Source: Cellulophaga sp. 20_2_10 (lineage in GTDB: Bacteria > Bacteroidota > Bacteroidia > Flavobacteriales > Flavobacteriaceae). Taken from it: a stretch of 64,000 nucleotides of DNA. The notes below the pieces were generated by a model. That model saw nothing but the letters and a program-made list of their open reading frames with translations. It was not told the DNA's origin and did not search any database. Position numbers and translations under genes: made by a program. Below, in pieces: positions 1 through 64,000 of this stretch (within the stretch, counting starts at the first letter, position 1; the number at the start of each line of letters is the position of its first letter). Location: positions 124,001 to 188,000 of the forward strand of contig NZ_JAMCOJ010000005.1 of assembly GCF_023476645.1 (NCBI RefSeq). The letters run 5' to 3'.

Positions 1-549
1 CTGTATTTGTTGTTCTGTAAACTCCTTTTCACTAATATCTTCTGATGCTGCTAAATGAGAAAAAGCAGAGGCTACTTTTATACTTGTTGTTTCTTTTATT
101 TTTTTTACAATTTGATCTATATCGCCCTCTAAAAACCCCAACCTATTTAAACCCGTATTAAATTTTAAGTGTATTGGGTAATTTTCTTTTTCTATGGATG
201 ATACATATGCTATAAACTGATCTAAAACTCGATCTGAATAAATACTTGGTTCTAAATTGTAGACTACAATTTCTTCAAAATTTACCTCTTGCGGGTGCAA
301 CACTAAAATAGGTGTTTTAATACCTGCTTTACGTATAGCAACACCTTCGCTGGTATAGGCAACTGCTAAATAATCTGCTCCTAATTCTGTTATTTTTTTA
401 GCAATTTGCACTTGGTCACTGCCGTAGGCAAATGCTTTAACCACAGCCAAAAACATTGTGTTTGGTGCTAATTTAGATTTTAGGTATTTGTAATTTTGCT
501 CTAGAAAATTTAAATTAATTTCTAAAACTGTTTGTGTTGCCTTAGGCAT
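1..549 (-). CDS. alr: Alanine racemase, N-terminal part (cut by left window edge)
   Basis: PLP enzyme interconverting L- and D-alanine for peptidoglycan, cytoplasmic. I translated this by hand from the ATG whose first base is 549. The protein begins [19 protein letters not shown] and carries [10 protein letters not shown] at about residues 36-45, the alanine racemase strand with the PLP-binding lysine (usual form VKANAYG). Further on, [13 protein letters not shown] matches the conserved K-x-(D/N)-T-G-M-x-R-x-G segment. The frame stays open for 183 codons to the edge, so about half of a typical 370-residue enzyme is present. The ATG overlaps the tdk stop by 8 bases (ATGCCTAA), which suggests translational coupling to tdk. 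Recognition is by family motifs only. Confidence 0.9.
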
Positions 550-1186
550 TACTATCTTTTTTTGGGTCTTTTACTTGCTCTACGTCTACATCTATAGTTT
601 TTACCTTTTCTTTAAGCATCGCTTTGTAATAAGCTGCTCTACTTAATGGCTCATACTCTTCCGTCTCACCAAGCATTACTAAATTATCGTTATTAGATTT
701 TCTAAAGCTATAGTTTGCTAAGTTTCCGGTACGTGTACAAATTGCATGCACTTTAGTAACATACTCGGCTGTAGCCATTAGTGCAGGCATTGGACCAAAT
801 GGGTTTCCTTTAAAATCCATATCTAACCCAGCTACTAAAACACGAATTCCCTTGTTGGCTAAGTCATTACAAACCGTAACAATTTCGTCATCAAAAAACT
901 GAGCTTCATCTATACCTACAACATCACAACCATCTGCTAATAATCTAATATTTGCAGCAGCTGGTACAGGCGTAGACCTAATTTCGTTGGCATCATGAGA
1001 TACTACCATTTCTTCGTGGTAGCGTGTATCTACAATAGGCTTAAAAATTTCGACTTTTTGCTTGGCAAACTGCGCACGCTTAAGCCTTCTAATTAATTCT
1101 TCTGTCTTACCAGAGAACATAGATCCGCAAATAACCTCTATCCAGCCAAATTGTTCTTTGGGGTTCACCGTATTTTCAAGAAACAT
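542..1186 (-). CDS. tdk: Thymidine kinase (type II, TK1-like)
   Basis: ATP-dependent phosphorylation of thymidine in the pyrimidine salvage pathway, cytosolic. The 214-residue protein has the P-loop GSMFSGKT at 21-28, a Walker-B-like segment with D93EAQFF98 in which Glu94 is the expected catalytic base, and the LDMDFKG lasso region near 121-127. The zinc-binding Cys pairs found in many TK1 enzymes are largely missing: the HAIC150TRTG segment has Thr where the second Cys would sit, and the C-terminal CxxC/H pair is absent. It is first in a leftward pair with alr and overlaps it by 8 bases. The intergenic space to 1290 is divergent. Length and motifs are normal for the family. Confidence 0.95.
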
Positions 1187-1289
1187 TTTGTATTTTTAGA
1201 CGAAAATAAAGCGTTTTTCGTTCTTATTTAGTAGATCGATTAAAATTATTGAAAATTTTCACCAGATAAGGTTTTAAAATATTAGGAAG

Positions 1290-1973
1290 ATGAAGGAAAA
1301 ATTAAAACAAGAAATAATGAAAATGTCTACGGACATACTAACTTCCAATGAATTAGATAACGTTTCTAGTTTGTATGAAACTGCTAAATCATTATATGAA
1401 AAATTAGCCGTGTTAAAATTTATTGAAGAGAAGTTACACGATGTTGAGATAGATGTTACCAAAAATATTATTGCAGAAAAGTTTGAAAAATTGGCGAATG
1501 CCGTTATTTATGAAAACACTTCTGTACCAGAAAGCAATCCGCACCAAGAAGATATTATGACCCCAGGTATAGATACTATTATGGGTATGATGCCAGAGAT
1601 GGAAGACCCTAAAGCTACAGATGATATGCTTAACGAATTTGCAACTAAACCAGAGTATGCAAAAAACGATCTTGAGCTTTTTATGCCAGAATCCGAGGTT
1701 AAAACAAAAACTGCAACAGAAAAGGTAGCAAATAGTGTTGCTGCCACTGAGATTAAAATTGGTCTTAACGACAGGTTAGCGTTTGTAAAACATTTGTTTA
1801 ATGATAGCAATGAGGATTACCAAAGAGTATTATCGCAATTAAGCACTATAGATACAGAAGAACGTTCTGTTGCTTTTATTGTAAATATGGTAAAACCAGA
1901 TTATAGCAATTGGTTAGGAAAAGAAGAGTACGAAGAGCGTTTTATGGCAATTATTGAACGTAAATTTGCATAA
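1290..1973 (+). CDS. Conserved hypothetical protein, flavobacterial type
   Basis: I do not recognise a function. The 227-residue protein is soluble and acidic, without signal peptide or membrane segment. Residues 1-75 are strongly helical (heptad-like MKEKLKQEIMKMSTDILTSN onward). The middle, about 80-150, is Pro/Met/Asp-rich and probably disordered. The C-terminal 75 residues look like the conserved part, with IGLNDRLAFVKHLFNDS followed by VNMVKPDYSNW and a charged end. It lies divergent from tdk and 9 bases before the DoxX-like gene, probably the first gene of a three-gene operon ending with rsmI. The start is the first ATG after GGAAG. Confidence 0.75.
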   Translation: MKEKLKQEIMKMSTDILTSNELDNVSSLYETAKSLYEKLAVLKFIEEKLHDVEIDVTKNIIAEKFEKLANAVIYENTSVPESNPHQEDIMTPGIDTIMGMMPEMEDPKATDDMLNEFATKPEYAKNDLELFMPESEVKTKTATEKVANSVAATEIKIGLNDRLAFVKHLFNDSNEDYQRVLSQLSTIDTEERSVAFIVNMVKPDYSNWLGKEEYEERFMAIIERKFA

Positions 1974-1982
1974 AACTTTCTA

Positions 1983-2339
1983 ATGAACATTACTAAAATA
2001 CTTTACTGGGTTGGCACAATTGCACTTACGGCAATTATGTGCTTCTCTATCTACAATTATTTTTTTAACTACTCGGCAATCTCTGGGTATTTTACGCATT
2101 TAGGATACCCTACGTATTTAGTATACCCCCTAGCAATTGCAAAAATTTTAGGTCTTTTAGCCATTTGGCTCAATTTTTCTAAAACACTTAAAGAATGGGC
2201 TTACTTTGGCTTTTTCTTAAACACAACGATGGCTTTTGCTGCACATTACATAACAGACAATGGCGGTTATCTTTTTGCTGCTATTGCTTTTATAGGCGCT
2301 GCAGTATCATACTACTTTGGTAAAAACCAAAGACCTTAA
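1983..2339 (+). CDS. DoxX-like four-helix membrane protein
   Basis: Small integral membrane protein (118 residues) with four predicted helices at roughly 8-27, 45-63, 70-90 and 95-112. The motif HLGYPTYLVYPLAIAKILGL around 38-57 is typical of the DoxX-like family found throughout Bacteroidota, where biochemical roles are mostly unproven. It follows the hypothetical gene by 9 bases and precedes rsmI by 12, so it is very probably co-transcribed with them. There is no catalytic motif. The function is unknown; assignment is to the family only. Confidence 0.8.
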   Translation: MNITKILYWVGTIALTAIMCFSIYNYFFNYSAISGYFTHLGYPTYLVYPLAIAKILGLLAIWLNFSKTLKEWAYFGFFLNTTMAFAAHYITDNGGYLFAAIAFIGAAVSYYFGKNQRP

Positions 2340-2351
2340 TTATTTTTTATA

Positions 2352-3023
2352 ATGGGAAAACTATATTTGGTACCAACACCAATAGGAAACTTAGAAGACA
2401 TTACTTTTAGAGCAATAAGAGTTTTAAAAGAGGTAGATTTAATTTTAGCTGAAGACACGCGCACCAGTGGAAAATTATTACACCATTACGAGATAAGCAC
2501 ACAAATGCATAGTCACCATATGCACAACGAGCATAAAACAGTAGACGGCATAGTTAAACGTATACAAGCAGGTGAAAATATAGCGTTAATATCCGATGCT
2601 GGAACACCTGCCATTTCTGACCCTGGCTTTTTATTAACTCGCGCTTGTGTAGAAAATAATTTAGAGGTAGACTGCCTGCCAGGTGCCACAGCTTTTGTAC
2701 CCGCATTAGTAAATAGTGGACTACCTAACGATAAGTTTATCTTTGAAGGCTTTTTACCAGTTAAAAAAGGTAGACAAACACGTTTAACGCTGCTTGCCGA
2801 AGAAACTAGAACTATTATTTTTTATGAGTCGCCACATAAACTTATAAAAACCTTAGGACACTTTGTAGAGTATTTTGGCGCAGACAGAGCTATTTCAGTT
2901 TCTAGAGAACTTACTAAAATGTTTGAAGAAACAATACGTGGCACAGCACAAGAGGTTTTAGAGCATTACACAGCTAAACCTCCTAAAGGTGAAATAGTGA
3001 TTATTGTTGGTGGTAAAAAATAG
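2352..3023 (+). CDS. rsmI: 16S rRNA (cytidine(1402)-2'-O)-methyltransferase
   Basis: SAM-dependent 2'-O-methylation of C1402 in the 16S rRNA P site. The 223-residue protein has the YLVPTPIGNLEDITFRA signature at 5-21, LAEDTRTSGKLL at 32-43, the SAM-site segment S81DAGTPAISDPG92, CLPGATA near 113-119, and FYESPHKL near 157-164, all diagnostic for RsmI within the tetrapyrrole methylase fold. It is shorter than the E. coli enzyme (about 286) because the C-terminal extension is absent, which is common in Bacteroidota. It is the last gene of the 1290-3023 set. Confidence 0.95.
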   Translation: MGKLYLVPTPIGNLEDITFRAIRVLKEVDLILAEDTRTSGKLLHHYEISTQMHSHHMHNEHKTVDGIVKRIQAGENIALISDAGTPAISDPGFLLTRACVENNLEVDCLPGATAFVPALVNSGLPNDKFIFEGFLPVKKGRQTRLTLLAEETRTIIFYESPHKLIKTLGHFVEYFGADRAISVSRELTKMFEETIRGTAQEVLEHYTAKPPKGEIVIIVGGKK

Positions 3024-3051
3024 TGTTTTCATTTTCTAAATTAGTTGTTCT

Positions 3052-4806
3052 ATGTATAAAAAAATTGCATCAGTATTAATTCTAGTTGCCATAGTCTCTT
3101 GTAAAACAAAATCAACTAATACCACTGTACTAACAGGGCAGAATACAGTAGAAAACAATTTAGCAGATACAGATTATACAGAAATAATTACTACAGAATT
3201 TACGGGAGAATTGGCATACAGCACTACTGCTTTTGTAGAAAAATATTGGCGGGTAGTTGGTAATACTGGTTTTAATGCTAGCATACATAAAATTGCTAAA
3301 AGTTTAGAAAAAGCAGGTTATGTACTTCAAGAAAAAGCTGATGAAAACACAATTTTAACATATAGAATAGAAGAAAGACCTCTAGAAAATCCTACTTGGG
3401 AATCTATAGATGCTACACTAACTATAAAAGGTGACGATTTACCTTTGTTGCAGAACAGCACCAATAGTAATATGATTGCTTTAAACTCTTACAGCACACC
3501 AGAACAAGGTGTAACCGCAGAGGTTATTTATATTGATGATGTTTCTAAACTAAAAGATACTGACGTAAAAGGTAAAATAGTTTTTGTAGAAACTAGTCCG
3601 GCTAGAGTTTTTAATACCGCTATTGTAAAAGGTGGCGCAGCAGGAATATTATCTTACAATAACCCAGATTATTTACAACCAGAAAAAAATACAACATCCA
3701 TACAGTTTAGGTCTATTCCACAAAACAAAGATGTTAAAGGTTGGGCAATAGCATTATCTTATGCTGCCAAAGAAAAACTAAAAAAGAGATTACAAAAAGA
3801 AAAAGTAATTGTTACCGCAAACATTAAAACTAACATTTACCCATCTACAGAACTAACATTGGTTGCAGACATAAAAGGAGCTGTTAACCCAGAACAAAGA
3901 TTAGTTTATAGTGCACACGTACAAGAACCTGGCGCTAATGATAATGCCACAGGAGTTGGCGTGGCTTTAGAAATGGCAACCATAACAGCTAAACTTATTA
4001 AAGAGGGTAAATTAAACCCAAAAAGAACATTGACATTTTTATGGGGAGATGAAATTGTTTCTACAAGAAGGTATGTACAAGAAGACAAAATAAGAGCTAA
4101 AAACATAAAATGGGGAATTAGTCTAGATATGGTTGGCGAAAATACCGCTATTACTGGTGGTTCTTTTTTAATTGAAAAAATGCCCGATCCTAGCGCAATT
4201 TGGACAAGAGGAAATGACAAGCATACAGAATGGGGTGGTAGTGTTTTATCTCTAAAACAAATGAAACCACATTATTTAAACGATTTTGTACTAAAAACAT
4301 TTAAAGAACAAGGTAAACGTACCAACTGGGAAGTAAACTCAAACCCGTATGAAGGTGGTAGTGATCATACTCCATTTTTAGATGCAGATATTCCTGGTGT
4401 ATTATTTTGGCATTTTACAGACCAATTTTACCATACAGATAACGATAGACTAGATAAGGTTTCTAAAACTACGCTTAAAAATGTTGGTACAGCAGCTTTA
4501 ATTAGTGCTTACAAACTTTTAAATGCTGATGAAAACACAGCAAAAACTATTATTTTAGATATTGAAAAAGCAGCAATTTCTCGTTTACAAGAAGAATTAA
4601 AACAAGGGAAAATAGCACTGGCAAAAGGAGAAAAACTAGAAACACAAATTGAAATTATAAATGCTTGGCAAGATTGGTATGCTAAGGCTATTAATTCAAC
4701 TTTAGATATGGTTATCAATGCATCAACCATAAATGCTACTATTTCTAAAGCCAAAGCAACAATAAAGCAAACTGCCGAACAGTGCATTGCTGAGTTAAAA
4801 AAGTAA
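3052..4806 (+). CDS. M28-family zinc peptidase lipoprotein with PA domain
   Basis: Predicted envelope metallo-aminopeptidase. The N-terminus is a lipoprotein signal with Cys17 in LVAIVSCK. A protease-associated (PA) domain falls at about 130-265 (GKIVFVET, then GGAAGILSYNNPDY). The M28 catalytic domain follows, with SAHVQEPGANDNATG near 287-301, LWGDE near 329, SLDMVGEN near 358 and GSDHTPF near 440, and an extra helical C-terminal region of about 100 residues. The metal-ligand Asp in NDN, the Asp in SLD and the His in SDH are present. The H-x-D motif reads H-V-Q, and the usual E-E pair reads D-E, so activity may differ from standard M28 enzymes. Substrate unknown. Confidence 0.85.
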   Translation: MYKKIASVLILVAIVSCKTKSTNTTVLTGQNTVENNLADTDYTEIITTEFTGELAYSTTAFVEKYWRVVGNTGFNASIHKIAKSLEKAGYVLQEKADENTILTYRIEERPLENPTWESIDATLTIKGDDLPLLQNSTNSNMIALNSYSTPEQGVTAEVIYIDDVSKLKDTDVKGKIVFVETSPARVFNTAIVKGGAAGILSYNNPDYLQPEKNTTSIQFRSIPQNKDVKGWAIALSYAAKEKLKKRLQKEKVIVTANIKTNIYPSTELTLVADIKGAVNPEQRLVYSAHVQEPGANDNATGVGVALEMATITAKLIKEGKLNPKRTLTFLWGDEIVSTRRYVQEDKIRAKNIKWGISLDMVGENTAITGGSFLIEKMPDPSAIWTRGNDKHTEWGGSVLSLKQMKPHYLNDFVLKTFKEQGKRTNWEVNSNPYEGGSDHTPFLDADIPGVLFWHFTDQFYHTDNDRLDKVSKTTLKNVGTAALISAYKLLNADENTAKTIILDIEKAAISRLQEELKQGKIALAKGEKLETQIEIINAWQDWYAKAINSTLDMVINASTINATISKAKATIKQTAEQCIAELKK

Positions 4807-4876
4807 GAGCTTACCATCTTATTTTTTCACTGTAAAACGGGATAAACACATTAAAAAACAATTATACTTTTACCAA

Positions 4877-5221
4877 ATGACTTTAGATCAATTTAAAGAA
4901 AAACTACAAAATAATCCAACCGCTATTGCTTTTACAGATACAATGCAGGTTATAGAAGACAATTACACCTTTACACCAACTGCTTTTAAAAATGGTAGTT
5001 TAGATAATAAAGAAGGTGAAAACTCTGGCTCTTGTAAATTGTTTGCCTTTGCATTAAAACAAGAGTTATCTAAAGAAGAAACTCTGGCTTGTTTTGGAAC
5101 TTATTACAGAGAAGATGTACTGCAGGATCCTAACGGAAATGGTCATCTAAACATTAGAAATTTTATGCAGACTGGTTTTAAGGGCTTAGCTTTTAGTGCT
5201 GACGCCTTAAAGGAAAAATAA
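4877..5221 (+). CDS. HopJ type III effector family protein
   Basis: Soluble 114-residue protein matching the HopJ family: NPTAIAFTDTMQVIEDNYTF at 14-33, FKNGS, then SGSCKLFAFA and CFGTYYREDVLQDPNGNGH, ending with the NFMQTGFKGLAF segment. The family was named from a Pseudomonas effector but is widespread in free-living bacteria, including flavobacteria without type III secretion, so an effector role is not implied here. Function unknown. It starts 70 bases after the M28 peptidase and ends 2 bases before the following lipoprotein gene, so the latter two are likely co-transcribed. Confidence 0.85.
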   Translation: MTLDQFKEKLQNNPTAIAFTDTMQVIEDNYTFTPTAFKNGSLDNKEGENSGSCKLFAFALKQELSKEETLACFGTYYREDVLQDPNGNGHLNIRNFMQTGFKGLAFSADALKEK

Positions 5222-5223
5222 AG

Positions 5224-5775
5224 ATGAAATTCAATTTTAAAATAGTAACCTATATCTGCTTACTTGCTTTAAGTACAACTATATTTAGTTGTAAAAGTAA
5301 TACAGAAGAAAGTAGCTCCGAAAAAAGTTTGGTGTTGCCTAACGGTATGCGGTTAACTGTTTTAAAAACCAATAAAGACGAAACATCTATAGGCATATTA
5401 ACGGGCACAAATTACGGCACTACACACACTTACAAATACAATGTTTTACTACACGAACCAGATGTTAACTGGAATTTTGGTAGCGGAGAACCTAAAAACA
5501 TTTTAATCTGTAAAGACACTACTTATATACACTACATAAATAAAAATAGCTACCCTATAACTGTTACAGATTCTGTTACAAACACAACCACTACAGAAAA
5601 CAATTATAAGATAGAAAGTATGTATCAAAAACACGTTGATAACAGATACTTTTTTAATCTTTTTGGTGATGATTTCTGGTTAGACGTTACCCCTAAACGC
5701 TACAACGAAATTAAAAATTCTTGTGAGGAATATGCCATTCCTAATGATGGTGAACTTACTATTATAAACGGATAA
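5224..5775 (+). CDS. Hypothetical lipoprotein
   Basis: A 183-residue protein with a clear lipoprotein signal: KFNFKIVTYICLLALSTTIFSC, lipidated at Cys23. The residues after Cys (KSNTEESSSEK) are charged but lack the compact acidic stretch of surface-exported Bacteroidota lipoproteins, so a periplasm-facing location is the safer guess. The mature part looks all-beta, with many Thr/Tyr/Asn residues and several alternating hydrophobic strands. I recognise no family. Only 2 bases separate it from the HopJ-family gene. It is followed by a hairpin shared with the convergent AhpD-like gene. Confidence 0.75.
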   Translation: MKFNFKIVTYICLLALSTTIFSCKSNTEESSSEKSLVLPNGMRLTVLKTNKDETSIGILTGTNYGTTHTYKYNVLLHEPDVNWNFGSGEPKNILICKDTTYIHYINKNSYPITVTDSVTNTTTTENNYKIESMYQKHVDNRYFFNLFGDDFWLDVTPKRYNEIKNSCEEYAIPNDGELTIING

Positions 5776-5798
5776 AACATCAACCTAAAACAACAAAA

Positions 5799-5816
5799 CC
5801 CTACCAAATGGCAGGG
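5799..5816 (-). terminator. Hairpin terminator between convergent genes
   Basis: CCCTACC (5799-5805) and GGCAGGG (5810-5816) form a 7-bp stem with one G-U pair and a 4-base loop. On the minus strand the stem is followed by a T-rich run (TTTTGTTGTTTT), so it best terminates the AhpD-like gene ending at 5842. It may also slow transcription arriving from 5775. Confidence 0.6.
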
Positions 5817-5841
5817 CTTGTAAATAGTATACGAGTTGCTT

Positions 5842-6444
5842 TTAATACGCGCTTCCGTTGTGCTTGCCTTCTTCCCAACCGTGTTTACCTAAATATTGAT
5901 TTCCGCTTTCTACAGCACCTTCTTCTATAGAAGTTCCCATAGAATCGTTCCATCTATTTAAATATCCAAATAAAGAAATAACTCCAAGCATTTCTACAAT
6001 TTCACCTTCATTCCAGTATTTATATAAATTCTCTTTAATTTCTGCATTTACAGCGTTTGGCACTTGTGATGCTGCTAAAGAAAAATCTAGTGCCGCACGC
6101 TCTGCATCAGAAAAAGCAGCGTGCGTTCTGTACTCCCAAATATTATCTAACTGTTCTTGTTCTGCTCCATAACGTTCTGCAGCTCTAATGGCGTGCGCTT
6201 GGCAGTATCTACAACCTGTAGCGTTACTACTAACCCAGGCAATCATGCGCTTTAAGGCAGATGTTACATTGCCCTCATTAGCCATTACAGCTTTGTTTAA
6301 ATTTATAAAAGCTTTTGATATAGCTGGTCTATGTTGCATTGTTAAAACAGAATTAGGACAAAAGCCTAAGGTTTCATTAAAAAATTCTGCTAATTCTTTT
6401 GTCTCAGAATCGTGATTAGGGTCTAACGGTTTTACTAAAGCCAT
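5842..6444 (-). CDS. Carboxymuconolactone decarboxylase / AhpD-like peroxidase-related protein
   Basis: Member of the AhpD-like alkylhydroperoxidase superfamily, cytosolic, 200 residues. The catalytic-type motif C78RYCQAHAIRAAE90 supplies the redox pair Cys78/Cys81 and His84, with the helix before it (MIAWVSSNATG) as in peroxidase-related CMD proteins. These proteins usually reduce peroxides with thiol electron donors; the donor here is unknown. It is convergent with the 5224 lipoprotein gene and divergent, only 53 bases away, from the OsmC-like gene at 6498, another thiol peroxidase family member. The shared promoter region suggests a joint peroxide-defence role. Confidence 0.85.
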   Translation of the reverse strand: MALVKPLDPNHDSETKELAEFFNETLGFCPNSVLTMQHRPAISKAFINLNKAVMANEGNVTSALKRMIAWVSSNATGCRYCQAHAIRAAERYGAEQEQLDNIWEYRTHAAFSDAERAALDFSLAASQVPNAVNAEIKENLYKYWNEGEIVEMLGVISLFGYLNRWNDSMGTSIEEGAVESGNQYLGKHGWEEGKHNGSAY

Positions 6445-6497
6445 AGTTGTTTTTATATTTAGTTGTATTTTTGAATCTACAAGAAACGAAAAAAATT

Positions 6498-6926
6498 ATG
6501 AGTACAACAAATCATATTACAACCAAATGGTTGGGCAACATGGCTTTTGAAAGTAACAACCCATCTGGGAACAACTTAACTATAGATATTGCCAAGGAAG
6601 ATGGTGGTGACGGACAAGGCTACAGACCTAAAGCGCTTATGCTTTCTGGTTTGGCTGGTTGCTCTGGTTTAGATGTGGCTTCTTTAATGAAAAAAATGAA
6701 GTTAGAGGTTGATGAGTTTACTATTGAGACGATAGCAAATTTAACAGACGAGCACCCTAAGTACTACGATGCTGTTACTATAGAATACCATTTTCACGGT
6801 AGTAATTTAGATGAAAAAAAATTACAACGCGCTGTAGATTTATCAGTTGAAAAATATTGTGGTGTTATGGAAATGTTTAGACGTTTTGCAACATTAGATA
6901 TCAAGACAATTTTTCATCACGCCTAA
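6498..6926 (+). CDS. OsmC family peroxiredoxin-like protein
   Basis: OsmC/Ohr-fold protein, probably a thiol-dependent (organic) hydroperoxidase, 142 residues. Using the ATG at 6498 (MSTTNHITTKWLGNM), the two conserved redox cysteines are Cys55 in LSGLAGCSGLDV and Cys121 in VEKYCGVMEMF, at the expected spacing. An in-frame TTG at 6447 would add a hydrophobic 17-residue extension that is unlikely, because it lies almost on the divergent neighbour's start. The divergent arrangement with the AhpD-like gene at 5842-6444 supports an oxidative-stress role. Nothing in the sequence identifies a regulator. Confidence 0.85.
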   Translation: MSTTNHITTKWLGNMAFESNNPSGNNLTIDIAKEDGGDGQGYRPKALMLSGLAGCSGLDVASLMKKMKLEVDEFTIETIANLTDEHPKYYDAVTIEYHFHGSNLDEKKLQRAVDLSVEKYCGVMEMFRRFATLDIKTIFHHA

Positions 6927-6987
6927 ATTAGCTGTTGAAAATTATAAACTCAAGTTCAAGTTTAAAATTCTTGAATCTTTTATCTTG

Positions 6988-7008
6988 ACTCTTAACTCTT
7001 AACTCTTA
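6988..7008. repeat. Three tandem copies of the heptamer ACTCTTA
   Basis: Direct reading shows ACTCTTA three times in a row just upstream of recJ (start 7025), followed by a partial copy (AC). It sits in a 98-base intergenic stretch with no other obvious signal. Such short tandem repeats can vary in copy number and change promoter spacing, but no function is shown here. Confidence 0.85.
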
Positions 7009-7024
7009 ACTATAAAAAAATTAC

Positions 7025-8713
7025 ATGCGCTGGACCATAAAACCTAAACCTGATGCTGCAAAAGTAGCCGAACTACAAAATGCATTACAGGTTGATAAAA
7101 TTGTGGCTAAACTGTTATTACAGCGCGGTATAACAACTTTTGAAGAGGCTAAAAAATACTTTAGACCACAACTATCAGATTTACACGATCCGTATTTATT
7201 AAAAGATATGGATCTAGCTATTGCACGCATAGAACAAGCTATTGCTAATGAAGAAAACATAATGGTTTTTGGCGATTATGATGTAGATGGCACAACTTCA
7301 GTAGCGTTAGTATCGTCTTATTTGCAAAGTTATTACCCTAATGTCACTACCTATATTCCGGATAGATATAAAGAAGGTTACGGCGTTTCTTATGCTGGTA
7401 TTGACTATGCAGACGACAATGATATTAGTCTAATTATTGCATTAGATTGTGGTGTAAAAGCGGTTGACAAAGTAGCTTATGCAAAAGAAAAAGGTGTAGA
7501 TTTTATAATTTGTGATCACCACAGGCCTGGTGCTACATTACCAAATGCTGTTGCTGTTTTAGATGCCAAAAGAGCGGATTGCAATTACCCGTATGATGAG
7601 CTTTGCGGTTGTGGTGTTGGTTTTAAATTGATACAAGCCTTGGGTTCTAGAAGAGGACAAAGCATAGAAGATTTAGTTCCGTATTTAGATTTGGTTGCTA
7701 CTGCAATTGGCGCAGACATTGTACCAATTACAGGAGAAAACAGAGTGCTTGCTTATTTTGGCTTACAAGTTATAAATAGTTACCCTAGAGCTGGTTTTAA
7801 GGCAATTATAAATCAGATTAAAAAAGATGTACTAACTATTACAGATGTTGTTTTTGTAATTGCGCCTCGTATAAATGCTGCAGGCCGTATGGTTCACGGT
7901 TTACACGCTGTAAACTTACTTACAGAAACCAATATAGAACAAGCCGAAGAATTTGCTGCGGCTATTGAGCAATACAATTCGGACAGGCGAGAGTTAGACC
8001 AAGAAATTACCAAAGAAGCTTTAATCCAAATTACAGATAACAAAGAAGAAGAGGGCTTTACATCTGTTGTCTACAGAGAAACGTGGCACAAGGGCGTTAT
8101 AGGAATTGTAGCATCTAGACTAATTGAAACGTATTACAGACCAACTTTGGTTTTTACTAAAAGTGGAGAAAAACTAGCAGCCTCTGCACGTTCTGTAAAA
8201 GGATTTGATGTATACAATGCACTTGAAGCTTGTGCAGAACATATAGAACAATTTGGAGGCCATAAATATGCTGCTGGTTTAACATTATCTGAAGCACAAT
8301 ATGATGGATTTAAAACAGCGTTTGAAAAAGTAGTTTCAGAAACTATAGATCCTAACCTTTTAACTCCAGAAATTACTATAGATGCAAAGCTTAATTTTAA
8401 TGAAATAAGTCCAAAATTAATGCGAATTATTAAGCAAATGGAACCTTTTGGTCCAGGAAATATGTCGCCTATTTTTATGACCGAAAATTTACAGGACACA
8501 GGTTATGCAAAGGGAGTAGGACAAGAAGATGCCCATTTAAAATTAGCTGCTGTACAAAATGGCTCTAGCCCAATTGGTGCTATAGGCTTTAATTTAGGCA
8601 ATAAATTGCCTTTAGTACAAAACAAAAAACCATTTAGCGCTGTCTTTTCTTTAGATGAAAACGAATGGAAAGGAAATGTAAGCCTACAGTTAAAACTTAG
8701 AGATATTAGATAA
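7025..8713 (+). CDS. recJ: Single-stranded-DNA-specific exonuclease RecJ
   Basis: 5'-3' ssDNA exonuclease used in RecF-pathway recombination and repair, a DHH-superfamily enzyme. The 562-residue protein shows VFGDYDVDGTTSVAL at 81-95 (metal ligands Asp84, Asp86 and Asp88), LDCGV with Asp141, the DHH triad at 164-166, the RINAAGRM segment near 284-291, and the DHHA1-type GIVASRLIE and GGHKYAAG segments in the second half, followed by the OB-fold C-terminal region. Length is normal for RecJ. It is a single gene, preceded by a 98-base gap with a small tandem repeat and followed by a weak hairpin. Confidence 0.95.
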   Translation: MRWTIKPKPDAAKVAELQNALQVDKIVAKLLLQRGITTFEEAKKYFRPQLSDLHDPYLLKDMDLAIARIEQAIANEENIMVFGDYDVDGTTSVALVSSYLQSYYPNVTTYIPDRYKEGYGVSYAGIDYADDNDISLIIALDCGVKAVDKVAYAKEKGVDFIICDHHRPGATLPNAVAVLDAKRADCNYPYDELCGCGVGFKLIQALGSRRGQSIEDLVPYLDLVATAIGADIVPITGENRVLAYFGLQVINSYPRAGFKAIINQIKKDVLTITDVVFVIAPRINAAGRMVHGLHAVNLLTETNIEQAEEFAAAIEQYNSDRRELDQEITKEALIQITDNKEEEGFTSVVYRETWHKGVIGIVASRLIETYYRPTLVFTKSGEKLAASARSVKGFDVYNALEACAEHIEQFGGHKYAAGLTLSEAQYDGFKTAFEKVVSETIDPNLLTPEITIDAKLNFNEISPKLMRIIKQMEPFGPGNMSPIFMTENLQDTGYAKGVGQEDAHLKLAAVQNGSSPIGAIGFNLGNKLPLVQNKKPFSAVFSLDENEWKGNVSLQLKLRDIR

Positions 8714-8743
8714 AAAAGCCCAAACATAAATGCTTGGACTTTT
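8714..8743 (+). terminator. Weak hairpin after recJ
   Basis: AAAAGCCCAAACA (8714-8726) pairs with TGCTTGGACTTTT (8731-8743) with two mismatches around a 4-base loop, directly after the recJ stop codon. The trailing T-run belongs to the stem itself, so it is only a moderate terminator candidate. Confidence 0.4.
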
Positions 8744-8813
8744 CAAAAAAAAACTAACTCAAAACTTAACTTTAGTATCACCTCTTTTATAGAGGTAAAT
8801 AATTATTAGCTTT

Positions 8814-9899
8814 TTATTTTAATAATGAATACACAAACTCTGGATGCCCACGTTCACCGTCTGCATTTGTTAGCGCTAAAAACTTAATTTTATAACGGTT
8901 TCCGTCAGTATCAGACATCACATAAAAAACATTATCTTTTAAAGAAGGTAATGCACCGGGGCCGCCACCATTTCTCCAACTGCTTCCAATACCTCTTTGA
9001 TCATTAGTGAATTTAGAAATGTCAACATTTTCTAATGCAAAATTGTCGTAACTAAAATCCGTTTCAACTTCTGTATCTATCATATATACTTTAGAATTAG
9101 CTTTAGTGTTATTAACCACAAAATCAGAATACCCGTAAGAACCATACCCCTCTATCTCATTAGTGAAAACAGTAAAATTTAAATCCCAATTCTCCTTTTT
9201 AGGTTCAACAGTAACTTCTGTCTCTGTATCAAAACTAAAAAATGTAAAATTATAGTCGCCATCTTTAGAAATGGTTACTTCTTTATGTGTTGTATCTTCT
9301 AAGTTTGCATATTGTAAAACATAATTATCACCATTTCTTAGAATTCTAATTTTTATCCAACCTCTAGAATCTCCACTAACAGCAACACTTCCTGTACTAG
9401 GAACTTCTGTACCAACTTTAAAACCTAAGTTTACTAGGTATACAAAATTATTCGCGTCCGTGGTAGAAACCTCACCTATAGCTGTTTCTAAAATGCTACC
9501 ATCTGGGGCATCAACAAATTCTGAGTTTGCAGGATCAAAAGTACCAATAGCTACCTGTGGTTGTAAATCTTGAATTTCTTGTGAAGTTGAGTTTATAGCA
9601 TCAATATCTGTTACAGAAAGCTTAGCTGTTGCCATATATATTGATCCATTTAGCGCTACTCTAAAATTTTCACCAGAGAAAAAGCCTAAATCCCAAGTAT
9701 CTCTTTGTACTACTGAAGATGTATTGGCACTTAAATCTATATACACTTGGTTTGGCTCGTTAGGCCCTCCAACATTTGGAGCTATAGACGCTCCTTCTAT
9801 AACAACTTTAATAGCTTCGCCAGGCTCGTCATCTTTACTACAGCTAGTAAAAGCAAAAACTGTAGCGCATAGAGTAATAGTTAAAAATTTGTTTAACAT
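8814..9899 (-). CDS. HmuY-family haem-binding surface lipoprotein
   Basis: Probable haemophore-like lipoprotein that hands haem to the adjacent TonB receptor. The 361-residue precursor has a lipoprotein signal ending TSC20. The residues that follow, SKDDE, match the Bacteroidota lipoprotein export signal (charged/acidic positions 2-5), predicting surface exposure. HmuY features are RDTWDLGFFSGENFRVAL near 66-83, where W-D-L-x-F is the family hallmark, and a second NWDLNFTVF near 236, followed by YSDFVVNN and the C-terminal YKIKFLAL strand. It lies 10 bases downstream of the receptor gene, clearly the same leftward operon, as in hmuRY loci. The gene symbol is withheld because the haem ligands were not verified. 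Confidence 0.85.
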   Translation of the reverse strand: MLNKFLTITLCATVFAFTSCSKDDEPGEAIKVVIEGASIAPNVGGPNEPNQVYIDLSANTSSVVQRDTWDLGFFSGENFRVALNGSIYMATAKLSVTDIDAINSTSQEIQDLQPQVAIGTFDPANSEFVDAPDGSILETAIGEVSTTDANNFVYLVNLGFKVGTEVPSTGSVAVSGDSRGWIKIRILRNGDNYVLQYANLEDTTHKEVTISKDGDYNFTFFSFDTETEVTVEPKKENWDLNFTVFTNEIEGYGSYGYSDFVVNNTKANSKVYMIDTEVETDFSYDNFALENVDISKFTNDQRGIGSSWRNGGGPGALPSLKDNVFYVMSDTDGNRYKIKFLALTNADGERGHPEFVYSLLK

Positions 9900-9909
9900 A
9901 ATTGTAATT

Positions 9910-12042
9910 TTAAAATTTAAGGTTATATAATAGTTTTAAGTAATAAGATCGTCCGTAACCAAGTAAAATACCATTGCCAGAAGAAGAGTGCACACCTCCA
10001 CTTGTGGGCCTAATAACATCTACAGTTGTGACATCTAGTAAGTTTCTGGCTCCAAGGGTCACTTGAAAGGATTTATCTAAAAAAGATTTTTTTAAAGAGG
10101 CATCTAACCAATTATAAGCGCCAGTAGTTGTTTTAGAAAACGTAGGATTTCCGCTAGCATCAGTTCCTGTAGCGCTATAGTTTTGTTGTTCCCCGGTATG
10201 TTTTAAAAGTAGGGTTACTGCTGTATTCCATTTTTTTATTTGATAGGTACTACTTGTATTTAATTGAAATGAATAAAGGAATTTATCTTCTGAGTTAACT
10301 TCATCATTAGCAACTTGCGATATACCTTGTAGTGTAGCACCTATATTAAACGTCCAATTGTCTGTTTTTAAACTATTTTCTGATGTTACACCCCATAATT
10401 TATACTCATTAACATTTATATATTGGTACTGTAAGGGTGTTTGGTTTACAATGGCTAAATCAATTTTATCTTTTACATCTATGTAAGTAACCTTTATAGT
10501 ATTTAAAAGCGATACATCTTTGATCCAACTACGTTTTTTTAAATTTAAAAAAGAGGTAAAACCACTTTCAGGTTTTAGTTTTTCATTACCTCTAACATCA
10601 TGATTACTATCTACAAGATAATAGTACAATTCTTCAAAATTTGGTGTGCGGTAGGAGTTCCCTAGGTTTGCTCTTAACTCAAACCCATTTTTCATAAGGT
10701 ATCGTGCACTTAAAGAGCCTAAAAGTTTAGAATTAAAAGTTGAGTTATACTCATAACGTAAACCTGGTCGTAAAATAATTTTATCAGAAATAGTAACTTC
10801 TGAAGAACCAAATAGTGCATAATTACTTTGAGACTGTTCTTTATCTTGTGCTGTAACATCACCAGAAGCCTGTGTATCAAAACCTTTAATAAAACGAGCC
10901 TCATAACCTAATTGAAAATTATAAAAATCGCTTTTAATTAAGTTGTTAATACTTCCTTTAGAGAAAAACACACTGCTAGATTGGTACACCTCATCAGTTT
11001 CATTACTTCTCTGGTCGGTAATTATAAAATTATTAAACTCGTTTAAGCGGCGCTTTTGCTCTTGATAAGAAACGGAAGCTTTGTAATTTGCACCAGAATT
11101 TAAGCTTCCGTTTATACTTAAATTGTTAACAAATCTATTGGTTGTAAAAATCCTGTCAGTAGCAGATGGATTACTAGTTTGTGATTGTGTATCTATATTA
11201 GCCCTAACAGCCGCATCATAGTAATTAACAACTTCATTTAAGCAATCAAACTTATAAAAAAGTGTAAAGTTATTTTTAGTATAATTTAATAATGCATTTG
11301 TATTTATTTGTGTCTTAGGCAACCAATCAAACCCTCTTAAACCATCATTCTTATAATAATTTTCTCCTTGTTTGCCATTATAAAAACCCGAAAACTGGTT
11401 TCTATTTACACCCACCCTAGTGTACCAATTATCATTTATATTATGACCAATATTTAATCCTTGTATATGCTTGCCTTTGTTAAACCAAGCATACTCATCA
11501 CTAATTGTTTCTTCTTGTAAAATTGCTTGTACGCTCCAATCACTATCACTAGATTTTTTGGTGATAATATTAATAACCCCAGAAACAGCATTAGCACCAT
11601 ATTCCACTCCCATTGCTCCCTCTACAATTTCAATACGTTCTACGTCATCAAGATTTATTTGGGTTAAATCTATATTATTCCCTAGTCCGCTATCACTTAC
11701 CAGTGGGATGTTATCAACCAAAATATTAAAATATTGTGCATCCAAACCAAAAAAGGAAATTGTAGATTTTCCTGTCTGCCCATTTGGAACTACAGTTAGA
11801 TTTAAATTAAAGTTTAACACATCTGCCAAATTGTTGGCTGCCTGGTTTTCTATTTGCTCTCTGTTTATAACAATAACATTATGAACAGATTTTTTTATTG
11901 ATTGTGGATTATACTGCCCGGTAACAACTACTTCTTCTAACTTATTCAATTTTATTGAATCCTTTTTTAACTCTTGAGAAAATGCCGAAGCAGATAAAAA
12001 AAGCATAAAACAAATAGATAAATGTTGTTTATTTAGAATCAT
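9910..12042 (-). CDS. TonB-dependent outer-membrane receptor, probable haem/iron uptake
   Basis: Outer-membrane beta-barrel transporter energised by TonB-ExbBD, 710 residues from the chosen start. A longer frame begins with TTG at 12084, but the ATG at 12042 places the signal peptide correctly (MILNKQHLSICFMLFLSASA). A TonB-box-like LEEVVVTGQY is followed by a plug domain with NNLADVLNFNLNLTV, VDNIPLVSD, VERIEIVEGAMGVEYGANA and SGVINIITKK, then a barrel of about 530 residues ending in an aromatic/Phe terminus (LLYNLKF). No CarboxypepD-like or STN domain is seen. Linkage to HmuY suggests haem as ligand; the barrel alone does not prove it. Confidence 0.9.
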   Translation of the reverse strand: MILNKQHLSICFMLFLSASAFSQELKKDSIKLNKLEEVVVTGQYNPQSIKKSVHNVIVINREQIENQAANNLADVLNFNLNLTVVPNGQTGKSTISFFGLDAQYFNILVDNIPLVSDSGLGNNIDLTQINLDDVERIEIVEGAMGVEYGANAVSGVINIITKKSSDSDWSVQAILQEETISDEYAWFNKGKHIQGLNIGHNINDNWYTRVGVNRNQFSGFYNGKQGENYYKNDGLRGFDWLPKTQINTNALLNYTKNNFTLFYKFDCLNEVVNYYDAAVRANIDTQSQTSNPSATDRIFTTNRFVNNLSINGSLNSGANYKASVSYQEQKRRLNEFNNFIITDQRSNETDEVYQSSSVFFSKGSINNLIKSDFYNFQLGYEARFIKGFDTQASGDVTAQDKEQSQSNYALFGSSEVTISDKIILRPGLRYEYNSTFNSKLLGSLSARYLMKNGFELRANLGNSYRTPNFEELYYYLVDSNHDVRGNEKLKPESGFTSFLNLKKRSWIKDVSLLNTIKVTYIDVKDKIDLAIVNQTPLQYQYINVNEYKLWGVTSENSLKTDNWTFNIGATLQGISQVANDEVNSEDKFLYSFQLNTSSTYQIKKWNTAVTLLLKHTGEQQNYSATGTDASGNPTFSKTTTGAYNWLDASLKKSFLDKSFQVTLGARNLLDVTTVDVIRPTSGGVHSSSGNGILLGYGRSYYLKLLYNLKF

Positions 12043-12058
12043 TCCTAATAATTTTTGA

Positions 12059-12066
12059 CAAATATA
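12059..12066 (-). promoter_or_regulatory. Candidate -7 box for the receptor/HmuY operon
   Basis: On the minus strand this reads TATATTTG, a full match to the Bacteroidota -7 consensus TAnnTTTG. It lies 17 bases before the ATG at 12042, which would make the leader very short and would exclude the upstream TTG start. No well-spaced -33 TTG was found. Confidence 0.35.
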
Positions 12067-12099
12067 TAAGTTATTTTTATTCAATCTAAATAAATTTAA

Positions 12100-12107
12100 T
12101 ATTTTTG
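12100..12107 (+). promoter_or_regulatory. Candidate -7 box for the 12145 operon
   Basis: TATTTTTG matches TAnnTTTG and lies 37 bases before the ATG at 12145. Together with the box at 12059-12066 it forms a back-to-back promoter pair for the two halves of the haem/iron-type cluster. A -33 TTG is not evident. Confidence 0.35.
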
Positions 12108-12144
12108 TCAGAACAAAACAGACGTTACATACAATTACACAATT

Positions 12145-13068
12145 ATGAAAAAAGTACTTTTTTTAGCCCTAGCATTAGTCGGCTTTAGCTTGCAAGGAAT
12201 TGCACAAGACAAGAAACAATTAGACAAAAAATCTATTAAAGATATGTGTGGTTGTTTTAAAGTGAATTTCAAATACACAGAGACTTTTGCTCCAGAAATT
12301 GATTATGAAAAACACTTGGATTACACCTCTGGCGCTTTAGAATGGGCAGAATTAATTGAAGATGAAAACAATAAACTATCTATTCAACATTTACTAGTAA
12401 TTAAAGATACTATGGTAATTAAGCATTGGAGACAAGATTGGTTGTATGAGAACAATCGTGTTTTTCACTACGACAAAGACAACAAATGGGTGTTTACAGA
12501 TTTACCTAAAGACGCTGTAAAAGGACAATGGACACAATTGGTATACCAAGTAGATGATAGCCCTAGATATTCTGGTACTGCAACTTGGATACACGCAGAT
12601 GGTAAAAATTACTGGGAAAACAAATCTGATTCCCCCTTACCAAGAAGAGAGTACTCTAAAAGAAGCGACTACAATGTTATGGCAAGAGGTAACCGCCAAG
12701 AAATTACAAATTATGGTTGGTTACACGAGCAAGACAATGATAAAATTATAAGAGAAACAGGCAAGGAAGATGTGCTTTTAGCTCAAGAAAAAGGATACAA
12801 TACGTACGTTAGAGTACCAGATGAGCAATGTAAGGCTGCAAAAGATTGGTGGAAAAACAATAACAAATTTTGGGCAAAAGTAAGATCTGCTTGGGACAAA
12901 GTATACACAAAAAATAGCGAAATAGAATTGGTTAAATCTGTTGATAAAAAACCTCTGTTTATGCATTTTTACGAGTTAGAAAAGAAAAATGCTAGTGAAA
13001 AAGAAATCCTTGCTTTAATACAAAAATTTGCATCAACTAAAACAACAGAAAATGCATCTAAAAAATAA
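12145..13068 (+). CDS. DUF6607 family secreted protein
   Basis: Exported protein of 307 residues with a signal peptide (MKKVLFLALALVGFSLQGIA, cleavage near residue 21). The mature part contains DMCGCFKVNFKYTETFAPE near 33-51 and a W-rich region (HWRQDWLYENNRVFHYD) typical of the flavobacterial/proteobacterial DUF6607 family. Its biochemical role is not established. The CGC pair could be a redox or ligand site. It is divergent from the HmuY/TonB receptor operon and overlaps the FMN-binding protein gene by 17 bases, so the three downstream genes form one operon probably tied to iron or haem metabolism. Confidence 0.8.
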   Translation: MKKVLFLALALVGFSLQGIAQDKKQLDKKSIKDMCGCFKVNFKYTETFAPEIDYEKHLDYTSGALEWAELIEDENNKLSIQHLLVIKDTMVIKHWRQDWLYENNRVFHYDKDNKWVFTDLPKDAVKGQWTQLVYQVDDSPRYSGTATWIHADGKNYWENKSDSPLPRREYSKRSDYNVMARGNRQEITNYGWLHEQDNDKIIRETGKEDVLLAQEKGYNTYVRVPDEQCKAAKDWWKNNNKFWAKVRSAWDKVYTKNSEIELVKSVDKKPLFMHFYELEKKNASEKEILALIQKFASTKTTENASKK

Positions 13069-13576
13069 AAGAACCCTACTATTTATAACAGCATTTACAT
13101 TTTTGTTACTGGCTTTTAATTCCCCCCAATTGCCAGAAAAACTACAAAAAAAAGTAGATGCAGCAATAAGCTTTGCTTATGGTACAGAATCTTTTAGTTT
13201 AAGCGGAATCTCTAGTGATGAGATTCCGCCTAAAGATTATGTTTTTAAAATTAAAACAGGTGAAGAACTACTTGGTTACGCCTATGTTGGGCAAGCAAAC
13301 AGTATGAAAAGAGTATTTGATTATGTTGTATTTGTAAACAAAGACTTCAGTGTTAAAAAAGCAAAAGTTTTAATATACAGAGAAGATCACGGCAGACAAA
13401 TAGGTGCGCAACGTTGGCTAAAACAATTTATTGGTTTATCTGCAACTAAAAAACCCGTGTATGGCGAAAATGTAGATGCCATTTCTGGCGCAACTATTTC
13501 TGCAAAAAGTATGACCATAGCAGTTAAAGATGTGCTAGAAACTATTCAGAAATTAAATAACAAAAAACTTCTTTAA
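13052..13576 (+). CDS. FMN-binding domain protein (covalent flavin carrier)
   Basis: Membrane-anchored or exported flavoprotein of 174 residues. The ATG at 13052 (MHLKNKRTLLFITAFTFLLL) gives a proper hydrophobic N-terminus; an in-frame TTG at 13028 lies deep inside the previous gene and is rejected. The FMN-binding motif D142AISGAT148 matches the D-x-x-S/T-G-A-T/S sequence to which ApbE attaches FMN through the last Thr, here Thr148, as in NqrC/RnfG. The domain covers about 60-165. Family members pass electrons across or outside the membrane; next to a haem/iron uptake operon, a reductase-partner role in iron release is an inference. It overlaps DUF6607 by 17 bases. Confidence 0.8.
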   Translation: MHLKNKRTLLFITAFTFLLLAFNSPQLPEKLQKKVDAAISFAYGTESFSLSGISSDEIPPKDYVFKIKTGEELLGYAYVGQANSMKRVFDYVVFVNKDFSVKKAKVLIYREDHGRQIGAQRWLKQFIGLSATKKPVYGENVDAISGATISAKSMTIAVKDVLETIQKLNNKKLL

Positions 13577-13587
13577 TCTATACAATT

Positions 13588-13944
13588 ATGAGAGACATAG
13601 ACGCTATATATTATAATGATTTTGGAATTGCCTTTCATTGGAAAAAAGAAACAAAAAATTACCGTAGCAAAATACAAGTGGTATTTAGAGATACTGGTTT
13701 TTTACTTACCCAAAAGGAATTATTGCGTTTTGCAGAACACATACAAAACACAATGAGTTCTAGCGCTGCATGCACGTGTTGTTCTAAAAAGAGCTCTTGC
13801 AGAGCACTACTTTTAGAAACCCCGGTACCACAAGTTAGTTTAGCTGTTAGTGTTAATGAATTAACAGCCATAAATGACTTGATAGAAGGTACTATTTTTC
13901 AATTAAACATAGGTGATTTTTTGAGTGATATATGTAACAATTAA
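13588..13944 (+). CDS. Small Cys-rich hypothetical protein
   Basis: I do not recognise this 118-residue protein with certainty; it resembles small flavobacterial proteins sometimes grouped as DUF6686, but I cannot confirm that. It is soluble, with a compact cysteine cluster CTCCSKKSSC at about 62-71 (four Cys in ten residues), plus Cys115 near the end. Before the cluster is FLLTQKELLRFAEHIQ, a helix. The cluster could bind a metal or an Fe-S centre. It starts 11 bases after the FMN-binding gene and ends the three-gene operon. There is no signal peptide. Confidence 0.65.
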   Translation: MRDIDAIYYNDFGIAFHWKKETKNYRSKIQVVFRDTGFLLTQKELLRFAEHIQNTMSSSAACTCCSKKSSCRALLLETPVPQVSLAVSVNELTAINDLIEGTIFQLNIGDFLSDICNN

Positions 13945-13970
13945 TACACTCTGCTTTGTATTTTTTATAA

Positions 13971-13978
13971 TACTTTTG
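13971..13978 (+). promoter_or_regulatory. Candidate -7 box for the MFS gene
   Basis: TACTTTTG fully matches TAnnTTTG and ends 19 bases before the ATG at 13998. The TTG at 13956-13958 is closer than the usual -33 spacing, so only the -7 element is claimed. Confidence 0.4.
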
Positions 13979-13997
13979 TTGCATCAAATAAATAAAA

Positions 13998-15257
13998 ATG
14001 GATCCGTACGCAGCATTACGTTACAAAGAGTTTAATACTTTTTTACTGGTTAGATTTGCTATGGTATTTGCTTGGTCTATGCAATTTATTGTAATAGAAT
14101 GGCAAGTATACTCTTTAACTAAAGATCCACTTTCTTTAGGAATTATTGGACTTATGGAAGTAATACCAGCAGTTTCTATGGCGTTGTTTGCCGGACACAT
14201 AGTAGACCAAAAAGAGAAAAGAAACCTTTTAATTAAATGCATTATAGGTTTCTCTGTAATTAGTTTTGGCTTGTTTGTTATTAGCTTGCCATCTGTGGTA
14301 ACAAAAACACCCACAACAACAATTTTATACATTACTTACTTTTTGGTTTTTTTAGGTGGCTTGGTAAGAGCTTTTTTAGGTCCAACTATATTTTCTTTAA
14401 TTGCCTTAATTGTGCCTAAAAAAATATACCCAAACGCTGCCACTTGGAGTAGTACAACATGGCAAATGGCGTCTGTACTAGGACCTGCTTTAGCTGGTTT
14501 TTTTATAAGTTGGATTGGTGTTCACTGGTCTATGTGCGTAATTTTTGGATTTTCATTATTTGCGTTAGTTACTTTATTGCAAATTCCTAAAAAACCAATT
14601 CTTAATCCTAAAATTGGCGAGCCTATTTTTAAAAGTTTAAAAGAAGGTTTAGACTTTGTTTTTAAAACTAAAGCAGTTCTAGGTGCGTTAACTTTAGATA
14701 TGATTGCCGTACTTTTTGGTGGCGCGGTTGCCTTATTACCTATTTTTGCTCAAGATATATTACATGTAGGATCCGAAGGTTTTGGCGTTTTAAGAGCTGC
14801 ACCTGCTGTTGGTGCCGCATTAATGATGTTAACATCTACCCGTTTTCCGTTACACAAATTTGCAGGTAAAAAATTATTGATTGCCATATTTGCCTTTGGT
14901 GTTTGTATTATAGTATTTGGACTATCTACCTATTTTTGGGTGTCCGTAGCCGCCTTGTTTTTTAGTGGTGCTGTAGATGGTGTGTCTATGATTATTAGAC
15001 AAACTATTTTACAATTAAAAACACCAGATCATATGCGGGGTAGGGTAGCCTCTGTAAACTCCATGTTTGTTGGCTCGTCTAACGAGCTTGGCGCTTTTGA
15101 AAGTGGACTAACAGCTAAATTAATGGGCGCTGTAACGGCCGTGGTTTTTGGCGGTACAATGACGTTACTTACCGTTGGCGCTACGGCACTATTTTCTCCT
15201 AGTTTTAGAAAATTAGATCTTACAAAAGATATAGAGGAGCACGAAAAGGAAGCGTAA
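13998..15257 (+). CDS. MFS transporter (EntS/MFS_3-like)
   Basis: Inner-membrane secondary transporter of 419 residues with about 12 hydrophobic segments. The opening ALRYKEFNTFLLVRFAMVFA and the A-like motif GHIVDQKEKRNLLI (about 67-80, between helices 2 and 3) are characteristic of the MFS_3/EntS-like exporters. A second related loop, RQTILQLKTPDHMRGRVASV, occurs near 335-354. Some relatives export siderophores, and the adjacent haem/iron-type cluster makes an iron-related export role possible but unproven. It has its own promoter candidate 20 bases upstream. Confidence 0.85.
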   Translation: MDPYAALRYKEFNTFLLVRFAMVFAWSMQFIVIEWQVYSLTKDPLSLGIIGLMEVIPAVSMALFAGHIVDQKEKRNLLIKCIIGFSVISFGLFVISLPSVVTKTPTTTILYITYFLVFLGGLVRAFLGPTIFSLIALIVPKKIYPNAATWSSTTWQMASVLGPALAGFFISWIGVHWSMCVIFGFSLFALVTLLQIPKKPILNPKIGEPIFKSLKEGLDFVFKTKAVLGALTLDMIAVLFGGAVALLPIFAQDILHVGSEGFGVLRAAPAVGAALMMLTSTRFPLHKFAGKKLLIAIFAFGVCIIVFGLSTYFWVSVAALFFSGAVDGVSMIIRQTILQLKTPDHMRGRVASVNSMFVGSSNELGAFESGLTAKLMGAVTAVVFGGTMTLLTVGATALFSPSFRKLDLTKDIEEHEKEA

Positions 15258-15371
15258 ATATTCTGCTCATTAAACAAAATAAAACTACATATGTTTACGT
15301 TTGATATAGGATCTAAACTGGCAATTTATTCACAAAATTGGTAAAGAGGCAGTTATCAACCTATATAATAG

Positions 15372-16493
15372 ATGAAACCATTATTTTCTATATGTTTATT
15401 ACTACTTGCTATTACCCATGGTAACTCGCAAAATTTAGTAAAAAATTCTAGTTTTGAAGACTTTAAAATTTGCCCAGAAGATATTGGTAAATTTAAAGAC
15501 AACGTAACCAATTGGTCTATTTTACAAGGCACAACAGATTACCTAAACTCTTGCAGCAGAACTGTTGGTTTTCTTAACCATAATGGAAAACAAATAGCCC
15601 GTAGCGGTTTTGCTTACGCTGGCATTTTTACTTACTCTAACAAAGATTATAGAGAATATATACAGGGAACCTTAGAGGAACCTCTTGAAAAGGATAAAAA
15701 ATATATTGTTACCTTTTATGTTAGTTTAGCAGACCATGCAACCTTAGCTATTGAAGATTTTAGCATCTTATTTACAAATAAACCTGTTGCCGGTTCTGCC
15801 ATACTAAATAGCAACAAAACACTAGTTACTCGTAAAACATTATCTAAAATTAATGGTTTAATTTACGATCACTACCAACAAGTAGACCCTATTTTATATA
15901 AAAGCAAACAAATTTGGATGCAGGTTTACATTCCTTTTACCGCTAAAGGATACGAAACTAATTTTACCATTGGCAATTTTGCTAGCAACGCTAGAACCCA
16001 AACGTTAAAGATTTCTAATAGCAATGAAAAAGACTTTTCTTACTACTACATAGATGATGTTAGTGTTGAAGCTAAAGACCGAGAATTACCTCCTTTATAT
16101 GCCGAAACTGTTCCACAAAAAGCAGATGCTACGCCAAAAATAGAGCGCAATAAAGTGTATACGTTTAAAAATGTTTTATTTGAGTTTAATAAGGCTGATT
16201 TACTAACTGCTTCTGAAGAAGAAATAAATGTATTAACTACAATTTTACGCAATAATAGCAAGCTTACTATAGAAATTTACGGACATACTGATGCTGTTGG
16301 CTCTAAAGAACGAAACTTGGAACTTAGTAACCAACGTGCTAAAGCTGTGGCTAGCTATTTAATTGATAGCGGAATTGATGAAAACCGTGTAAAATGGATA
16401 GGATACGGCAGCAGCAAACCTGTTGCAGATAACACTACAGAAGAAGGTCGTATGGAAAATAGAAGGGTAGAGTTTAAGATGCTAGAAAATTAA
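15372..16493 (+). CDS. OmpA-family cell-envelope protein
   Basis: Exported protein of 373 residues that probably ties the outer membrane to peptidoglycan. A signal peptide (MKPLFSICLLLLAITHGNSQ) is followed by an N-terminal beta-rich domain starting NLVKNSSFEDFKICP, a carbohydrate-binding-like fold recurrent in flavobacterial OmpA proteins. The C-terminal OmpA domain covers about 265-373, with VLFEFNKADL, IYGHTDAVGS, LSNQRAKAVASYL and the NRRVEF end. The peptidoglycan-binding Asp and Arg positions (TDAVG, NRRVE) are present. The stop codon overlaps the convergent lpxH end by 4 bases. Confidence 0.9.
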   Translation: MKPLFSICLLLLAITHGNSQNLVKNSSFEDFKICPEDIGKFKDNVTNWSILQGTTDYLNSCSRTVGFLNHNGKQIARSGFAYAGIFTYSNKDYREYIQGTLEEPLEKDKKYIVTFYVSLADHATLAIEDFSILFTNKPVAGSAILNSNKTLVTRKTLSKINGLIYDHYQQVDPILYKSKQIWMQVYIPFTAKGYETNFTIGNFASNARTQTLKISNSNEKDFSYYYIDDVSVEAKDRELPPLYAETVPQKADATPKIERNKVYTFKNVLFEFNKADLLTASEEEINVLTTILRNNSKLTIEIYGHTDAVGSKERNLELSNQRAKAVASYLIDSGIDENRVKWIGYGSSKPVADNTTEEGRMENRRVEFKMLEN

Positions 16494-17257
16494 TTTTCTA
16501 GTTTTTCTAAACTTAATTGTTCTCCGTTAAAAACTCCGTAGGTATAATAGCCAATCCAGTCGCCAAGGTTAATGTAGGTAGATTTTCCGTTTAGGTCTAT
16601 GGTCATTGGCAAATGACGGTGCCCAAAAACAAAATAATCGTAATGTTTGGTTTCTAATTTGCGTTTTGCATATTGCACCAACCACTCTTTGTCTTCGCCT
16701 AAAAACTTTACATCATCATCACCTGAAATTGCTTTATTTTTTACAGAAAAATATTGTGCTAATGATACTCCAATATCTGGATGCAACCACCTATAAAACC
16801 ACTTAGAAACAGGATTTGTAAATACTTTTTTCATTCTTTTATACCCTTTATCGTGTGGGCCTAAACCATCTCCGTGGCCTATAAAAAATGACGTATTATT
16901 AAATAAAAATTGTTGTGGTGTATGGTATACTGGTATGTTTAATTCTTCTTCAAAATAACCATCCATCCAAAGATCATGATTACCTACAAAATAATACACC
17001 GGTATGCCAGCATCTGTAAGCTCTGCTAGCTTACCTAAGGTTCTTGTAAACCCTTTAGGAACCACAGTTTTATACTCGAACCAAAAATCGAATAAATCTC
17101 CTAACAAAAAAATTGCAGCAGCATCTTCTTTAATTTCGTCTAACCAAGCAACAAACTTTTTTTCTCTAGGTTTGCTTTCTGCCATAGTTGGCGCACCCAA
17201 GTGGTTATCGCTTGCAAAGTATACTTTTTTGCCTTTTGGAACTGTAATTTTTTTCAT
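16490..17257 (-). CDS. lpxH: UDP-2,3-diacylglucosamine diphosphatase (LpxH-type)
   Basis: Calcineurin-like phosphoesterase that converts UDP-2,3-diacylglucosamine to lipid X in lipid A synthesis, at the cytoplasmic face of the inner membrane. The five metal motifs are seen in 255 residues: FASDNHLG near 14-21, GDLFDFWFEY near 58, VGNHDLW near 97, HGDGLGPHDKGYKR near 134-147, and FGHRHLP near 211. Length and motif order fit LpxH better than other phosphoesterases. It is leftward with queD 33 bases upstream, probably co-transcribed, and convergent with the OmpA gene. Confidence 0.88.
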   Translation of the reverse strand: MKKITVPKGKKVYFASDNHLGAPTMAESKPREKKFVAWLDEIKEDAAAIFLLGDLFDFWFEYKTVVPKGFTRTLGKLAELTDAGIPVYYFVGNHDLWMDGYFEEELNIPVYHTPQQFLFNNTSFFIGHGDGLGPHDKGYKRMKKVFTNPVSKWFYRWLHPDIGVSLAQYFSVKNKAISGDDDVKFLGEDKEWLVQYAKRKLETKHYDYFVFGHRHLPMTIDLNGKSTYINLGDWIGYYTYGVFNGEQLSLEKLEN

Positions 17258-17290
17258 TGCCTGTAAAGATACGTAAACAGATAATTTTAA

Positions 17291-17740
17291 TTAGTTGTCT
17301 AATGCATACCATTCTGCAAAAGAAGAATCTGTTTCTTGCAGTCTTAACGAGTGTAGATTAATATTCTTTGGCAATCTTGCTTTAATTTTAGCCGCAAAAT
17401 CTATCACCATATTCTCACTAGTGGGCTGGTAATCTGCTAATATTACACTATGCCCTCTTTGTGTTAACTCGTGCGCTAACTCTACGTGTGGTGTATTTTT
17501 GTTAAAAACAGTAGCGTGGTCGTATATATCTACAATTTCTTCTTTAACTATCTTTTTAAGATCGCTAAAATCAATGACCATACCTAATTTAACGTTGGTA
17601 GTATCTGTAATAGGAGAACCAATTACGGTAACAGATAATTTATAACTATGTCCATGTACATTTCTACATTTACCATCATAGCCATATAATGCGTGACCGG
17701 TTTCAAAACTAAACTGCTTTGTTATTCTAATATTACTCAT
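17291..17740 (-). CDS. queD: 6-carboxytetrahydropterin synthase (QueD-like)
   Basis: Converts 7,8-dihydroneopterin triphosphate to 6-carboxy-tetrahydropterin for queuosine synthesis. The 149-residue protein has zinc ligands His16 (FETGHALYG), His29 and His31 (C25RNVHGHSYKL), the catalytic Cys25, VIDFSDLKK near 55-63, the YDHATVFN segment, and the PTSENMVIDFA motif near 104-114. A C-terminal L-Q-E-T (near Glu136) matches the family substrate-binding Glu. The family also includes PTPS-like enzymes, but the Cys-x3-HGH form favours QueD. A good -7 box lies 20 bases upstream, and lpxH follows in the same direction. Confidence 0.9.
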   Translation of the reverse strand: MSNIRITKQFSFETGHALYGYDGKCRNVHGHSYKLSVTVIGSPITDTTNVKLGMVIDFSDLKKIVKEEIVDIYDHATVFNKNTPHVELAHELTQRGHSVILADYQPTSENMVIDFAAKIKARLPKNINLHSLRLQETDSSFAEWYALDN

Positions 17741-17759
17741 ACCTTATTTTTTTGCACTG

Positions 17760-17767
17760 CAAAGGTA
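17760..17767 (-). promoter_or_regulatory. Candidate -7 box for queD (and lpxH)
   Basis: The minus strand reads TACCTTTG, matching TAnnTTTG, 20 bases before the queD ATG at 17740. There is no clear -33 TTG at standard spacing. Confidence 0.4.
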
Positions 17768-17890
17768 TTATTTTAAGGCAGATGTTTTTATTTAACAATA
17801 GATAAAATCTCTATCAGAGCTAAAAAAGACTAAAACCATATCTTTTGTTATATCTAACTTACCTTGTGATAGAGATCTTGTGCTTTACTC

Positions 17891-18568
17891 TTAGAAGTTT
17901 ACGTAAGTAACTATGTTAAATTGATCACGACTAGTGGTCTCAAAAAACTGGTTCATATAACCAGCTTCTATTCTTATGTTTTTATTTATATGGTAACCAA
18001 GACCACCATACAACCTATTTCTATCGAATATTGAAGTTTCTGTATTTAAGAAAATCTCGTTATAAGCAGAAATGTAATAACTTTTTTTAGCTGCATCTTT
18101 AGCATACAAGGGAACATTTAACCCTAAGAAATAACGAAATCTCATTTTAAAATCGCTTTCTACAAAACGCTGCTCAAATCTATATCTATGATTTAAAGAA
18201 ACACTTCCTATACTTTGTTTAGATGTAAATTGCTGGTAAATTCTGTGTTCATTTACAGACTCTTTATCATCGGTGTCTCCTATATAGTTTTTAGATAAAA
18301 TATAGCCATAACCAAGCAATACATTATTTTTACCCTCATTAAAAGTATACCCTAAACCGGTTCTTAGTAACAACTGCTCTAAATCACCAATAGCATCATA
18401 ATTTCTGTATTGTACTTCGTTATGAATATTCCATTTTTGGTCTATTTTCTTGTTCCCAATATAAATTAACCAATTTCCAAAATCGCTATCCTGACTTCTT
18501 ACCAAATTAGGCAGCATTAACCCAAAGGTTAATGCTACCATTAGTATTTTCTTATAACTATTATTCAT
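17891..18568 (-). CDS. DUF2490 outer-membrane protein
   Basis: Predicted outer-membrane or periplasmic beta-barrel-like protein of 225 residues from the ATG at 18568 (MNNSYKKILMVALTFGLMLP, a signal peptide). A longer in-frame start lies inside the carbonic anhydrase gene and is rejected. The DUF2490 pattern is clear: DFGNWLIYIGNKKIDQKWNI, then NEVQYRNY and LLLRTGLGYTF, with repeated amphipathic strands and a Phe C-terminus (YVNF). Function is unknown in the family. The ATG overlaps the carbonic anhydrase stop by 8 bases, so it is translationally coupled as the last gene of the SulP operon. Confidence 0.82.
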   Translation of the reverse strand: MNNSYKKILMVALTFGLMLPNLVRSQDSDFGNWLIYIGNKKIDQKWNIHNEVQYRNYDAIGDLEQLLLRTGLGYTFNEGKNNVLLGYGYILSKNYIGDTDDKESVNEHRIYQQFTSKQSIGSVSLNHRYRFEQRFVESDFKMRFRYFLGLNVPLYAKDAAKKSYYISAYNEIFLNTETSIFDRNRLYGGLGYHINKNIRIEAGYMNQFFETTSRDQFNIVTYVNF

Positions 18569-19190
18569 AAAAATTAACAGCTCCAGAGTTAATATCATAC
18601 ATAGCACCTACAATCTTCACTTCTCCTTTGCTTTGCATTTCGGCTAAAACTTCGCTTTCTGCTACAATTCTGTCTATAGTAAGTAATACGTTTTTAGCAG
18701 CAACATTATCTACAAACTCTAAGTTTTTAGAATTACGCAAATCTTCTTCTTTAGGCTCTGTTACTGCATTTACAGCAGGCTTAATTTTAGCTAACATTGC
18801 AGTTAAGTTTCCTAATTCTGCATTGTCACAGGCTCCTTTAATTGCTCCACAGCTCGTATGCCCTAAAACAACAATTAACTTAGTACCAGCTAGTTTACAA
18901 CCAAACTCCATACTACCTAAGATATCTTCGTTTACAAAGTTACCAGCAATACGTACACTGAAAATATCTCCCAAACCTTGATCAAAAACCAATTCTGATG
19001 ATACTCTAGAGTCTATACAACTTAAAATAGTTGCAAAAGGAAACTGACCATCACTAGTGTCATTTACTTGCTCTAATAAATTTCTGTTTGCTTTTAAGTT
19101 ATTCTGAAACCTTACGTTTCCTTCTTTTAAATATTCTAAAGATTTTTCTGGAGTCATTGTTGACTGCGTCTCTTTTGTATGTGCTTTCAT
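18561..19190 (-). CDS. Beta-class carbonic anhydrase
   Basis: Zinc enzyme interconverting CO2 and bicarbonate, 209 residues, cytosolic. Zinc ligands are Cys58, Asp60, His111 and Cys114 in SC58IDSRV and GH111TSCGAIKGA; the Asp60/Arg62 dyad of the active site is intact. SVRIAGNFV near 78-86 and the region after Cys114 are typical of type II beta enzymes. It sits between a universal-stress-like gene and DUF2490 in an operon headed by a SulP transporter. That pairing is known for bicarbonate uptake systems and supports bicarbonate supply or pH homeostasis here. Confidence 0.92.
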   Translation of the reverse strand: MKAHTKETQSTMTPEKSLEYLKEGNVRFQNNLKANRNLLEQVNDTSDGQFPFATILSCIDSRVSSELVFDQGLGDIFSVRIAGNFVNEDILGSMEFGCKLAGTKLIVVLGHTSCGAIKGACDNAELGNLTAMLAKIKPAVNAVTEPKEEDLRNSKNLEFVDNVAAKNVLLTIDRIVAESEVLAEMQSKGEVKIVGAMYDINSGAVNFYE

Positions 19191-19224
19191 ATATTTTATT
19201 TTTAAATGTTACTGTAATATGTAA

Positions 19225-19998
19225 TTAAGCGTTTGCGTATAATAGTAATGATACGTTTGTTTTATCTATTACATTACGTATGCCATTTGTGGCTCTATTT
19301 ACACACAACAAATTAATATTACTTTTTACTAAATATTTAGATATATTGCTTATTGTATTATCCCCTTGCTCAAAAACATATTCAACAGCATTTTTAGAGT
19401 TTACAGACTCTTGCAGCTTACTCCCTTTTTCTACAACAGAAAATGATGTTACTGGTTGCTGACTATGCTTCATTAAATCTTCTGTAAACTTAAAACTTAA
19501 ATGCTCTTCACCTTCACTTAAAACCCCTAAAGACAAGGCATTTATAGGCTCTACCGTTCCATCATTAGCCGCAATCATAATTACGCCTTTGTAATTTTTT
19601 AGAACAAAATCTGTAATATGGTCACCGATAACATTCACTATTTTAGCTTTTCTTTTACCTAAAACAATTATGTCTGGTTTTTGCTCTTCAATCTGTTTTG
19701 CAATTTCGTTCCTAATATTTCCAAAAGAAAAACTATACTTAATTTTTACATCTGTAACCTTAGAAATTGGCTTTACAATTGCACTAATTATATTATCTGT
19801 GCTACTGTATTGCTCATTAATAGAACGCATCGCAGACAGTTGGTTGTCCCTAAGAACTACATCCGAAGGTTTTTTTACGTAAAAAAAAGATACTTCGCCG
19901 CCTATCATTTTAGCAAGATTAACAGTGCTTTTTAATGTTGAAACTGTTGTCTTTTTTAAATCTGATAGTACTAAAATTTTATATTTATTTTTTATCAT
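19225..19998 (-). CDS. Universal-stress-like protein
   Basis: Cytosolic protein of 257 residues with one recognisable Usp fold in the N-terminal half: KYKILVLSDLKKTTVSTLKS at 4-23, then KPDIIVLGKRKAKIVNVIGD near 109-128, which corresponds to the Usp D-x-I-V-x-G-x-R region. The ATP-binding G-x2-G-x9-G-S/T motif is degenerate. The C-terminal half has a weaker second repeat ending LLYANA. It starts 5 bases before the SulP stop region and lies upstream of the carbonic anhydrase, so it probably regulates or senses the bicarbonate system. This is inference from context. Confidence 0.7.
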   Translation of the reverse strand: MIKNKYKILVLSDLKKTTVSTLKSTVNLAKMIGGEVSFFYVKKPSDVVLRDNQLSAMRSINEQYSSTDNIISAIVKPISKVTDVKIKYSFSFGNIRNEIAKQIEEQKPDIIVLGKRKAKIVNVIGDHITDFVLKNYKGVIMIAANDGTVEPINALSLGVLSEGEEHLSFKFTEDLMKHSQQPVTSFSVVEKGSKLQESVNSKNAVEYVFEQGDNTISNISKYLVKSNINLLCVNRATNGIRNVIDKTNVSLLLYANA

Positions 19999-20003
19999 AA
20001 GTT

Positions 20004-21596
20004 TTAACTTAAACTAATATTAGATTTAGGTCTTAACTTGAAAAACTCTATAAAACTGTCTGGATTTTCTACTATTCCTCTTTTTGAAATTAATTTGATA
20101 TCTATATTTCTTTCTTTTGCTTTAAATGCAAAATCTTCTAAAATCTCTATAATATCGTAATCTAGATATCTTGTTTTAGTAACATCAAATTCAAAATAAG
20201 TATCTCTAGGCAAGCTATCTAATTCTTTTAAAATAGCTCCTTTATTAAAAAAGGTAACCTCTTCTGCAAGTGTCATTTTTATTTTATGCTTTCCGTTACT
20301 GTTGTCTTCAATATGAAGAAAATGTGAATTCTGGTAACTTTTCAGAAGTATAACAACAACTCCTACAGCTAATCCTAAAGCAATACCTACTAATAAATCT
20401 GTAAAAACAATACCTCCTACAGTAACAAAGAATGGTATAGACTGTTTCCAACCCAACTTATACATCTTAAAAAACAATGCTGGTTTTGCTAACTTATAAC
20501 CTACAATTAATAAAATTGCTGCTAAAACAGATAACGGAATCATATTTAACAATGTAGGAATAAGAACAACAGAGATTAACAGTAGAAAACCGTGTAAAAT
20601 TGCAGCCATTTTTGTTTTTCCATTAGATTGTATGTTTGCAGAACTACGCACAATAACTTGGGTAATAGGCAAACCACCTATTAAACCAGAAATAATATTA
20701 CCAGTACCTTGAGCTAGTAATTCTCTGTTCGTCGGTGTTACGCTTTTTTCTGGATCTATCTTATCTGTAGCTTCTACACAAAGTAATGTTTCTAAACTTG
20801 CAACTAAAGCAATTGTAAATGCTATAACCCAAACCTGTGGATTTGTAATAGCTGAAAAATTAGGAAAACTAAATTGACCTATAAAAGAATCTAAACTATC
20901 TGGTACAGGCACACTTACTAAGTGTATAGCAGAAACACCAAAAACATCGTTAGTTTTAGTTAAGGTATAAAAAATAATACCTACAGCTACAGCTACTAAA
21001 GGACCTTGAACAACTTCAAAAATCTTCCCCTTTTTTATTAAAACATTACTCCATAATAATAATATACCTAAACTTATAAGCCCAACAACAGTTGGCCCTA
21101 CAGCTATATTATCAAAAATACTAAGAATAGCAGAAAATGTATTCTCACCTGTTGCTTGCACAAAGCTATCTGCCCCTTCTGGTTCTGAATCATAACCAAA
21201 AAAGTGTGGAATTTGCTTTAAAATAATAATGATACCAATACCTGTTAGCATCCCTTTAATTACAGAAGAAGGAAAATAATATCCAATAATACCAGCTTTC
21301 AAAATTCCAAAAACCAATTGTATAACACCTCCTAAAACAACAGCAACTAAAAAGTTTTCATAACTACCTAAAGTCCCAATTGCCGTTAAAACAATGGCTG
21401 CCAAACCAGCAGCTGGTCCACTTACTCCAACTCTAGAGCCACTTAAAGCACCTACAACTACACCACCAATGATACCTGCAATTACACCTGCAAATAAAGG
21501 TGCACCACTTGCTAATGCAATACCTAAACATAAAGGTAATGCAACAAAGAATACGACAATACTCGCTGGTAAGTCGCTTTTTAAATTTTTAAACAT
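20004..21596 (-). CDS. SulP-family anion (bicarbonate/sulfate) transporter with STAS domain
   Basis: Inner-membrane SLC26/SulP carrier of 530 residues. The first 430 residues hold 12-14 hydrophobic segments, with the SulP opening DLPASIVVFFVALPLCLGIA and GLSGSRVGVSGPAAGLAAIV-type segments near 50-68 and ETLLCVEATDKIDPEK near 263. The cytosolic STAS domain follows at about 435-525. The operon with a carbonic anhydrase (and a stress-like protein) argues for bicarbonate rather than sulfate, as in BicA-like carriers, but the substrate cannot be read from the sequence. It is the first gene of a four-gene leftward operon. Confidence 0.88.
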   Translation of the reverse strand: MFKNLKSDLPASIVVFFVALPLCLGIALASGAPLFAGVIAGIIGGVVVGALSGSRVGVSGPAAGLAAIVLTAIGTLGSYENFLVAVVLGGVIQLVFGILKAGIIGYYFPSSVIKGMLTGIGIIIILKQIPHFFGYDSEPEGADSFVQATGENTFSAILSIFDNIAVGPTVVGLISLGILLLWSNVLIKKGKIFEVVQGPLVAVAVGIIFYTLTKTNDVFGVSAIHLVSVPVPDSLDSFIGQFSFPNFSAITNPQVWVIAFTIALVASLETLLCVEATDKIDPEKSVTPTNRELLAQGTGNIISGLIGGLPITQVIVRSSANIQSNGKTKMAAILHGFLLLISVVLIPTLLNMIPLSVLAAILLIVGYKLAKPALFFKMYKLGWKQSIPFFVTVGGIVFTDLLVGIALGLAVGVVVILLKSYQNSHFLHIEDNSNGKHKIKMTLAEEVTFFNKGAILKELDSLPRDTYFEFDVTKTRYLDYDIIEILEDFAFKAKERNIDIKLISKRGIVENPDSFIEFFKLRPKSNISLS

Positions 21597-21697
21597 ATTA
21601 AATAGAATATTGTCCTCTTAGACTTATTTTTTTTGTCAAGAGGAGTTAATAAATTAATAGCAACTACACCGAAATGTATAGTCACAAAAAAGTCTAA

Positions 21698-21985
21698 TTA
21701 TAATATGTAAAAATCGGGAGGTGGTGAAACAAGGTTTATAAGAGGTCTTGGGTACTTTTTAAAAGAATACCCTTGCTTGTTTTTCTTTTCTACTAAAGAA
21801 ATATTTATATCTGAAAAATTATCTGCTGTCAAAAACTTTTTAGCACTATGACCTTCCTCTTCTTCAGAGATTGAATAAAAAATAGAAATATCTATAGAAT
21901 CATTAACCATCTTGATAATCGTTGGCGCAGATAAAAACGCAACGAAAAGCACAGTGAAAAATATGGAAATAATCTTTTTAGACAT
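21698..21985 (-). CDS. Small hypothetical exported protein
   Basis: A 95-residue protein with an N-terminal hydrophobic segment (KKIISIFFTVLFVAFLSAPT) that could be a signal anchor or signal peptide. The rest is polar, with an acidic loop SISEEEEGHSAKKF and a Pro-rich end (LINLVSPPPDFYIL). I recognise no family. Its reality is supported by a good promoter candidate upstream (22009-22041) and by its isolated position, but a protein this short in AT-rich DNA remains uncertain. Confidence 0.55.
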   Translation of the reverse strand: MSKKIISIFFTVLFVAFLSAPTIIKMVNDSIDISIFYSISEEEEGHSAKKFLTADNFSDINISLVEKKNKQGYSFKKYPRPLINLVSPPPDFYIL

Positions 21986-22300
21986 TACATTTAAAATTCG
22001 GAAAGTTGCAAAGATAATATTCTACGCTTTTAACACTGCAACAGAAGTGTATTAATAAATTGTTAAGTTTTTTGTGTTTTAATTATTTTACTGATTATCA
22101 ATTAGTTAAAATAAATATTTTTATACACACAAGTTACACCCATTGTAATAACACCGCCCAAAAGCAAGGTGAATTAAATACTACAGGTTAATTTAAGGTA
22201 TTTTGATGTGCTAATAACATTCTTCTTTTAGGATAAACTTTTATATAGAGTATCCCAGAAAGACATATAACAACACAAGCATACAACTCTAATAATCTAG
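21986..22300. other. Intergenic stretch with one promoter candidate
   Basis: These 315 bases lie between two leftward genes. I find the promoter candidate listed at 22009-22041 and otherwise AT-rich sequence without a credible reading frame, hairpin terminator or repeat. Confidence 0.6.
22009..22041 (-). promoter_or_regulatory. Promoter candidate for the 95-residue protein gene
   Basis: On the minus strand, TTG (22039-22041) and TATCTTTG (22009-22016) are separated by 22 bases, matching the Bacteroidota -33/-7 pattern TTG...TAnnTTTG. The box is 24 bases upstream of the ATG at 21985. It is the best-matched promoter in the left half of the window. Confidence 0.5.
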
Positions 22301-22399
22301 TTACTTTCTCTTGTATTTTTTACTGTTTTTAACTCTGTTAAAAACGTAAACTGCTACTACAAATAATGCTAATAATGGAAAAACTAAATCCCCTCCCAT
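22301..22399 (-). CDS. Probable 32-residue single-pass membrane microprotein
   Basis: Hand translation from the ATG at 22399 gives 32 residues: MGGDLVFPLLALFVVAVYVF, then a basic tail NRVKNSKKYKRK and TAA at 22301. One hydrophobic helix (about 5-20) followed by seven Lys/Arg gives the positive-inside layout of bona fide small membrane proteins, which is unlikely for random AT-rich sequence. It starts 13 bases after the end of the DUF4199 gene on the same strand and is probably co-transcribed with it. Family and function are unknown; it could be a subunit or regulator of a membrane complex. Confidence 0.5.
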   Translation of the reverse strand: MGGDLVFPLLALFVVAVYVFNRVKNSKKYKRK

Positions 22400-22411
22400 G
22401 GTTTAAAAATT

Positions 22412-22894
22412 TTATTGTTTTTTATTTTTTAAGGCAAACGAAACTATTGCTGCCGTTACTACTCCCATAGATAACGCTGTAAATATGCCCTGTCGTATAT
22501 AATTATTTAAATTAAAAAACTCAAGTGCCTTATCTTCTTTCATTCTACCTGCCTCTACAATGTATGCTACAATATTAGAAAAATACTCTGGAGAAATATA
22601 AACCTGCGTTATGTACTGCGTAGCCGGACTTAACAAAGCTACAACAGCACTTAATACAATACCGCTAATAAATCCTTGTTTCCAAGTCATTTCACCCTTA
22701 AAATCGTTCTTTTTTTTATCTAACAAAGCCAACACAAATACAACTATCGCTACCAAAGCAAATAAGTTTGTATACATTAATTGTTTATTAATAAGCTCTG
22801 AGTGCCATCCCATTTGTTTCTCAAACAAAGCCCATAAAAGTGCACAACCAGAAAAGATAAAACCCCATTTTATCTCAGTTTTAAACTTATTCAT
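22412..22894 (-). CDS. DUF4199 membrane protein
   Basis: Integral membrane protein of 160 residues with four helices, at about 9-25, 38-58, 73-95 and 133-153. The motif KTEIKWGFIFSGCALLWALF, the central MTWKQGFISGIVLSAVVALL and the PEYFSNIV segment between helices 3 and 4 are characteristic of DUF4199, a Bacteroidota family without known activity. It lies 6 bases after the enoyl-CoA hydratase gene on the same strand and just upstream of the 32-residue membrane protein. Confidence 0.82.
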   Translation of the reverse strand: MNKFKTEIKWGFIFSGCALLWALFEKQMGWHSELINKQLMYTNLFALVAIVVFVLALLDKKKNDFKGEMTWKQGFISGIVLSAVVALLSPATQYITQVYISPEYFSNIVAYIVEAGRMKEDKALEFFNLNNYIRQGIFTALSMGVVTAAIVSFALKNKKQ

Positions 22895-22900
22895 ATCTGC

Positions 22901-23668
22901 TTATTTTCTATATTTTGATAATGCATTTTTTGTAAAGTCCGATAGAACTAATTTACCAGAAATTGTTGCTCTCTCTCTTAGTAAAGCATCCCAGTTTTCT
23001 GTTCCATTCCACAATATAGTTTTCATTTCTTGCAATGCCTCTGGGTTGTATGATGCTAATTTTTCTATGAAAATCGAAATTTCCTTATCCATTTCTTTAC
23101 TAGACTCAAATACTTTTGCAAACAAACCTTTGTCTTTTGCCCAATAAGCACTTTGCCAATCTGTAGCCGCTAAGGACAGTTCTGCTAAACCACTTTTACC
23201 TATTTTACGTTCTACGGCTGGTGCAATAACAAAAGGACCAATACCGATAGAGAGTTCAGATAATTTTATAGATGCTGCCTCTGTAGCAAAAACATAGTCG
23301 CACGCAGCTGCCAAACCAACACCACCCCCAACAGTTTTACCTTGAACACGACCTACTATTAGTTTTTTACACGTCCGCATTGCATTAATAACGTTTGCAA
23401 AACCACTAAAAAATTGTTGTCCTTCTTCTAAGTTTGTTACTTCCATTAACTCATCAAAAGAAGCACCTGCACAAAAAGCTTTTTCACCTTCGGACTTTAA
23501 AACAATTACAGCAACATTAGTATCTACAGATAATTTCTGTATCTCTTTTGTTAACCGATCTAACAATTCCGCTACAAAAGAATTACTAGCCGGATGACCG
23601 AATTCTATTGTTGCTACTTTATTATCTATACTGGTATATAAACTACCACTTGTTCTAGTTGTGCCCAT
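22901..23668 (-). CDS. Enoyl-CoA hydratase/isomerase family protein
   Basis: Crotonase-fold protein of 255 residues. The oxyanion-hole segments are CAGASFDEL near 63-71 and GKTVGGGVGLAAACDYVFAT near 109-128. ELSIGIGPFVIAPAVERKIG follows near 137-156, in which the usual catalytic Glu is not obvious (G-P-F in place of P-G-G/E). It may therefore catalyse isomerisation or another CoA-ester reaction rather than classical hydration. It lies 30 bases after the MATE gene and upstream of DUF4199 on the same strand. No other fatty-acid degradation gene is nearby, so the pathway is unknown. Confidence 0.85.
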   Translation of the reverse strand: MGTTRTSGSLYTSIDNKVATIEFGHPASNSFVAELLDRLTKEIQKLSVDTNVAVIVLKSEGEKAFCAGASFDELMEVTNLEEGQQFFSGFANVINAMRTCKKLIVGRVQGKTVGGGVGLAAACDYVFATEAASIKLSELSIGIGPFVIAPAVERKIGKSGLAELSLAATDWQSAYWAKDKGLFAKVFESSKEMDKEISIFIEKLASYNPEALQEMKTILWNGTENWDALLRERATISGKLVLSDFTKNALSKYRK

Positions 23669-23698
23669 AAAGGTGTTATTAATTTCCTAAGATCAAAA

Positions 23699-25033
23699 TT
23701 ACGTTTTTTGTAAGAAGGGACGAAACTTTGAGTTAAATTTAAACACCAATGCTACTCCTCTTATTAGCATCCAAACCGTAAAAGCAATCCAAATTCCTGT
23801 AAAACCCCAACCTAAATGTTTTCCCAAATACAGCATAGGTACAAAGCCTAAAAAAGTTGCTCCTAATAGTGTATTTCTCAAGTATTTCATTTCTCCCAAA
23901 CCTTTAAATAAGCCATCAAAAACAAAAGCGATAGAATTTATAGGTAAGCCTAAAATTATAATATAAAAAACCGAGTAAAAAGTATCCAATGCCACTTGTT
24001 CGTTAGAAAAAATTCTTCCTATAGGTTGATAAAATACAAAGCCTAAAACCATTAATACCAGACTGACTATTACTCCGTACTGTACTATTTTTTTTGCCAA
24101 ATTCCATAAACTAGAGTAGTCTTTTGCACCTAGTAACTTACCTCCTAAAATATTGCCTGCCGCTCCATAACCGTCTATAAAAAAGGCCGAAAATAGCCAT
24201 ACATTTATAGCTATGGTATGCGCACCAATAAACCTATCTCCTAAATCTGTAGCCTCGCGTACTGCTAATATTAATGCTATGTTTAATGATAATGCTCTTA
24301 CAAATAAATTTAAACTCATTATTACCAAACGCCCTAATTCTGGATGAAGCGGAAAACGCAGTTTTAAACTAATATCCGTTTTTAAAAGAAGTAAGAAAAA
24401 CGCAATTATTGCCATTACCCCTTGTGATAGTAAACTTGCCCAGGCAGCACCATCTAAATACATTGGCTCCAAAACACCTTCTACACCATACACAAAAATA
24501 TAATCTAAAAATATATTTAAAACTGCACCTATTAAAGCAATAACCATTGGCCAACTTGTATTCTGCAAGCCTCTAAAAATACCCATTACCGCAAACGTAA
24601 ATAACGTTAATGGAAAACCCCAAACTCTAATGCCGTAGTAGGAAACGCAGAACTCTAAAATTTTATCTTTTGCTTTTAAAAACACAAATATTTCTTCTAC
24701 AACAAAAACAGTAGACAATAGAATTACAATACTTAGTAGAATATTAAAAAAAATAGCTTGTACTGGTAGTGCTTTAACCTCTTCTAGACGACCAGCTCCT
24801 AAATACTGAGAAATTATGGCAGAAATAGCACTTCTAGTTTGCCCTAATATCCAAATAAGCATAGATAAAAAAGACCCCACAATACCTGCCGCCGCCAAAG
24901 ATTCTAGTCCGTATTCTGGAATATTACCCACTATGGCCGCATCTGTAATAGATAACAATGGCTCAGATATACCTGCAATGGTAGCTGGTATAGCAAGTCT
25001 GTTAATATTTCTAAAATTTACAATTGTTTTCAA
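23699..25033 (-). CDS. MATE family efflux transporter (DinF-like)
   Basis: Inner-membrane multidrug/cation antiporter of 444 residues with about 12 helices. The opening INRLAIPATIAGISEPLLSI is the standard MATE start, followed by DAAIVGNIPEYGLESLAAAG and the paired TRSAISAIISQYLGAGRLEE segment near 66-85. The second half repeats the pattern with GAAGNILGGKLLGAKDY near 284-300. It resembles the DinF branch, which some bacteria use against oxidants or bile-like compounds. It begins 12 bases after the end of the GNAT gene on the same strand. Confidence 0.9.
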   Translation of the reverse strand: MKTIVNFRNINRLAIPATIAGISEPLLSITDAAIVGNIPEYGLESLAAAGIVGSFLSMLIWILGQTRSAISAIISQYLGAGRLEEVKALPVQAIFFNILLSIVILLSTVFVVEEIFVFLKAKDKILEFCVSYYGIRVWGFPLTLFTFAVMGIFRGLQNTSWPMVIALIGAVLNIFLDYIFVYGVEGVLEPMYLDGAAWASLLSQGVMAIIAFFLLLLKTDISLKLRFPLHPELGRLVIMSLNLFVRALSLNIALILAVREATDLGDRFIGAHTIAINVWLFSAFFIDGYGAAGNILGGKLLGAKDYSSLWNLAKKIVQYGVIVSLVLMVLGFVFYQPIGRIFSNEQVALDTFYSVFYIIILGLPINSIAFVFDGLFKGLGEMKYLRNTLLGATFLGFVPMLYLGKHLGWGFTGIWIAFTVWMLIRGVALVFKFNSKFRPFLQKT

Positions 25034-25045
25034 AAAAAAGTGACT

Positions 25046-25546
25046 TTATAAAACTAGTTCGTAACAATGAAAAGGCTGTTCACTTTGCTTTGGAAAATAA
25101 ATATCTCCCAGTCTTTTATAACCTCTAGCCTCGTAAAAACGCACATTACGCTTGTTGGCACTAAACGTATCTAACCGAACAGAAGCAAACTTACTTTCTT
25201 TTGCATAAGATTCTGCAAAGCTCATCATTTTTTGCGCATATCCTTTACCTTGATGCTCTGGATGCACAGATAATCTGTGTATGTACAGATTAGCGTTATT
25301 TTTTGTGAGCCACTTTATAGGCACATACTCATTATCCATATGGGTAGTTAATACAATGGTTCCCACAACTCTTTCATCGATCTCTAAAACATAAAGTTCT
25401 CCTTGTGCAATATCATTTAAAAAAGCTTGTTTACTTGGGTAATGCTCGTTCCATTGGTAAATGCTATTTTTAATCATAAAAGCAGCACAAGCCTTTATTA
25501 CAGCAATAATTTTATCTATTTCTAATTTTTTTGCTAAACGAATCAT
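25046..25546 (-). CDS. GNAT family N-acetyltransferase
   Basis: Acetyl-CoA-dependent transferase of 166 residues. The acetyl-CoA pyrophosphate-binding motif A is intact in IHRLSVHPEHQGKGYAQKMM near 89-108 (Q-G-K-G-Y-A). It is preceded by the beta-bulge strand GELYVLEIDERVVGTIVL and followed by VRLDTFSANKRNVRFYEARG, the motif B region with the usual Asn/Tyr/Glu pattern. The substrate cannot be predicted. It is the first gene of a leftward run GNAT, MATE, enoyl-CoA hydratase, DUF4199. Confidence 0.88.
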   Translation of the reverse strand: MIRLAKKLEIDKIIAVIKACAAFMIKNSIYQWNEHYPSKQAFLNDIAQGELYVLEIDERVVGTIVLTTHMDNEYVPIKWLTKNNANLYIHRLSVHPEHQGKGYAQKMMSFAESYAKESKFASVRLDTFSANKRNVRFYEARGYKRLGDIYFPKQSEQPFHCYELVL

Positions 25547-25675
25547 TCGAGGTCTAAATTAAATTGTAAATTTAGAGTATAAAATACAACTGATAAAATG
25601 TACCCGTATTTTTAATACACCTTTAACCAAGGTAAAATGTGCATATAATAACCTAATTAAACTTAGTATAGAAAA

Positions 25676-26479
25676 ATGAAGAATATATTGGTTCCTATAG
25701 GGACATCTACAGAAAGTTATGAAACATTACAATATGCAGTAGATTTTGCTGAAAATTTTGATGCTACCATTTATGTTATGGAAGTTTTTACTGTAATTTC
25801 TGCCGGAGCTGGTAGTTTAGCTAATGTTACAGACAAAATTGAAAAAAAGAATAGAGAACAATTATTAGACATAATTAGTAAGGTTGATAAAAAAGGAACT
25901 GAAATAAAAATTGCAACCTACCAGGGTGATATTATAAAAGGTCTTAAAAAAATTGACAAAGAATTTTTAGGAATAGACTTAATAATTATGGCTCCCAGAA
26001 GCAATGATGTTAACGAGAGTAATTACCTTGGCAACACCTCTGGTAAAATTATTAAAAAAACAGATATTCCTACGTTAATAGTACCAAAAGGATATGTTTT
26101 TAAACCTATAACATCTATACTTACAGCGTTTAAATCTGGTATTTTAAAACGCAAAAGAATACTTACCCCATTAATTACCATTAAAAAACAATTTAATAGT
26201 AGTGTTAACTTGTTATTGGTTAAAACTCCTGGATATACAGATGATGATTTAAGGGTAGATACCGCTCTTTTAGATATTAGCTCCAAAATGACACTTACAG
26301 AAAACGTAACTACGTACCACGGTGTTTTAGAGCACTTTATAACGAAACACCCTGATATGCTTTGTGTTTTTAGAAGAAAGCGTGGTTTTTTTAAAAAATT
26401 ATGGGAAAAGAATACCATTTCTAAATCTGAATTTTATGCACCAGTACCTGTATTGGTTTTAAGCGTTAAAAAAGACTAA
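25676..26479 (+). CDS. Universal stress protein
   Basis: Cytosolic tandem-Usp-like protein of 267 residues. The N-terminal domain starts MKNILVPIGTSTESYETLQYA, and near 104-126 has DLIIMAPRSNDVNESNYLG followed by TSGKIIKKTDIPTLIVPKG, the family ATP-loop position in modified form. The C-terminal half, about 140-267, is a divergent second domain ending PVPVLVLSVKKD. It ends 9 bases before tRNA-Ala and is unrelated in sequence detail to the stress-like gene at 19225. Such proteins bind ATP/AMP and help survival under stress; nothing more specific can be read. Confidence 0.85.
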   Translation: MKNILVPIGTSTESYETLQYAVDFAENFDATIYVMEVFTVISAGAGSLANVTDKIEKKNREQLLDIISKVDKKGTEIKIATYQGDIIKGLKKIDKEFLGIDLIIMAPRSNDVNESNYLGNTSGKIIKKTDIPTLIVPKGYVFKPITSILTAFKSGILKRKRILTPLITIKKQFNSSVNLLLVKTPGYTDDDLRVDTALLDISSKMTLTENVTTYHGVLEHFITKHPDMLCVFRRKRGFFKKLWEKNTISKSEFYAPVPVLVLSVKKD

Positions 26480-26485
26480 GCTCTT

Positions 26486-26565
<80 letters not shown>

Positions 26566-26580
26566 TATTGCTTTACAAAC

Positions 26581-26614
26581 AAAAGCCCCTTTAGAGTTTT
26601 CTAAAGGGGCTTTT
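26581..26614 (+). terminator. Strong hairpin terminator after tRNA-Ala
   Basis: AAAAGCCCCTTTAGA (26581-26595) and TCTAAAGGGGCTTTT (26600-26614) form a perfect 15-bp stem with a 4-base loop. The flanking A and T runs make it bidirectional, serving the tRNA and the convergent DUF4328 gene ending at 26630. Confidence 0.9.
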
Positions 26615-26629
26615 ATATGTTTTATAGCT

Positions 26630-27469
26630 CTACAAATTGAGAGTCCTAGCTTCTCTATTCTCTATTTCATCAATCATTGTTTCCTTTTTAGAATAAGATC
26701 TAATTGTAACTACAGTTACAACAGCCAATACAACACCTAAAATAGAATTTATAATTTCTACTAAAGTACTGTTTAAAAACCCATCTATAGTTTGTATTTT
26801 AGAAACCATTTTAAAAAGATATTGCCCTATATAATTAGATATAATCCATAATGCCCACCACAAACCAATAACAGTTACATCACTCTTTACCTGGTTATTT
26901 GTTTTAGAATTTATAAGATTTGTTGTTTTTAAGTCCATTTCTTTCATTATCTGATACGGCCTAAATAAAGAAATAATTGGCACAAACCAAGCACCTACTG
27001 CCCACCATTCAAAATGACTACAATTTACCCTAATATTTAAATTATAATACGCTCTTCTAAACCATCGTAAAAAGGTAACTATTGACACTACAAAAGCAAC
27101 TAAGTACATAAGAGCAATTATTTGCTCTCTATTATCATTAGAATCTAATACCAGATCTGATACATATTCTTCATTTTTTAGCAAAAGTAATAAGTTATAC
27201 TGCAGGTAAGATGAAAATGCTGAAGCAGCATCTAACGCCATAACTACCCAAATAAGTGCCTGAGCAATTTTAGCCCTTTCTAAATTTGGTTTAATAGCTT
27301 CTCTTTTATTTGTGGTCCCTACTACAACCTGAGGGTCTTCATCATAATCAAAACAAACGCCAACAAAATCTAAGTTTTTACCTTTTATATTGCAAATACC
27401 TTCTTTATTATCAACAGCTCTCTTCCGGTTTAGGCATTGTTTACACCTCTCAAATTGGGAATCAGTCAT
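26630..27469 (-). CDS. DUF4328 membrane protein with N-terminal Cys motif
   Basis: Integral membrane protein of 279 residues. The first 40 residues form a cytosolic zinc-ribbon-like segment, CKQCLNRKRAVDNKEGIC, in which three Cys plus a later Cys could bind metal. DUF4328 follows with about five to six helices and the family's VTFLRWFRRAYYNLNI, FEWWAVGAWFVPIISLFRPY and GLWWALWIISN segments between about 130 and 220. Family function is unknown. The gene stands alone between two strong terminators, so it is probably a single transcription unit. Confidence 0.82.
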   Translation of the reverse strand: MTDSQFERCKQCLNRKRAVDNKEGICNIKGKNLDFVGVCFDYDEDPQVVVGTTNKREAIKPNLERAKIAQALIWVVMALDAASAFSSYLQYNLLLLLKNEEYVSDLVLDSNDNREQIIALMYLVAFVVSIVTFLRWFRRAYYNLNIRVNCSHFEWWAVGAWFVPIISLFRPYQIMKEMDLKTTNLINSKTNNQVKSDVTVIGLWWALWIISNYIGQYLFKMVSKIQTIDGFLNSTLVEIINSILGVVLAVVTVVTIRSYSKKETMIDEIENREARTLNL

Positions 27470-27577
27470 ATATTGTTTGGTACATTATAAATGTAAGCTA
27501 AGGGCTACATTTATATGGTTACAAATTACATAACGATGCATAAAACAGGTTATTGTAAAAAGTAGTTTTCAAAAATT

Positions 27578-27612
27578 AAAAGCCCCTTTAGAGTAATTCC
27601 AAAGAGGCTTTT
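27578..27612 (-). terminator. Terminator for the M16 protease gene
   Basis: On the minus strand AAAAGCCTCTTTGG pairs with CTAAAGGGGCTTTT apart from small mismatches, followed by AATTTTT. It lies 23 bases after the protease stop codon. The core AAAGCCCCTTTAGAG resembles the stem of the terminator at 26581. Confidence 0.75.
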
Positions 27613-27634
27613 CTTTTTTGGGAAAAAGGTGGTT

Positions 27635-30451
27635 TTATTTTTTTTGTTCTGGCATTAAAATTAGCTCTACAAGATTAGCTTCATCAAAATAGGTATTTGC
27701 TATTTCTTTAAAATCTTTAGATGTTAACTTTTTTATATCATCATTAAAATTTAAAATATCACTCATATCAAGATTATACTCAATAACATTTTTTAGTTTA
27801 TAACTCCAATAAGAATTATACTTAGCATTAGATGTATTATTAGCAACTTCTGCTTCTTTTATTTTATGTAAATCAATTTCAGAAACTCCGTTTGCTTTTA
27901 TCTTATTAATCTCCTCATAAACTTTGTCCTTTAATTTTTCTACATTTTTTGGTGCACATGTAAATCTAACATTTAATCTATACCAGCTATTTGGTTTATT
28001 TGTTGCAAATCCAGATACCTGAACTCCATATACACCTGCCATTTTTTCTCTTAACTCTTGTGTTAATTTAATCTTTAAAGCCTTGCCTAAAAGCATAATG
28101 TTTTTTTGCTTTTTTAAAGAAAAATCTAATGTTCCAGTGAAGCTAATATCGACTTTACTCTTTTGCTCTGACCCTTTATAAAAGGTTTTTTTTATAACTC
28201 CCTCAGGACGTCTTAATCCAAAATCTACCCAATCACTATTTTCATTTGTATTAGAAGGTAAGCTTCCTAAATATTGGATTACATTACTTTTTAAATCTTC
28301 CAAATCAAAACTACCTACAAATACAAAAGTGAAGTCATTAGCATTTTTTAAACGACCTTTATAAAAGTCAAAAACCTTATCAAATTGCAAACCCTCTTTT
28401 ACCTGTTCTTCTGTAAAAGGAACACCTCTTAAATGATTCTGCGTCATTATTTGAGCTTTTTTCTTTTCAAAATAAGCATCAGGACTTACATCTTGGTCTT
28501 TATAAAGAGCTAACATTCTAGATTTTCTAGAATTAAAAACACTTTCATCTTTATTTGGAGCTATAAAATACAAGTAAGACAATTGCAACATTAACTCTAA
28601 GTCTTCAGAAGAACTACTACCCGAAAATAATTCGTCATAAAAATTAATACGAGGAGTTACCTTTACTGTTCTGCCTGCTATTAATTTATTTAAATTAATA
28701 GCAGAAATATCATTAACTCCACTAGAACCTACGATATCCCCTGCATTTCTAGCAGACACATAATCTTCTGCAGAAGAGGTGGAACTGCCTCCCGGCCTAA
28801 AACCTGTCATACTAATCATATCATTCTGAAGTGTAGTTGGTTTAGCCAAAATAGTAACTCCATTAGCAAGTTTCCAAGTTGTTACATTTAATTCTTTATT
28901 AAATTCGGTTGCAACGACAGTTCCTTTTTTTGGTTTCTTCTTAAGCAGTACAACATCTCCTAAAGTATCTACATAAGGTTTTATTTTTTTATTCTTAACT
29001 GCTTTAAAAACTGATGTTATAGCCTTAGTATCTGGCACTATTAGATTTTCTTTTTCTGGAGCATTTATAACTACCGATATATTGTCTTCCGTAATCCACT
29101 TTTCTGCAACTTTACTTAAGTCCTCTACTTTTATTGTTGGGAATATTTTTTGATAAAAATTGTATATAAAAGTCTCACTAGGAATTGAAACTTTGTCTGT
29201 AAAGTTATCTATGTACTGCTCCAGATAAAATTTTGAAGAGACCTTACCCTTTTCTTTTATCACCGCAAACACACTGTTTAATAGCCTTGTCTTATATCTT
29301 TCTAACTCTGTTGTTGTAAAGCCAAACCTATGAACTCTCTCGCTTTCTTCAAGCAAGCGTTCTATGCCTTCTTCTATCTGTTTTTCTTTAAGGTCTGCTT
29401 TTAAATAGTAACTATCAATATTACCTAAAAATTTACCAATACCTGCCTTTGCAGATAAAAAAGGAGCATTGCCCGCCATAGGTATTTCTGCTAATCTTTG
29501 GCGTAACATTCCGGAATACATTTTTTGCAATAAGTCTTGCTTTAAGTCTTTAAGAGTTACTTCTTGCTCTTTCTCTTGCTTGTAGTAAATAGATACCGTA
29601 ACTCCTCTAGCTTCTTTATCTGCCTGAGAAGATACCTTAATCCCTGCATTTGATGGCACTTTATAATACACTCTTTCTTTTGGTTTTTTAGGACCTTTAA
29701 GCGTTCTAAACATAGACTTAATTTTAGCTTCAGTTTCTTCTAAATTAAAATCACCCACCATTACTATTGCCATTAAATCTGGCCTATACCAATCTTTATA
29801 AAAACGTTTTAAAGCATTATACTCAGAATTCATTATAACATCTAATGTACCTATTGGAGCTCTATTTGCATATCTAGAATTATTAGTTAAAATAGGTAAA
29901 GATTTATAGTACATTCTAGAACCTGCGCCACTTCTAGAACGCAACTCTTCTGCAACCACACCTCTCTCATTATCTATTTCTTCATCAGAAAATGTAATGC
30001 CATCTGCCCAGTCTCTTAGTATTTGAAGACTTAGCCCAAAAGCCTCTTTATTATCTGTTGGTACAGATAATTTATAAACTGTCTCGTCAAAACTTGTATG
30101 CGCATTTAAGTCTGCTCCAAATTCAATTCCTAGATTTTGCAGATGGTCTATCAGTTTATTTTTTTCGAAATTTTTAGTTCCATTAAAAGCCATATGCTCT
30201 ATAAAGTGAGCAAGACCCAATTGGTCTTCATCCTCTAAAATAGAACCTGCATTAAGTACCAAACGCATTTCTGCTTTGTTCTCTGGTTTTGCATTCTGTT
30301 TTATATAGTATGTAAGTCCGTTTTTTAACACACCCACTTTAACTGATGGATCTGTTGGTATTGGATCTTCCAAATTTAATTTTTGTTGTGCACAGAGCGT
30401 AAAAGCCCCCACAAACAAAAGAGCAAAAATTGTGCTTACTGTTTTCTTCAT
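27635..30451 (-). CDS. M16 family zinc metallopeptidase (pitrilysin/insulinase-like), exported
   Basis: Large exported protease of 938 residues with a signal peptide (KKTVSTIFALLFVGAFTLCA). The inverted zinc motif H82FIEH86 supplies both His ligands and the catalytic Glu. The third ligand is expected in EEIDNERGVVAEELRSR near 155-170. The first M16 and M16C pair covers about 40-450 and is the active half; a second, inactive pair spans about 530-930. M16 enzymes degrade peptides rather than folded proteins, probably here in the periplasm. It lies 183 bases downstream of a SusCD pair on the same strand, with a hairpin between, suggesting linked peptide uptake and digestion. Confidence 0.9.
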   Translation of the reverse strand: MKKTVSTIFALLFVGAFTLCAQQKLNLEDPIPTDPSVKVGVLKNGLTYYIKQNAKPENKAEMRLVLNAGSILEDEDQLGLAHFIEHMAFNGTKNFEKNKLIDHLQNLGIEFGADLNAHTSFDETVYKLSVPTDNKEAFGLSLQILRDWADGITFSDEEIDNERGVVAEELRSRSGAGSRMYYKSLPILTNNSRYANRAPIGTLDVIMNSEYNALKRFYKDWYRPDLMAIVMVGDFNLEETEAKIKSMFRTLKGPKKPKERVYYKVPSNAGIKVSSQADKEARGVTVSIYYKQEKEQEVTLKDLKQDLLQKMYSGMLRQRLAEIPMAGNAPFLSAKAGIGKFLGNIDSYYLKADLKEKQIEEGIERLLEESERVHRFGFTTTELERYKTRLLNSVFAVIKEKGKVSSKFYLEQYIDNFTDKVSIPSETFIYNFYQKIFPTIKVEDLSKVAEKWITEDNISVVINAPEKENLIVPDTKAITSVFKAVKNKKIKPYVDTLGDVVLLKKKPKKGTVVATEFNKELNVTTWKLANGVTILAKPTTLQNDMISMTGFRPGGSSTSSAEDYVSARNAGDIVGSSGVNDISAINLNKLIAGRTVKVTPRINFYDELFSGSSSSEDLELMLQLSYLYFIAPNKDESVFNSRKSRMLALYKDQDVSPDAYFEKKKAQIMTQNHLRGVPFTEEQVKEGLQFDKVFDFYKGRLKNANDFTFVFVGSFDLEDLKSNVIQYLGSLPSNTNENSDWVDFGLRRPEGVIKKTFYKGSEQKSKVDISFTGTLDFSLKKQKNIMLLGKALKIKLTQELREKMAGVYGVQVSGFATNKPNSWYRLNVRFTCAPKNVEKLKDKVYEEINKIKANGVSEIDLHKIKEAEVANNTSNAKYNSYWSYKLKNVIEYNLDMSDILNFNDDIKKLTSKDFKEIANTYFDEANLVELILMPEQKK

Positions 30452-30571
30452 TTTATATAAGATTATAGTTTTTATGTTACTGTATAGCTAACTAAGGCAC
30501 ATATTCTTTTATAAAATTGTACACTATAGCTATTGAAATACAGTGGTAAATAAGGATTGAAAAGTTTAAGC

Positions 30572-30612
30572 GTTTTTAAATAGGGCCACCAAAAAGCAAC
30601 CCTATTAAAAAC
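30572..30612 (-). terminator. Hairpin between SusD and the M16 protease
   Basis: On the minus strand GTTTTTAATAGGG (30600-30612) pairs with CCCTATTTAAAAAC (30572-30585) around a 14-base loop. The U-run is imperfect, so it may be an attenuator or processing site rather than a full stop, leaving room for reduced read-through into the protease gene. Confidence 0.45.
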
Positions 30613-30634
30613 TTAAAAACTAACTCAGTTTTTG

Positions 30635-31978
30635 TTATTCGTAACCAGGATTTTGGTCTGCTAATGTAATAGACCCATTACCATTAATCTCCTCTTCCGG
30701 AATAGGAAGTATGTATTGGTTAGAGCTTGTTACTGTTGGCTTTAAGGTCATAATTTTATTAAAACGTATCGCTGCAAACCATTCACTTCCATTTTCAAAG
30801 GCTAGTTCACGCGTTATTTCATTAAAAATATCATCTTTTAATTCTTCCATAGTAGTTGCTGGCGAATCTCCAATAGTTGCTCTATTTCTAATAATATTTA
30901 GCGGAGCGCTACTATCTTCTAAACTAGCACCACTAAAGGCTAAGCCTTCCGCCTTTATTAAGTACATCTCTGCTAAGCGCATAAAATATGTTGGCCTAAA
31001 TGCCTCCGTATTATTTGTTTTTAAAACACTAGAACCAGAATAAGTAAGTGCTTGCCTAGGGTCTCCTTCTATTAAATCTGTAAACCAACCACTAGCTACT
31101 CTACCAAAATAAAAACGCTTACGGTTGTTGTCTTCACTATCAGAATTTTCATCTCTGTAAGTCATCAAAATCATTTCTGAAGAATTTAATCCATTTGAGA
31201 AAGCTGCTTCAAAAGTTGGCTCTAAACTAACAAAACCATCAGTTATAACCTCATCTGCGACAGCAGCTGCCTCTGCATATTTACCTTGATACAATAATAC
31301 CTTTGCTTTTAATGCCTTTGCTGCAGTTTTAGACCCTCTATATGATACTGAGTAATCTGGAGCTTTTTCTAAAGCTACTTCAATATCTGATAAAATTTGA
31401 GCATATGTTTCTTCTACAGTGCTTCTTTTCTTATTTCTTGTTACAAAGTTTGATGGCTCGGTACGTAAAATTACACCCAAATTACTACTAGAATCAAAAA
31501 ATTGACCAAAGTAACGCAGAGCATCAAAAGTTGCCATTGCACGTAAAAAATGTGCTTCACCGATAATTTCTTCTTTTACTGAAGCAGAAATCTGATCTTC
31601 TGTTAATTGAGAAGTTAATACTATTGAGTTGTTAGAGGCATCTATAACTTTATAAAAAACAAGCCATAAATCTCTTACGTAAAAGTTATCATATAGAACA
31701 TCGTTAACAGAAAACTGACCATTTATAGAACCTCCTCCTGTTTGACTCATTGAACCAACCATTGCACTAGGAATTAACTCCGTATACATATAATAAAGTG
31801 CATTTGTACGAGATGTTATAGTTGTATACACTCCATTAAGCAATGCTTTTGCATCTGTCTCGTTCTGCACAACGTTCTCTGCCACTAAATTGTTTGGAGG
31901 GTCATTATCTAAAACATCTGTTAGCTCACAAGATGTTATTAAAGAAAGTATTGATATATATATTATTATTTTTTTCAT
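30635..31978 (-). CDS. RagB/SusD-family nutrient-binding outer-membrane lipoprotein
   Basis: Surface lipoprotein of 447 residues that caps the partner SusC barrel. The signal ends LITSC17 with ELTDVLDND after it. SusD features are NVVQNETDAKALLNGVYTTI at about 39-58, the helical EEIIGEAHFLRAMATFDALR segment near 136-155 (TPR-like), EVALEKAPDYSVSYR near 203, and the C-terminal RLAEMYLIKAEGLAF, then ELAFENGSEWFAAIRFN with the hallmark R-x-E-L-A-F-E-G pattern and the YPIP-like ILPIPEEEI. Its gene is 12 bases after the SusC stop, the same transcript. Glycan-binding residues cannot be judged; ligand unknown. Confidence 0.92.
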   Translation of the reverse strand: MKKIIIYISILSLITSCELTDVLDNDPPNNLVAENVVQNETDAKALLNGVYTTITSRTNALYYMYTELIPSAMVGSMSQTGGGSINGQFSVNDVLYDNFYVRDLWLVFYKVIDASNNSIVLTSQLTEDQISASVKEEIIGEAHFLRAMATFDALRYFGQFFDSSSNLGVILRTEPSNFVTRNKKRSTVEETYAQILSDIEVALEKAPDYSVSYRGSKTAAKALKAKVLLYQGKYAEAAAVADEVITDGFVSLEPTFEAAFSNGLNSSEMILMTYRDENSDSEDNNRKRFYFGRVASGWFTDLIEGDPRQALTYSGSSVLKTNNTEAFRPTYFMRLAEMYLIKAEGLAFSGASLEDSSAPLNIIRNRATIGDSPATTMEELKDDIFNEITRELAFENGSEWFAAIRFNKIMTLKPTVTSSNQYILPIPEEEINGNGSITLADQNPGYE

Positions 31979-31990
31979 AGCTGTATATTT

Positions 31991-34900
31991 TTAGAATCCT
32001 ATTTTTACCCCTGTTGTTAAAACCTTAGAAATAGGAAAACGATTATTATCTCTACCCGCACTAATGTCATTATTATACAAATTTGAAGCCTCTGGATCTG
32101 CTCCAGGGTAATTTGTAATTGTAAACAAATTTTGCGCAGTTACATAAACAGATACACGATCTATACCTTTTAATTGATCTATTAAATGCTTAGAAAAATT
32201 GTAACTAAGATTCACCGTTTTTAATCTTAAGTAAGAAGCATCATACACATAATGACTAGAAACTCTATCATTATTATTAGGATCAAAATAAACTACTCTT
32301 GGAATGTCTGTGTTTGTATTCTCTGGAGTCCAAGCATTTAAAACAGTGTTTATTTTATTTTCACCTATAAAAGTACTTGCAAAATTAGTACCCCTAGCTA
32401 AGCCAAAAGCATCTAAATCGTTACCAATAGAAAAAGTAAAAAATGTAGATAATGAAAAACCTTTATAATTAAATGTGTTGTTAACACCTCCAAAAAAGTC
32501 TGGTTGTGTATCTCCCAATACACGCTGGTCTAGATTGGTAATTCTACCATCCGGAACACCGTCTGGACCGCTAATATCTAGAAATTTAATATCTCCTGGA
32601 GCTGTTAAGCTATTTTGATAAACTCCTGTTTCTGAACCTGAATTTAGAGCATCAATTTCTGATTGCTCTTGAAAAAGACCATCTGCAGCATACCCATAAA
32701 TAAGTCCTATTGGGCTCCCTTCTTTAAGTCTACCTCCTCCCGGAAAACCAGTTAAGAAACCTTCTTCATCCCTAAAATCATCTGATATTTTAGTAAGTGA
32801 ATTTTTGTTTTTGCTTATATTAAAAGACAAATTCCATTTAAAGTCTTTTTTTCTTATAATACTTGCTTTTAACTCTAGTTCATACCCTTCATTTCTTGTA
32901 TCTCCAATATTTGCTATTACTCTATTTGTTCCCGTATTACCAGGAGTTATAGCTGTAAATAATGCGTCCTTGGTATCTTTTGTATAATAACCCAGTGTTC
33001 CAGAAAAACGAGATTCAAATAAAGAAAAATCTAAACCTAAATCTAACTGATCTGTAGTTTCCCACTTTAACTTATCATTTCCTAATTGTGTTAATATAAC
33101 AGAAGGATCTGGCCCATAATCTTCGGTTTCATACAATGTTCTCCAAGCGTAATCTCCAAAATCTTGCTGACCAGTTTTACCCATACTAGCTCTTAGTTTT
33201 AGCTCATCCACAACCTTACTATCTCTTAAGAAAGGTTCCCCAGAGATTCTCCAAGCTAATGCCGCTGCAGGAAAAAATGCATATTGATTATCTTTCGCAA
33301 ATTTAGAAGAACCATCTACCCTTGCTGATACCGTTAGTAAATACTTATTATCAAAATCGTAGTTTACACGTCCAAAATAAGACTCTAAACCAGAACCAGT
33401 TTCATAAGAAGAAGCATCCGTATAAACTGTTGCACTATTAATATTGGTTAAAATATCATTAAAAAAACCTTCTCCCCAACCTTTTATATTCGAAGATTTA
33501 CTTTTCTCAAAAGAAGCTCCCAACACAGTATTTAAATTATGTTTACCAAAAAAGGCTTCGTATGTTAATGTATTTTGAAAAAGTGTATTTGTATACCTAC
33601 TTCTACTTTCTTGAGCATAACCATCACCTTCACCTGCCAATCTACTCCAACCACCTACTGCTGTATATAATGGATAAAAACTAGTTTGGTTTCCACTGTT
33701 ATAATTAAGAGAGAAAAGAGTTTTAAAACTTAAACCCTTTGCCAATTCTATTTGTGTATAAATAGAACCTAATACAAGTAATGTCTTGTTTGCACTTGTG
33801 GCTTTTGAACGGGCTACAGGATTCTCTGAGTTAAATTGACTTGAAAATGAGTAATTTCCATCCTCATCGAAAACTGGTAAGTCTGGCCTAAAATTATAAA
33901 TTAATTGTGTTAAACCACCATCTACAGATTCTTGGTCGGTAGATGAAACATTTAATTTTGTTCCAAAAGACCAGCGGTCATTAATTTTAGTGTCTAAGTT
34001 GGTGTTAAATGTATACTTATCAAACCCCGCATTATCATAAACACCATCTTGTGTATTAACACCCAAAGACGCACTATATCTAGTAGTTTTGGATCCTCCG
34101 TATACATTCAGATTATAAGCAGTAGCTAACGGTGTGCCTCTACCAACTTCTTTCTCCCAATCCGTATCTGCATCTCCAAAGTAAGAACCATCCAAAACAT
34201 TACGAGCAAAGGCATCATCTCTAGTTCCATTTGTCACTGCCTGTGTCCATAAATCTTTAAACTGCGCTGTGTTTAATACATCTAATGTTTGTGCATTTTG
34301 ACTACTAAAAGAAACACTGGCATCAAACTTCGTTTTTCCAGAATATGTACCTTGTTTTGTATTAATTATAATAACTCCATTTGCTGCTCTAGAACCATAA
34401 ATAGCTGCAGCCGAAGCATCCTTTAATATACTAATAGATTCTATATCTGCCGTATTTATATTACCAATTGGTGTGCTTAAACCCTCTTGAGCTAACTCGT
34501 TCCCAAGGTTGCTTCCTTCTGTACCACCAGCTGGTATATTACTATTTGGCACTACTGGTATACCGTCTATAACATATAAAGGCTGATTAGAACCCAACAA
34601 CGAAGTTGTTCCCCTTATTCTAATTCTTGCTGCTGCACCTGGCTGACCCGATGAACTAGAAACATAAACCCCTGCAACTTGTCCTTGCAAAGCATTGTCT
34701 AAGTTTATTGTTGGCGCTTGGTTTACAATGTTTTTTACGTCTACTGTTGAAACAGACCCTGTTAAATTTTCTTTTTTTACTTTACCGTAGCCAATTAAAA
34801 CTACTTCTTCCATCTTTTCTACCGACTCTTTTAAAGTCACATTTATAGTAGATCTATTATCAATAGGTGTTTCAAAATCCTCAAAACCAATATAAGAGAA

Positions 34901-35458
34901 CAACAGAACATCATTAGCATTGTTTGCTACTATGGTATATTTTCCATTTCCATCTGCAGAAACGCCTCTACCTGTTCCCTTTACTACTATTGTAGCTCCT
35001 AAAAGAGGAACCCCATTATTATCAACGATTTTTCCTTTTACTTCAAATTGCTGAGAAACAATCTCTAATTTATCTTTTATATCGATAGATTTTCTAGCGC
35101 TATTCAATAAAATGATTTGATTATTTTTCATCTTAAAAATGGTGCCAGAACCTCTAAATAAATCTTCTAAGGTTGGTCCTATTTTTTTATCATTAACTTT
35201 TATAGTTACTCTACTATTTAAATTAACGTCTGTATTTTTAAAAAAGAAACTTAATCCTGTTTTAGCCTCAATTTCTTGTAGGGCGTCAAATAGATTAACA
35301 TTTTCGAGGTCTAGCGTAACTTTTGTTTTTTGCGAGTAGCCTTCACTAGCAAGCATTTGAAACATTACGGTAACAAAAAGTAAAAAGGAGAGCTTCATTT
35401 TTAGGTCTATCTTCATAAACACCCAATTATTGGGCATTTTTCCATCATTTTTTTTCAT
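31991..35458 (-). CDS. SusC/RagA-family TonB-linked outer-membrane protein with STN domain
   Basis: Very large TonB-dependent importer, 1155 residues as given. A start a few codons further in is possible because the signal peptide core is KLSFLLFVTVMFQMLASEGYS near 23-43. Order: STN signalling domain about 46-115, CarboxypepD-regulatory-like fold about 148-230 (VKGKIVDNNGVPLLGATIVV), TonB box and plug from about 235 (EEVVLIGYG, NQAPTINLDNALQGQVAGV, TTSLLGSNQPLYVIDGIPVV, ILKDASAAAIYGSRAANGVI), then the barrel to residue 1155. The STN domain is the contact for the FecR anti-sigma encoded at 35555, so this transporter should signal ligand arrival to the sigma factor at 36819. Confidence 0.93.
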   Translation of the reverse strand: MKKNDGKMPNNWVFMKIDLKMKLSFLLFVTVMFQMLASEGYSQKTKVTLDLENVNLFDALQEIEAKTGLSFFFKNTDVNLNSRVTIKVNDKKIGPTLEDLFRGSGTIFKMKNNQIILLNSARKSIDIKDKLEIVSQQFEVKGKIVDNNGVPLLGATIVVKGTGRGVSADGNGKYTIVANNANDVLLFSYIGFEDFETPIDNRSTINVTLKESVEKMEEVVLIGYGKVKKENLTGSVSTVDVKNIVNQAPTINLDNALQGQVAGVYVSSSSGQPGAAARIRIRGTTSLLGSNQPLYVIDGIPVVPNSNIPAGGTEGSNLGNELAQEGLSTPIGNINTADIESISILKDASAAAIYGSRAANGVIIINTKQGTYSGKTKFDASVSFSSQNAQTLDVLNTAQFKDLWTQAVTNGTRDDAFARNVLDGSYFGDADTDWEKEVGRGTPLATAYNLNVYGGSKTTRYSASLGVNTQDGVYDNAGFDKYTFNTNLDTKINDRWSFGTKLNVSSTDQESVDGGLTQLIYNFRPDLPVFDEDGNYSFSSQFNSENPVARSKATSANKTLLVLGSIYTQIELAKGLSFKTLFSLNYNSGNQTSFYPLYTAVGGWSRLAGEGDGYAQESRSRYTNTLFQNTLTYEAFFGKHNLNTVLGASFEKSKSSNIKGWGEGFFNDILTNINSATVYTDASSYETGSGLESYFGRVNYDFDNKYLLTVSARVDGSSKFAKDNQYAFFPAAALAWRISGEPFLRDSKVVDELKLRASMGKTGQQDFGDYAWRTLYETEDYGPDPSVILTQLGNDKLKWETTDQLDLGLDFSLFESRFSGTLGYYTKDTKDALFTAITPGNTGTNRVIANIGDTRNEGYELELKASIIRKKDFKWNLSFNISKNKNSLTKISDDFRDEEGFLTGFPGGGRLKEGSPIGLIYGYAADGLFQEQSEIDALNSGSETGVYQNSLTAPGDIKFLDISGPDGVPDGRITNLDQRVLGDTQPDFFGGVNNTFNYKGFSLSTFFTFSIGNDLDAFGLARGTNFASTFIGENKINTVLNAWTPENTNTDIPRVVYFDPNNNDRVSSHYVYDASYLRLKTVNLSYNFSKHLIDQLKGIDRVSVYVTAQNLFTITNYPGADPEASNLYNNDISAGRDNNRFPISKVLTTGVKIGF

Positions 35459-35516
35459 ATTTTTACATGATTTTAGGTTGGTGATTCAGCTTATTTAATC
35501 GACATTTTAACTATTC

Positions 35517-35538
35517 GGGGAATGTTGGCGCATTTCCC
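35517..35538 (+). other. Hairpin between FecR and SusC genes
   Basis: GGGGAATG (35517-35524) and CATTTCCC (35531-35538) form an 8-bp stem with one mismatch, followed by G and eight T on the plus strand. It has terminator form for plus-strand transcripts, but no plus-strand gene ends here, while FecR and SusC are read leftward. It may block antisense transcription or act as a leader structure for SusC. Confidence 0.45.
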
Positions 35539-35554
35539 GTTTTTTTTCGTTTTT

Positions 35555-36691
35555 CTATTTCATTCTATGTTCATTTATAGTTACTACATTGTTTTTAATT
35601 ATAAATTCAAAATTTGTGTTTTCTTTAAATAGCTCTAAAATATTATCTAATGCTTCTCCCTTTTTAAAAGAGGCAGTATACCTAATACTATTAAGTGCAT
35701 TGTTTTTATTAATAATTGTAACATTATAGTGTCTTTCTAATTCTAGAATAATATTCTGAAACTTATCATTTATAAAAAGTAAACTACCGTCTACCCAAGC
35801 AATATGCTTATTTACATTTACATCTTCGGTTAGTAATTTATCATCTACAAGTTTTACTTGTTTTCCAGGCACTAACAACAAAGAGTCTTTTACTAACGTG
35901 TTGTTTGTTTTAACCTTAACACTACCTTCTTGCAGTACAACAGAGTTATTGTTTTCATTAGCGTAAGTAGACATATTAAATTTTGTACCTAACACACTTA
36001 CATTTATGTTTTCACTCTCTACAAAAAATGGTTTTTGTTTATTTTTAGCAACAGAAAAATACGCTTCTCCGCTTAAGTACACTTTTCTGCTTTTTGGGTC
36101 ATTAAAAGCCACAGGATATTTTAATGAGCTACCCGCATTTAAAAAAACAGAAGTACCGTCTGATAATAACACCTGAAAACGTTCACCGTAAGGAACACTT
36201 AACTTATTGTAAACTAGCGCTTCCCCCTCTTGCTCATTATTTTCATATACGAGTTTAGTATATTCTTGTTGTACCTTACTTTTATCTTTAGCTACATTAA
36301 AAAATATTTTTTCACTTATATTAAGAGGCTTAATGGTTCCATCATTTAACTCTAATGTTATTTCGCTTTTTAAATCTTCTTCTGTATTAAACAAACTAAA
36401 CATATAGGCTCCATAAGTTGCACTAACAAATAATAAAGCTACTGCTGCATACTTTAATACATTTGGCCAGATACGCTTTGTTGGTTTTTCTTCATTATTT
36501 ATTTTTTGCAATACACTTTCTAGGGACAAGTCTAAATCTACATCCTGAAGCGCTAAATTTAAATTATATTCATCCTTGGTGTATTTTTGCAACAAGGCAT
36601 TGTTTTCTGGTTCACTTGACCATTTTTTAAGTAGGTCTAATTCCTCTTTAGAAATTGTGTTATCTATAAATTTTTGTATAAGTTCTTCCAA
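35555..36691 (-). CDS. FecR-family anti-sigma / signal transducer
   Basis: Inner-membrane protein of 378 residues linking an STN-bearing outer-membrane transporter to a cytoplasmic ECF sigma factor. A short cytosolic N-terminal helix bundle (about 1-75) is followed by one membrane helix near 82-100 (VLKYAAVALLFVSATYGAYM) and a periplasmic FecR domain with VPYGERFQVLLSDGTSVFLN near 170-189 and PVAFNDPKSRKVYLSGEAYF. A C-terminal DUF4974-type domain (ILELERHYNVTIINKN) ends the protein. The gene is divergent from the sigma gene at 36819 and 96 bases upstream of the SusC gene on its own strand. Confidence 0.9.
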   Translation of the reverse strand: MEELIQKFIDNTISKEELDLLKKWSSEPENNALLQKYTKDEYNLNLALQDVDLDLSLESVLQKINNEEKPTKRIWPNVLKYAAVALLFVSATYGAYMFSLFNTEEDLKSEITLELNDGTIKPLNISEKIFFNVAKDKSKVQQEYTKLVYENNEQEGEALVYNKLSVPYGERFQVLLSDGTSVFLNAGSSLKYPVAFNDPKSRKVYLSGEAYFSVAKNKQKPFFVESENINVSVLGTKFNMSTYANENNNSVVLQEGSVKVKTNNTLVKDSLLLVPGKQVKLVDDKLLTEDVNVNKHIAWVDGSLLFINDKFQNIILELERHYNVTIINKNNALNSIRYTASFKKGEALDNILELFKENTNFEFIIKNNVVTINEHRMK

Positions 36692-36818
36692 AACACCTTA
36701 AATATTAGCTTTATATTGCCAATACGAGAAAAAGATAATAATCCCCTAACATAAATTTATTTATTTTTTCACAATTGATTTATATTCACTTAAAAAAGTG
36801 CTTTTTTCGCAATAATTT

Positions 36819-37346
36819 ATGACTGATATATCGCTAGCATCTGCAATTTACAATGGTGACAGTAACGCTTTTAAACTATTCTTTAAGCGCTATTATAAAC
36901 CGTTGTTGGCATATATCACAACCTTTACTAAGGATTATACAGACGCAGAAGATATAGTGCAGCAATCTTTTGTTACTATTTGGGAGGAAAGAAAAAAGCT
37001 TAAAAAAAATGTCTCTCCTAAAAGTTATTTATATAAAATAGCGTACAATAATTACATAAACCAATACAGAATACATAAAAAGCACAACTCTTTTGTTGAT
37101 GAATTTAAGGTACTTGCTCTCCAGGAGTACTTAATTGAAGACATTGAAGAATCTAACAAAAGACTCGTAAAACTGATGGCCATAGTAAAGTCTTTACCCC
37201 CTAGATGTCAAGAAATTTTAAGACTTAGTAAACAAGAAAATTTAAAATATAAAGAGATTGCAAAACAGTTAGATATCTCTGAAAAAACTGTAGATGCACA
37301 ACTACAAATTGCATATAAAAAAATTAAAGAAGGCTTTAAAAACTAA
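36819..37346 (+). CDS. ECF RNA polymerase sigma factor (FecI/RpoE-like)
   Basis: Sigma-70 family protein of 175 residues. Region 2 contains FFKRYYKPLLAYITTFTKD followed by DAEDIVQQSFVTIWEERKKL at about 42-61, the -10 recognition and core-binding helices. Region 4 is EILRLSKQENLKYKEIAKQL followed by DISEKTVDAQLQIAYKKIKE near 129-170, an HTH of the Bacteroidota ECF type. It is divergent from its probable FecR anti-sigma, an arrangement less usual than a same-strand pair. It should activate the SusC/SusD operon at 30635-35458. The last bases overlap the convergent AraC regulator gene by 4. Confidence 0.93.
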   Translation: MTDISLASAIYNGDSNAFKLFFKRYYKPLLAYITTFTKDYTDAEDIVQQSFVTIWEERKKLKKNVSPKSYLYKIAYNNYINQYRIHKKHNSFVDEFKVLALQEYLIEDIEESNKRLVKLMAIVKSLPPRCQEILRLSKQENLKYKEIAKQLDISEKTVDAQLQIAYKKIKEGFKN

Positions 37347-38215
37347 TGCTTAGTTATCAACTTCTGTTGATCTCTAAAATGGCTTGGCGTGTACCCCATT
37401 TTTCGTTTAAAAGTTCTATTAAAGTTAGATATATTATTAAACCCACTATCAAAACAAATTTCGTTTATAGAACGTTCTGTTTCTATAAGCAACCTTGCTG
37501 CGTGCCCTAAACGTAAATCACTAACATAGTCAGAGAATGAAGAATTTGTGCTTTTTTTAAAAAAGTGACTAAAGGCAGACTCAGACATATTAACCAAACC
37601 CGCTACATCTTTCAAAAGTATTTTCTGGTGCAAATTCTCTTTAATATAATTGTTTACTTTTTCTATTCTTCTGCTTTTATGTATGGTATAATAATCTACG
37701 TATGAATGAGATGCCAGCATTTTTGTATTGCGGGCAATAGACAAATCATAAAGTATTGACAAAAAGTTAAGCAACGAGTCAAAATCTTGAGACTCGGACA
37801 AACGCAATATTTTAGGTTTTAACACAGCTAAAGTTTCTTTAGAAAATAAAATACCTCTTTTAGACTTTTCTAAAAGGCCCCTAATAGATAACATTAGCTT
37901 TCTGTTTAATGCCAACTCGGATAAAAACTTCTCATGAAACTGCACTGTTACAACATGTGCTTCCGTGTTTTCATCTACTCCTGTCCACGCATGCGGCGTA
38001 TTGGACCCTACCAATACCAAATCGCAATTTTTATACTCCTGTATAGAGTCACCAATAATTCTTTTCCCTGATGAATTTAATACCAGGTTAAGCTCTAGTT
38101 CGGGATGAAAATGTATGGGAAAATCGAACTTAGCCGAATGATGATTTAATACAATAAAGAAATCATCTTCAGATATAGGCACTAATTCCCTTAAAATACG
38201 CGCTTCTTTGTTCAT
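37343..38215 (-). CDS. AraC-family transcriptional regulator with cupin sensor domain
   Basis: DNA-binding regulator of 290 residues. The N-terminal half is a cupin-like sugar-sensing domain with FDFPIHFHPELELNLVL near 30-46 and CDLVLVGSNTPHAW near 64-77. The C-terminal AraC domain, about 188-285, has LKDVAGLVNMSESAFSHFFK (first HTH) and EICFDSGFNNISNFNRTFKR followed by KMGYTPSHFR (second HTH and family signature). It is divergent from the SusC gene at 38476 across a 260-base regulatory gap. It most likely controls the 38476-50610 locus in response to a released sugar. Confidence 0.9.
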   Translation of the reverse strand: MNKEARILRELVPISEDDFFIVLNHHSAKFDFPIHFHPELELNLVLNSSGKRIIGDSIQEYKNCDLVLVGSNTPHAWTGVDENTEAHVVTVQFHEKFLSELALNRKLMLSIRGLLEKSKRGILFSKETLAVLKPKILRLSESQDFDSLLNFLSILYDLSIARNTKMLASHSYVDYYTIHKSRRIEKVNNYIKENLHQKILLKDVAGLVNMSESAFSHFFKKSTNSSFSDYVSDLRLGHAARLLIETERSINEICFDSGFNNISNFNRTFKRKMGYTPSHFRDQQKLITKH

Positions 38216-38475
38216 AATAGTATCATAAGGTATTTAATCAAAATTACGTCCTAATTATATTAAATTGTAAATAAAAAGCTACAATTATTATCAAATTAAA
38301 TAAAAATAACTTAAAAAAACACTACAACAGACACTAATATTTTATAAAAATATGACATTTTATCACCTAAATTCATATAAGTATCATTATTTGACATCAT
38401 TTACAAAATTATTGTTAACGATATGTTATTCTTTTGTAAACAACTTAATTACTAACTAATTAAACTTATGAACTA

Positions 38476-41400
38476 ATGAAATATGAATTTCAAAAAAGCA
38501 TAATTTTTATTGTTTTCTTAATTTTTGGCTTCTCTGGAGTTGCACAAATTAACGTAACCGGAACAGTAAAATCTAACAACGGAGTTCCTTTACTTGGTGT
38601 CACCATTATGGAAAAAGGTTCTACTACAAATGGTGTAACAACAGATTTTGACGGAAACTTTTCTATTGATGTTAACAGCACTCAAGATCTACTTGTAGTT
38701 TCTTACATTGGCTTTGTTACTAAAACGATTTCGATACCAGAAAACAAGATTGTAACTATTCTTTTAGAAGAAGACTTACAACAATTATCTGAAGTTGTTG
38801 TGGTTGGTTATGGCTCTGTTAAAAAGAGTGATATTACTGGCTCTGTTACTTCTGTAGAAATGGACAACATACCCTCTAAACCTGCCAATTCTATTGACGG
38901 TTTATTACAAGGACAGGTTGCTGGTGTACAAGTAACTACCCCCTCTGATAATCCTGGAGCTGGCGCAGTTATAAGAATTAGAGGTGGTAGCTCTCTACGC
39001 GGTGGTAATGACCCGCTTGTTGTGGTAGATGGTTTCCCTATTGGCTACGCTGGAGATTTAAAACAAATATCTCCACAAGATATTGCTTCTATGGAAGTAC
39101 TTAAAGATGCTTCTGCTTCTGCAATTTACGGTTCTAGAGGTGCCAATGGTGTAATTATGATTACAACAAAAAAAGGCGCTAAACACACCACAGAAGTTAC
39201 CGTTTCTCAGCAGAATACTTATTCTAGTTTTACATCTGATCTTAACCTTTGGAGAGATCCTGTGTTAATGGCAGAACTAAGTAACGAGAGCAGAACTAAC
39301 GGTGGCTTTACTCCAATTTACATTGGTGCTAAAGATGCAAATGGCGTGTATTACCCATCTGTAGGTGAACTTAAAAGCGGAGATTGGAAATACAATACTC
39401 GTTGGGATGATGCTGTTTTTCGTGATCCTGTATCTAACAACACTAACGTTGCTATACGTAGCCAAACAGACCGCACACAGTTTAGCTTAAGTACTACATA
39501 TTATACTAATGAAGGTGTTTACATTAATAATGATTATGAAAAACTAAACATTAACTTAAATGTAATTCATAAAATTTATAATGATAAAGTTACCGTTGGT
39601 GCTAATGTTATCTACTCTAAAGGAAACCAAAACAACAATAATGATTTAGCCTACTGGCGTAATCCTATTTTTCCTATTTACCAAGAAGGCAACCCACTTA
39701 ACGACTACTTTTTAGCGGGTTCTCAAGATTATTCTCATCCTATAGCTTTAGTAGAAAACAGAACTAATAAAAATAAATTTTTAGATTTTATAGGTTCTGC
39801 TTTTATAGAGATTGATTTTACAAAAACTTTAAAATTAAAAACTCAGGTTAACCACAAATACGGTCGTTCTATAACAGATTATTACAATCCGAAAATTTAC
39901 ACAGAAGACGGTACGTTTAATAACGGTTCTGGTGGCATTAACAATTGGGAGAATAGCGAAACTGTTGCAGAAACTTTTTTAACGTATAATGATACGTATA
40001 AAGACAAGCACGATTTTACAGCTATGGCTGGTTTCTCTTACCAAGGGTACGAGGCTAGGACGTCTGACTTAAAAGCGTATGATTTTTTAAACGAATCTTT
40101 AGGCAATGGCAACCTTGCTGCTGGTAACCCAGAAAAGCAATCTGTAGCCAATAGCCTGTCTGAAACTGTTATGTACTCTGGTATTGGTCGTTTAAACTAT
40201 GGTTATGATGATAAGTACTTAGCAACATTTACCATACGTACAGACGGTTCTTCTAAATTTGGAGAAAACAACCAATGGGCTATGTTCCCTTCTGGTGCGT
40301 TAGCTTGGAAACTACACAAAGAAGATTTTATAGACAACCTAAATATTTTTGACGAATTTAAACTACGTGCTAGTTACGGTATATCTGGTAATCAAGGTAT
40401 TTCTCCATACTTAATTAATAGTAGATATGGACAAGACCAATACTATGTAAACGGTCGTTGGCAAACAACAATTGGTCCTGGTTATGTAGTGGGTCAAGAT
40501 AGTCAAAGTGGCAAAAAAACCTGGGGCGGTATTCCTAACCCAGATTTAAAATGGGAAACTACAGAACAGTTTAATATTGGTGCCGACTTTGCTTTTTTTA
40601 ACAACAGATTAAAAGTTACTGCAGATTACTACAAAAAACATACATCAGATTTATTACGTGAGCGTTTACTTTCTCCTTCTTCTTCTTATGATAAAATGTG
40701 GGTTAATGATGGTGAAATAGAAAACCAAGGGGTAGAAGTAACTTTAGATGGCACTATGGTTAATAAGGAAGATTGGGGGCTAAACGGAATGTTCATTTTC
40801 TCTAGAAACAAAAACAAAGTAGTTAGCCTAGGAGACGCTGTGTCATCTGGTTTAAATACTGATGCTCTAACTGGGGTTAAATATGAATTTTCTGGAAATC
40901 AAGTTGAAGCTTTCCGCTCTATACCAAACATCTTAGCTATTGGGCAACCAATAAATGTGTTCTACGGTTATAAAGTAGATGGTATTGTACAGTCTGAAGC
41001 CGAAGGTTTAGCTGCCGGCTTAAACGGAGATTTAGCACAACCAGGAGAGTTTAAATATGTAGATTTAAACGAAGACGGAGTTATAGATGAAGATGACCGT
41101 GCAATAATTGGAAATCCTAATCCAGATTTTACGGCAAGTTTAAATCTTAATGGTCGCTACAAAAACTTTGACTTTTCGCTTTTCTTTAACGGTAGTTTTG
41201 GTCAAGATATTTTTAACACCAAAGCATTTAGCGAGCCTAGCAACACACCTTTACGTTGGACACAGGATAACAATACCAACAACTATCCTAGTTTAAGAGA
41301 TGGTCGTACACTTTATATGTCGGACTACTTTATAGAAAAAGGAAGCTTTGTACGCCTACAAAACGTATCTATTGGTTACAACATAAAAGATTTAAAAACG

Positions 41401-41559
41401 GCTTGGTTTAAAAAAGGTAGAATTTTTATGAACGGAACCAACCTATTCACCATAACAGATTTTAAGGGTTATGATCCTGAATTAGGCGGAGACGGTATTT
41501 ATTGGGGTGGTTATCCTAAGTTAAGAAACTGGACTTTAGGCGTAGAACTAACCTTTTAA
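38476..41559 (+). CDS. SusC/RagA-family TonB-linked outer-membrane importer (no STN)
   Basis: Outer-membrane importer of 1027 residues. Signal peptide FQKSIIFIVFLIFGFSGVAQ, then a CarboxypepD-regulatory-like domain at about 27-105 (VTGTVKSNNGVPLLGVTIME), the plug from about 110 (LSEVVVVGYGSVKKSDITGS, NSIDGLLQGQVAGVQV, GNDPLVVVDGFPIGYAG, MEVLKDASASAIYGSRGANG) and the barrel ending in LGVELTF. Unlike the SusC at 31991 it has no STN domain, in keeping with control by the divergent AraC gene rather than sigma/FecR. It is the first gene of the beta-mannoside-type locus; ligand is inferred from the downstream enzymes. Confidence 0.94.
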   Translation: MKYEFQKSIIFIVFLIFGFSGVAQINVTGTVKSNNGVPLLGVTIMEKGSTTNGVTTDFDGNFSIDVNSTQDLLVVSYIGFVTKTISIPENKIVTILLEEDLQQLSEVVVVGYGSVKKSDITGSVTSVEMDNIPSKPANSIDGLLQGQVAGVQVTTPSDNPGAGAVIRIRGGSSLRGGNDPLVVVDGFPIGYAGDLKQISPQDIASMEVLKDASASAIYGSRGANGVIMITTKKGAKHTTEVTVSQQNTYSSFTSDLNLWRDPVLMAELSNESRTNGGFTPIYIGAKDANGVYYPSVGELKSGDWKYNTRWDDAVFRDPVSNNTNVAIRSQTDRTQFSLSTTYYTNEGVYINNDYEKLNINLNVIHKIYNDKVTVGANVIYSKGNQNNNNDLAYWRNPIFPIYQEGNPLNDYFLAGSQDYSHPIALVENRTNKNKFLDFIGSAFIEIDFTKTLKLKTQVNHKYGRSITDYYNPKIYTEDGTFNNGSGGINNWENSETVAETFLTYNDTYKDKHDFTAMAGFSYQGYEARTSDLKAYDFLNESLGNGNLAAGNPEKQSVANSLSETVMYSGIGRLNYGYDDKYLATFTIRTDGSSKFGENNQWAMFPSGALAWKLHKEDFIDNLNIFDEFKLRASYGISGNQGISPYLINSRYGQDQYYVNGRWQTTIGPGYVVGQDSQSGKKTWGGIPNPDLKWETTEQFNIGADFAFFNNRLKVTADYYKKHTSDLLRERLLSPSSSYDKMWVNDGEIENQGVEVTLDGTMVNKEDWGLNGMFIFSRNKNKVVSLGDAVSSGLNTDALTGVKYEFSGNQVEAFRSIPNILAIGQPINVFYGYKVDGIVQSEAEGLAAGLNGDLAQPGEFKYVDLNEDGVIDEDDRAIIGNPNPDFTASLNLNGRYKNFDFSLFFNGSFGQDIFNTKAFSEPSNTPLRWTQDNNTNNYPSLRDGRTLYMSDYFIEKGSFVRLQNVSIGYNIKDLKTAWFKKGRIFMNGTNLFTITDFKGYDPELGGDGIYWGGYPKLRNWTLGVELTF

Positions 41560-41603
41560 ATTCAGTTAAAATGAAAACATTTACAATAATAAACGAATTG
41601 AAA

Positions 41604-43106
41604 ATGAAGCACTTTAAAAAATTAATAGTAGCGCTCGCTCTTGTTGCAGGTGTTACTTCTTGCGAAAGTCTAGATGTAGAACCTACTGGTTTTTATTCCG
41701 ATGAAAACTTCTATAAAACTATAGAAGACGCAGAAGCATCTATTTTATATGCTTATGACGCACTTACACTTGTTAGTTATGCTCCTGTAACATATTACTT
41801 TACAGAATTAGCATCAGACAACTGTAATGTAAAGGCAGACGAAGGTGCAGATGCGCAAGCATTTGCAAACTGGGAGGTTACTGCTCAAAACCAATTACTA
41901 ACACAATATTACAGATCCATTTATATTGCTGTAAATCGTGCCAATGCTGTTATAGAAAACATAGAAGGCAAAGGGTTTAATCCAGAAGACGAAAAACGCA
42001 TTTTAGGTGAGGCCTTATTCTTAAGGGCTTATAACCATTTTAATGCCGTAAAAGCATTTGGTTTAGCGCCATTACAAAAATCTTTAATTGACAAGTTAGA
42101 TGAAACAACAGCTACACTACCTGCAGATATGCAGGAGGTTTATGCTTTTTTAATTGAAGATTTAACTAGAGCGATAGACAATTTAGAAGTAAACAGAGTT
42201 GCAGGTCGTGCAGATAAAGTTGCTGCACAGGCATTACTTTCTAAAGTATATTTATTTGCTGCTTCTGCAAAAGAAAGTGGGGTTCCTAAGTATAATACCA
42301 TTACAGAAAGTGTAGATAATTTATATGCTAAATCTGCAGAATATGCTGGTATGGTTTTAAATAATCAAGGTGAATATAGTCACGATATGGATCTTCAAAA
42401 CATTTACAATGTTGATACTCCTGACGGTCCGGAACATATTTTTATTTTATCATTAGATAGGTCTGGTACGCAAGAGGGCGATTATTCTAAATTATCTAAA
42501 TACTTTATTCCTTATATAGATGGCGCTACAGTATATCTAAAAAATACAGATGATACTTTTTCTCCAACACACGATGGGTGGAGCGTTTTTCAAACTTCAG
42601 ATAAATTATTTGCGTCTTATGAAACTGCAGACAAACGTAAAACAGATTTGTTTGTTTCTGAAGTATATGATCAAAGTGGTACCGCTATTGGCTCTGTTGC
42701 AGATGGCACGGTAATTTATCCTTTCACTAGAAAATATATAGATCCTAAGTTCGAGGGTGACAAAACAAGCACAAGACCGTATTTAATTCGCTACTCAGAC
42801 ATACAATTAGTATATGCAGAAGCTACTGCAAATGCAGATGGCTTAGTACAATACAACCAAATTAGAAATAGAGCCAATGCTACAGAATTAGCTAGTATTG
42901 GAGGTTTGTCTAAAGCCGATTTTAGAAAACTAATTGTAGCAGAACGCCAAAGAGAACTTGCTTACGAAGGAGATCGACTATGGGATCTTAGACGCACAAA
43001 CACGGTACAAAGTAATGTTACAAAAGCAGCTGGCTTATCTCCAGATGCAGTAGCTTTTTATCCAATTCCACAACGTGAGATAGATTTAAACCCAAACATC
43101 AACTAA
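41604..43106 (+). CDS. RagB/SusD-family glycan-binding outer-membrane lipoprotein
   Basis: Surface lipoprotein of 500 residues, partner of the preceding SusC. I chose the ATG at 41604 because it starts the lipoprotein signal (MKHFKKLIVALALVAGVTSC, Cys20); an in-frame ATG at 41571 would add 11 residues ahead of it. SusD features include the N-terminal NFYKTIEDAEASILYAYDAL, KRILGEALFLRAYNHFNAVK near 136-155 and the C-terminal YSDIQLVYAEATANADG, then VAERQRELAYEGDRLWDLRR with the family motif E-L-A-Y-E-G-D-R-L-W-D-L, and FYPIPQREIDLNPNI. The helix bundle should hold the glycan-binding face. The gene begins 44 bases after SusC. Confidence 0.93.
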   Translation: MKHFKKLIVALALVAGVTSCESLDVEPTGFYSDENFYKTIEDAEASILYAYDALTLVSYAPVTYYFTELASDNCNVKADEGADAQAFANWEVTAQNQLLTQYYRSIYIAVNRANAVIENIEGKGFNPEDEKRILGEALFLRAYNHFNAVKAFGLAPLQKSLIDKLDETTATLPADMQEVYAFLIEDLTRAIDNLEVNRVAGRADKVAAQALLSKVYLFAASAKESGVPKYNTITESVDNLYAKSAEYAGMVLNNQGEYSHDMDLQNIYNVDTPDGPEHIFILSLDRSGTQEGDYSKLSKYFIPYIDGATVYLKNTDDTFSPTHDGWSVFQTSDKLFASYETADKRKTDLFVSEVYDQSGTAIGSVADGTVIYPFTRKYIDPKFEGDKTSTRPYLIRYSDIQLVYAEATANADGLVQYNQIRNRANATELASIGGLSKADFRKLIVAERQRELAYEGDRLWDLRRTNTVQSNVTKAAGLSPDAVAFYPIPQREIDLNPNIN

Positions 43107-43117
43107 ACTAAAGCATA

Positions 43118-44785
43118 ATGAAAAAATTATATAACATATACTTTATAGTACTGGCATTGTTTTTTGTTGCTTGTACAGAAAACCCTCTTGAAGATGTAGA
43201 GGGCACAGATTGGCAAAAAGAACGCAATGTGGTTTCTATTTTAGTCGAAGGCCAAATAGGCACAGCTATTATAGAACGTAATTTTGACGATGCAAAAATT
43301 AAAATCTATGCCAAAGTAGAGAACATAGCTGACTTAGCAAATGTGGAAATTAAAAACATCGCGTTTTCATACGGAGCTAGCTCTGCAAATGAGAAAGGTA
43401 CAACCTTAGATTTAAGCAGCGGTACAGCTACAATTGCTGTTGCCTCTGGCGCAGGAGAAAGCTTAAACTGGGAGGTTTCTTTATTACCTTTTAAATCTGA
43501 TTTAGAAGGCACTTGGTATATTGGTGATATACGTATGTATTGCGATATGTTTACCTGGGAAAGCTGGGGATGGGAAAAATATGTTCAGATTACAGATTAT
43601 TTACCAGAATTAAACCCTGAGTTAGACAACGAAATTATTTTTACTGTAGAAGGCGCAGATGCTAAAGGGAATCCTTTTGGCACGTATGAACATAACGCTG
43701 GTGACGATGGTGCTTTTGGTAGTTATACCGATGCTAGTAAAGGTTGGGATTTTAATTCTAGATTCAGAAAAATACCAACAGGTAATGGTACTTGGTTACG
43801 AGATTTTGAACGCAACAAGGTAATTATTACTGACGCTAATAAAGTTGAATACGAACTAGACCTAGAATTACTTACTACAACTAATGAGGTTACACTAAAA
43901 ACAGAAGTTCCTTATTTAGCAGATAACTTTAGCTGGACAGATACCGATTGGAGTTATGAGGAATTAGCGCATATGTCCAATTCAACTTGGTATACGTTGA
44001 CTAAAGAGCGTGTGTTACAAACAGGTAATAGTATTACAGGCCTAACCGTTAAAGACCAAGATGGTGATACGCAAATAGATGGCGACACTAAAGAAATTAC
44101 AGTTACTATTTTAGATAATGGCGCAAATTTAGCAGCCATAGAACTTACTGGCTTAGACTTGTCTTACGCTGCAACAGCTGATACTAGTGTTGGTAGCGCT
44201 TTAGATTTTTCAACAGCAAATACGACTACTATAAATGTTACTTCAGAAACTGGAGAAAATGCAAGCTGGACCATAAAAATTCTAGTAAAATCTGATTTAG
44301 ATGGCACCTACTCTAACCCATCATCTCTAATCTATGTAAACCAAGAGTACGGTAGTGATTACAGCAAAAATATTAGCGATGATTTTACAAGTGCTAATTT
44401 AGAATTTGATAACGAAATTGTTATTGTAAACGAAGGCTATAATGGTGACAGACCTAATGGAAAAATAACAAATAACGCTGGCGCCGATGGCGTATACGGA
44501 GATTACAACCACGTAGATGCGGATGTAGACTTAAATGCCAAGCTTAGACATTTGCTACCTGCTGGCGAATCTTACTTTGAGATAGATTTAGCCACAAATA
44601 CAATGTACATAGGCACTTCTAAAGACGATCTTACCTCAGAAGCTAAAATGTTAGCTACAGACACAGGAATTACACTTCAGTTTACACTTGCTTACAGAGA
44701 ACTAGAGCCTAATTGGAGCTACGGAAACTATGATAATTACATGTGTTGGGCGTATCAATACGAGATTAATTTAGACAAACAATAG
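43118..44785 (+). CDS. Two-module surface glycan-binding-like lipoprotein (SusE/F position)
   Basis: Lipoprotein of 555 residues (Cys19 in LALFFVAC) in the place usually held by SusE/SusF-type binding proteins. I recognise no named family. It consists of two tandem copies of one unit: an Ig-like domain (about 32-128, and 305-398) followed by a module of about 150-170 residues. Matching landmarks are FKSDLEGTWY/VKSDLDGTYS, ELDNEIIFT/EFDNEIVIV and NAGDDGAFGSY/NAGADGVYGDY. Trp and Tyr residues in each module could stack on sugars. It lies 11 bases after SusD and 30 before the first GH-A gene. Role as glycan binder is inferred from position and architecture. Confidence 0.75.
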   Translation: MKKLYNIYFIVLALFFVACTENPLEDVEGTDWQKERNVVSILVEGQIGTAIIERNFDDAKIKIYAKVENIADLANVEIKNIAFSYGASSANEKGTTLDLSSGTATIAVASGAGESLNWEVSLLPFKSDLEGTWYIGDIRMYCDMFTWESWGWEKYVQITDYLPELNPELDNEIIFTVEGADAKGNPFGTYEHNAGDDGAFGSYTDASKGWDFNSRFRKIPTGNGTWLRDFERNKVIITDANKVEYELDLELLTTTNEVTLKTEVPYLADNFSWTDTDWSYEELAHMSNSTWYTLTKERVLQTGNSITGLTVKDQDGDTQIDGDTKEITVTILDNGANLAAIELTGLDLSYAATADTSVGSALDFSTANTTTINVTSETGENASWTIKILVKSDLDGTYSNPSSLIYVNQEYGSDYSKNISDDFTSANLEFDNEIVIVNEGYNGDRPNGKITNNAGADGVYGDYNHVDADVDLNAKLRHLLPAGESYFEIDLATNTMYIGTSKDDLTSEAKMLATDTGITLQFTLAYRELEPNWSYGNYDNYMCWAYQYEINLDKQ

Positions 44786-44815
44786 TTCTTTTATCGAATT
44801 AAAAAAAACAAAAAA

Positions 44816-46333
44816 ATGACAGTAAAAAATATATTCGCCGCTGTATTACCAATGTTACTTATTGCCGCAAGTTGTGACGATGAAGAACCGGCATTTACTT
44901 CTCTAGAAAAAAATAGAGAAGTAGTAATTACAGAAGAATTGGTTTCTACAGACTTTGTGGGTAACGGTGCACAATGGGGAGGTTATGAAATGACACCAAC
45001 TTGGCTAGGAACAGAAACACTTAGCGATGCGGATTGGAACACTTTATTTAATCGTATAGATTTTATGCGCCCTCCGTTTTTAAGAATAGTAACAAATCCT
45101 GCGTGGTCTTATGACAATAATGGTACGTATGACGAGACAACAAAAACGGTTTCACTTTTTAAAATGTTAGACTACGCAAAAGACCGCAATATAGAAATTA
45201 CGTTTGGTGAATGGGGACATAGTTCTACTGATGACATTAGCACTATAGATATGGGTTGGATTCAAAACTCTGTGAAATTCTTAAATCATTTAATAAATGA
45301 AAAAGGGTATACAAATATTAAGACCATAAATATTATTAATGAGCCAAATGGCGACTGGTCTAGTACAAAAGGGGATTACAATATTTGGAAAAATGTACAA
45401 CTAGCGTATTTAGAAGAAATGAAAAAATACAGCTTGGCAGATTTAAAAGTTATGGGGCCAGATATTGCAGTTTTTAACACGGCTAGCCAGACAGATTGGT
45501 TTACAAAAACGGAAGCAGATTTAGGAGATAATGTTGGTTTGTATGACATTCACGTATACCCACAACAGCAATTAATTCGTAATGGAGAATTTGCTCAAAT
45601 GCTTAGAGCTTATAAAAAAGAAACTCCTGCAGACAAGCGTATTGTTTTAGGTGAAATAGGTTTTAAATACACAGAAGTTGATGCACAATTAAAGTTAGAA
45701 AACGAAGAAGCAATTGCTAATGACCCGTACGCTGGTGAAGATTCTAATATGATGATTTACAAAGCATTTTACGGTATAGATATGGCAGATGCTTTAATAC
45801 AAGCAATGAGAGAAGGGTACTCTGGCTCTTTAGTTTGGAATATGGATGATGCCATGTATAATAGCCCTGACAACGGAGATTACCAGTCTGATAAATTAAA
45901 ACGTTGGGGGTTCTGGAACATCTTAGGCGAAGAGCACACAGCTAATGCTGCGGACGAAGCTATAAGACCATATTTCTACCCCGTTTCTTTATTAACACGC
46001 TTTTTCCCTGCTGGTAGTGATATTTATAATGTAAACCTACCAAACAAAAAAGGATTACGTGCTGTAGTAGGTACTTACAATGGCAAACAAACAATAGCAA
46101 TTGTAAACTCGCACTACGCTACATATGAGCTAGAATTAAAGTCGGACTTCCTAGGTGCTATTACAGCAAATAAATACAGTTATAAATCTAAAGCAGATGG
46201 TTCTTTTACGGGTGCTGTAGATGCTGATGGATTTGCTGTTCCATCAGAAAATAATATGAATTTAAACTTTGCTGAAGGAGTAAAAATGACATTAGAAGGG
46301 GAATCTTTTATTCTATTCACAAATATGGAATAA
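44816..46333 (+). CDS. Clan GH-A glycoside hydrolase lipoprotein, probably surface-exposed
   Basis: Predicted retaining glycosidase of 505 residues with a (beta/alpha)8 barrel. The acid/base is Glu176 in IINE176PNGDW and the nucleophile Glu280 in VLGE280IGF; an earlier TFGEWGH near 125 is another family strand. The signal ends IAASC20, followed by DDEEP, an acidic stretch like the Bacteroidota surface-export signal. A short C-terminal beta-sandwich (about 420-505) follows the barrel. It is a paralogue of the 47425 product: LYDIHVYPQQ/AYDVHDYPTK, YGIDMADALIQAM/YGVDMADVLVQSM and SLVWNMDDAMYN/VIAWGLDDAMHT. Family number within GH-A is not certain; the linked GH130 suggests a beta-mannoside substrate. 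Confidence 0.82.
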   Translation: MTVKNIFAAVLPMLLIAASCDDEEPAFTSLEKNREVVITEELVSTDFVGNGAQWGGYEMTPTWLGTETLSDADWNTLFNRIDFMRPPFLRIVTNPAWSYDNNGTYDETTKTVSLFKMLDYAKDRNIEITFGEWGHSSTDDISTIDMGWIQNSVKFLNHLINEKGYTNIKTINIINEPNGDWSSTKGDYNIWKNVQLAYLEEMKKYSLADLKVMGPDIAVFNTASQTDWFTKTEADLGDNVGLYDIHVYPQQQLIRNGEFAQMLRAYKKETPADKRIVLGEIGFKYTEVDAQLKLENEEAIANDPYAGEDSNMMIYKAFYGIDMADALIQAMREGYSGSLVWNMDDAMYNSPDNGDYQSDKLKRWGFWNILGEEHTANAADEAIRPYFYPVSLLTRFFPAGSDIYNVNLPNKKGLRAVVGTYNGKQTIAIVNSHYATYELELKSDFLGAITANKYSYKSKADGSFTGAVDADGFAVPSENNMNLNFAEGVKMTLEGESFILFTNME

Positions 46334-46385
46334 GGTAAAGCTAGGATTGAAAATATAAATTAAGAATAAGGAAATATAAATTAGA

Positions 46386-47432
46386 ATGAATACTGTAGAA
46401 GAAAACAAAACAGGGTTATTATGCCTTAAAAAACACCAAAACAACCCGGTTTTAAGTCCAAATCCAGAAAACGACTGGGAAAGCTTAGTAGTTTGTAATC
46501 CTGGAGTTTGGTATGAAGAAGGTACCTTTTATATGCTTTACAGAGCTGCTGGCAACGATAAAGAGCACCAAATACGCTTTGGATTAGCAACTAGTACAGA
46601 TGGTGTAAATTTTACGAGAACCTCTAACAAACCGGTTTTTAGCCCTAGTGTTGATGGTCCAGATATGGGCGCAGTAGAAGATCCTAGAATTGTAAAATTT
46701 GGAGATGAGTTTTATGTTACTTATGCATACAGACCTCATCCTCCAGGACAATATTGGAATTTTGATCATGATGAAATTTTAGTACCAGAATGTGATGTAG
46801 ATGCACCTTTGGTTTTAAAAAATAACATTGCAAATTCTGGTTTGCTTTTAACTAAAGATTTTAAAAACTACAGACGTTTAGGAAGAATTACACAAAGTAA
46901 TTTAGACGATAGAGACGTTATCATTTTTCCTGAAAAAATAAATGGAAAATTTGCAATGCTACACAGGCCAAAGGAATGGGTAGGCGAAGAGTATGGTTGT
47001 GATAAGCCTTCTATTTGGCTTCGCTATTCTGATGATCTAATGGTTTGGGAAGAACCAAGCACATTACTGTTAGCAGGAATAAATGGTACTTGGGAAGAAA
47101 AAATAGGTGGCAGCACGCCGCCTTTAAAAACCAAAGATGGTTGGTTAATTATTTACCACGGTGTAGAGAATGGCGGATTAGGATACTACCGTGTTGGGGC
47201 GGCACTTTTAGATTTAGAAGATCCTACAATTGTAAAGTCTAGGCTAACCAATTGGATTATGGAACCAGAACACGATTATGAAATTGATGGCTTTTATAAA
47301 GGCTGTGTTTTTCCAACAGGAAATATGATTATTGATGATACTTTATATGTATATTATGGAGCCGCAGACAGGTATGTTGGCTTGGCAACTTGCAGTATTG
47401 ATGAATTATTAAATGAATTAAAGAATGCTTAA
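46386..47432 (+). CDS. GH130 family beta-mannoside phosphorylase or mannosidase
   Basis: Five-bladed propeller enzyme of 348 residues acting on beta-mannosides, cytoplasmic or periplasmic without a signal peptide here, so probably cytoplasmic. GH130 signatures: NPGVWYEEGTFYMLYRA near 38-54, DMGAVED99PRIVKFGDEFY with the catalytic Asp99, DDRDVIIFPEKINGKFAMLH at 174-193, GGSTPPLKTKDGWLIIYHGV and YVYYGAADRYVGLAT at the end. Residues R101, R176 and the IIYHG His are the kind used to bind phosphate in GH130 phosphorylases, so phosphorolysis is favoured; I could not decide the subfamily or linkage (beta-1,4 or beta-1,2). The stop overlaps the next ATG by 8 bases. Confidence 0.87.
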   Translation: MNTVEENKTGLLCLKKHQNNPVLSPNPENDWESLVVCNPGVWYEEGTFYMLYRAAGNDKEHQIRFGLATSTDGVNFTRTSNKPVFSPSVDGPDMGAVEDPRIVKFGDEFYVTYAYRPHPPGQYWNFDHDEILVPECDVDAPLVLKNNIANSGLLLTKDFKNYRRLGRITQSNLDDRDVIIFPEKINGKFAMLHRPKEWVGEEYGCDKPSIWLRYSDDLMVWEEPSTLLLAGINGTWEEKIGGSTPPLKTKDGWLIIYHGVENGGLGYYRVGAALLDLEDPTIVKSRLTNWIMEPEHDYEIDGFYKGCVFPTGNMIIDDTLYVYYGAADRYVGLATCSIDELLNELKNA

Positions 47433-48969
47433 AAAGCAACTATTTAACTACATAATACTCCTTGTTTTTTTACCGTTAGCATCTTGCCAAACGGTAAAAA
47501 AGACTGAGTTAGTTAAAATTGAAGTCGATAAAATTATCTCTAGCGAGTTTATTGGCAATGGCATAGAGTGGTCTGCGTACCCGCACGCAGATGCAGATGA
47601 TGCAGAATGGGGTTTATTAATGACCGATGAAAAATGGGAAACCGTTTTTAAAAGGTTAGACTATATGAAACCCAAAATTGTGCGAGTTTTAGATCAGGCA
47701 AATTGGAGGTATTTAGAAGGCATTGATAAAGATGGTTCACCTATTTTAAATTTTGAAAACCAGGAAATGCACGCTTTATACAAGTTGCTAGACTACTGTG
47801 AAAAAAATAATATAAAAGTTATTTTGGGTGAATGGGGGCAACCTTACAAAGTGCATGATACGCATTTAAAAATGCAAGATGCATTTACTGGAGCTACAGA
47901 TCCAAAATGGTTAAATTGTATTGCACAACATGTAGATTACCTAGTAAATAAAAAAGGGTATACTTGTATTAAGTATTACAATTTAGTAAACGAACCAAAT
48001 GGTTATTGGTCTTCTATAGATGGTAATTGGGACGAGTGGAAACTTGGTGTTAAAAAATTAGATAGTGCTTTTGTGTCTAAAAAACTTAAAACACCAGTAC
48101 ACGTAATAGGTCCAGATGCTACACCATTTAACAACAAAAAATCTAAGTATACAGGTGCAGAATGGGCAAAAGAATCGGTTTTACAATTAAACGATGTTTT
48201 AGCTGCTTACGATGTACACGATTATCCTACTAAAGAATTTGTACGTTCTGGTGATTTTGAAAAACACTATACTGCAATGATTTCTTTTGCGGATAGCGTT
48301 GCCAGAAAGCCCTTTATTTTAGGAGAAATAGGGTTTGAAAAATACGTAGATAGCAATATAAAAAGGTACGAAGCAGATCCGTTTGCAAGTCCAGATAGTC
48401 AATTATCAATTTATGATTATGACTATGGTGTAGATATGGCAGATGTTTTAGTGCAATCTATGAATAGTGGTTTTGATGCTGTAATTGCCTGGGGATTAGA
48501 TGATGCCATGCACACAAATGGCGATACAGGAGAAAAAAATCAGCTTAAGAAATGGGGAATGTGGAATATTTTTGGCAAAGAACTAACTGGCGATGTCAAA
48601 GAAGAAGACATAAGACCTTGGTTTTATACGTGGTCTATTTTAACAAGGTATTTTACAAACGATATGAAAATTGTAAAAACTACCGGATTAGATATAAACA
48701 AAGTACGTATGGTAGCTGGTTGGTCGGCTAGTAATGATGTTACATTTTCAATTGTAAATAACAGTGATAAAGAAGCTACATTCTCTTTAGATACTGAAAA
48801 TCTTGAAAATAAAAGCTTTAAAAAGTATAGCTACAGTGAAAATAACAGACCTGTAGACGGCAATAACTTTCCTAAAGCAGTACAAAATAATTTAAGTTTT
48901 ACATCGGGACCAGAACAAATAACTATTCCCGCAAAAAGCGTATTACTTTACACAACCTACAACTATTAA
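47425..48969 (+). CDS. Clan GH-A glycoside hydrolase lipoprotein, probably periplasmic
   Basis: Retaining glycosidase paralogous to the 44816 product, 514 residues. Acid/base Glu190 in LVNE190PNGYW and nucleophile Glu301 in ILGE301IGF align with the first enzyme. The lipoprotein signal ends FLPLASC21, but the following QTVKKTELVK is basic rather than acidic, so it probably stays on the periplasmic face, unlike its paralogue. The barrel is followed by a C-terminal beta domain. The start ATG overlaps the GH130 stop (ATGCTTAA), and the next gene, a symporter, begins 3 bases after its stop. Paralogous pair divergence suggests successive steps on one glycan. Confidence 0.82.
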   Translation: MLKKQLFNYIILLVFLPLASCQTVKKTELVKIEVDKIISSEFIGNGIEWSAYPHADADDAEWGLLMTDEKWETVFKRLDYMKPKIVRVLDQANWRYLEGIDKDGSPILNFENQEMHALYKLLDYCEKNNIKVILGEWGQPYKVHDTHLKMQDAFTGATDPKWLNCIAQHVDYLVNKKGYTCIKYYNLVNEPNGYWSSIDGNWDEWKLGVKKLDSAFVSKKLKTPVHVIGPDATPFNNKKSKYTGAEWAKESVLQLNDVLAAYDVHDYPTKEFVRSGDFEKHYTAMISFADSVARKPFILGEIGFEKYVDSNIKRYEADPFASPDSQLSIYDYDYGVDMADVLVQSMNSGFDAVIAWGLDDAMHTNGDTGEKNQLKKWGMWNIFGKELTGDVKEEDIRPWFYTWSILTRYFTNDMKIVKTTGLDINKVRMVAGWSASNDVTFSIVNNSDKEATFSLDTENLENKSFKKYSYSENNRPVDGNNFPKAVQNNLSFTSGPEQITIPAKSVLLYTTYNY

Positions 48970-48972
48970 ATT

Positions 48973-50610
48973 ATGAGTAACTTAAGTTATACAGATCTTA
49001 CCGTTCTAGTTCTCTACATTGTTTTTATTATTTGGTGGGCCTTAAAGAATGGAAAAAGTAATAATTCTGACGACTATTTTTTAGCTGGTAGAAATTTAAC
49101 TTGGCCAATGGTTGGGTTATCCTTATTTGCTGCAAGTGTTTCTAGTTCTACCTTAATGGGGCATTCTGGCGAAGGTTTTATAAGTGGTATTGCAGTTTTT
49201 AATTACAACTGGATATCGGTTTTAATAATGGTCTTTTTCGCAATGTTCTTTCTTCCATTTTATATAAAATCTGGAATTTTTACAATGCCAGAATTTTTAG
49301 AGCGCAGGTTTGATGGCAAGTCTAGAACCTACTTCTCCTTTATTACCATTATAGGAAATGTTTTTTTAGATGCAGCCGCAACATTATATACTGGCGCGCT
49401 AATTATTAAAATGATTTTTCCGGAAGTAGAAATCCTCTATATTATTATAGGAATGGCTGCCGTTGCTGGTAGTTACACTATTATTGGTGGTTTGTCTTCT
49501 GCTATTAACGCAGATATGATACAAGCCGCTGTATTAATTATTGGATCTTCAATTTTATCGTTCTATGCTATTAGTAGTATTGGTGGCTGGGAATCTTTTA
49601 TAGATAAATTTAACGATGGTGTTTGGTTAAAATTAACCAGACCTTTGGACGACCCAACAGTACCTTGGCTGGGAATGTGGGTTGGGATACCTATACTTGG
49701 GTTTTACTTTTGGGCCAACAACCAAGTTATGGTGCAACGTGTATTGTCTGCTAAATCTATAGATCACGGAAGAAAAGGTGTTTTACTAGTAGGTTTTTTA
49801 TACCTATTTACATTATTCATCTTTATTGTTCCTGGATTAATTGCGCGTGGCATAAACCTATTTGGAGTAGAGAATTTACCGCACGAATTAATAAGTGGTA
49901 TCGATTTAAAAGAAAAATATGGCATAAATACAGATCAGGTATACCCAAGGCTTATTGTAAAGTTATTGCCTGTTGGTCTTATTGGTATTATTTTATCTGC
50001 AATGATTTCTGCATTAACATCTACGTTAAGTGCCACTCTTAGTTCTGTATCAACCCTTTTTACTATGGATTTTTACAGTAAAATTGATAAAACAGCAAGT
50101 AGTGCTAAAAAAGTGAAAGTTGGTAAAATAACAGCAATAGTAACTTTAATTATTGCTGTTATCTGGGCTCCATATATTCAAAGATTTGATTCGCTTATAG
50201 CTTATTACCAAGAAATAGTTTCTTATTTAGCTCCACCAATTGTGGGCACATTCTTTATTGGTTTGTTCTGGAAAAGAGCCAATGCTAAAGGCGCTTTTAG
50301 CGGTCTTATGGCAGGCTTAGCTGTTGCAGCAACAATTATGACGTTAAAATATGTACTAGGCGTTAAAATAGATATTCACTTTTTATTACTAGCTCCTGTA
50401 TTGCTAATTATTAGTTTGGTAGTATCTATAATTGTAAGTTTAGCAACTGCACCGCCACCCGCAGATAAGGTTGCAGAAAATACGTGGACAAAACAAATTT
50501 GGATAGACGAAACCAAAGAATTAAAAGGCATTGTTTGGTATAAAAATTTTAGAGTACAAGCTATTTTATTAGTTATAGCTTGTTTTGTTATGTATGGCTT
50601 ATTTTATTAA
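48973..50610 (+). CDS. Sodium:solute symporter (SSS family)
   Basis: Inner-membrane Na+-coupled sugar-type symporter of 545 residues with about 14 helices. SSS features: YFLAGRNLTWPMVGLSLFAA near 36-55, SSSTLMGHSGEGF near 57-69, the TMPEFLERRFDGKSRTYFS segment near 104-122, and GLIGIILSAMISALTSTLSA near 335-354 (SSS signature with a Na+-binding Ser/Thr helix). As last gene of the locus, 3 bases after the second GH-A gene, it probably brings mannose or a mannosyl-disaccharide into the cytoplasm for GH130. Most Bacteroidota mannan loci use MFS permeases, so this carrier choice is noteworthy. Confidence 0.9.
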   Translation: MSNLSYTDLTVLVLYIVFIIWWALKNGKSNNSDDYFLAGRNLTWPMVGLSLFAASVSSSTLMGHSGEGFISGIAVFNYNWISVLIMVFFAMFFLPFYIKSGIFTMPEFLERRFDGKSRTYFSFITIIGNVFLDAAATLYTGALIIKMIFPEVEILYIIIGMAAVAGSYTIIGGLSSAINADMIQAAVLIIGSSILSFYAISSIGGWESFIDKFNDGVWLKLTRPLDDPTVPWLGMWVGIPILGFYFWANNQVMVQRVLSAKSIDHGRKGVLLVGFLYLFTLFIFIVPGLIARGINLFGVENLPHELISGIDLKEKYGINTDQVYPRLIVKLLPVGLIGIILSAMISALTSTLSATLSSVSTLFTMDFYSKIDKTASSAKKVKVGKITAIVTLIIAVIWAPYIQRFDSLIAYYQEIVSYLAPPIVGTFFIGLFWKRANAKGAFSGLMAGLAVAATIMTLKYVLGVKIDIHFLLLAPVLLIISLVVSIIVSLATAPPPADKVAENTWTKQIWIDETKELKGIVWYKNFRVQAILLVIACFVMYGLFY

Positions 50611-50633
50611 AAGAGCTAAGTTTAGTTTAATTG

Positions 50634-50666
50634 AAAAAACCACACTATTACAGTGTGGTTTTTTTT
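50634..50666 (+). terminator. Strong terminator at the end of the mannoside-type locus
   Basis: AAAAAACCACACT (50634-50646) and AGTGTGGTTTTTT (50652-50664) form a perfect 13-bp stem with a 5-base loop and a T run to 50666. It lies 24 bases after the symporter stop and also faces the convergent receiver-GT2 gene. Confidence 0.9.
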
Positions 50667-50686
50667 AGTTAGAAGAGAACCTTAAC

Positions 50687-51838
50687 CTAAACTTCATAAC
50701 TTTTTTTTCCGTAATGCAAACTAATTTGCGCTAACTGACCAACAATTTTTATAGAGTCTTTCATAGACAGTTTAGAACCATCTGCATGTATCCATCTTTT
50801 TAATGGTTGCTCACAAATTAATTGTTGAACGTTATCTTTTCCGTATTTCTTTTTCATACGCATAAAGATCTCAACATCAAACAACCAACGTGTTATAAAT
50901 TTTTTATTAAACATTGTAGTTGCTATTTCTCTGTCCATTATTTTAGCACCACATTGTGTATCCTTAAAAGGCATTTTTAATATATTCTGAATAATAAGGT
51001 TTATTGTTTTACTTATTATTTTACGAGCAGATTCTTTAGTAATATCTGCCCCCATTCTACTAATTCTAGATCCACTTACTATTTTATATTCTGAGTTTTC
51101 TAATGTTTTTACCAACTCATCAAAATCTCTAAAATCTGTAGATAAATCTGCATCTAAATATCCTATATAATCAAACTGTGGATCTTTAGTTAAATGCAAT
51201 ACTCCTTGGCGTACAGCTTCTGCCTTACCCCCGTTTTTCTCACAATTGTAGATGCTTATTGTATTTTCATGTCCTTTTCTTAATTCTTCTAACACTTCTA
51301 AAGTATTATCTGTACTACCATCGTTTACAAAACATAAATGGTACCCTAGATTTTTACTAGCAAAATCTTTAAAAGCATCACTAGACAATCTATCTGCTTC
51401 ATTATAACAGGGTATTACAACACCCACACAGTTTTTCTGTAGCATTTGTCCGCCTTGAGTCTTAACCGTTTCTTTTGGCTGTCCTGGTGCGCCTACTATA
51501 CGTTTTACACGAGCCGCAACCTCATCTAAACTTACAGGCTTTTTCATGTAATCATCTATACCAAGGTTAAATCCGTCTAAAATAGTATCCTCATTAGTAT
51601 TACCAGACATTACCATTATAGCAGTTTTAGATGTTTCTCTAATGTGTTTTACCACATCTAGACCACTCATATCTGGCATATTAATATCTACTATAACAAG
51701 ATCTGGACTAAAAGAGTTAAAGATCTCTATTCCGGATGCTCCAGAACTTGCAGTTTCTACTTGGTATCCTAAATCAGTTAATTTTTTTTCAACAGAAAGT
51801 AAAATTAATTGTTGATCGTCGATGGCTAAAATTTTCAT
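50687..51838 (-). CDS. Receiver domain fused to polyprenyl-phosphate-type GT2 glycosyltransferase
   Basis: Cytosolic 383-residue fusion without membrane helices. Residues 1-118 are a CheY-type receiver: acidic Asp7/Asp8, phosphorylation Asp51 in VIVD51INMPDMSG, Ser78 and Lys100 in YMKK100PVS. A Gln/Lys-rich linker (119-136) leads to a GT2 domain (138-370) of the dolichyl/polyprenyl-phosphate glucosyl/mannosyltransferase type: VIPCYNEADRL, VNDGSTD, D229AD231 metal motif, SGSRISRM, FKDTQCGAKI near 291-300, TRWLFDVEIF. It should transfer a hexose from UDP/GDP-sugar to the lipid carrier, with activity controlled by phosphorylation (inference). It is divergent from the GT-C-like gene and preceded by the shared promoter module. 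Confidence 0.88.
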   Translation of the reverse strand: MKILAIDDQQLILLSVEKKLTDLGYQVETASSGASGIEIFNSFSPDLVIVDINMPDMSGLDVVKHIRETSKTAIMVMSGNTNEDTILDGFNLGIDDYMKKPVSLDEVAARVKRIVGAPGQPKETVKTQGGQMLQKNCVGVVIPCYNEADRLSSDAFKDFASKNLGYHLCFVNDGSTDNTLEVLEELRKGHENTISIYNCEKNGGKAEAVRQGVLHLTKDPQFDYIGYLDADLSTDFRDFDELVKTLENSEYKIVSGSRISRMGADITKESARKIISKTINLIIQNILKMPFKDTQCGAKIMDREIATTMFNKKFITRWLFDVEIFMRMKKKYGKDNVQQLICEQPLKRWIHADGSKLSMKDSIKIVGQLAQISLHYGKKSYEV

Positions 51839-51898
51839 AGGTTAAGGTTTTATAATTTGGGTTAGAAAAATTCTGTTATTACTATCATTTTTCTTCTG

Positions 51899-51964
51899 CA
51901 AATATAGAACGCAATACTATTTAAAAATCTGACTTTAAGGTCAGTAACCATTTACTGTAGATGA
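51899..51964 (-). promoter_or_regulatory. Shared promoter module 1 (receiver-GT2 gene)
   Basis: On the minus strand a TATATTTG -7 box (51899-51906, full TAnnTTTG match) has, 28 bp upstream, the first of two repeats (51934-51943, degenerate) and then the second (51955-51964, CTGTAGATGA on the plus strand). The same geometry occurs at 59262-59327 and 61086-61151. The surrounding TTTACTGTAGATGAATGG (51951-51968) is identical to 61138-61155. The degenerate repeat here lies in a near-palindrome, CTGACTTTAAGGTCAG. Confidence 0.7.
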
Positions 51965-52054
51965 ATGGTTTTTATGCTAGGACAACACACATTATATATA
52001 GTGCTACAATATGTCTATCTTTATCTTGTTATATATTCTTACAGGATTTAATTT

Positions 52055-55000
52055 ATGAAGAGAACCAATATTTTATTAATATTAGCTCTTATTATAGGCA
52101 TAGCTTTTCACGGTTCAAGTATTTTCTTTACTCTAGAGAATACTTATGATGCCCTTATTCATTTATTTTTTGCTGATCATTACGCCAATAGTTGGTTTGA
52201 ACCTTGGGATTTTCGTTGGTATACGGGCTTTACGGTACAGGCATACCCGCCACTGGTACATCAGCTAATTGCAATTTTATCGTACATAGGTGGTTTAAAA
52301 TTTGGAATGTTTTCTGTTGCTCTACTCGCCATTATCTTATTTATTACTGGTGCCTATAGGTTTGGATTACTAATGACAGCCAATAGGCAGGTTGCCGGAT
52401 ACACTGCTTTACTCGCCGTATTTTCATCTACATTTATAGAGACACTACATATTTTTGGGCAATTACCTAGTATTATGGGACTCTCCCTTTTACTACATAG
52501 TATACCTGAGATTTATTTATGGATAAAAGATGGTAAAATTAGATACCTAATAACCAGTCTTTCTTTAATTGCTGTTACAGTAACATCTCATCATGTTACA
52601 CCAATTTTTGGAATGGTATTCTTTATTTTTCCACTTATTGGTATGGTGGTTATGGATACCGCTAGAGATACAGTAGAGAAATCTAAAGACGTTAACTTTA
52701 AAGTATTTTTAACTGCCTTTAAAAAGCTTTTTTGGCGCATTGTAACCTTTGGCTTTTCATCGCTCTTACTTATTATATTTTGTATTTTACCCTATTGGAT
52801 AAACTCTAAAAAAAACCCAATTACCCAGGTTCCTATACCGCACGGATCTAGAGATAATTTTCTAGAAGTACTTTCTTCCGGACTCGTATTTTTTATGATT
52901 CCTTGGGGGATTCTCTTGTTTATTCTTCCGTACATTTTTTATAGATTTTATAGCAAAAGATATTTATTTTTTGGACTCTCTTTTTCTATGCTCCTTGTTT
53001 TAGGAACGGGCGGCACAACGCCTATTCCCTTAAAATTATTAGGCGAAACAGCTTTTAATATTTTAACCTTAGACCGCTTTACCCTTTGGGCTACTATTAT
53101 GGCTTTGCCCATTTTTGGAGAATTTGCCTACCGGATGGTAGAAGGTGATTTAAAACAGAATTTACAAAAACGTTTTGGTGCTGTTTACCATAGAATTCTT
53201 GGTGGTTTTTTTATGGGTGGCATTCTCTTTATGGTCATTTTTACAATGAGCTTAGGCTATTTTAGACCATCACAACCAGCCAAAATAAAGATGTTGCCTA
53301 TTGTAAATTTTTTAAATCAAGATCAACATGATCATTGGCGCTACTTAACTCTTGGTTTTGGAGACCAAATGGCGTGGTTGTCTGCACAAACAAAAGCAAT
53401 GACGGTAGATGGTAATTACCACTCTGCAAGACGCTTACCAGAACTTACAACACGAGCTATAGAACGATTAGAAAATTCTAAATTTAGAGGCGTAGAAGGT
53501 ATTGGCTCTTTACAGCAATTTTTAACCGTACCAGAAAAATACAATCTAAAGTATATATTTTCTAACGATAAGTTTTACGACCCTATTTTATATTACTGCG
53601 GGTGGCAAAGACTGCAGCAACTAGAAAATGGTATTATGGTTTGGGAAAAACTAAATGTACCACCCATACCTGCCATTATACCTAAAGAAGATGTCTCTAC
53701 CACCTTAAAAATAATGTGGAGCACCATACCTATACTAACAATTTTGTTTGCTTTTATTATAAACATACAATTGGTTTGGATACGTGTTTTAAAATCTAAA
53801 AAATTACCAGAACCGTCTTACTTAAAGTATAAATTAGTGTACAATAAGTTTTCTAAAAAATTAGTTACCGTAAATCATATCTGGGCAGTTATTGTGCTGG
53901 TTTGTTTGGCCTACGGCGGATATTTATTTTACGCAAAAAACACGACTCAGTTAAATGCCAAAAATGTAGTTACTGCCTATTATGACGCTATAGATTTTAA
54001 AGAGTTTGAAAGAGCTTTTTCTTATTTAAATCCTGATGATGATGTAAGCCTATCTCAATATATGTTAGAAGTATCTGTAACAGATGGTATTTTAAGTTCG
54101 TATGCCAAGTTAGACTCTATTGGTATTTCTTTTGTAAGCAAAACCAAAACTAGCGCTAGAGTAAAAGTTGACACTAGGTGGATAACACCTTTAGAGGCTG
54201 TTAACAAAACCTATTACCATACCGTTAAAAAAAGAAAAAACAAGTGGTATATAAGTCCGTCTAAAATTGACAATGACCTGCCACCAGATCAATTATTTAT
54301 AGATAACAATACTACCTTTTTTAATCACGGTAGACGTAAAATTACAACAGAACAAACACACCATGAAGATGTATTAAAACAACCTATTTTAGAAATCTTA
54401 ACTGCAAAGTTAGTAGAATACAATGGTAGGTATAGCATTATTGGCCAATTGCAAAACGTAGACAATGTTCCTTGTGATGTTGTTATAAAAGGCACACTTT
54501 ACAATCAAAAAAATAAAGAGCTAGCCAACTACAATGCTAAAGACAATATTAAGCACAAACTTATGCCAAAGGAGATTACCTCTTTTAAAATAAATTTTGA
54601 AGGCATAGCCTGGTCTTCAACAAAAGATACATTGCCGCCAACATTTAACCCAGATGAGTTTACACCTATTAATTTAGAAGAAATACCAACTAAATTTAAC
54701 TTGCAATGTGCAGGTAATGTTGCTAATACAGATTTATACAAAAAATTGTCTTTACAAGAGTTAAACTTTTCTAATGGCACAATGTCTGGCGCGCTATTTA
54801 ATTCTGGCGTGCAAGAAGTTACCATACCTCAGCTATTAATATCTTATTATGATGACGATAAAAAATTAGTTTGGGTAGATCATAATTTTTTAACCGAAGG
54901 CGTGCGGATACAACGAAAACAGTCTTTTAACTATGACTTGTTAGATTTAGAGGATTTGCATATTATTAATGACGATATGACAAACTGTTTTGTAAATGGT

Positions 55001-55141
55001 TCTCCGAATATTGAAATTGCAAAAAAAGTATTTCCTAATAGAAAAACAGAGCATATAGCAGAACAATTACAGGGACAAACAGGAAAAGGTTTTAGTTTTA
55101 TTAAACTAGAGATTAATAGCTACATAGGAAATCCAAAATAA
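52055..55141 (+). CDS. GT-C-like multi-pass membrane glycosyltransferase with large periplasmic C-terminus
   Basis: A 1028-residue inner-membrane protein. About 12 helices occupy residues 5-410, and one more near 560-575 and 605-625. The first loop carries NTYDALIHLFFADHYANSWF near 30-49, whose acidic/His pattern resembles the GT-C catalytic loop and the membrane family misnamed '6-pyruvoyl-tetrahydropterin synthase-related'. The soluble end has an NTF2-like domain (about 635-740, NAKNVVTAYYDAIDFKEF) and two FxLYD-like beta domains (about 780-850, ILEILTAKLVEYNGRYSIIG; and 890-970). It is likely to use the lipid-linked sugar made by the divergent receiver-GT2 protein. It is the first gene of a tight three-gene operon. 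Confidence 0.75.
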   Translation: MKRTNILLILALIIGIAFHGSSIFFTLENTYDALIHLFFADHYANSWFEPWDFRWYTGFTVQAYPPLVHQLIAILSYIGGLKFGMFSVALLAIILFITGAYRFGLLMTANRQVAGYTALLAVFSSTFIETLHIFGQLPSIMGLSLLLHSIPEIYLWIKDGKIRYLITSLSLIAVTVTSHHVTPIFGMVFFIFPLIGMVVMDTARDTVEKSKDVNFKVFLTAFKKLFWRIVTFGFSSLLLIIFCILPYWINSKKNPITQVPIPHGSRDNFLEVLSSGLVFFMIPWGILLFILPYIFYRFYSKRYLFFGLSFSMLLVLGTGGTTPIPLKLLGETAFNILTLDRFTLWATIMALPIFGEFAYRMVEGDLKQNLQKRFGAVYHRILGGFFMGGILFMVIFTMSLGYFRPSQPAKIKMLPIVNFLNQDQHDHWRYLTLGFGDQMAWLSAQTKAMTVDGNYHSARRLPELTTRAIERLENSKFRGVEGIGSLQQFLTVPEKYNLKYIFSNDKFYDPILYYCGWQRLQQLENGIMVWEKLNVPPIPAIIPKEDVSTTLKIMWSTIPILTILFAFIINIQLVWIRVLKSKKLPEPSYLKYKLVYNKFSKKLVTVNHIWAVIVLVCLAYGGYLFYAKNTTQLNAKNVVTAYYDAIDFKEFERAFSYLNPDDDVSLSQYMLEVSVTDGILSSYAKLDSIGISFVSKTKTSARVKVDTRWITPLEAVNKTYYHTVKKRKNKWYISPSKIDNDLPPDQLFIDNNTTFFNHGRRKITTEQTHHEDVLKQPILEILTAKLVEYNGRYSIIGQLQNVDNVPCDVVIKGTLYNQKNKELANYNAKDNIKHKLMPKEITSFKINFEGIAWSSTKDTLPPTFNPDEFTPINLEEIPTKFNLQCAGNVANTDLYKKLSLQELNFSNGTMSGALFNSGVQEVTIPQLLISYYDDDKKLVWVDHNFLTEGVRIQRKQSFNYDLLDLEDLHIINDDMTNCFVNGSPNIEIAKKVFPNRKTEHIAEQLQGQTGKGFSFIKLEINSYIGNPK

Positions 55142-55144
55142 ATT

Positions 55145-56374
55145 TTGAAGCACTATATATACATACTCGTTATACTTATATGCAGCTTTAGTTGCAGTAA
55201 AAGTGATGCCCCAAAAAAACAGGATACAAGTGCTATAACCACAACATTAGTAACTAAAAAAGATTCTTTTACGGCTGGTGATTCTATTGTATTAAAATTT
55301 TCTTCAACCAAAGAAAATGAAGCTGTTTTAATAGTAAAAAATGCATACGGGACTACAGTATTGCGTCCAAAGAAAGACAAAGAAATATCGACCTATAAAA
55401 TTCCTAATAGCTTTAGTACTATTGCTAACAAAATACATTGGGAGTTAATCTTAAGTTCTAAGAAATTAGCAACAGGTAGCCTACAAATTACACCAGACAC
55501 TACTAAAAAAACCAAACTAGAAACATATTTAGGACCAAGAAGTATTATTGCTGGTGGCTCCGATTTTTCTATGCTTGTTAATGTCCCTACAGATCGGTTA
55601 GATAACCCAATGTTAGATGATACTAAAGTTGCTATAAAACATCAATTTAAAAAAGAGATAACTGTAGACACCTTGAAAGTAAAAAGCTTAGTAGCCTGGA
55701 CGACTATTTTTTCTCCTAAAAAAACGGGACGTATTTTAATTACGTCTTTATCTAATGGTACTAAATCTAAAGAATTAACGTCTGTTATTTTGCCAGATAA
55801 TGCATCTGACTTTACCATAGATTACACTAGAAATCATAAATACGCAGATGGCAATCAAATTATTACATTTACATCATCCATAATAAAAGACAATCATGGT
55901 AATATAGTTAGTGACGGTACTTTGGTTTTATTCTCAGTAAAAAACAGTAGTGGTATACAGTTACAAACTAATGGCACAACTATTAATGGTGTTGCAAAAG
56001 CAAAATTATTACACCCCGCAAAAAAAGAGTCTTGGGTAGTTACAGCATATGTTACTGGTGCTGCAAAAAGCAATAATTTACCTGTAGATTTTGATGCTGC
56101 AATAGTAGACTATACAATTACATTTTCTAAAGATAATAGAACTATAACTATTGGACCAATAGAGAGTTTTATGCAACAATTGGTACCAGACGGATTAGCC
56201 GTTAAAGCCATTATTTACGACGCAAATAAAATAGTACTAAACACTAAAGAAACAACCACTTTAAAAGGGTTTGCAACATTTAATCTTGATAGTGATTTTT
56301 ACAAATCTAACGACTACAATATAACAATTGAAGCCGCTGGTATTAAAAAAAATAAAGCCATACACTTAAGATGA
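55145..56374 (+). CDS. Lipoprotein with Ig-like (bacterial Big-type) domains
   Basis: Envelope lipoprotein of 409 residues starting at a TTG codon (55145), the only start that keeps the lipoprotein signal (KHYIYILVILICSFSCSKS, lipidated at Cys17) and leaves 3 bases after the preceding stop. No ATG is available before the signal. The mature protein is all-beta: an N-terminal domain with DSIVLKFSSTKENEAVLIVK, a macroglobulin-like stretch YLGPRSIIAGGSDFSMLVNV, and a Big_1/invasin-like domain with DGNQIITFTSSIIKDNHGNIV. Its stop overlaps the next ATG by 4 bases. No enzymatic motif is seen; a structural or polymer-guiding role is an inference. Confidence 0.72.
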   Translation: MKHYIYILVILICSFSCSKSDAPKKQDTSAITTTLVTKKDSFTAGDSIVLKFSSTKENEAVLIVKNAYGTTVLRPKKDKEISTYKIPNSFSTIANKIHWELILSSKKLATGSLQITPDTTKKTKLETYLGPRSIIAGGSDFSMLVNVPTDRLDNPMLDDTKVAIKHQFKKEITVDTLKVKSLVAWTTIFSPKKTGRILITSLSNGTKSKELTSVILPDNASDFTIDYTRNHKYADGNQIITFTSSIIKDNHGNIVSDGTLVLFSVKNSSGIQLQTNGTTINGVAKAKLLHPAKKESWVVTAYVTGAAKSNNLPVDFDAAIVDYTITFSKDNRTITIGPIESFMQQLVPDGLAVKAIIYDANKIVLNTKETTTLKGFATFNLDSDFYKSNDYNITIEAAGIKKNKAIHLR

Positions 56375-57891
56375 AAAGAAACAGAAACATATACCGCATA
56401 CTTTTGCTTTTATCCTTTATAGGGTTAAATGCATTGTTGCTTTTTGGTATTAGCTCTATCTTATCTTATTTAAATACTGGCGCAGATAGGGCTTCTATTT
56501 TACATATTGAACAAAATTTTGAAGAAACATATACTCCTAAAATTACGTGGAGTAACACAACAAACGAAGGCAGACCTATAGAAGACCAGACTTTAAAAGC
56601 TGTAGAAAAAGATTATATAAGTGCTTGGAACGTTCGTAACCTAGCCTATGCAACAAACGATATGTATGGTATTGAAGACTACTATACAGAAAGCGCTAGA
56701 AAAAAAATAAACAACACCCTACAGTTAAATGCTAAAAACGGAACAACCTTAAAGACTACGACTATAAAGCACAACCCAACTGTAAATTTTTACAGCACGG
56801 ATGGCAAACTAATTGTGTTTACAGATCATAATGTAGCGCAATACCAAGAAGTTTATAGCAACAAAGAATTGGTTAGCACATACCATATTGCTCCTAGCTA
56901 CAAAGTTATGATGCTTTTAGAAGATGGTTTTTGGCGAATTAGACATTTGGTTGAAATAGAGCCTGATTCAGAAAAAAACAACCCAAGCCAAAGAGAAACT
57001 ATAGATGCAAAAAGTATAAAAGGTATTAATTACTATCCAAAAAACACTCCCTGGGATATGTATGGTAAAAAATACGACAGCGCTGTTTTACAAAAAGATT
57101 TTGGCCTAATACAGCAAATGGGACTAAATACAATTCGGGTTTTTGTGCCTTATGAAACCTTCGGCAAAGCTACTGTAGACCTAAAAAAATTAGCCCAACT
57201 AAAACAAACTCTAACTATTGCAGAACAGCATAATTTAAAAGTAATAGTTACTTTGTTTGATTTTTATGGTAATTATGATATTCAAGATTGGACTTTAACC
57301 CATAGGCACGCAGAACAAATTGTAACGGCACTTAAAGGTCATAACGCACTACTTGCCTGGGATATTAAAAATGAACCAGATTTAGATTTTGAATCTCGTG
57401 GAAAAGAAAAGGTAACTGCCTGGCTTACACAAATGATAAAAAATATAAAAGAGTGGGACAGTAAAACAAATGTTACTATTGGTTGGTCTAGTACAGAAGC
57501 TGCAGAAAACTTAGTTGAAGAAGTAGATTTTGTGTCTTTTCATTATTACAAAAAGCCTAAAGATTTTTTAAATGCTTATGCAGTTTTAAAAGAGAACAGT
57601 AAAGACAAGGATTTGGTTTTGCAAGAGTACGGTTATTCTTCTTATAGTGGTTTTTGGAACCTATATACTGGCTCTAATGACGACCAAGCAGAGTATTACA
57701 AAGAAATGCAAGCTTATGTGGCTCAAAAAAATATTCCGTTTGTATTATGGACTTTATATGATTTTGAAACCATACCAACTGCTGTGGTTGGTAGGTTGCC
57801 TTGGCGTAAAAAACAACAACAATATTTTGGTCTATTTACTACAGAGGGCAAAGCAAAAGAGGCTCTTACGTATATAAAAGCAAAAAAATAA
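56371..57891 (+). CDS. Membrane-anchored clan GH-A glycoside hydrolase with NTF2-like domain
   Basis: Inner-membrane-anchored hydrolase of 506 residues, catalytic part in the periplasm. One helix at about 8-30 (RILLLLSFIGLNALLLFGIS) is followed by an NTF2-like domain (about 65-195, LKAVEKDYISAWNVRNLAYA) and a GH-A barrel (about 215-500). Acid/base Glu335 in DIKNE335PDLDF and nucleophile Glu419 in LVLQE419YGYSS are present, with FHYYKKP between. It resembles GH5-type mannanase/glucanase-like enzymes. Placement with glycan assembly genes suggests it trims or releases the polymer, as PelA/PslG-type hydrolases do. It is the last gene of the operon and is followed by a strong terminator. Confidence 0.8.
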   Translation: MKRNRNIYRILLLLSFIGLNALLLFGISSILSYLNTGADRASILHIEQNFEETYTPKITWSNTTNEGRPIEDQTLKAVEKDYISAWNVRNLAYATNDMYGIEDYYTESARKKINNTLQLNAKNGTTLKTTTIKHNPTVNFYSTDGKLIVFTDHNVAQYQEVYSNKELVSTYHIAPSYKVMMLLEDGFWRIRHLVEIEPDSEKNNPSQRETIDAKSIKGINYYPKNTPWDMYGKKYDSAVLQKDFGLIQQMGLNTIRVFVPYETFGKATVDLKKLAQLKQTLTIAEQHNLKVIVTLFDFYGNYDIQDWTLTHRHAEQIVTALKGHNALLAWDIKNEPDLDFESRGKEKVTAWLTQMIKNIKEWDSKTNVTIGWSSTEAAENLVEEVDFVSFHYYKKPKDFLNAYAVLKENSKDKDLVLQEYGYSSYSGFWNLYTGSNDDQAEYYKEMQAYVAQKNIPFVLWTLYDFETIPTAVVGRLPWRKKQQQYFGLFTTEGKAKEALTYIKAKK

Positions 57892-57924
57892 AGGAGAAAC
57901 AGCTAACCATACTGTTTCTCCTTT
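57890..57924. terminator. Strong bidirectional terminator between convergent operons
   Basis: AAAGGAGAAACAG (57890-57902) and CTGTTTCTCCTTT (57912-57924) form a perfect 13-bp stem with a 9-base loop. It starts at the GH-A gene's stop codon and faces the GT4 gene ending at 57945. Confidence 0.8.
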
Positions 57925-57944
57925 GGGCTTAACCTAACCGTAAA

Positions 57945-59219
57945 TTATTTTGCTATAAGTTCATTTTTAATTTCTCCTTCTTTCTGTAATTCTCTTTCCT
58001 TTTCTCTTTCTGCTATAATAGTATCAATACTAACGTTACCGGATTTAGCCATTTGTATTGCTGTAAAGTAATCTACATACATCTGTGTAATATCAGACAT
58101 TGGCAAAGAACAAGCAGCTTTATAATTAGCTTTAGATAACTCTTCTCTATAATCGTCGTACGTTAATATGTTTTCTATTGCATCTGCTAAAGACTCAGCA
58201 CTTTCTGGCTCAAAAAATTCACCTCTATATCCTTCTTCTTTAACTAATATGCTTAGGTCGCCTAAATCTGGTAAAGCAACTGCCTTACCATAACTACCTG
58301 CTTGGTGCAATACACCAGAGCTACCCGTAGTAGATGTATAAGGAAACACAACTACAGCACTATCTCCAAAAATAACCGGTACATCCTCTTCTGCTACATA
58401 ACCAGTAAACCTTAATTGCGCTACGTGATTATACTTTTTGCTCACTTCATTTAAATAACCTGGTGTGTTTGGGCTATCTGTACCTGCTATAACTATTTCT
58501 ATATCTTGTTTTGTACGTTGGCGAATAATTTCTACTGCTTCTATTAAAACCTCAACTTTTTTATACGTTCCAAATTTTCCAAAAGCCATCACTTGCTTAG
58601 CCCCTTTAGGTAACTCATAAGTTGGTTCTGGTGGAGTTTCAAAAGCACCGTGTGGTATTAAAGCAACGTTTCTAGAGTTATATTTATCTTCTAATATACT
58701 CTTGTATTTACTAATTGTAACGGCTAACACATCTGAAGCTAAAACTACTTTTGTTAGTGTACTACCAATAAAGTTATAAGCTTTCTTTAAAAAGTTATTT
58801 TTAGTGATACCTGCATTTTCTAAATCTACTTGCTCTAATATATTATGTAATAAAGAAATTGTTGGTATTCCTTTTAATTTACATATTAATGGCAACATTA
58901 AACCCAACGCAGCAGGGACTTTTTTATCTCCAAATTTTAAAAACTGAAGGTTAAATAAAACTGCGTCTGGTTTAGTGTCTGCAATTGCACCCATAATACC
59001 AAAAACATTTTTGTAGCTATTAAAATCCCAGCATTCTTTAACTGTAATTTTACAACCATCTTCAGTAAAAGAAAGGTCTTTGGCTTCTTTGGTTTTGTCT
59101 GTAATTAAGACAATTTCAGTTACTTCTTTTTGTAATCTAAAATGTTTTACCAAGTGGTATCCGTACTCTGTTAAAGTTACTTTACTTGGTGGGTACGCTG
59201 TTACAATTGCTAATTTCAT
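57945..59219 (-). CDS. GT4 family glycosyltransferase
   Basis: GT-B-fold transferase of 424 residues from the ATG at 59219 (MKLAIVTAYPPSKVTLTEYG). An upstream in-frame start adding 15 residues is less likely because it lies at the predicted transcription start. The N-terminal domain has YHLVKHFRLQK; the C-terminal nucleotide-sugar domain has MAFGKFGTYKKVEVLIEAVE near 216-235, RFTGYVAEEDVPVIFGDSAV near 284-303 and VFPYTSTTGSSGVLHQAGSY near 304-323, then FFEPESAESLADAIENIL with the second acidic residue of the E-x7-E-type motif. It presumably adds sugars to the lipid-linked or growing chain in the cytosol. By size and context it is comparable to PelF, but identity is not shown. Confidence 0.87.
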   Translation of the reverse strand: MKLAIVTAYPPSKVTLTEYGYHLVKHFRLQKEVTEIVLITDKTKEAKDLSFTEDGCKITVKECWDFNSYKNVFGIMGAIADTKPDAVLFNLQFLKFGDKKVPAALGLMLPLICKLKGIPTISLLHNILEQVDLENAGITKNNFLKKAYNFIGSTLTKVVLASDVLAVTISKYKSILEDKYNSRNVALIPHGAFETPPEPTYELPKGAKQVMAFGKFGTYKKVEVLIEAVEIIRQRTKQDIEIVIAGTDSPNTPGYLNEVSKKYNHVAQLRFTGYVAEEDVPVIFGDSAVVVFPYTSTTGSSGVLHQAGSYGKAVALPDLGDLSILVKEEGYRGEFFEPESAESLADAIENILTYDDYREELSKANYKAACSLPMSDITQMYVDYFTAIQMAKSGNVSIDTIIAEREKERELQKEGEIKNELIAK

Positions 59220-59261
59220 AAGGTTAAGTTTTAAATACTTGTTTGGGTTAAATTTCTTATA

Positions 59262-59327
59262 CAAATATCCATCTTAAACCCTTATTTAATAGGCGCTTAG
59301 AGACGACTCAACTATTACTATAGACGA
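59262..59327 (-). promoter_or_regulatory. Shared promoter module 2 (GT4 gene)
   Basis: On the minus strand GATATTTG (59262-59269, one base off TAnnTTTG) is followed upstream, after the same 28-bp step, by repeats read on the plus strand as TTAGAGACGA (59297-59306) and CTATAGACGA (59318-59327), 21 bp apart and 8/10 identical. This copy lies upstream only of the leftward GT4 gene, which fixes the module's working direction. Confidence 0.7.
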
Positions 59328-59455
59328 ATGGAAAGAGTGTTTAGGTTAAAGGTTTTCATCGCAAAACGACGTAAAAAAAAAGATTTTATCTATTGTGTTA
59401 ATAAGAATAGAACTCCATTTTTATAATTAAACTAGAGCTGTCGAAAAACAAAAAA

Positions 59456-59483
59456 GCCCAAAACTTAATTAAAAGTCTTAGGC
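59456..59483 (-). terminator. Terminator after the flippase gene
   Basis: On the minus strand GCCTAAGACTT (59473-59483) pairs with AAGTTTTGGGC (59456-59466), allowing two G-U pairs, around a 6-base loop, then runs into TTTTTTG. It lies 38 bases after the flippase stop. Confidence 0.7.
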
Positions 59484-59520
59484 AGTTTCTCGGGGGGAAC
59501 AGTCATATTATAAGTAGGTC

Positions 59521-60756
59521 TTATATATTTCTTTTTAGTGAAAAATATAGCAACTGTGAAAAGAGCAGAGCTAGCATCACTATTATTTGTAATTGAACGA
59601 TCATAGCTAAACTACTATGAAAAAATACTATTAATCCTATTTGCGATAATCCTAATACTCCTGATAATATTACAGGAACGTAATAATCTAGAGATAAAAA
59701 GTAATATGCAAATATGTTAGAAATTGCAAAAAGGGAAGTTGCCAATGCATATTGCCATAATAATGAAGACATTGCTAAGTAAGCATCTCCGAACATTAAA
59801 GAGATTATTGTTTCTGGAAATATGTAACAAGCAGCAACTATAACAACAGATAATAAACTTATGTAACCAACATACTTAAACAAAATTGGTGCTGTGCGTT
59901 TACCTTCTTTTCTTTTTTCTATTACTGCTGGCAACAATAACATTACAAACATCCAGGCTACAAAGTAAACCACTCTACCAATTAATGCTAAAGAAGCATA
60001 AAGCCCGGCGTCTAAGGAATTAAAATAGTGCTTTACTAAAAGTACATCACTATTGTTTATTATAATCTGTGTAAGCTCGTAACCTGCAGTTAGTAGTATA
60101 AATGTGGTTACTTTCTTTTTATTTTCTGATGTTAAAATTTTAGAAGTTGCAAAAGATATTTTCTTGAATTTTACAGGGACAAGTCCAAAAACAAAAGAGA
60201 TAACTATACCTACTGCTACCAAAAAAGCAGGGTTCATAGGAATAAATAACAACAATGCTAGAGTTATTAAAAGTCTGCTCCACATTTCTGATTGATATGT
60301 TACAGACAAACCTGCGTAATCTTGTTTTCCTTGAAATTTTCCTCTTTTAACAGACATTACAAAATAAAGCGGAATACCAACTGCAAAAACCTTAAACATT
60401 GTAGATGATTGCGTATTAAATAACTGTTGTAAATCTTGTGAGAAGAAGAAAAGCAATGCTCCAATTGCAAATCCAAAAATAACAGCGTATTTCTGCATGT
60501 AATTTTCAAAAGCAATCCACTGGTCTCCAGAAAATAAAATATTAAATTTTGTAGTTACCAATTGAAAAGTCATTCCTACAAACGATAGCACTAATAATAA
60601 TGTTATTAGTAAAGCAGCATCTGCAAAGGCTGTTGGTCCCAACATACGACCTAATACTAAGTTATATAGGTAGTTTCCTCCGTTTACAACAAGCACACTT
60701 GTCATAAATAGTTGTTCTGGAGTAATCTTCTTTTTTACAAAACTAAACGCGGTCAT
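59521..60756 (-). CDS. Polysaccharide flippase/exporter (Wzx/PelG-like)
   Basis: Multi-pass inner-membrane exporter of 411 residues with about 12 helices, MOP-superfamily type. The opening ITPEQLFMTSVLVVNGGNYLYNLVLG (read in parts: TSVLVVNGGNYLYNLVLGRM near 20-39, then LGPTAFADAALLITLLLVLS) is standard for oligosaccharide flippases. Long loops contain FNILFSGDQWIAFENYMQKY. No other transporter lies in the cluster, so it should carry the lipid-linked or polymeric glycan across the inner membrane. Its ATG lies 14 bases inside the STAS-like gene, implying translational coupling with that regulator. Confidence 0.85.
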   Translation of the reverse strand: MTAFSFVKKKITPEQLFMTSVLVVNGGNYLYNLVLGRMLGPTAFADAALLITLLLVLSFVGMTFQLVTTKFNILFSGDQWIAFENYMQKYAVIFGFAIGALLFFFSQDLQQLFNTQSSTMFKVFAVGIPLYFVMSVKRGKFQGKQDYAGLSVTYQSEMWSRLLITLALLLFIPMNPAFLVAVGIVISFVFGLVPVKFKKISFATSKILTSENKKKVTTFILLTAGYELTQIIINNSDVLLVKHYFNSLDAGLYASLALIGRVVYFVAWMFVMLLLPAVIEKRKEGKRTAPILFKYVGYISLLSVVIVAACYIFPETIISLMFGDAYLAMSSLLWQYALATSLFAISNIFAYYFLSLDYYVPVILSGVLGLSQIGLIVFFHSSLAMIVQLQIIVMLALLFSQLLYFSLKRNI

Positions 60757-61045
60757 TGCTAAAGATATAAGATGTGTTAGACAAAATCATTACTGGTGCA
60801 ATTTGCTTATTCTCTTGACCAACAATAGTTAATACTTTATTATTTTTGGCTACCTTAATATATAATTGCTCTAATTGTTTGGCACTAGAAAAAACTATTT
60901 CGTTAACTCTTTCTAGAGACAAAATTAATTTTTCGTTACGCTTTAAATAAAAATCGATATGGTTGTTAAGTGTCTTCATATTCTGAGTGTTAAGATTTCC
61001 TTTTACTTCTAGAAACTCGTTGTTATGATTAATTTGTAAAGCCAT
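60743..61045 (-). CDS. STAS-like (anti-anti-sigma-fold) small protein
   Basis: Soluble 100-residue protein with the alternating beta-alpha pattern of a STAS domain: FLEVKGNLNTQNMKTLNNHI near 11-30, then KLILSLERVNEIVFSSAKQL near 39-58, where the strand plus S-S corresponds to the D-S-S-G region, and YIKVAKNNKVLTIVGQENKQ near 62-81. The usual Asp-Ser pair is replaced by Phe-Ser-Ser, so phosphorylation at Ser53/54 is possible but unproven. There is no kinase or anti-sigma partner in view. It overlaps the flippase start by 14 bases, and carries the shared promoter module upstream. It may regulate or scaffold the exporter. Confidence 0.65.
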   Translation of the reverse strand: MALQINHNNEFLEVKGNLNTQNMKTLNNHIDFYLKRNEKLILSLERVNEIVFSSAKQLEQLYIKVAKNNKVLTIVGQENKQIAPVMILSNTSYIFSNDRV

Positions 61046-61085
61046 AATTTTATATTTTAGGTTAAGTTTTGTTTTATTGATACAG

Positions 61086-61151
61086 CAAATATCAGAGAAC
61101 TTATTATCTTAAATTGGCGTCTGTAGACGACTAGACGTTTACTGTAGATGA
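61086..61151 (-). promoter_or_regulatory. Shared promoter module 3 (STAS/flippase operon)
   Basis: On the minus strand GATATTTG (61086-61093) is followed upstream, 28 bp on, by two near-perfect repeats, read on the plus strand as CTGTAGACGA (61121-61130) and CTGTAGATGA (61142-61151), 9/10 identical and 21 bp apart (two helical turns). It is the clearest of the three copies, and also lies upstream of the divergent TPR-barrel gene. Confidence 0.75.
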
Positions 61152-61271
61152 ATGGTTAGGTTTACTCTTTAAATAAAAAATTAGTTCTGTCTTAATTAAA
61201 TAAAACAAAGCACTAATAAATTTAAAATGTATTCGTTATATTACTGTAGTACTAAACCTACCTATTATATA

Positions 61272-63344
61272 ATGAAAAAAATTGTCTCCTTTTTTATATT
61301 CCTTATAACCATATCTTTAACTGCACAAGAAGACTTTACTCCTGGTTTTAAGTTATTAGAAAACGGAGATTTTAAAGAAGCGAAATCATTTTTTGAACCT
61401 TTTACAAAAAGCCTACCTACAAACAAAACTGTTTTAATTTGTTATGGTAGAGCAGTCGGTTTAAGCGGAGAACCAGATGTGGCCAACAGAATATTTAAAG
61501 ACCTCTTAGAAAAGCACCCTAATGATTTTGAAGTACAAATAAATTATTACGAGTCTTTCTTATGGGCAAATCAATTTAAAGAAGCAAAACCATTATATGC
61601 AAATCTAGTAGAAAACAACCCTACTAACTTTGCGGCCATTTTAGGGTATGCAAATACATTGAGTAATTTAAAGGAATATAAGGATGCTTTAAAATGGGTT
61701 AACAAAGCATTAGAAGTAGATCCTAATAATAGTAGCGCTAAAATATCTAGAAAATATATTAAGCTTGGCTACGCTAACTACTATGTAAATAACCAAAATT
61801 ATAAAAAGGGAGAGAGCCTATTAAACGAAATATTAGAAGATTTTCCGGATGATAAAGATGCGCTACTAAATCTAGCCAATATCTTTTTAATTACTAAAGA
61901 TGTAAAAAAGGCCAAAGAAACATATTACAGATACGCCAAAACACCCAAAGATTCTATAACAGCTCTAAACGGTGTTGCTTTAGCAGAGCATATAGGAGAA
62001 AAAGAAAAAATAGCTCTAGAAACCGCTACTATCGCTAAACAAAAAGCAACTAAACTTAATGACCCCAAGCTTTTAGAAAAAAGTGAAGAACGTTATGTGC
62101 AAGCATTAATCTGGAATAGAAAATTTGTATCTGCAAAACAAGAAATTAGCGCATTAGACCAAAAATATACAAACCGAAATTGGGTTATGGCACTAAAAGC
62201 TACATTGGGTATGTACACTGCTAAGTTTAAAACTAGTATTACTAATTATGACAAAATACTAGCAAACGATAGCTTATCTTTTGATGGTAATTTAGGAAAA
62301 GCAAATGCATTATTTGCGTCTGATAAAATTGTACCTGCATACATAACTACATATAAAACCTTAGATATTTTTCCCAAACAGAAAGATGCATCAGGCTTAA
62401 TTAAAAAGCTAAATACGAATTACACGCCATTTGCAGAACAGCAAGTTAGTTACACGTTTGATAATGGCGACAACACAGCTATATCTTTAAGAACTGCTGT
62501 TATGGTACCACTATCTACTAAATTTAGAACAATGGTATCTTACCAATATAGAACCACAGAAAATACCACTACAAACAACAAAGCAAATTCGCATATTGTA
62601 CAAGCTGATATTGAATATAAATTGATGCCGCAAACTAATTTATTAACCTCTATTGGCCTTAACAACTCTAGGTTTTCTAATACTGCATACACACAACCCA
62701 TTTTACAAGCTAAATTACAAATGAAGCCTTTATCTTTTTTAAACCTAGATTTAGGATACCAAAGAGAGGTACAAAACTTTAACGCAGAGCTTATAGAAAG
62801 AGAAATTGTGATGAACCATTACAGCTTAATTTATAACCTTAGTACTAATTTTAATTTAGGTTGGTATAGCCAACTTATACATACTAAGCAAACCGATGAC
62901 AATGAAAGAAATCTTTTATTTACTTCTTTATATTATAATGTATTGCAAAAACCTGCTTTAAAATTTGGTGTAAACTACCAATACATAACATTTAAAGATC
63001 AGTTACCATTAATATATTTTAGTCCGGACAAATACAAAGCATTAGAATTATTTGGTGATGTAAGAGGAAAAGTAAATGAAAAAACAAACTATTTTGCAAG
63101 CGCAGCAACTGGTTTACAATATGTAGAAGAACAAGATGCTAGTTCCCTTTTTAGAGCTGAAGCTGGTTTAACACATCAATTTTCTGATCGGTTAATTGGT
63201 GACGTCTATGGTAAATACAGTAACATAGCATCTGCAACAGCTGCTGGTTTTGAGTTTACTGAAGTTGGTATTAAACTAAAATACTACTTAACTAAACAGC
63301 CATTATTTTTAAATAAGCTCAAGAAAAAATATCAGATAAAATAA
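61272..63344 (+). CDS. TPR plus outer-membrane beta-barrel protein (PelB/YaiO-like exporter)
   Basis: Exported protein of 690 residues from the ATG at 61272 (MKKIVSFFIFLITISLTAQ, a signal peptide); an earlier ATG at 61227 would hide it. Residues 20-380 are TPR-like helical pairs: LLENGDFKEAKSFFEPF, LLEKHPNDFEVQINYYES, ALEVDPNNSSAKISRKYI and ALLNLANIFLITKDVKKAKE. Residues about 400-690 alternate beta strands of a YaiO/PelB-like barrel (QVSYTFDNGDNTAISLRTAV, MVSYQYRTTENTT, FTEVGIKLKYYL). The TPR-then-barrel order matches PelB/PgaA-type polysaccharide secretins. It is divergent from the STAS/flippase operon and probably exports the glycan made by this cluster. Confidence 0.82.
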   Translation: MKKIVSFFIFLITISLTAQEDFTPGFKLLENGDFKEAKSFFEPFTKSLPTNKTVLICYGRAVGLSGEPDVANRIFKDLLEKHPNDFEVQINYYESFLWANQFKEAKPLYANLVENNPTNFAAILGYANTLSNLKEYKDALKWVNKALEVDPNNSSAKISRKYIKLGYANYYVNNQNYKKGESLLNEILEDFPDDKDALLNLANIFLITKDVKKAKETYYRYAKTPKDSITALNGVALAEHIGEKEKIALETATIAKQKATKLNDPKLLEKSEERYVQALIWNRKFVSAKQEISALDQKYTNRNWVMALKATLGMYTAKFKTSITNYDKILANDSLSFDGNLGKANALFASDKIVPAYITTYKTLDIFPKQKDASGLIKKLNTNYTPFAEQQVSYTFDNGDNTAISLRTAVMVPLSTKFRTMVSYQYRTTENTTTNNKANSHIVQADIEYKLMPQTNLLTSIGLNNSRFSNTAYTQPILQAKLQMKPLSFLNLDLGYQREVQNFNAELIEREIVMNHYSLIYNLSTNFNLGWYSQLIHTKQTDDNERNLLFTSLYYNVLQKPALKFGVNYQYITFKDQLPLIYFSPDKYKALELFGDVRGKVNEKTNYFASAATGLQYVEEQDASSLFRAEAGLTHQFSDRLIGDVYGKYSNIASATAAGFEFTEVGIKLKYYLTKQPLFLNKLKKKYQIK

Positions 63345-63346
63345 AA

Positions 63347-63371
63347 ATGCCTCAACATATAGTTAAGGCAT
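63347..63371 (+). terminator. Hairpin between convergent exporter and LytTR genes
   Basis: ATGCCTCAAC (63347-63356) pairs with GTTAAGGCAT (63362-63371) with one mismatch and a 5-base loop, followed after a short spacer by TTGTTTTTTT. It starts 3 bases past the TPR-barrel stop codon. Confidence 0.65.
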
Positions 63372-63400
63372 AAACTTGTTTTTTTAGACTGAAGAGCTAC

Positions 63401-64000
63401 TTATAATAAATTTAATCTTCTCATTAATTCTGGTCTATTAGACCTGCTAATTGGCACTACGTTTTTTTCTATTAACACACTATTGTCTTCTATATCTATA
63501 ATCTTAGTAAAGTTTATAATATAAGATCTGTGTATTTGCAAAAACAGCTTTTCTGGTAATTTATCTTTAATCTTCTTTAGCGTATTACGTACTCTATAGG
63601 TTTCTTTTACTGTTTTAACTTCTATATAATCTCCTTTGGCTTCTATTAACTGTATGTCGTTAAAATTTATTTTTATTAGTCGCCTGTCTATATTAATATA
63701 CAATTCTTCACCTATCTCAGAGCTAGATGATGAACTTTGTGTTACCGACTCTACCTGTGACTGCTGAGAAAGTGATTTTTTTATTTTTTGTATCGATTTT
63801 TCAAAACGTTCTAGTGTAACTGGCTTTACCAAATAATCTACAATAGCCTCGTACTCATAAGCTTCTATTGCAAAGTTTGTGTCAGAAGTCGTTAAAACTA
63901 TTTTTGGTGGATTTTTTAATGTCTGCACAAAATCAAAACCACTAAAACCTGGCATATGTATATCTAAAAAGATTACATCTACTGTATTCTGATTTAAAAA
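63401..64000 (-). CDS. LytTR-family response regulator (5' end cut by right window edge)
   Basis: Transcription regulator of the LytTR class. The window holds the last 199 codons plus the stop. The frame is open to the edge: reading outward from the apparent Met at 63955 gives FLNQNTVDVIFLDIHMPGFS, so the receiver phosphorylation Asp (FLD) lies upstream of that Met and the true start is beyond 64000. Receiver end: KIVLTTSDTNFAIEAYEY and DYLVKPVTLERFEKSI. After a Ser-rich linker (about 85-95 of the visible part), the LytTR DNA-binding domain follows: GEELYINIDRRLIKINFNDI, IEAKGDYIEVKT, KKIKDKLPEKLFLQIHRSYI. It is the likely reader of the shared 21-bp-spaced repeats; its histidine kinase is not in the window. 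Confidence 0.9.
   Translation of the reverse strand, partial: FLNQNTVDVIFLDIHMPGFSGFDFVQTLKNPPKIVLTTSDTNFAIEAYEYEAIVDYLVKPVTLERFEKSIQKIKKSLSQQSQVESVTQSSSSSSEIGEELYINIDRRLIKINFNDIQLIEAKGDYIEVKTVKETYRVRNTLKKIKDKLPEKLFLQIHRSYIINFTKIIDIEDNSVLIEKNVVPISRSNRPELMRRLNLL

Follow-up and report, generated by a model that had tools for sequence, protein, structure and literature searches.

The paired repeats found ahead of three leftward promoters in the window (the whole 64,000-nucleotide stretch analysed) are, judged by sequence comparison, real and conserved control sites, and they are very probably bound by the regulator that is encoded together with nitric-oxide-sensor-like proteins. We give a probability of about 0.8 to the explanation as a whole, in which a tandem LytTR operator and a LytTR activator would connect the input of an H-NOX operon to an output of surface polysaccharide.

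Layout of the sites and the core promoter

The sites and the genes around them are listed in Table 1. Each promoter, as read from the window sequence, has a CAAATAT(A/C) box, a promoter-proximal repeat beginning exactly 35 bp past the start of the box (a gap of 28 bp after the 7-bp CAAATAT) and a distal repeat 21 bp beyond the proximal copy. This is the form of a LytTR operator: two imperfect direct repeats of ~9-11 bp, 11-13 bp apart, positioned just upstream of the core promoter. The distal and proximal 10-mers agree at 9/10 positions at 61121 and 8/10 at 59297; the pair at 51934 is weak, and because agreement of 5/10 or better arises in 14% of shuffles, it is unconvincing alone. GACCT of the 51934 half-site is retained in four close relatives (L032-L035). 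A TTAACC-like motif appears to be common to the 5' leaders of the promoters.

Table 1. Predicted control sites, target genes and neighbouring genes in the window (positions counted from its first letter)
Feature	Position	Strand	Basis
Receiver domain fused to GT2 glycosyltransferase (REC-GT2), 383 aa, predicted target	50687..51838	-	domain search
-7 box of REC-GT2 promoter, TATATTTG on transcribed strand	51899..51906	-	conserved column in Cellulophaga alignment
Promoter-proximal half-site, REC-GT2 promoter, weak (5/10 to partner)	51934..51943	-	sequence
Distal half-site, REC-GT2 promoter, TCATCTACAG	51955..51964	-	model E=2.7e-13; training sequence
Glycosyltransferase group 1 ("GT4" here), 424 aa, predicted target	57945..59219	-	PF00534, PF13692
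-7 box of GT4 promoter, GATATTTG on transcribed strand	59262..59269	-	sequence
Promoter-proximal half-site, GT4 promoter	59297..59306	-	8/10 to partner
Distal half-site, GT4 promoter, TCGTCTATAG	59318..59327	-	model E=5.0e-12; training sequence
MOP-superfamily polysaccharide flippase-like protein, 411 aa, predicted target, overlaps STAS gene	59521..60756	-	homologues and predicted fold
Single STAS domain protein, 100 aa, predicted target	60743..61045	-	PF01740
-7 box of STAS-flippase promoter, GATATTTG on transcribed strand	61086..61093	-	sequence
Promoter-proximal half-site, STAS-flippase promoter, TCGTCTACAG	61121..61130	-	9/10 to partner
Distal half-site, STAS-flippase promoter, TCATCTACAG	61142..61151	-	model E=4.7e-13; training sequence
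TPR protein, 705 aa, matches PgaA weakly; neighbouring gene, no site directed towards it	61227..63344	+	domain search
LytTR response regulator, last 199 residues of a 239-aa protein, gene continues past window	63401..64000	-	domain search, operon context

The flippase-like protein has no Pfam match of its own and gave 0 matches in a profile search of the PDB, while 4 of its 11 aligned homologues match Polysacc_synt_3. Its predicted fold (mean pLDDT 77.4) resembles MATE 3vvn (7.5e-8), WzxE 9g9o (5.0e-7) and MurJ 6nc9 (8.2e-7) in Foldseek, and on this model it has the MOP fold of the Wzx/MOP superfamily. The TPR protein was rejected as PgaA (TIGR03939), scoring 38.9 bits against a curated cut-off of 366.65.

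The -7 box consensus of flavobacterial sigma-A is given as TAnnTTTG in the available text of PMC9723704. The strict form occurs in 13/47 sites and.AnnTTTG, at a fixed column, in 39/47. Activator dependence is suggested by the rarity of TTG at the expected -33 position, as it lies 19-27 nt before the -7 box in just 3/47. The same site and the same LytTR might instead repress all or some of the targets until the signal relieves them, since the sign of regulation is unreadable from sequence and AgrA, itself of the LytTR family, can act as a repressor too, on bsaA, through a site that lies downstream of the promoter (PMC4227749, text available in part). However, a gap of 28 bp keeps the half-sites clear of the -7 box on its upstream side, their layout is like that of activating LytTR repeats, and the scarcity of the -33 TTG points the same way; we consider repression unlikely.

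Conservation and linkage to LytTR

The site, its spacing, its conservation, its linkage to LytTR and the content of the operon were computed directly. The search model was built from 47 Cellulophaga sites of four promoter classes only, omitting RECGT2_G017, RECGT2_G010 and the GT4 upstream regions of G003, G015, G016 and G017. Within Cellulophaga, where scores were fitted on the same sequences, the site precedes REC-H-NOX in 17/17 genomes that have H-NOX, STAS in 6/6 (the six in which STAS directly precedes the flippase gene), GT4 in 11/15 and REC-GT2 in 13/15 of the genomes used, leaving 4/15 GT4 and 2/15 REC-GT2 promoters with no usable site. In G015 and G017 it sits before the flippase gene preceding GT4 instead; in the 170 nt inspected before the flippase gene of G003 and G016 no site was seen. 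One Cellulophaga genome, G012, lacks H-NOX.

Outside the genus we used the best 80 of 344 H-NOX matches, which leave 71 loci after removal of nine from Cellulophaga. Two copies of TTCRTCTACA (<=2 mismatches) exactly 21 bp apart precede REC in 46/71, compared with at most 1 in 100 dinucleotide shuffles and 0 on the reverse strand of these loci; in 8/71 the spacing is 42 bp. A looser pair rule finds 62/71 before REC and, elsewhere in the operon, 0/71 before H-NOX, 0/66 before Hpt, 0/45 before FIST, 0/44 before HK2 and 1/44 before HK1. At the 80 loci, 155/163 model matches lie on the operon strand, and the strict pair search gave 81 pairs on that strand, 14 of them ahead of none of the set's known genes, as well as 11 on the opposite strand. 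By the looser rule, antisense pairs stand before 15 TPR genes, four HK2 and one HK1; the 15 before TPR genes were assigned to the divergent gene. Matches labelled LytTR are probably REC genes in six cases of the strict search and five of the looser one; REC is what the LytTR query picks up in several contigs that are cut. No pair at <=3 mismatches was found in 9/80 loci, seven of them with LytTR. L221, L236 and L254, among the 80, have LytTR and no model match; half-sites were seen by eye in L221 and L254. The polysaccharide promoters are patchy outside Cellulophaga (STAS 7/23, FLIP 6/23, GT4 1/19, REC-GT2 1/8).

The original prediction of a three-promoter layout, with pairs 21 bp apart at 28 bp from the box, agrees with the coordinates, and the second copies that it quoted match the sequence. 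Conservation in related genomes, which it had set as a test, was found in Cellulophaga, in the 46/71 other loci and in genomes across the family, and its argument that such fixed spacing is hard to explain by chance is upheld by the shuffles. Chance resemblance of AT-rich promoter sequence would account for the proximal half at 51934, which is within chance, but it is ruled out by how the sites are conserved, spaced exactly, biased to one strand and found together with LytTR, and its probability is negligible.

Across 199 genomes of the family, sites were found at E<=1.9e-4, a threshold set after the best LytTR-negative genome was seen at 2.0e-4, in 67/81 genomes with a LytTR orthologue and 0/118 without (Fisher p 2e-39). 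At 0.001 the site and LytTR were both present in 68 genomes, the site only in 5, LytTR only in 13 and neither in 113; at 0.01 the counts were 74, 14, 7 and 104 (Fisher 1.5e-31, which like the first p value overstates independence, the genomes being related by descent). These figures come from the matches listed, in a search with stricter filters than the own-genome, Cellulophaga and relocation searches. Of the 81 genomes with LytTR, 14 lack a site at 1.9e-4 and seven still lack one at 0.01; Pseudozobellia (G035), with its two sites at no better than 0.015 and 0.041, is among the latter. Outside the own genome, 74/88 of the listed matches at E<=7.9e-6 are <=20 kb from LytTR.

H-NOX and LytTR occur together in 71 genomes. 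H-NOX alone was rejected as the partner tracked by the site: at 1.9e-4 the site is present in 0/6 H-NOX-only genomes (3/6 at 0.01) and in 5/10 LytTR-only genomes, and in Euzebyella marina and Pseudozobellia thermophila, where LytTR lies away from H-NOX, sites adjoin LytTR and none was found at the H-NOX operon. Co-occurrence and relocation thus link the operator to a cognate regulator. LytTR paralogues are numerous, a search at E<=1e-15 giving 10-18 matches per genome in seven genomes, so another regulator, or a sigma factor, might bind the sites with LytTR a mere neighbour. This is quite improbable in view of the 118 LytTR-negative genomes (14/118 with a site at 0.01), the H-NOX-only genomes and the sites beside relocated LytTR genes; moreover, the REC adjoining relocated LytTR has 62-64% identity to the REC of the own operon, a protein with no domain other than the receiver.

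Predicted regulon and proposed circuit

In the own genome, a 16-mer that spans the distal copy is matched five times at <=1 mismatch, by the three window sites and by two more, each just upstream of a gene; at <=2 mismatches there are 27, against 15 for a backwards control. The sequence-only model gives seven matches at E<=2.3e-4, the next being at 0.036: the three window promoters, the promoter of the LytTR/H-NOX operon (C45:193655), which shows the fixed layout of the window promoters, and three remote promoters preceding a PAS kinase, a secreted protein of ~80 aa and a DUF6923 protein of 870 aa. Among the matches listed (E<=10), none faces the rightward genes at 52055-57891 or 61227-63344, and homologues of the 61227 gene at the 71 non-Cellulophaga loci have a sense pair in 0/36 and an antisense pair in 15/36. 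The genome thus lacks the many unrelated copies that would have spoken against the original prediction, and the conserved common site supports its shared regulation of three leftward promoters. Its putative binder, the LytTR protein at 63401-64000, is well supported by co-occurrence, by relocation and by the site in that protein's own operon promoter. Its extension to the whole 13-kb cluster as one regulon is unsupported, as no listed match faces the rightward genes. The predicted regulon instead reaches outside the cluster, to the H-NOX operon and the three remote promoters, which the original prediction had missed.

The operon runs in the order REC (a receiver domain only), H-NOX, PAS kinase, FIST/NosP-like protein, kinase, Hpt-like protein and LytTR. 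H-NOX has an HNOB domain (PF07700, E=2.8e-39), matches 6bde at E=3.1e-57 and aligns with 6bde/6bdd end to end over 1-179. HIHV.V.K.YPDAELPTF is conserved with 6bde, and we take the proximal haem histidine to lie in this stretch. The FIST protein has FIST and FIST_C domains and is called "FIST/NosP-like" because it scores 64.2 bits against a cut-off of 450 as a NosP equivalog (NCBIfam NF041558); it was not found in 29/80 loci (best 80 of 344 H-NOX matches), some of which are cut contigs. With the LytTR protein as query, phmmer matched mainly receiver-domain structures.

From these data we infer binding and activation by LytTR, the order of a phosphorelay, nitric oxide (NO) as ligand and polysaccharide as product. 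The operator would consist of two direct copies of ~TTCRTCTACAG with a period of 21 bp, equal to two turns of the helix, and a gap of 28 bp would separate the proximal copy from a.AnnTTTG box. LytTR, a response regulator, would bind as a dimer on one face of the DNA and activate sigma-A polymerase at promoters without a -33 TTG, and it would also regulate itself, its operon being headed by the same operator. Because LytTR shares this operon with H-NOX, the FIST/NosP-like protein, two kinases and the Hpt-like protein, the likely input is NO or a related haem/redox cue, passed on through a phosphorelay. The predicted outputs are the receiver-GT2 fusion, the glycosyltransferase and the STAS-flippase pair, which point to surface polysaccharide, together with the PAS kinase, small secreted proteins and the large secreted protein.

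It is possible, although somewhat doubtful, that the LytTR regulon is as described and the input is not NO, H-NOX and FIST sensing redox or another ligand, or another kinase driving LytTR. Ten genomes have LytTR without a detected H-NOX, sites persisting in five, and some H-NOX proteins are described as haem-free redox sensors (review, PMC8738867, text available in part); against this, H-NOX and LytTR lie within 8 kb in 66 of the 71 genomes having both, and the solved protein nearest to the H-NOX is that of Kordia. Returning to NO as the input, the results suggest a single gas-sensing circuit by which surface-sugar and signalling genes are switched in many marine bacteria. We propose tentatively, at slightly under even odds, a Flavobacteriaceae-wide NO switch that works by transcription and not by a second messenger. 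In it H-NOX and FIST would feed a phosphorelay to one LytTR driving its own operon, surface-polysaccharide genes including the receiver-glycosyltransferase fusion (which the same relay might also phosphorylate), tandem small secreted proteins and, in other genera, an undescribed membrane microprotein of 36-39 aa.

Comparison with known systems

AgrA, HdrR/BrsR and other LytTR Regulatory Systems (LRS) likewise have two imperfect direct repeats just upstream of the promoter, autoregulation and the gene of a LytTR regulator in the vicinity (PMC6193735 and PMC4227749, available text); LRS repeats are mostly 12, and in some cases 11 or 13, bp apart (PMC6193735). The LRS are pairs of a regulator and a membrane inhibitor, whereas here a true response regulator stands behind a multi-kinase H-NOX/FIST operon. 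The half-site TTCRTCTACAG is peculiar to the present system, and its core promoter is a Bacteroidota -7 box without the -33 TTG. In LRS-like LytTR operons of Bacteroides the repeats are likewise separated by 11 bp and followed by a TATCTTTG box, but these operons differ in the repeat, TCCGGTATTCA, in LytTR proteins with transmembrane segments and in the gap to the -7 box, 34 bp (summed as 11+4+19) compared with 28 here (PMC6193735, available text).

The closest solved relative of the present H-NOX is that of Kordia algicida (6bdd, 6bde), of which 6BDD is used as the Ka H-NOX structure in PMC7356049; the sources consulted describe the protein only, and no pathway. Among the open-licence papers listed, none describes this H-NOX-LytTR circuit, judged by title and abstract opening. 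Control of biofilm by NO through H-NOX and NosP has been described from Proteobacteria, mostly by c-di-GMP or quorum sensing (PMC8738867, available text). In this family, which is marine and often associated with algae, the H-NOX pathway probably ends in one transcription factor whose operator can be read, which makes its regulon predictable in further genomes. Candidate functions can also be offered for unannotated genes: the tandem small secreted proteins, the microprotein and the receiver-glycosyltransferase fusion. As in the H-NOX/NosP pathways of Shewanella, Vibrio and Legionella, H-NOX and FIST-family sensors have histidine kinases as neighbours, and the output proposed concerns the surface or the biofilm. 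In Proteobacteria, according to the same review text, most outputs run through enzymes of c-di-GMP or relays of quorum sensing, and pathways of gene expression are mentioned too, whereas in the present system the last gene encodes a LytTR transcription factor, whose predicted operator maps to polysaccharide genes.

Repeat-site promoters in the Cellulophaga genome

The original prediction held that three leftward promoters of the window share one fixed layout, and direct reading shows it to be exact: at all three, the proximal repeat begins 35 bp from the start of the -7 box and the two repeats are 21 bp apart. Read along the minus (transcribed) strand, the distal repeat comes first, then the proximal one, a 28-bp gap, the box and finally the gene. 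The distal copies at the REC-GT2 (receiver-glycosyltransferase fusion), GT4 and STAS promoters are TCATCTACAG, TCGTCTATAG and TCATCTACAG, respectively. The proximal copy agrees well with the distal one at 61121 (9/10) and at 59297 (8/10), but poorly at 51934 (5/10, a level attained by 14% of shuffles). The target genes are summarized in the table. The predicted fold of the flippase-like protein matches MATE, WzxE and MurJ. The fusion of a receiver to a GT2 glycosyltransferase is itself a predicted regulon target, and phosphorylation might directly control its sugar transfer. TTAACC-like stretches are common to the three leaders near the start codon (51839-51880, 59220-59255 and 61046-61075) and occur in close relatives too; they may be widespread in these genomes.

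A 16-mer around the distal copy has 27 matches in the genome with at most two mismatches, versus 15 for a backwards control. With at most one mismatch there are five, namely the three window sites and two more, each just upstream of a gene. One of the extra matches heads an operon encoding a lone receiver (REC), H-NOX, a PAS histidine kinase, a FIST protein, a second kinase, a 105-aa protein and LytTR, the response regulator whose last 199 codons close the window. The 105-aa protein has no Pfam or NCBIfam match and is read from its sequence as Hpt-like. The other precedes the gene of a DUF6923 protein of 870 aa that has a type IX sorting tail; the site there contains 21 bp extra and an apparent third half-site. 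A genome-wide search, as proposed originally, was carried out with a sequence-only model built from 47 sites and returned seven matches at E<=2.3e-4, the next being at 0.036. Four are the sites on contig C45 (the three window promoters and the H-NOX operon); the others are listed in the table.

Target genes and loci with repeat sites
Feature	Location
First target: receiver-GT2 fusion	window 50687-51838
Second target: group-1 glycosyltransferase, named GT4 here	window 57945-59219
Third target: STAS domain, then flippase-like gene overlapping the STAS gene	window 60743-61045 (STAS)
Model match before PAS-HisKA-HATPase kinase	C34:23278 (own genome)
Model match before ~80-aa secreted protein	C34:40615 (own genome)
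Model match before DUF6923 gene	
Second REC-LytTR-flippase locus away from H-NOX, with repeat sites (Euzebyella; also GT4-like gene)	L299:4524-11425
Second REC-LytTR-flippase locus away from H-NOX, with repeat sites (Pseudozobellia)	L300:7551-10574
Tandem ~80-aa secreted proteins (MKTILTILFVLFIGLFAQAQ...VARLY...), own repeat-site promoters at several copies	L168:2038-4927, L179, L183, L167:3220-4914

Conservation of the site in Cellulophaga and at other H-NOX loci

Comparison with related genomes, also suggested originally, found the site kept across the genus. Among 18 genomes of Cellulophaga (closest named H-NOX locus, C. fucicola), 17 have H-NOX, and 15 each have REC-GT2 as a close match, GT4 and the flippase. 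A site with box is found upstream of REC-H-NOX in 17/17 genomes, of STAS in all six having STAS directly before the flippase, of GT4 in 11/15 and of REC-GT2 in 13 of the 15 used, with genus site scores fitted on those very sequences. The most informative alignment columns, 12 and 33, represent one C per half-site, 21 bp apart. G012, the sole genus genome without H-NOX, has a best model E of 0.052, versus 5.5e-9 or better in the other 17, a contrast that amounts to consistency and not proof because the 17 H-NOX promoters were model training data. Three tandem half-sites at 21-bp steps can be seen by eye at L029:4174-4268. Weaker model matches in G007 and G017 (L176:2494, E 5.2e-5; L177:1744, E 7.2e-5) are followed at 313 and 390 bp, respectively, by small MKKLTNREEEVM... 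genes.

Across the best 80 of 344 named H-NOX loci, operon order is retained in most, and flippase, GT4, STAS or TPR genes are nearby in many. On the operon strand lie 155 of the 163 model matches (E<=0.3), most strong ones just upstream of REC. Five loci have no model match: L262 and L265, where LytTR is absent at this place, and L221, L236 and L254, which have LytTR; half-sites are nevertheless visible by eye at L221 and L254.

The pattern is also found without the model. Two TTCRTCTACA copies (at most two mismatches) stand exactly 21 bp apart in 46/71 non-Cellulophaga REC upstream regions and 42 bp apart in 8/71, the commonest other spacing being seen twice; for the 21-bp pair, shuffles gave at most 1 and the reverse strand 0. 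TTTG occurs exactly 42 bp from the proximal copy start in 21 of the 46 paired regions. Under a looser rule, a pair precedes REC in 62/71, and sense pairs precede H-NOX in 0/71, Hpt in 0/66, FIST in 0/45, the second kinase (HK2) in 0/44 and the first (HK1) in 1/44, with four antisense pairs at HK2 and one at HK1. The 36 TPR-gene homologues have no sense pairs and 15 antisense ones, which we attribute to the divergent gene. Scanning all 80 loci in full under a strict rule yielded 11 pairs on the other strand and 81 on the operon strand. Of these 81, 49 precede REC, six carry the label LytTR although the gene is probably REC, 12 precede STAS, the flippase-like gene, GT4 or REC-GT2, and 14 lie elsewhere. 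Upstream of REC at L264, three half-sites are seen by eye in tandem at 21-bp steps.

Association of the site with LytTR and further putative targets

The site tracks LytTR. In a family sample of 199 genomes, 81 have a LytTR orthologue (E<=1e-70), 88 a site (E<=0.01) and 74 both. With a site cut-off of 1.9e-4, picked post hoc, 67 genomes have both, none the site only, 14 LytTR only and 118 neither; at 0.01, 14 are site-only (E 2.0e-4 to 0.0084). H-NOX is present in 77 genomes, together with LytTR in 71, within 8 kb in 66 of these. At E<=1.9e-4, sites occur in 0/6 H-NOX-only genomes (3/6 at 0.01), 5/10 LytTR-only genomes and 0/112 with neither protein. Of the 88 top listed matches from other genomes, 74 are no more than 20 kb away from LytTR.

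Euzebyella marina and Pseudozobellia thermophila have an H-NOX operon without LytTR, and a model search of its upstream sequence found no site, which is weak evidence by itself because three LytTR-bearing loci also lack a model match. A relocated LytTR orthologue (77% and 72% identical, respectively) sits beside a second REC and a flippase-like gene, and the best whole-genome sites in both species are upstream of these two genes. Their E-values are 2.8e-8 and 2.3e-7 in Euzebyella and only 0.041 and 0.015 in Pseudozobellia, though the half-sites there are plain by eye.

A hydrophobic microprotein of 36-39 aa, e.g., MKTFILVSTLKILVTGLKTVISTTVVGVAFAIAGLL, is conserved at 21/80 loci (L199:13667, L195:13668, L204:15883 and 18 more), always on the operon strand with its ATG 115-159 bp past the LytTR stop; a loose repeat pair lies within 170 nt upstream in 15/21. 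It is not at that place in the own genome, where the TPR gene ends ~57 bp past the LytTR stop. Relatives also carry a small secreted protein in tandem arrays with one site per copy, these model matches not being in the training set (five in G009; three each in G001, G002 and G011, G002 from matches alone). Two of the ~80-aa secreted proteins were scanned and had no Pfam match. Repeat sites also precede secreted proteins of ~830-860 aa (L195:13968, L202:7559, L211:14259, L193:14263 and L207:14259); a protein whose beginning resembles theirs, encoded at 6122-8626 of L299, carries DUF4114 together with a type IX sorting tail. Two further repeat sites, each with a -7 box (L241:15383-15454; L257:13398-13466), have no ORF within about 190 bp downstream and are followed, by eye, by terminator-like inverted repeats; these elements are possibly regulated small RNAs.

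Putative signal and mode of activation

The H-NOX protein can be aligned from end to end with 6bde and 6bdd, and 6BDD serves as the Ka H-NOX structure in PMC7356049; NO is therefore the likely cue. The order of the phosphorelay is likewise one that we infer. According to PMC8738867, one group has FIST genes close to hnox, and the outputs include gene expression as well as c-di-GMP.

Because the flavobacterial sigma-A box TAnnTTTG lies at -12 to -5 (PMC9723704), the proximal repeat would span roughly -50 to -41 and the distal one roughly -71 to -62. AgrA has its promoter-proximal repeats centred near -60 (PMC4227749), and LRS repeats are biased towards 10 bp from the -35 (PMC6193735). Given these positions, the likeness to AgrA and LRS, and a TTG at the expected -33 position in only 3/47 sites, we favour a model in which LytTR, bound as a dimer to a single face of the helix, would activate the promoters. 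The class of site, LytTR direct repeats, is already known; what is new is the predicted regulon, together with the sequence of its operator and its link to an H-NOX/FIST operon in Flavobacteriaceae.
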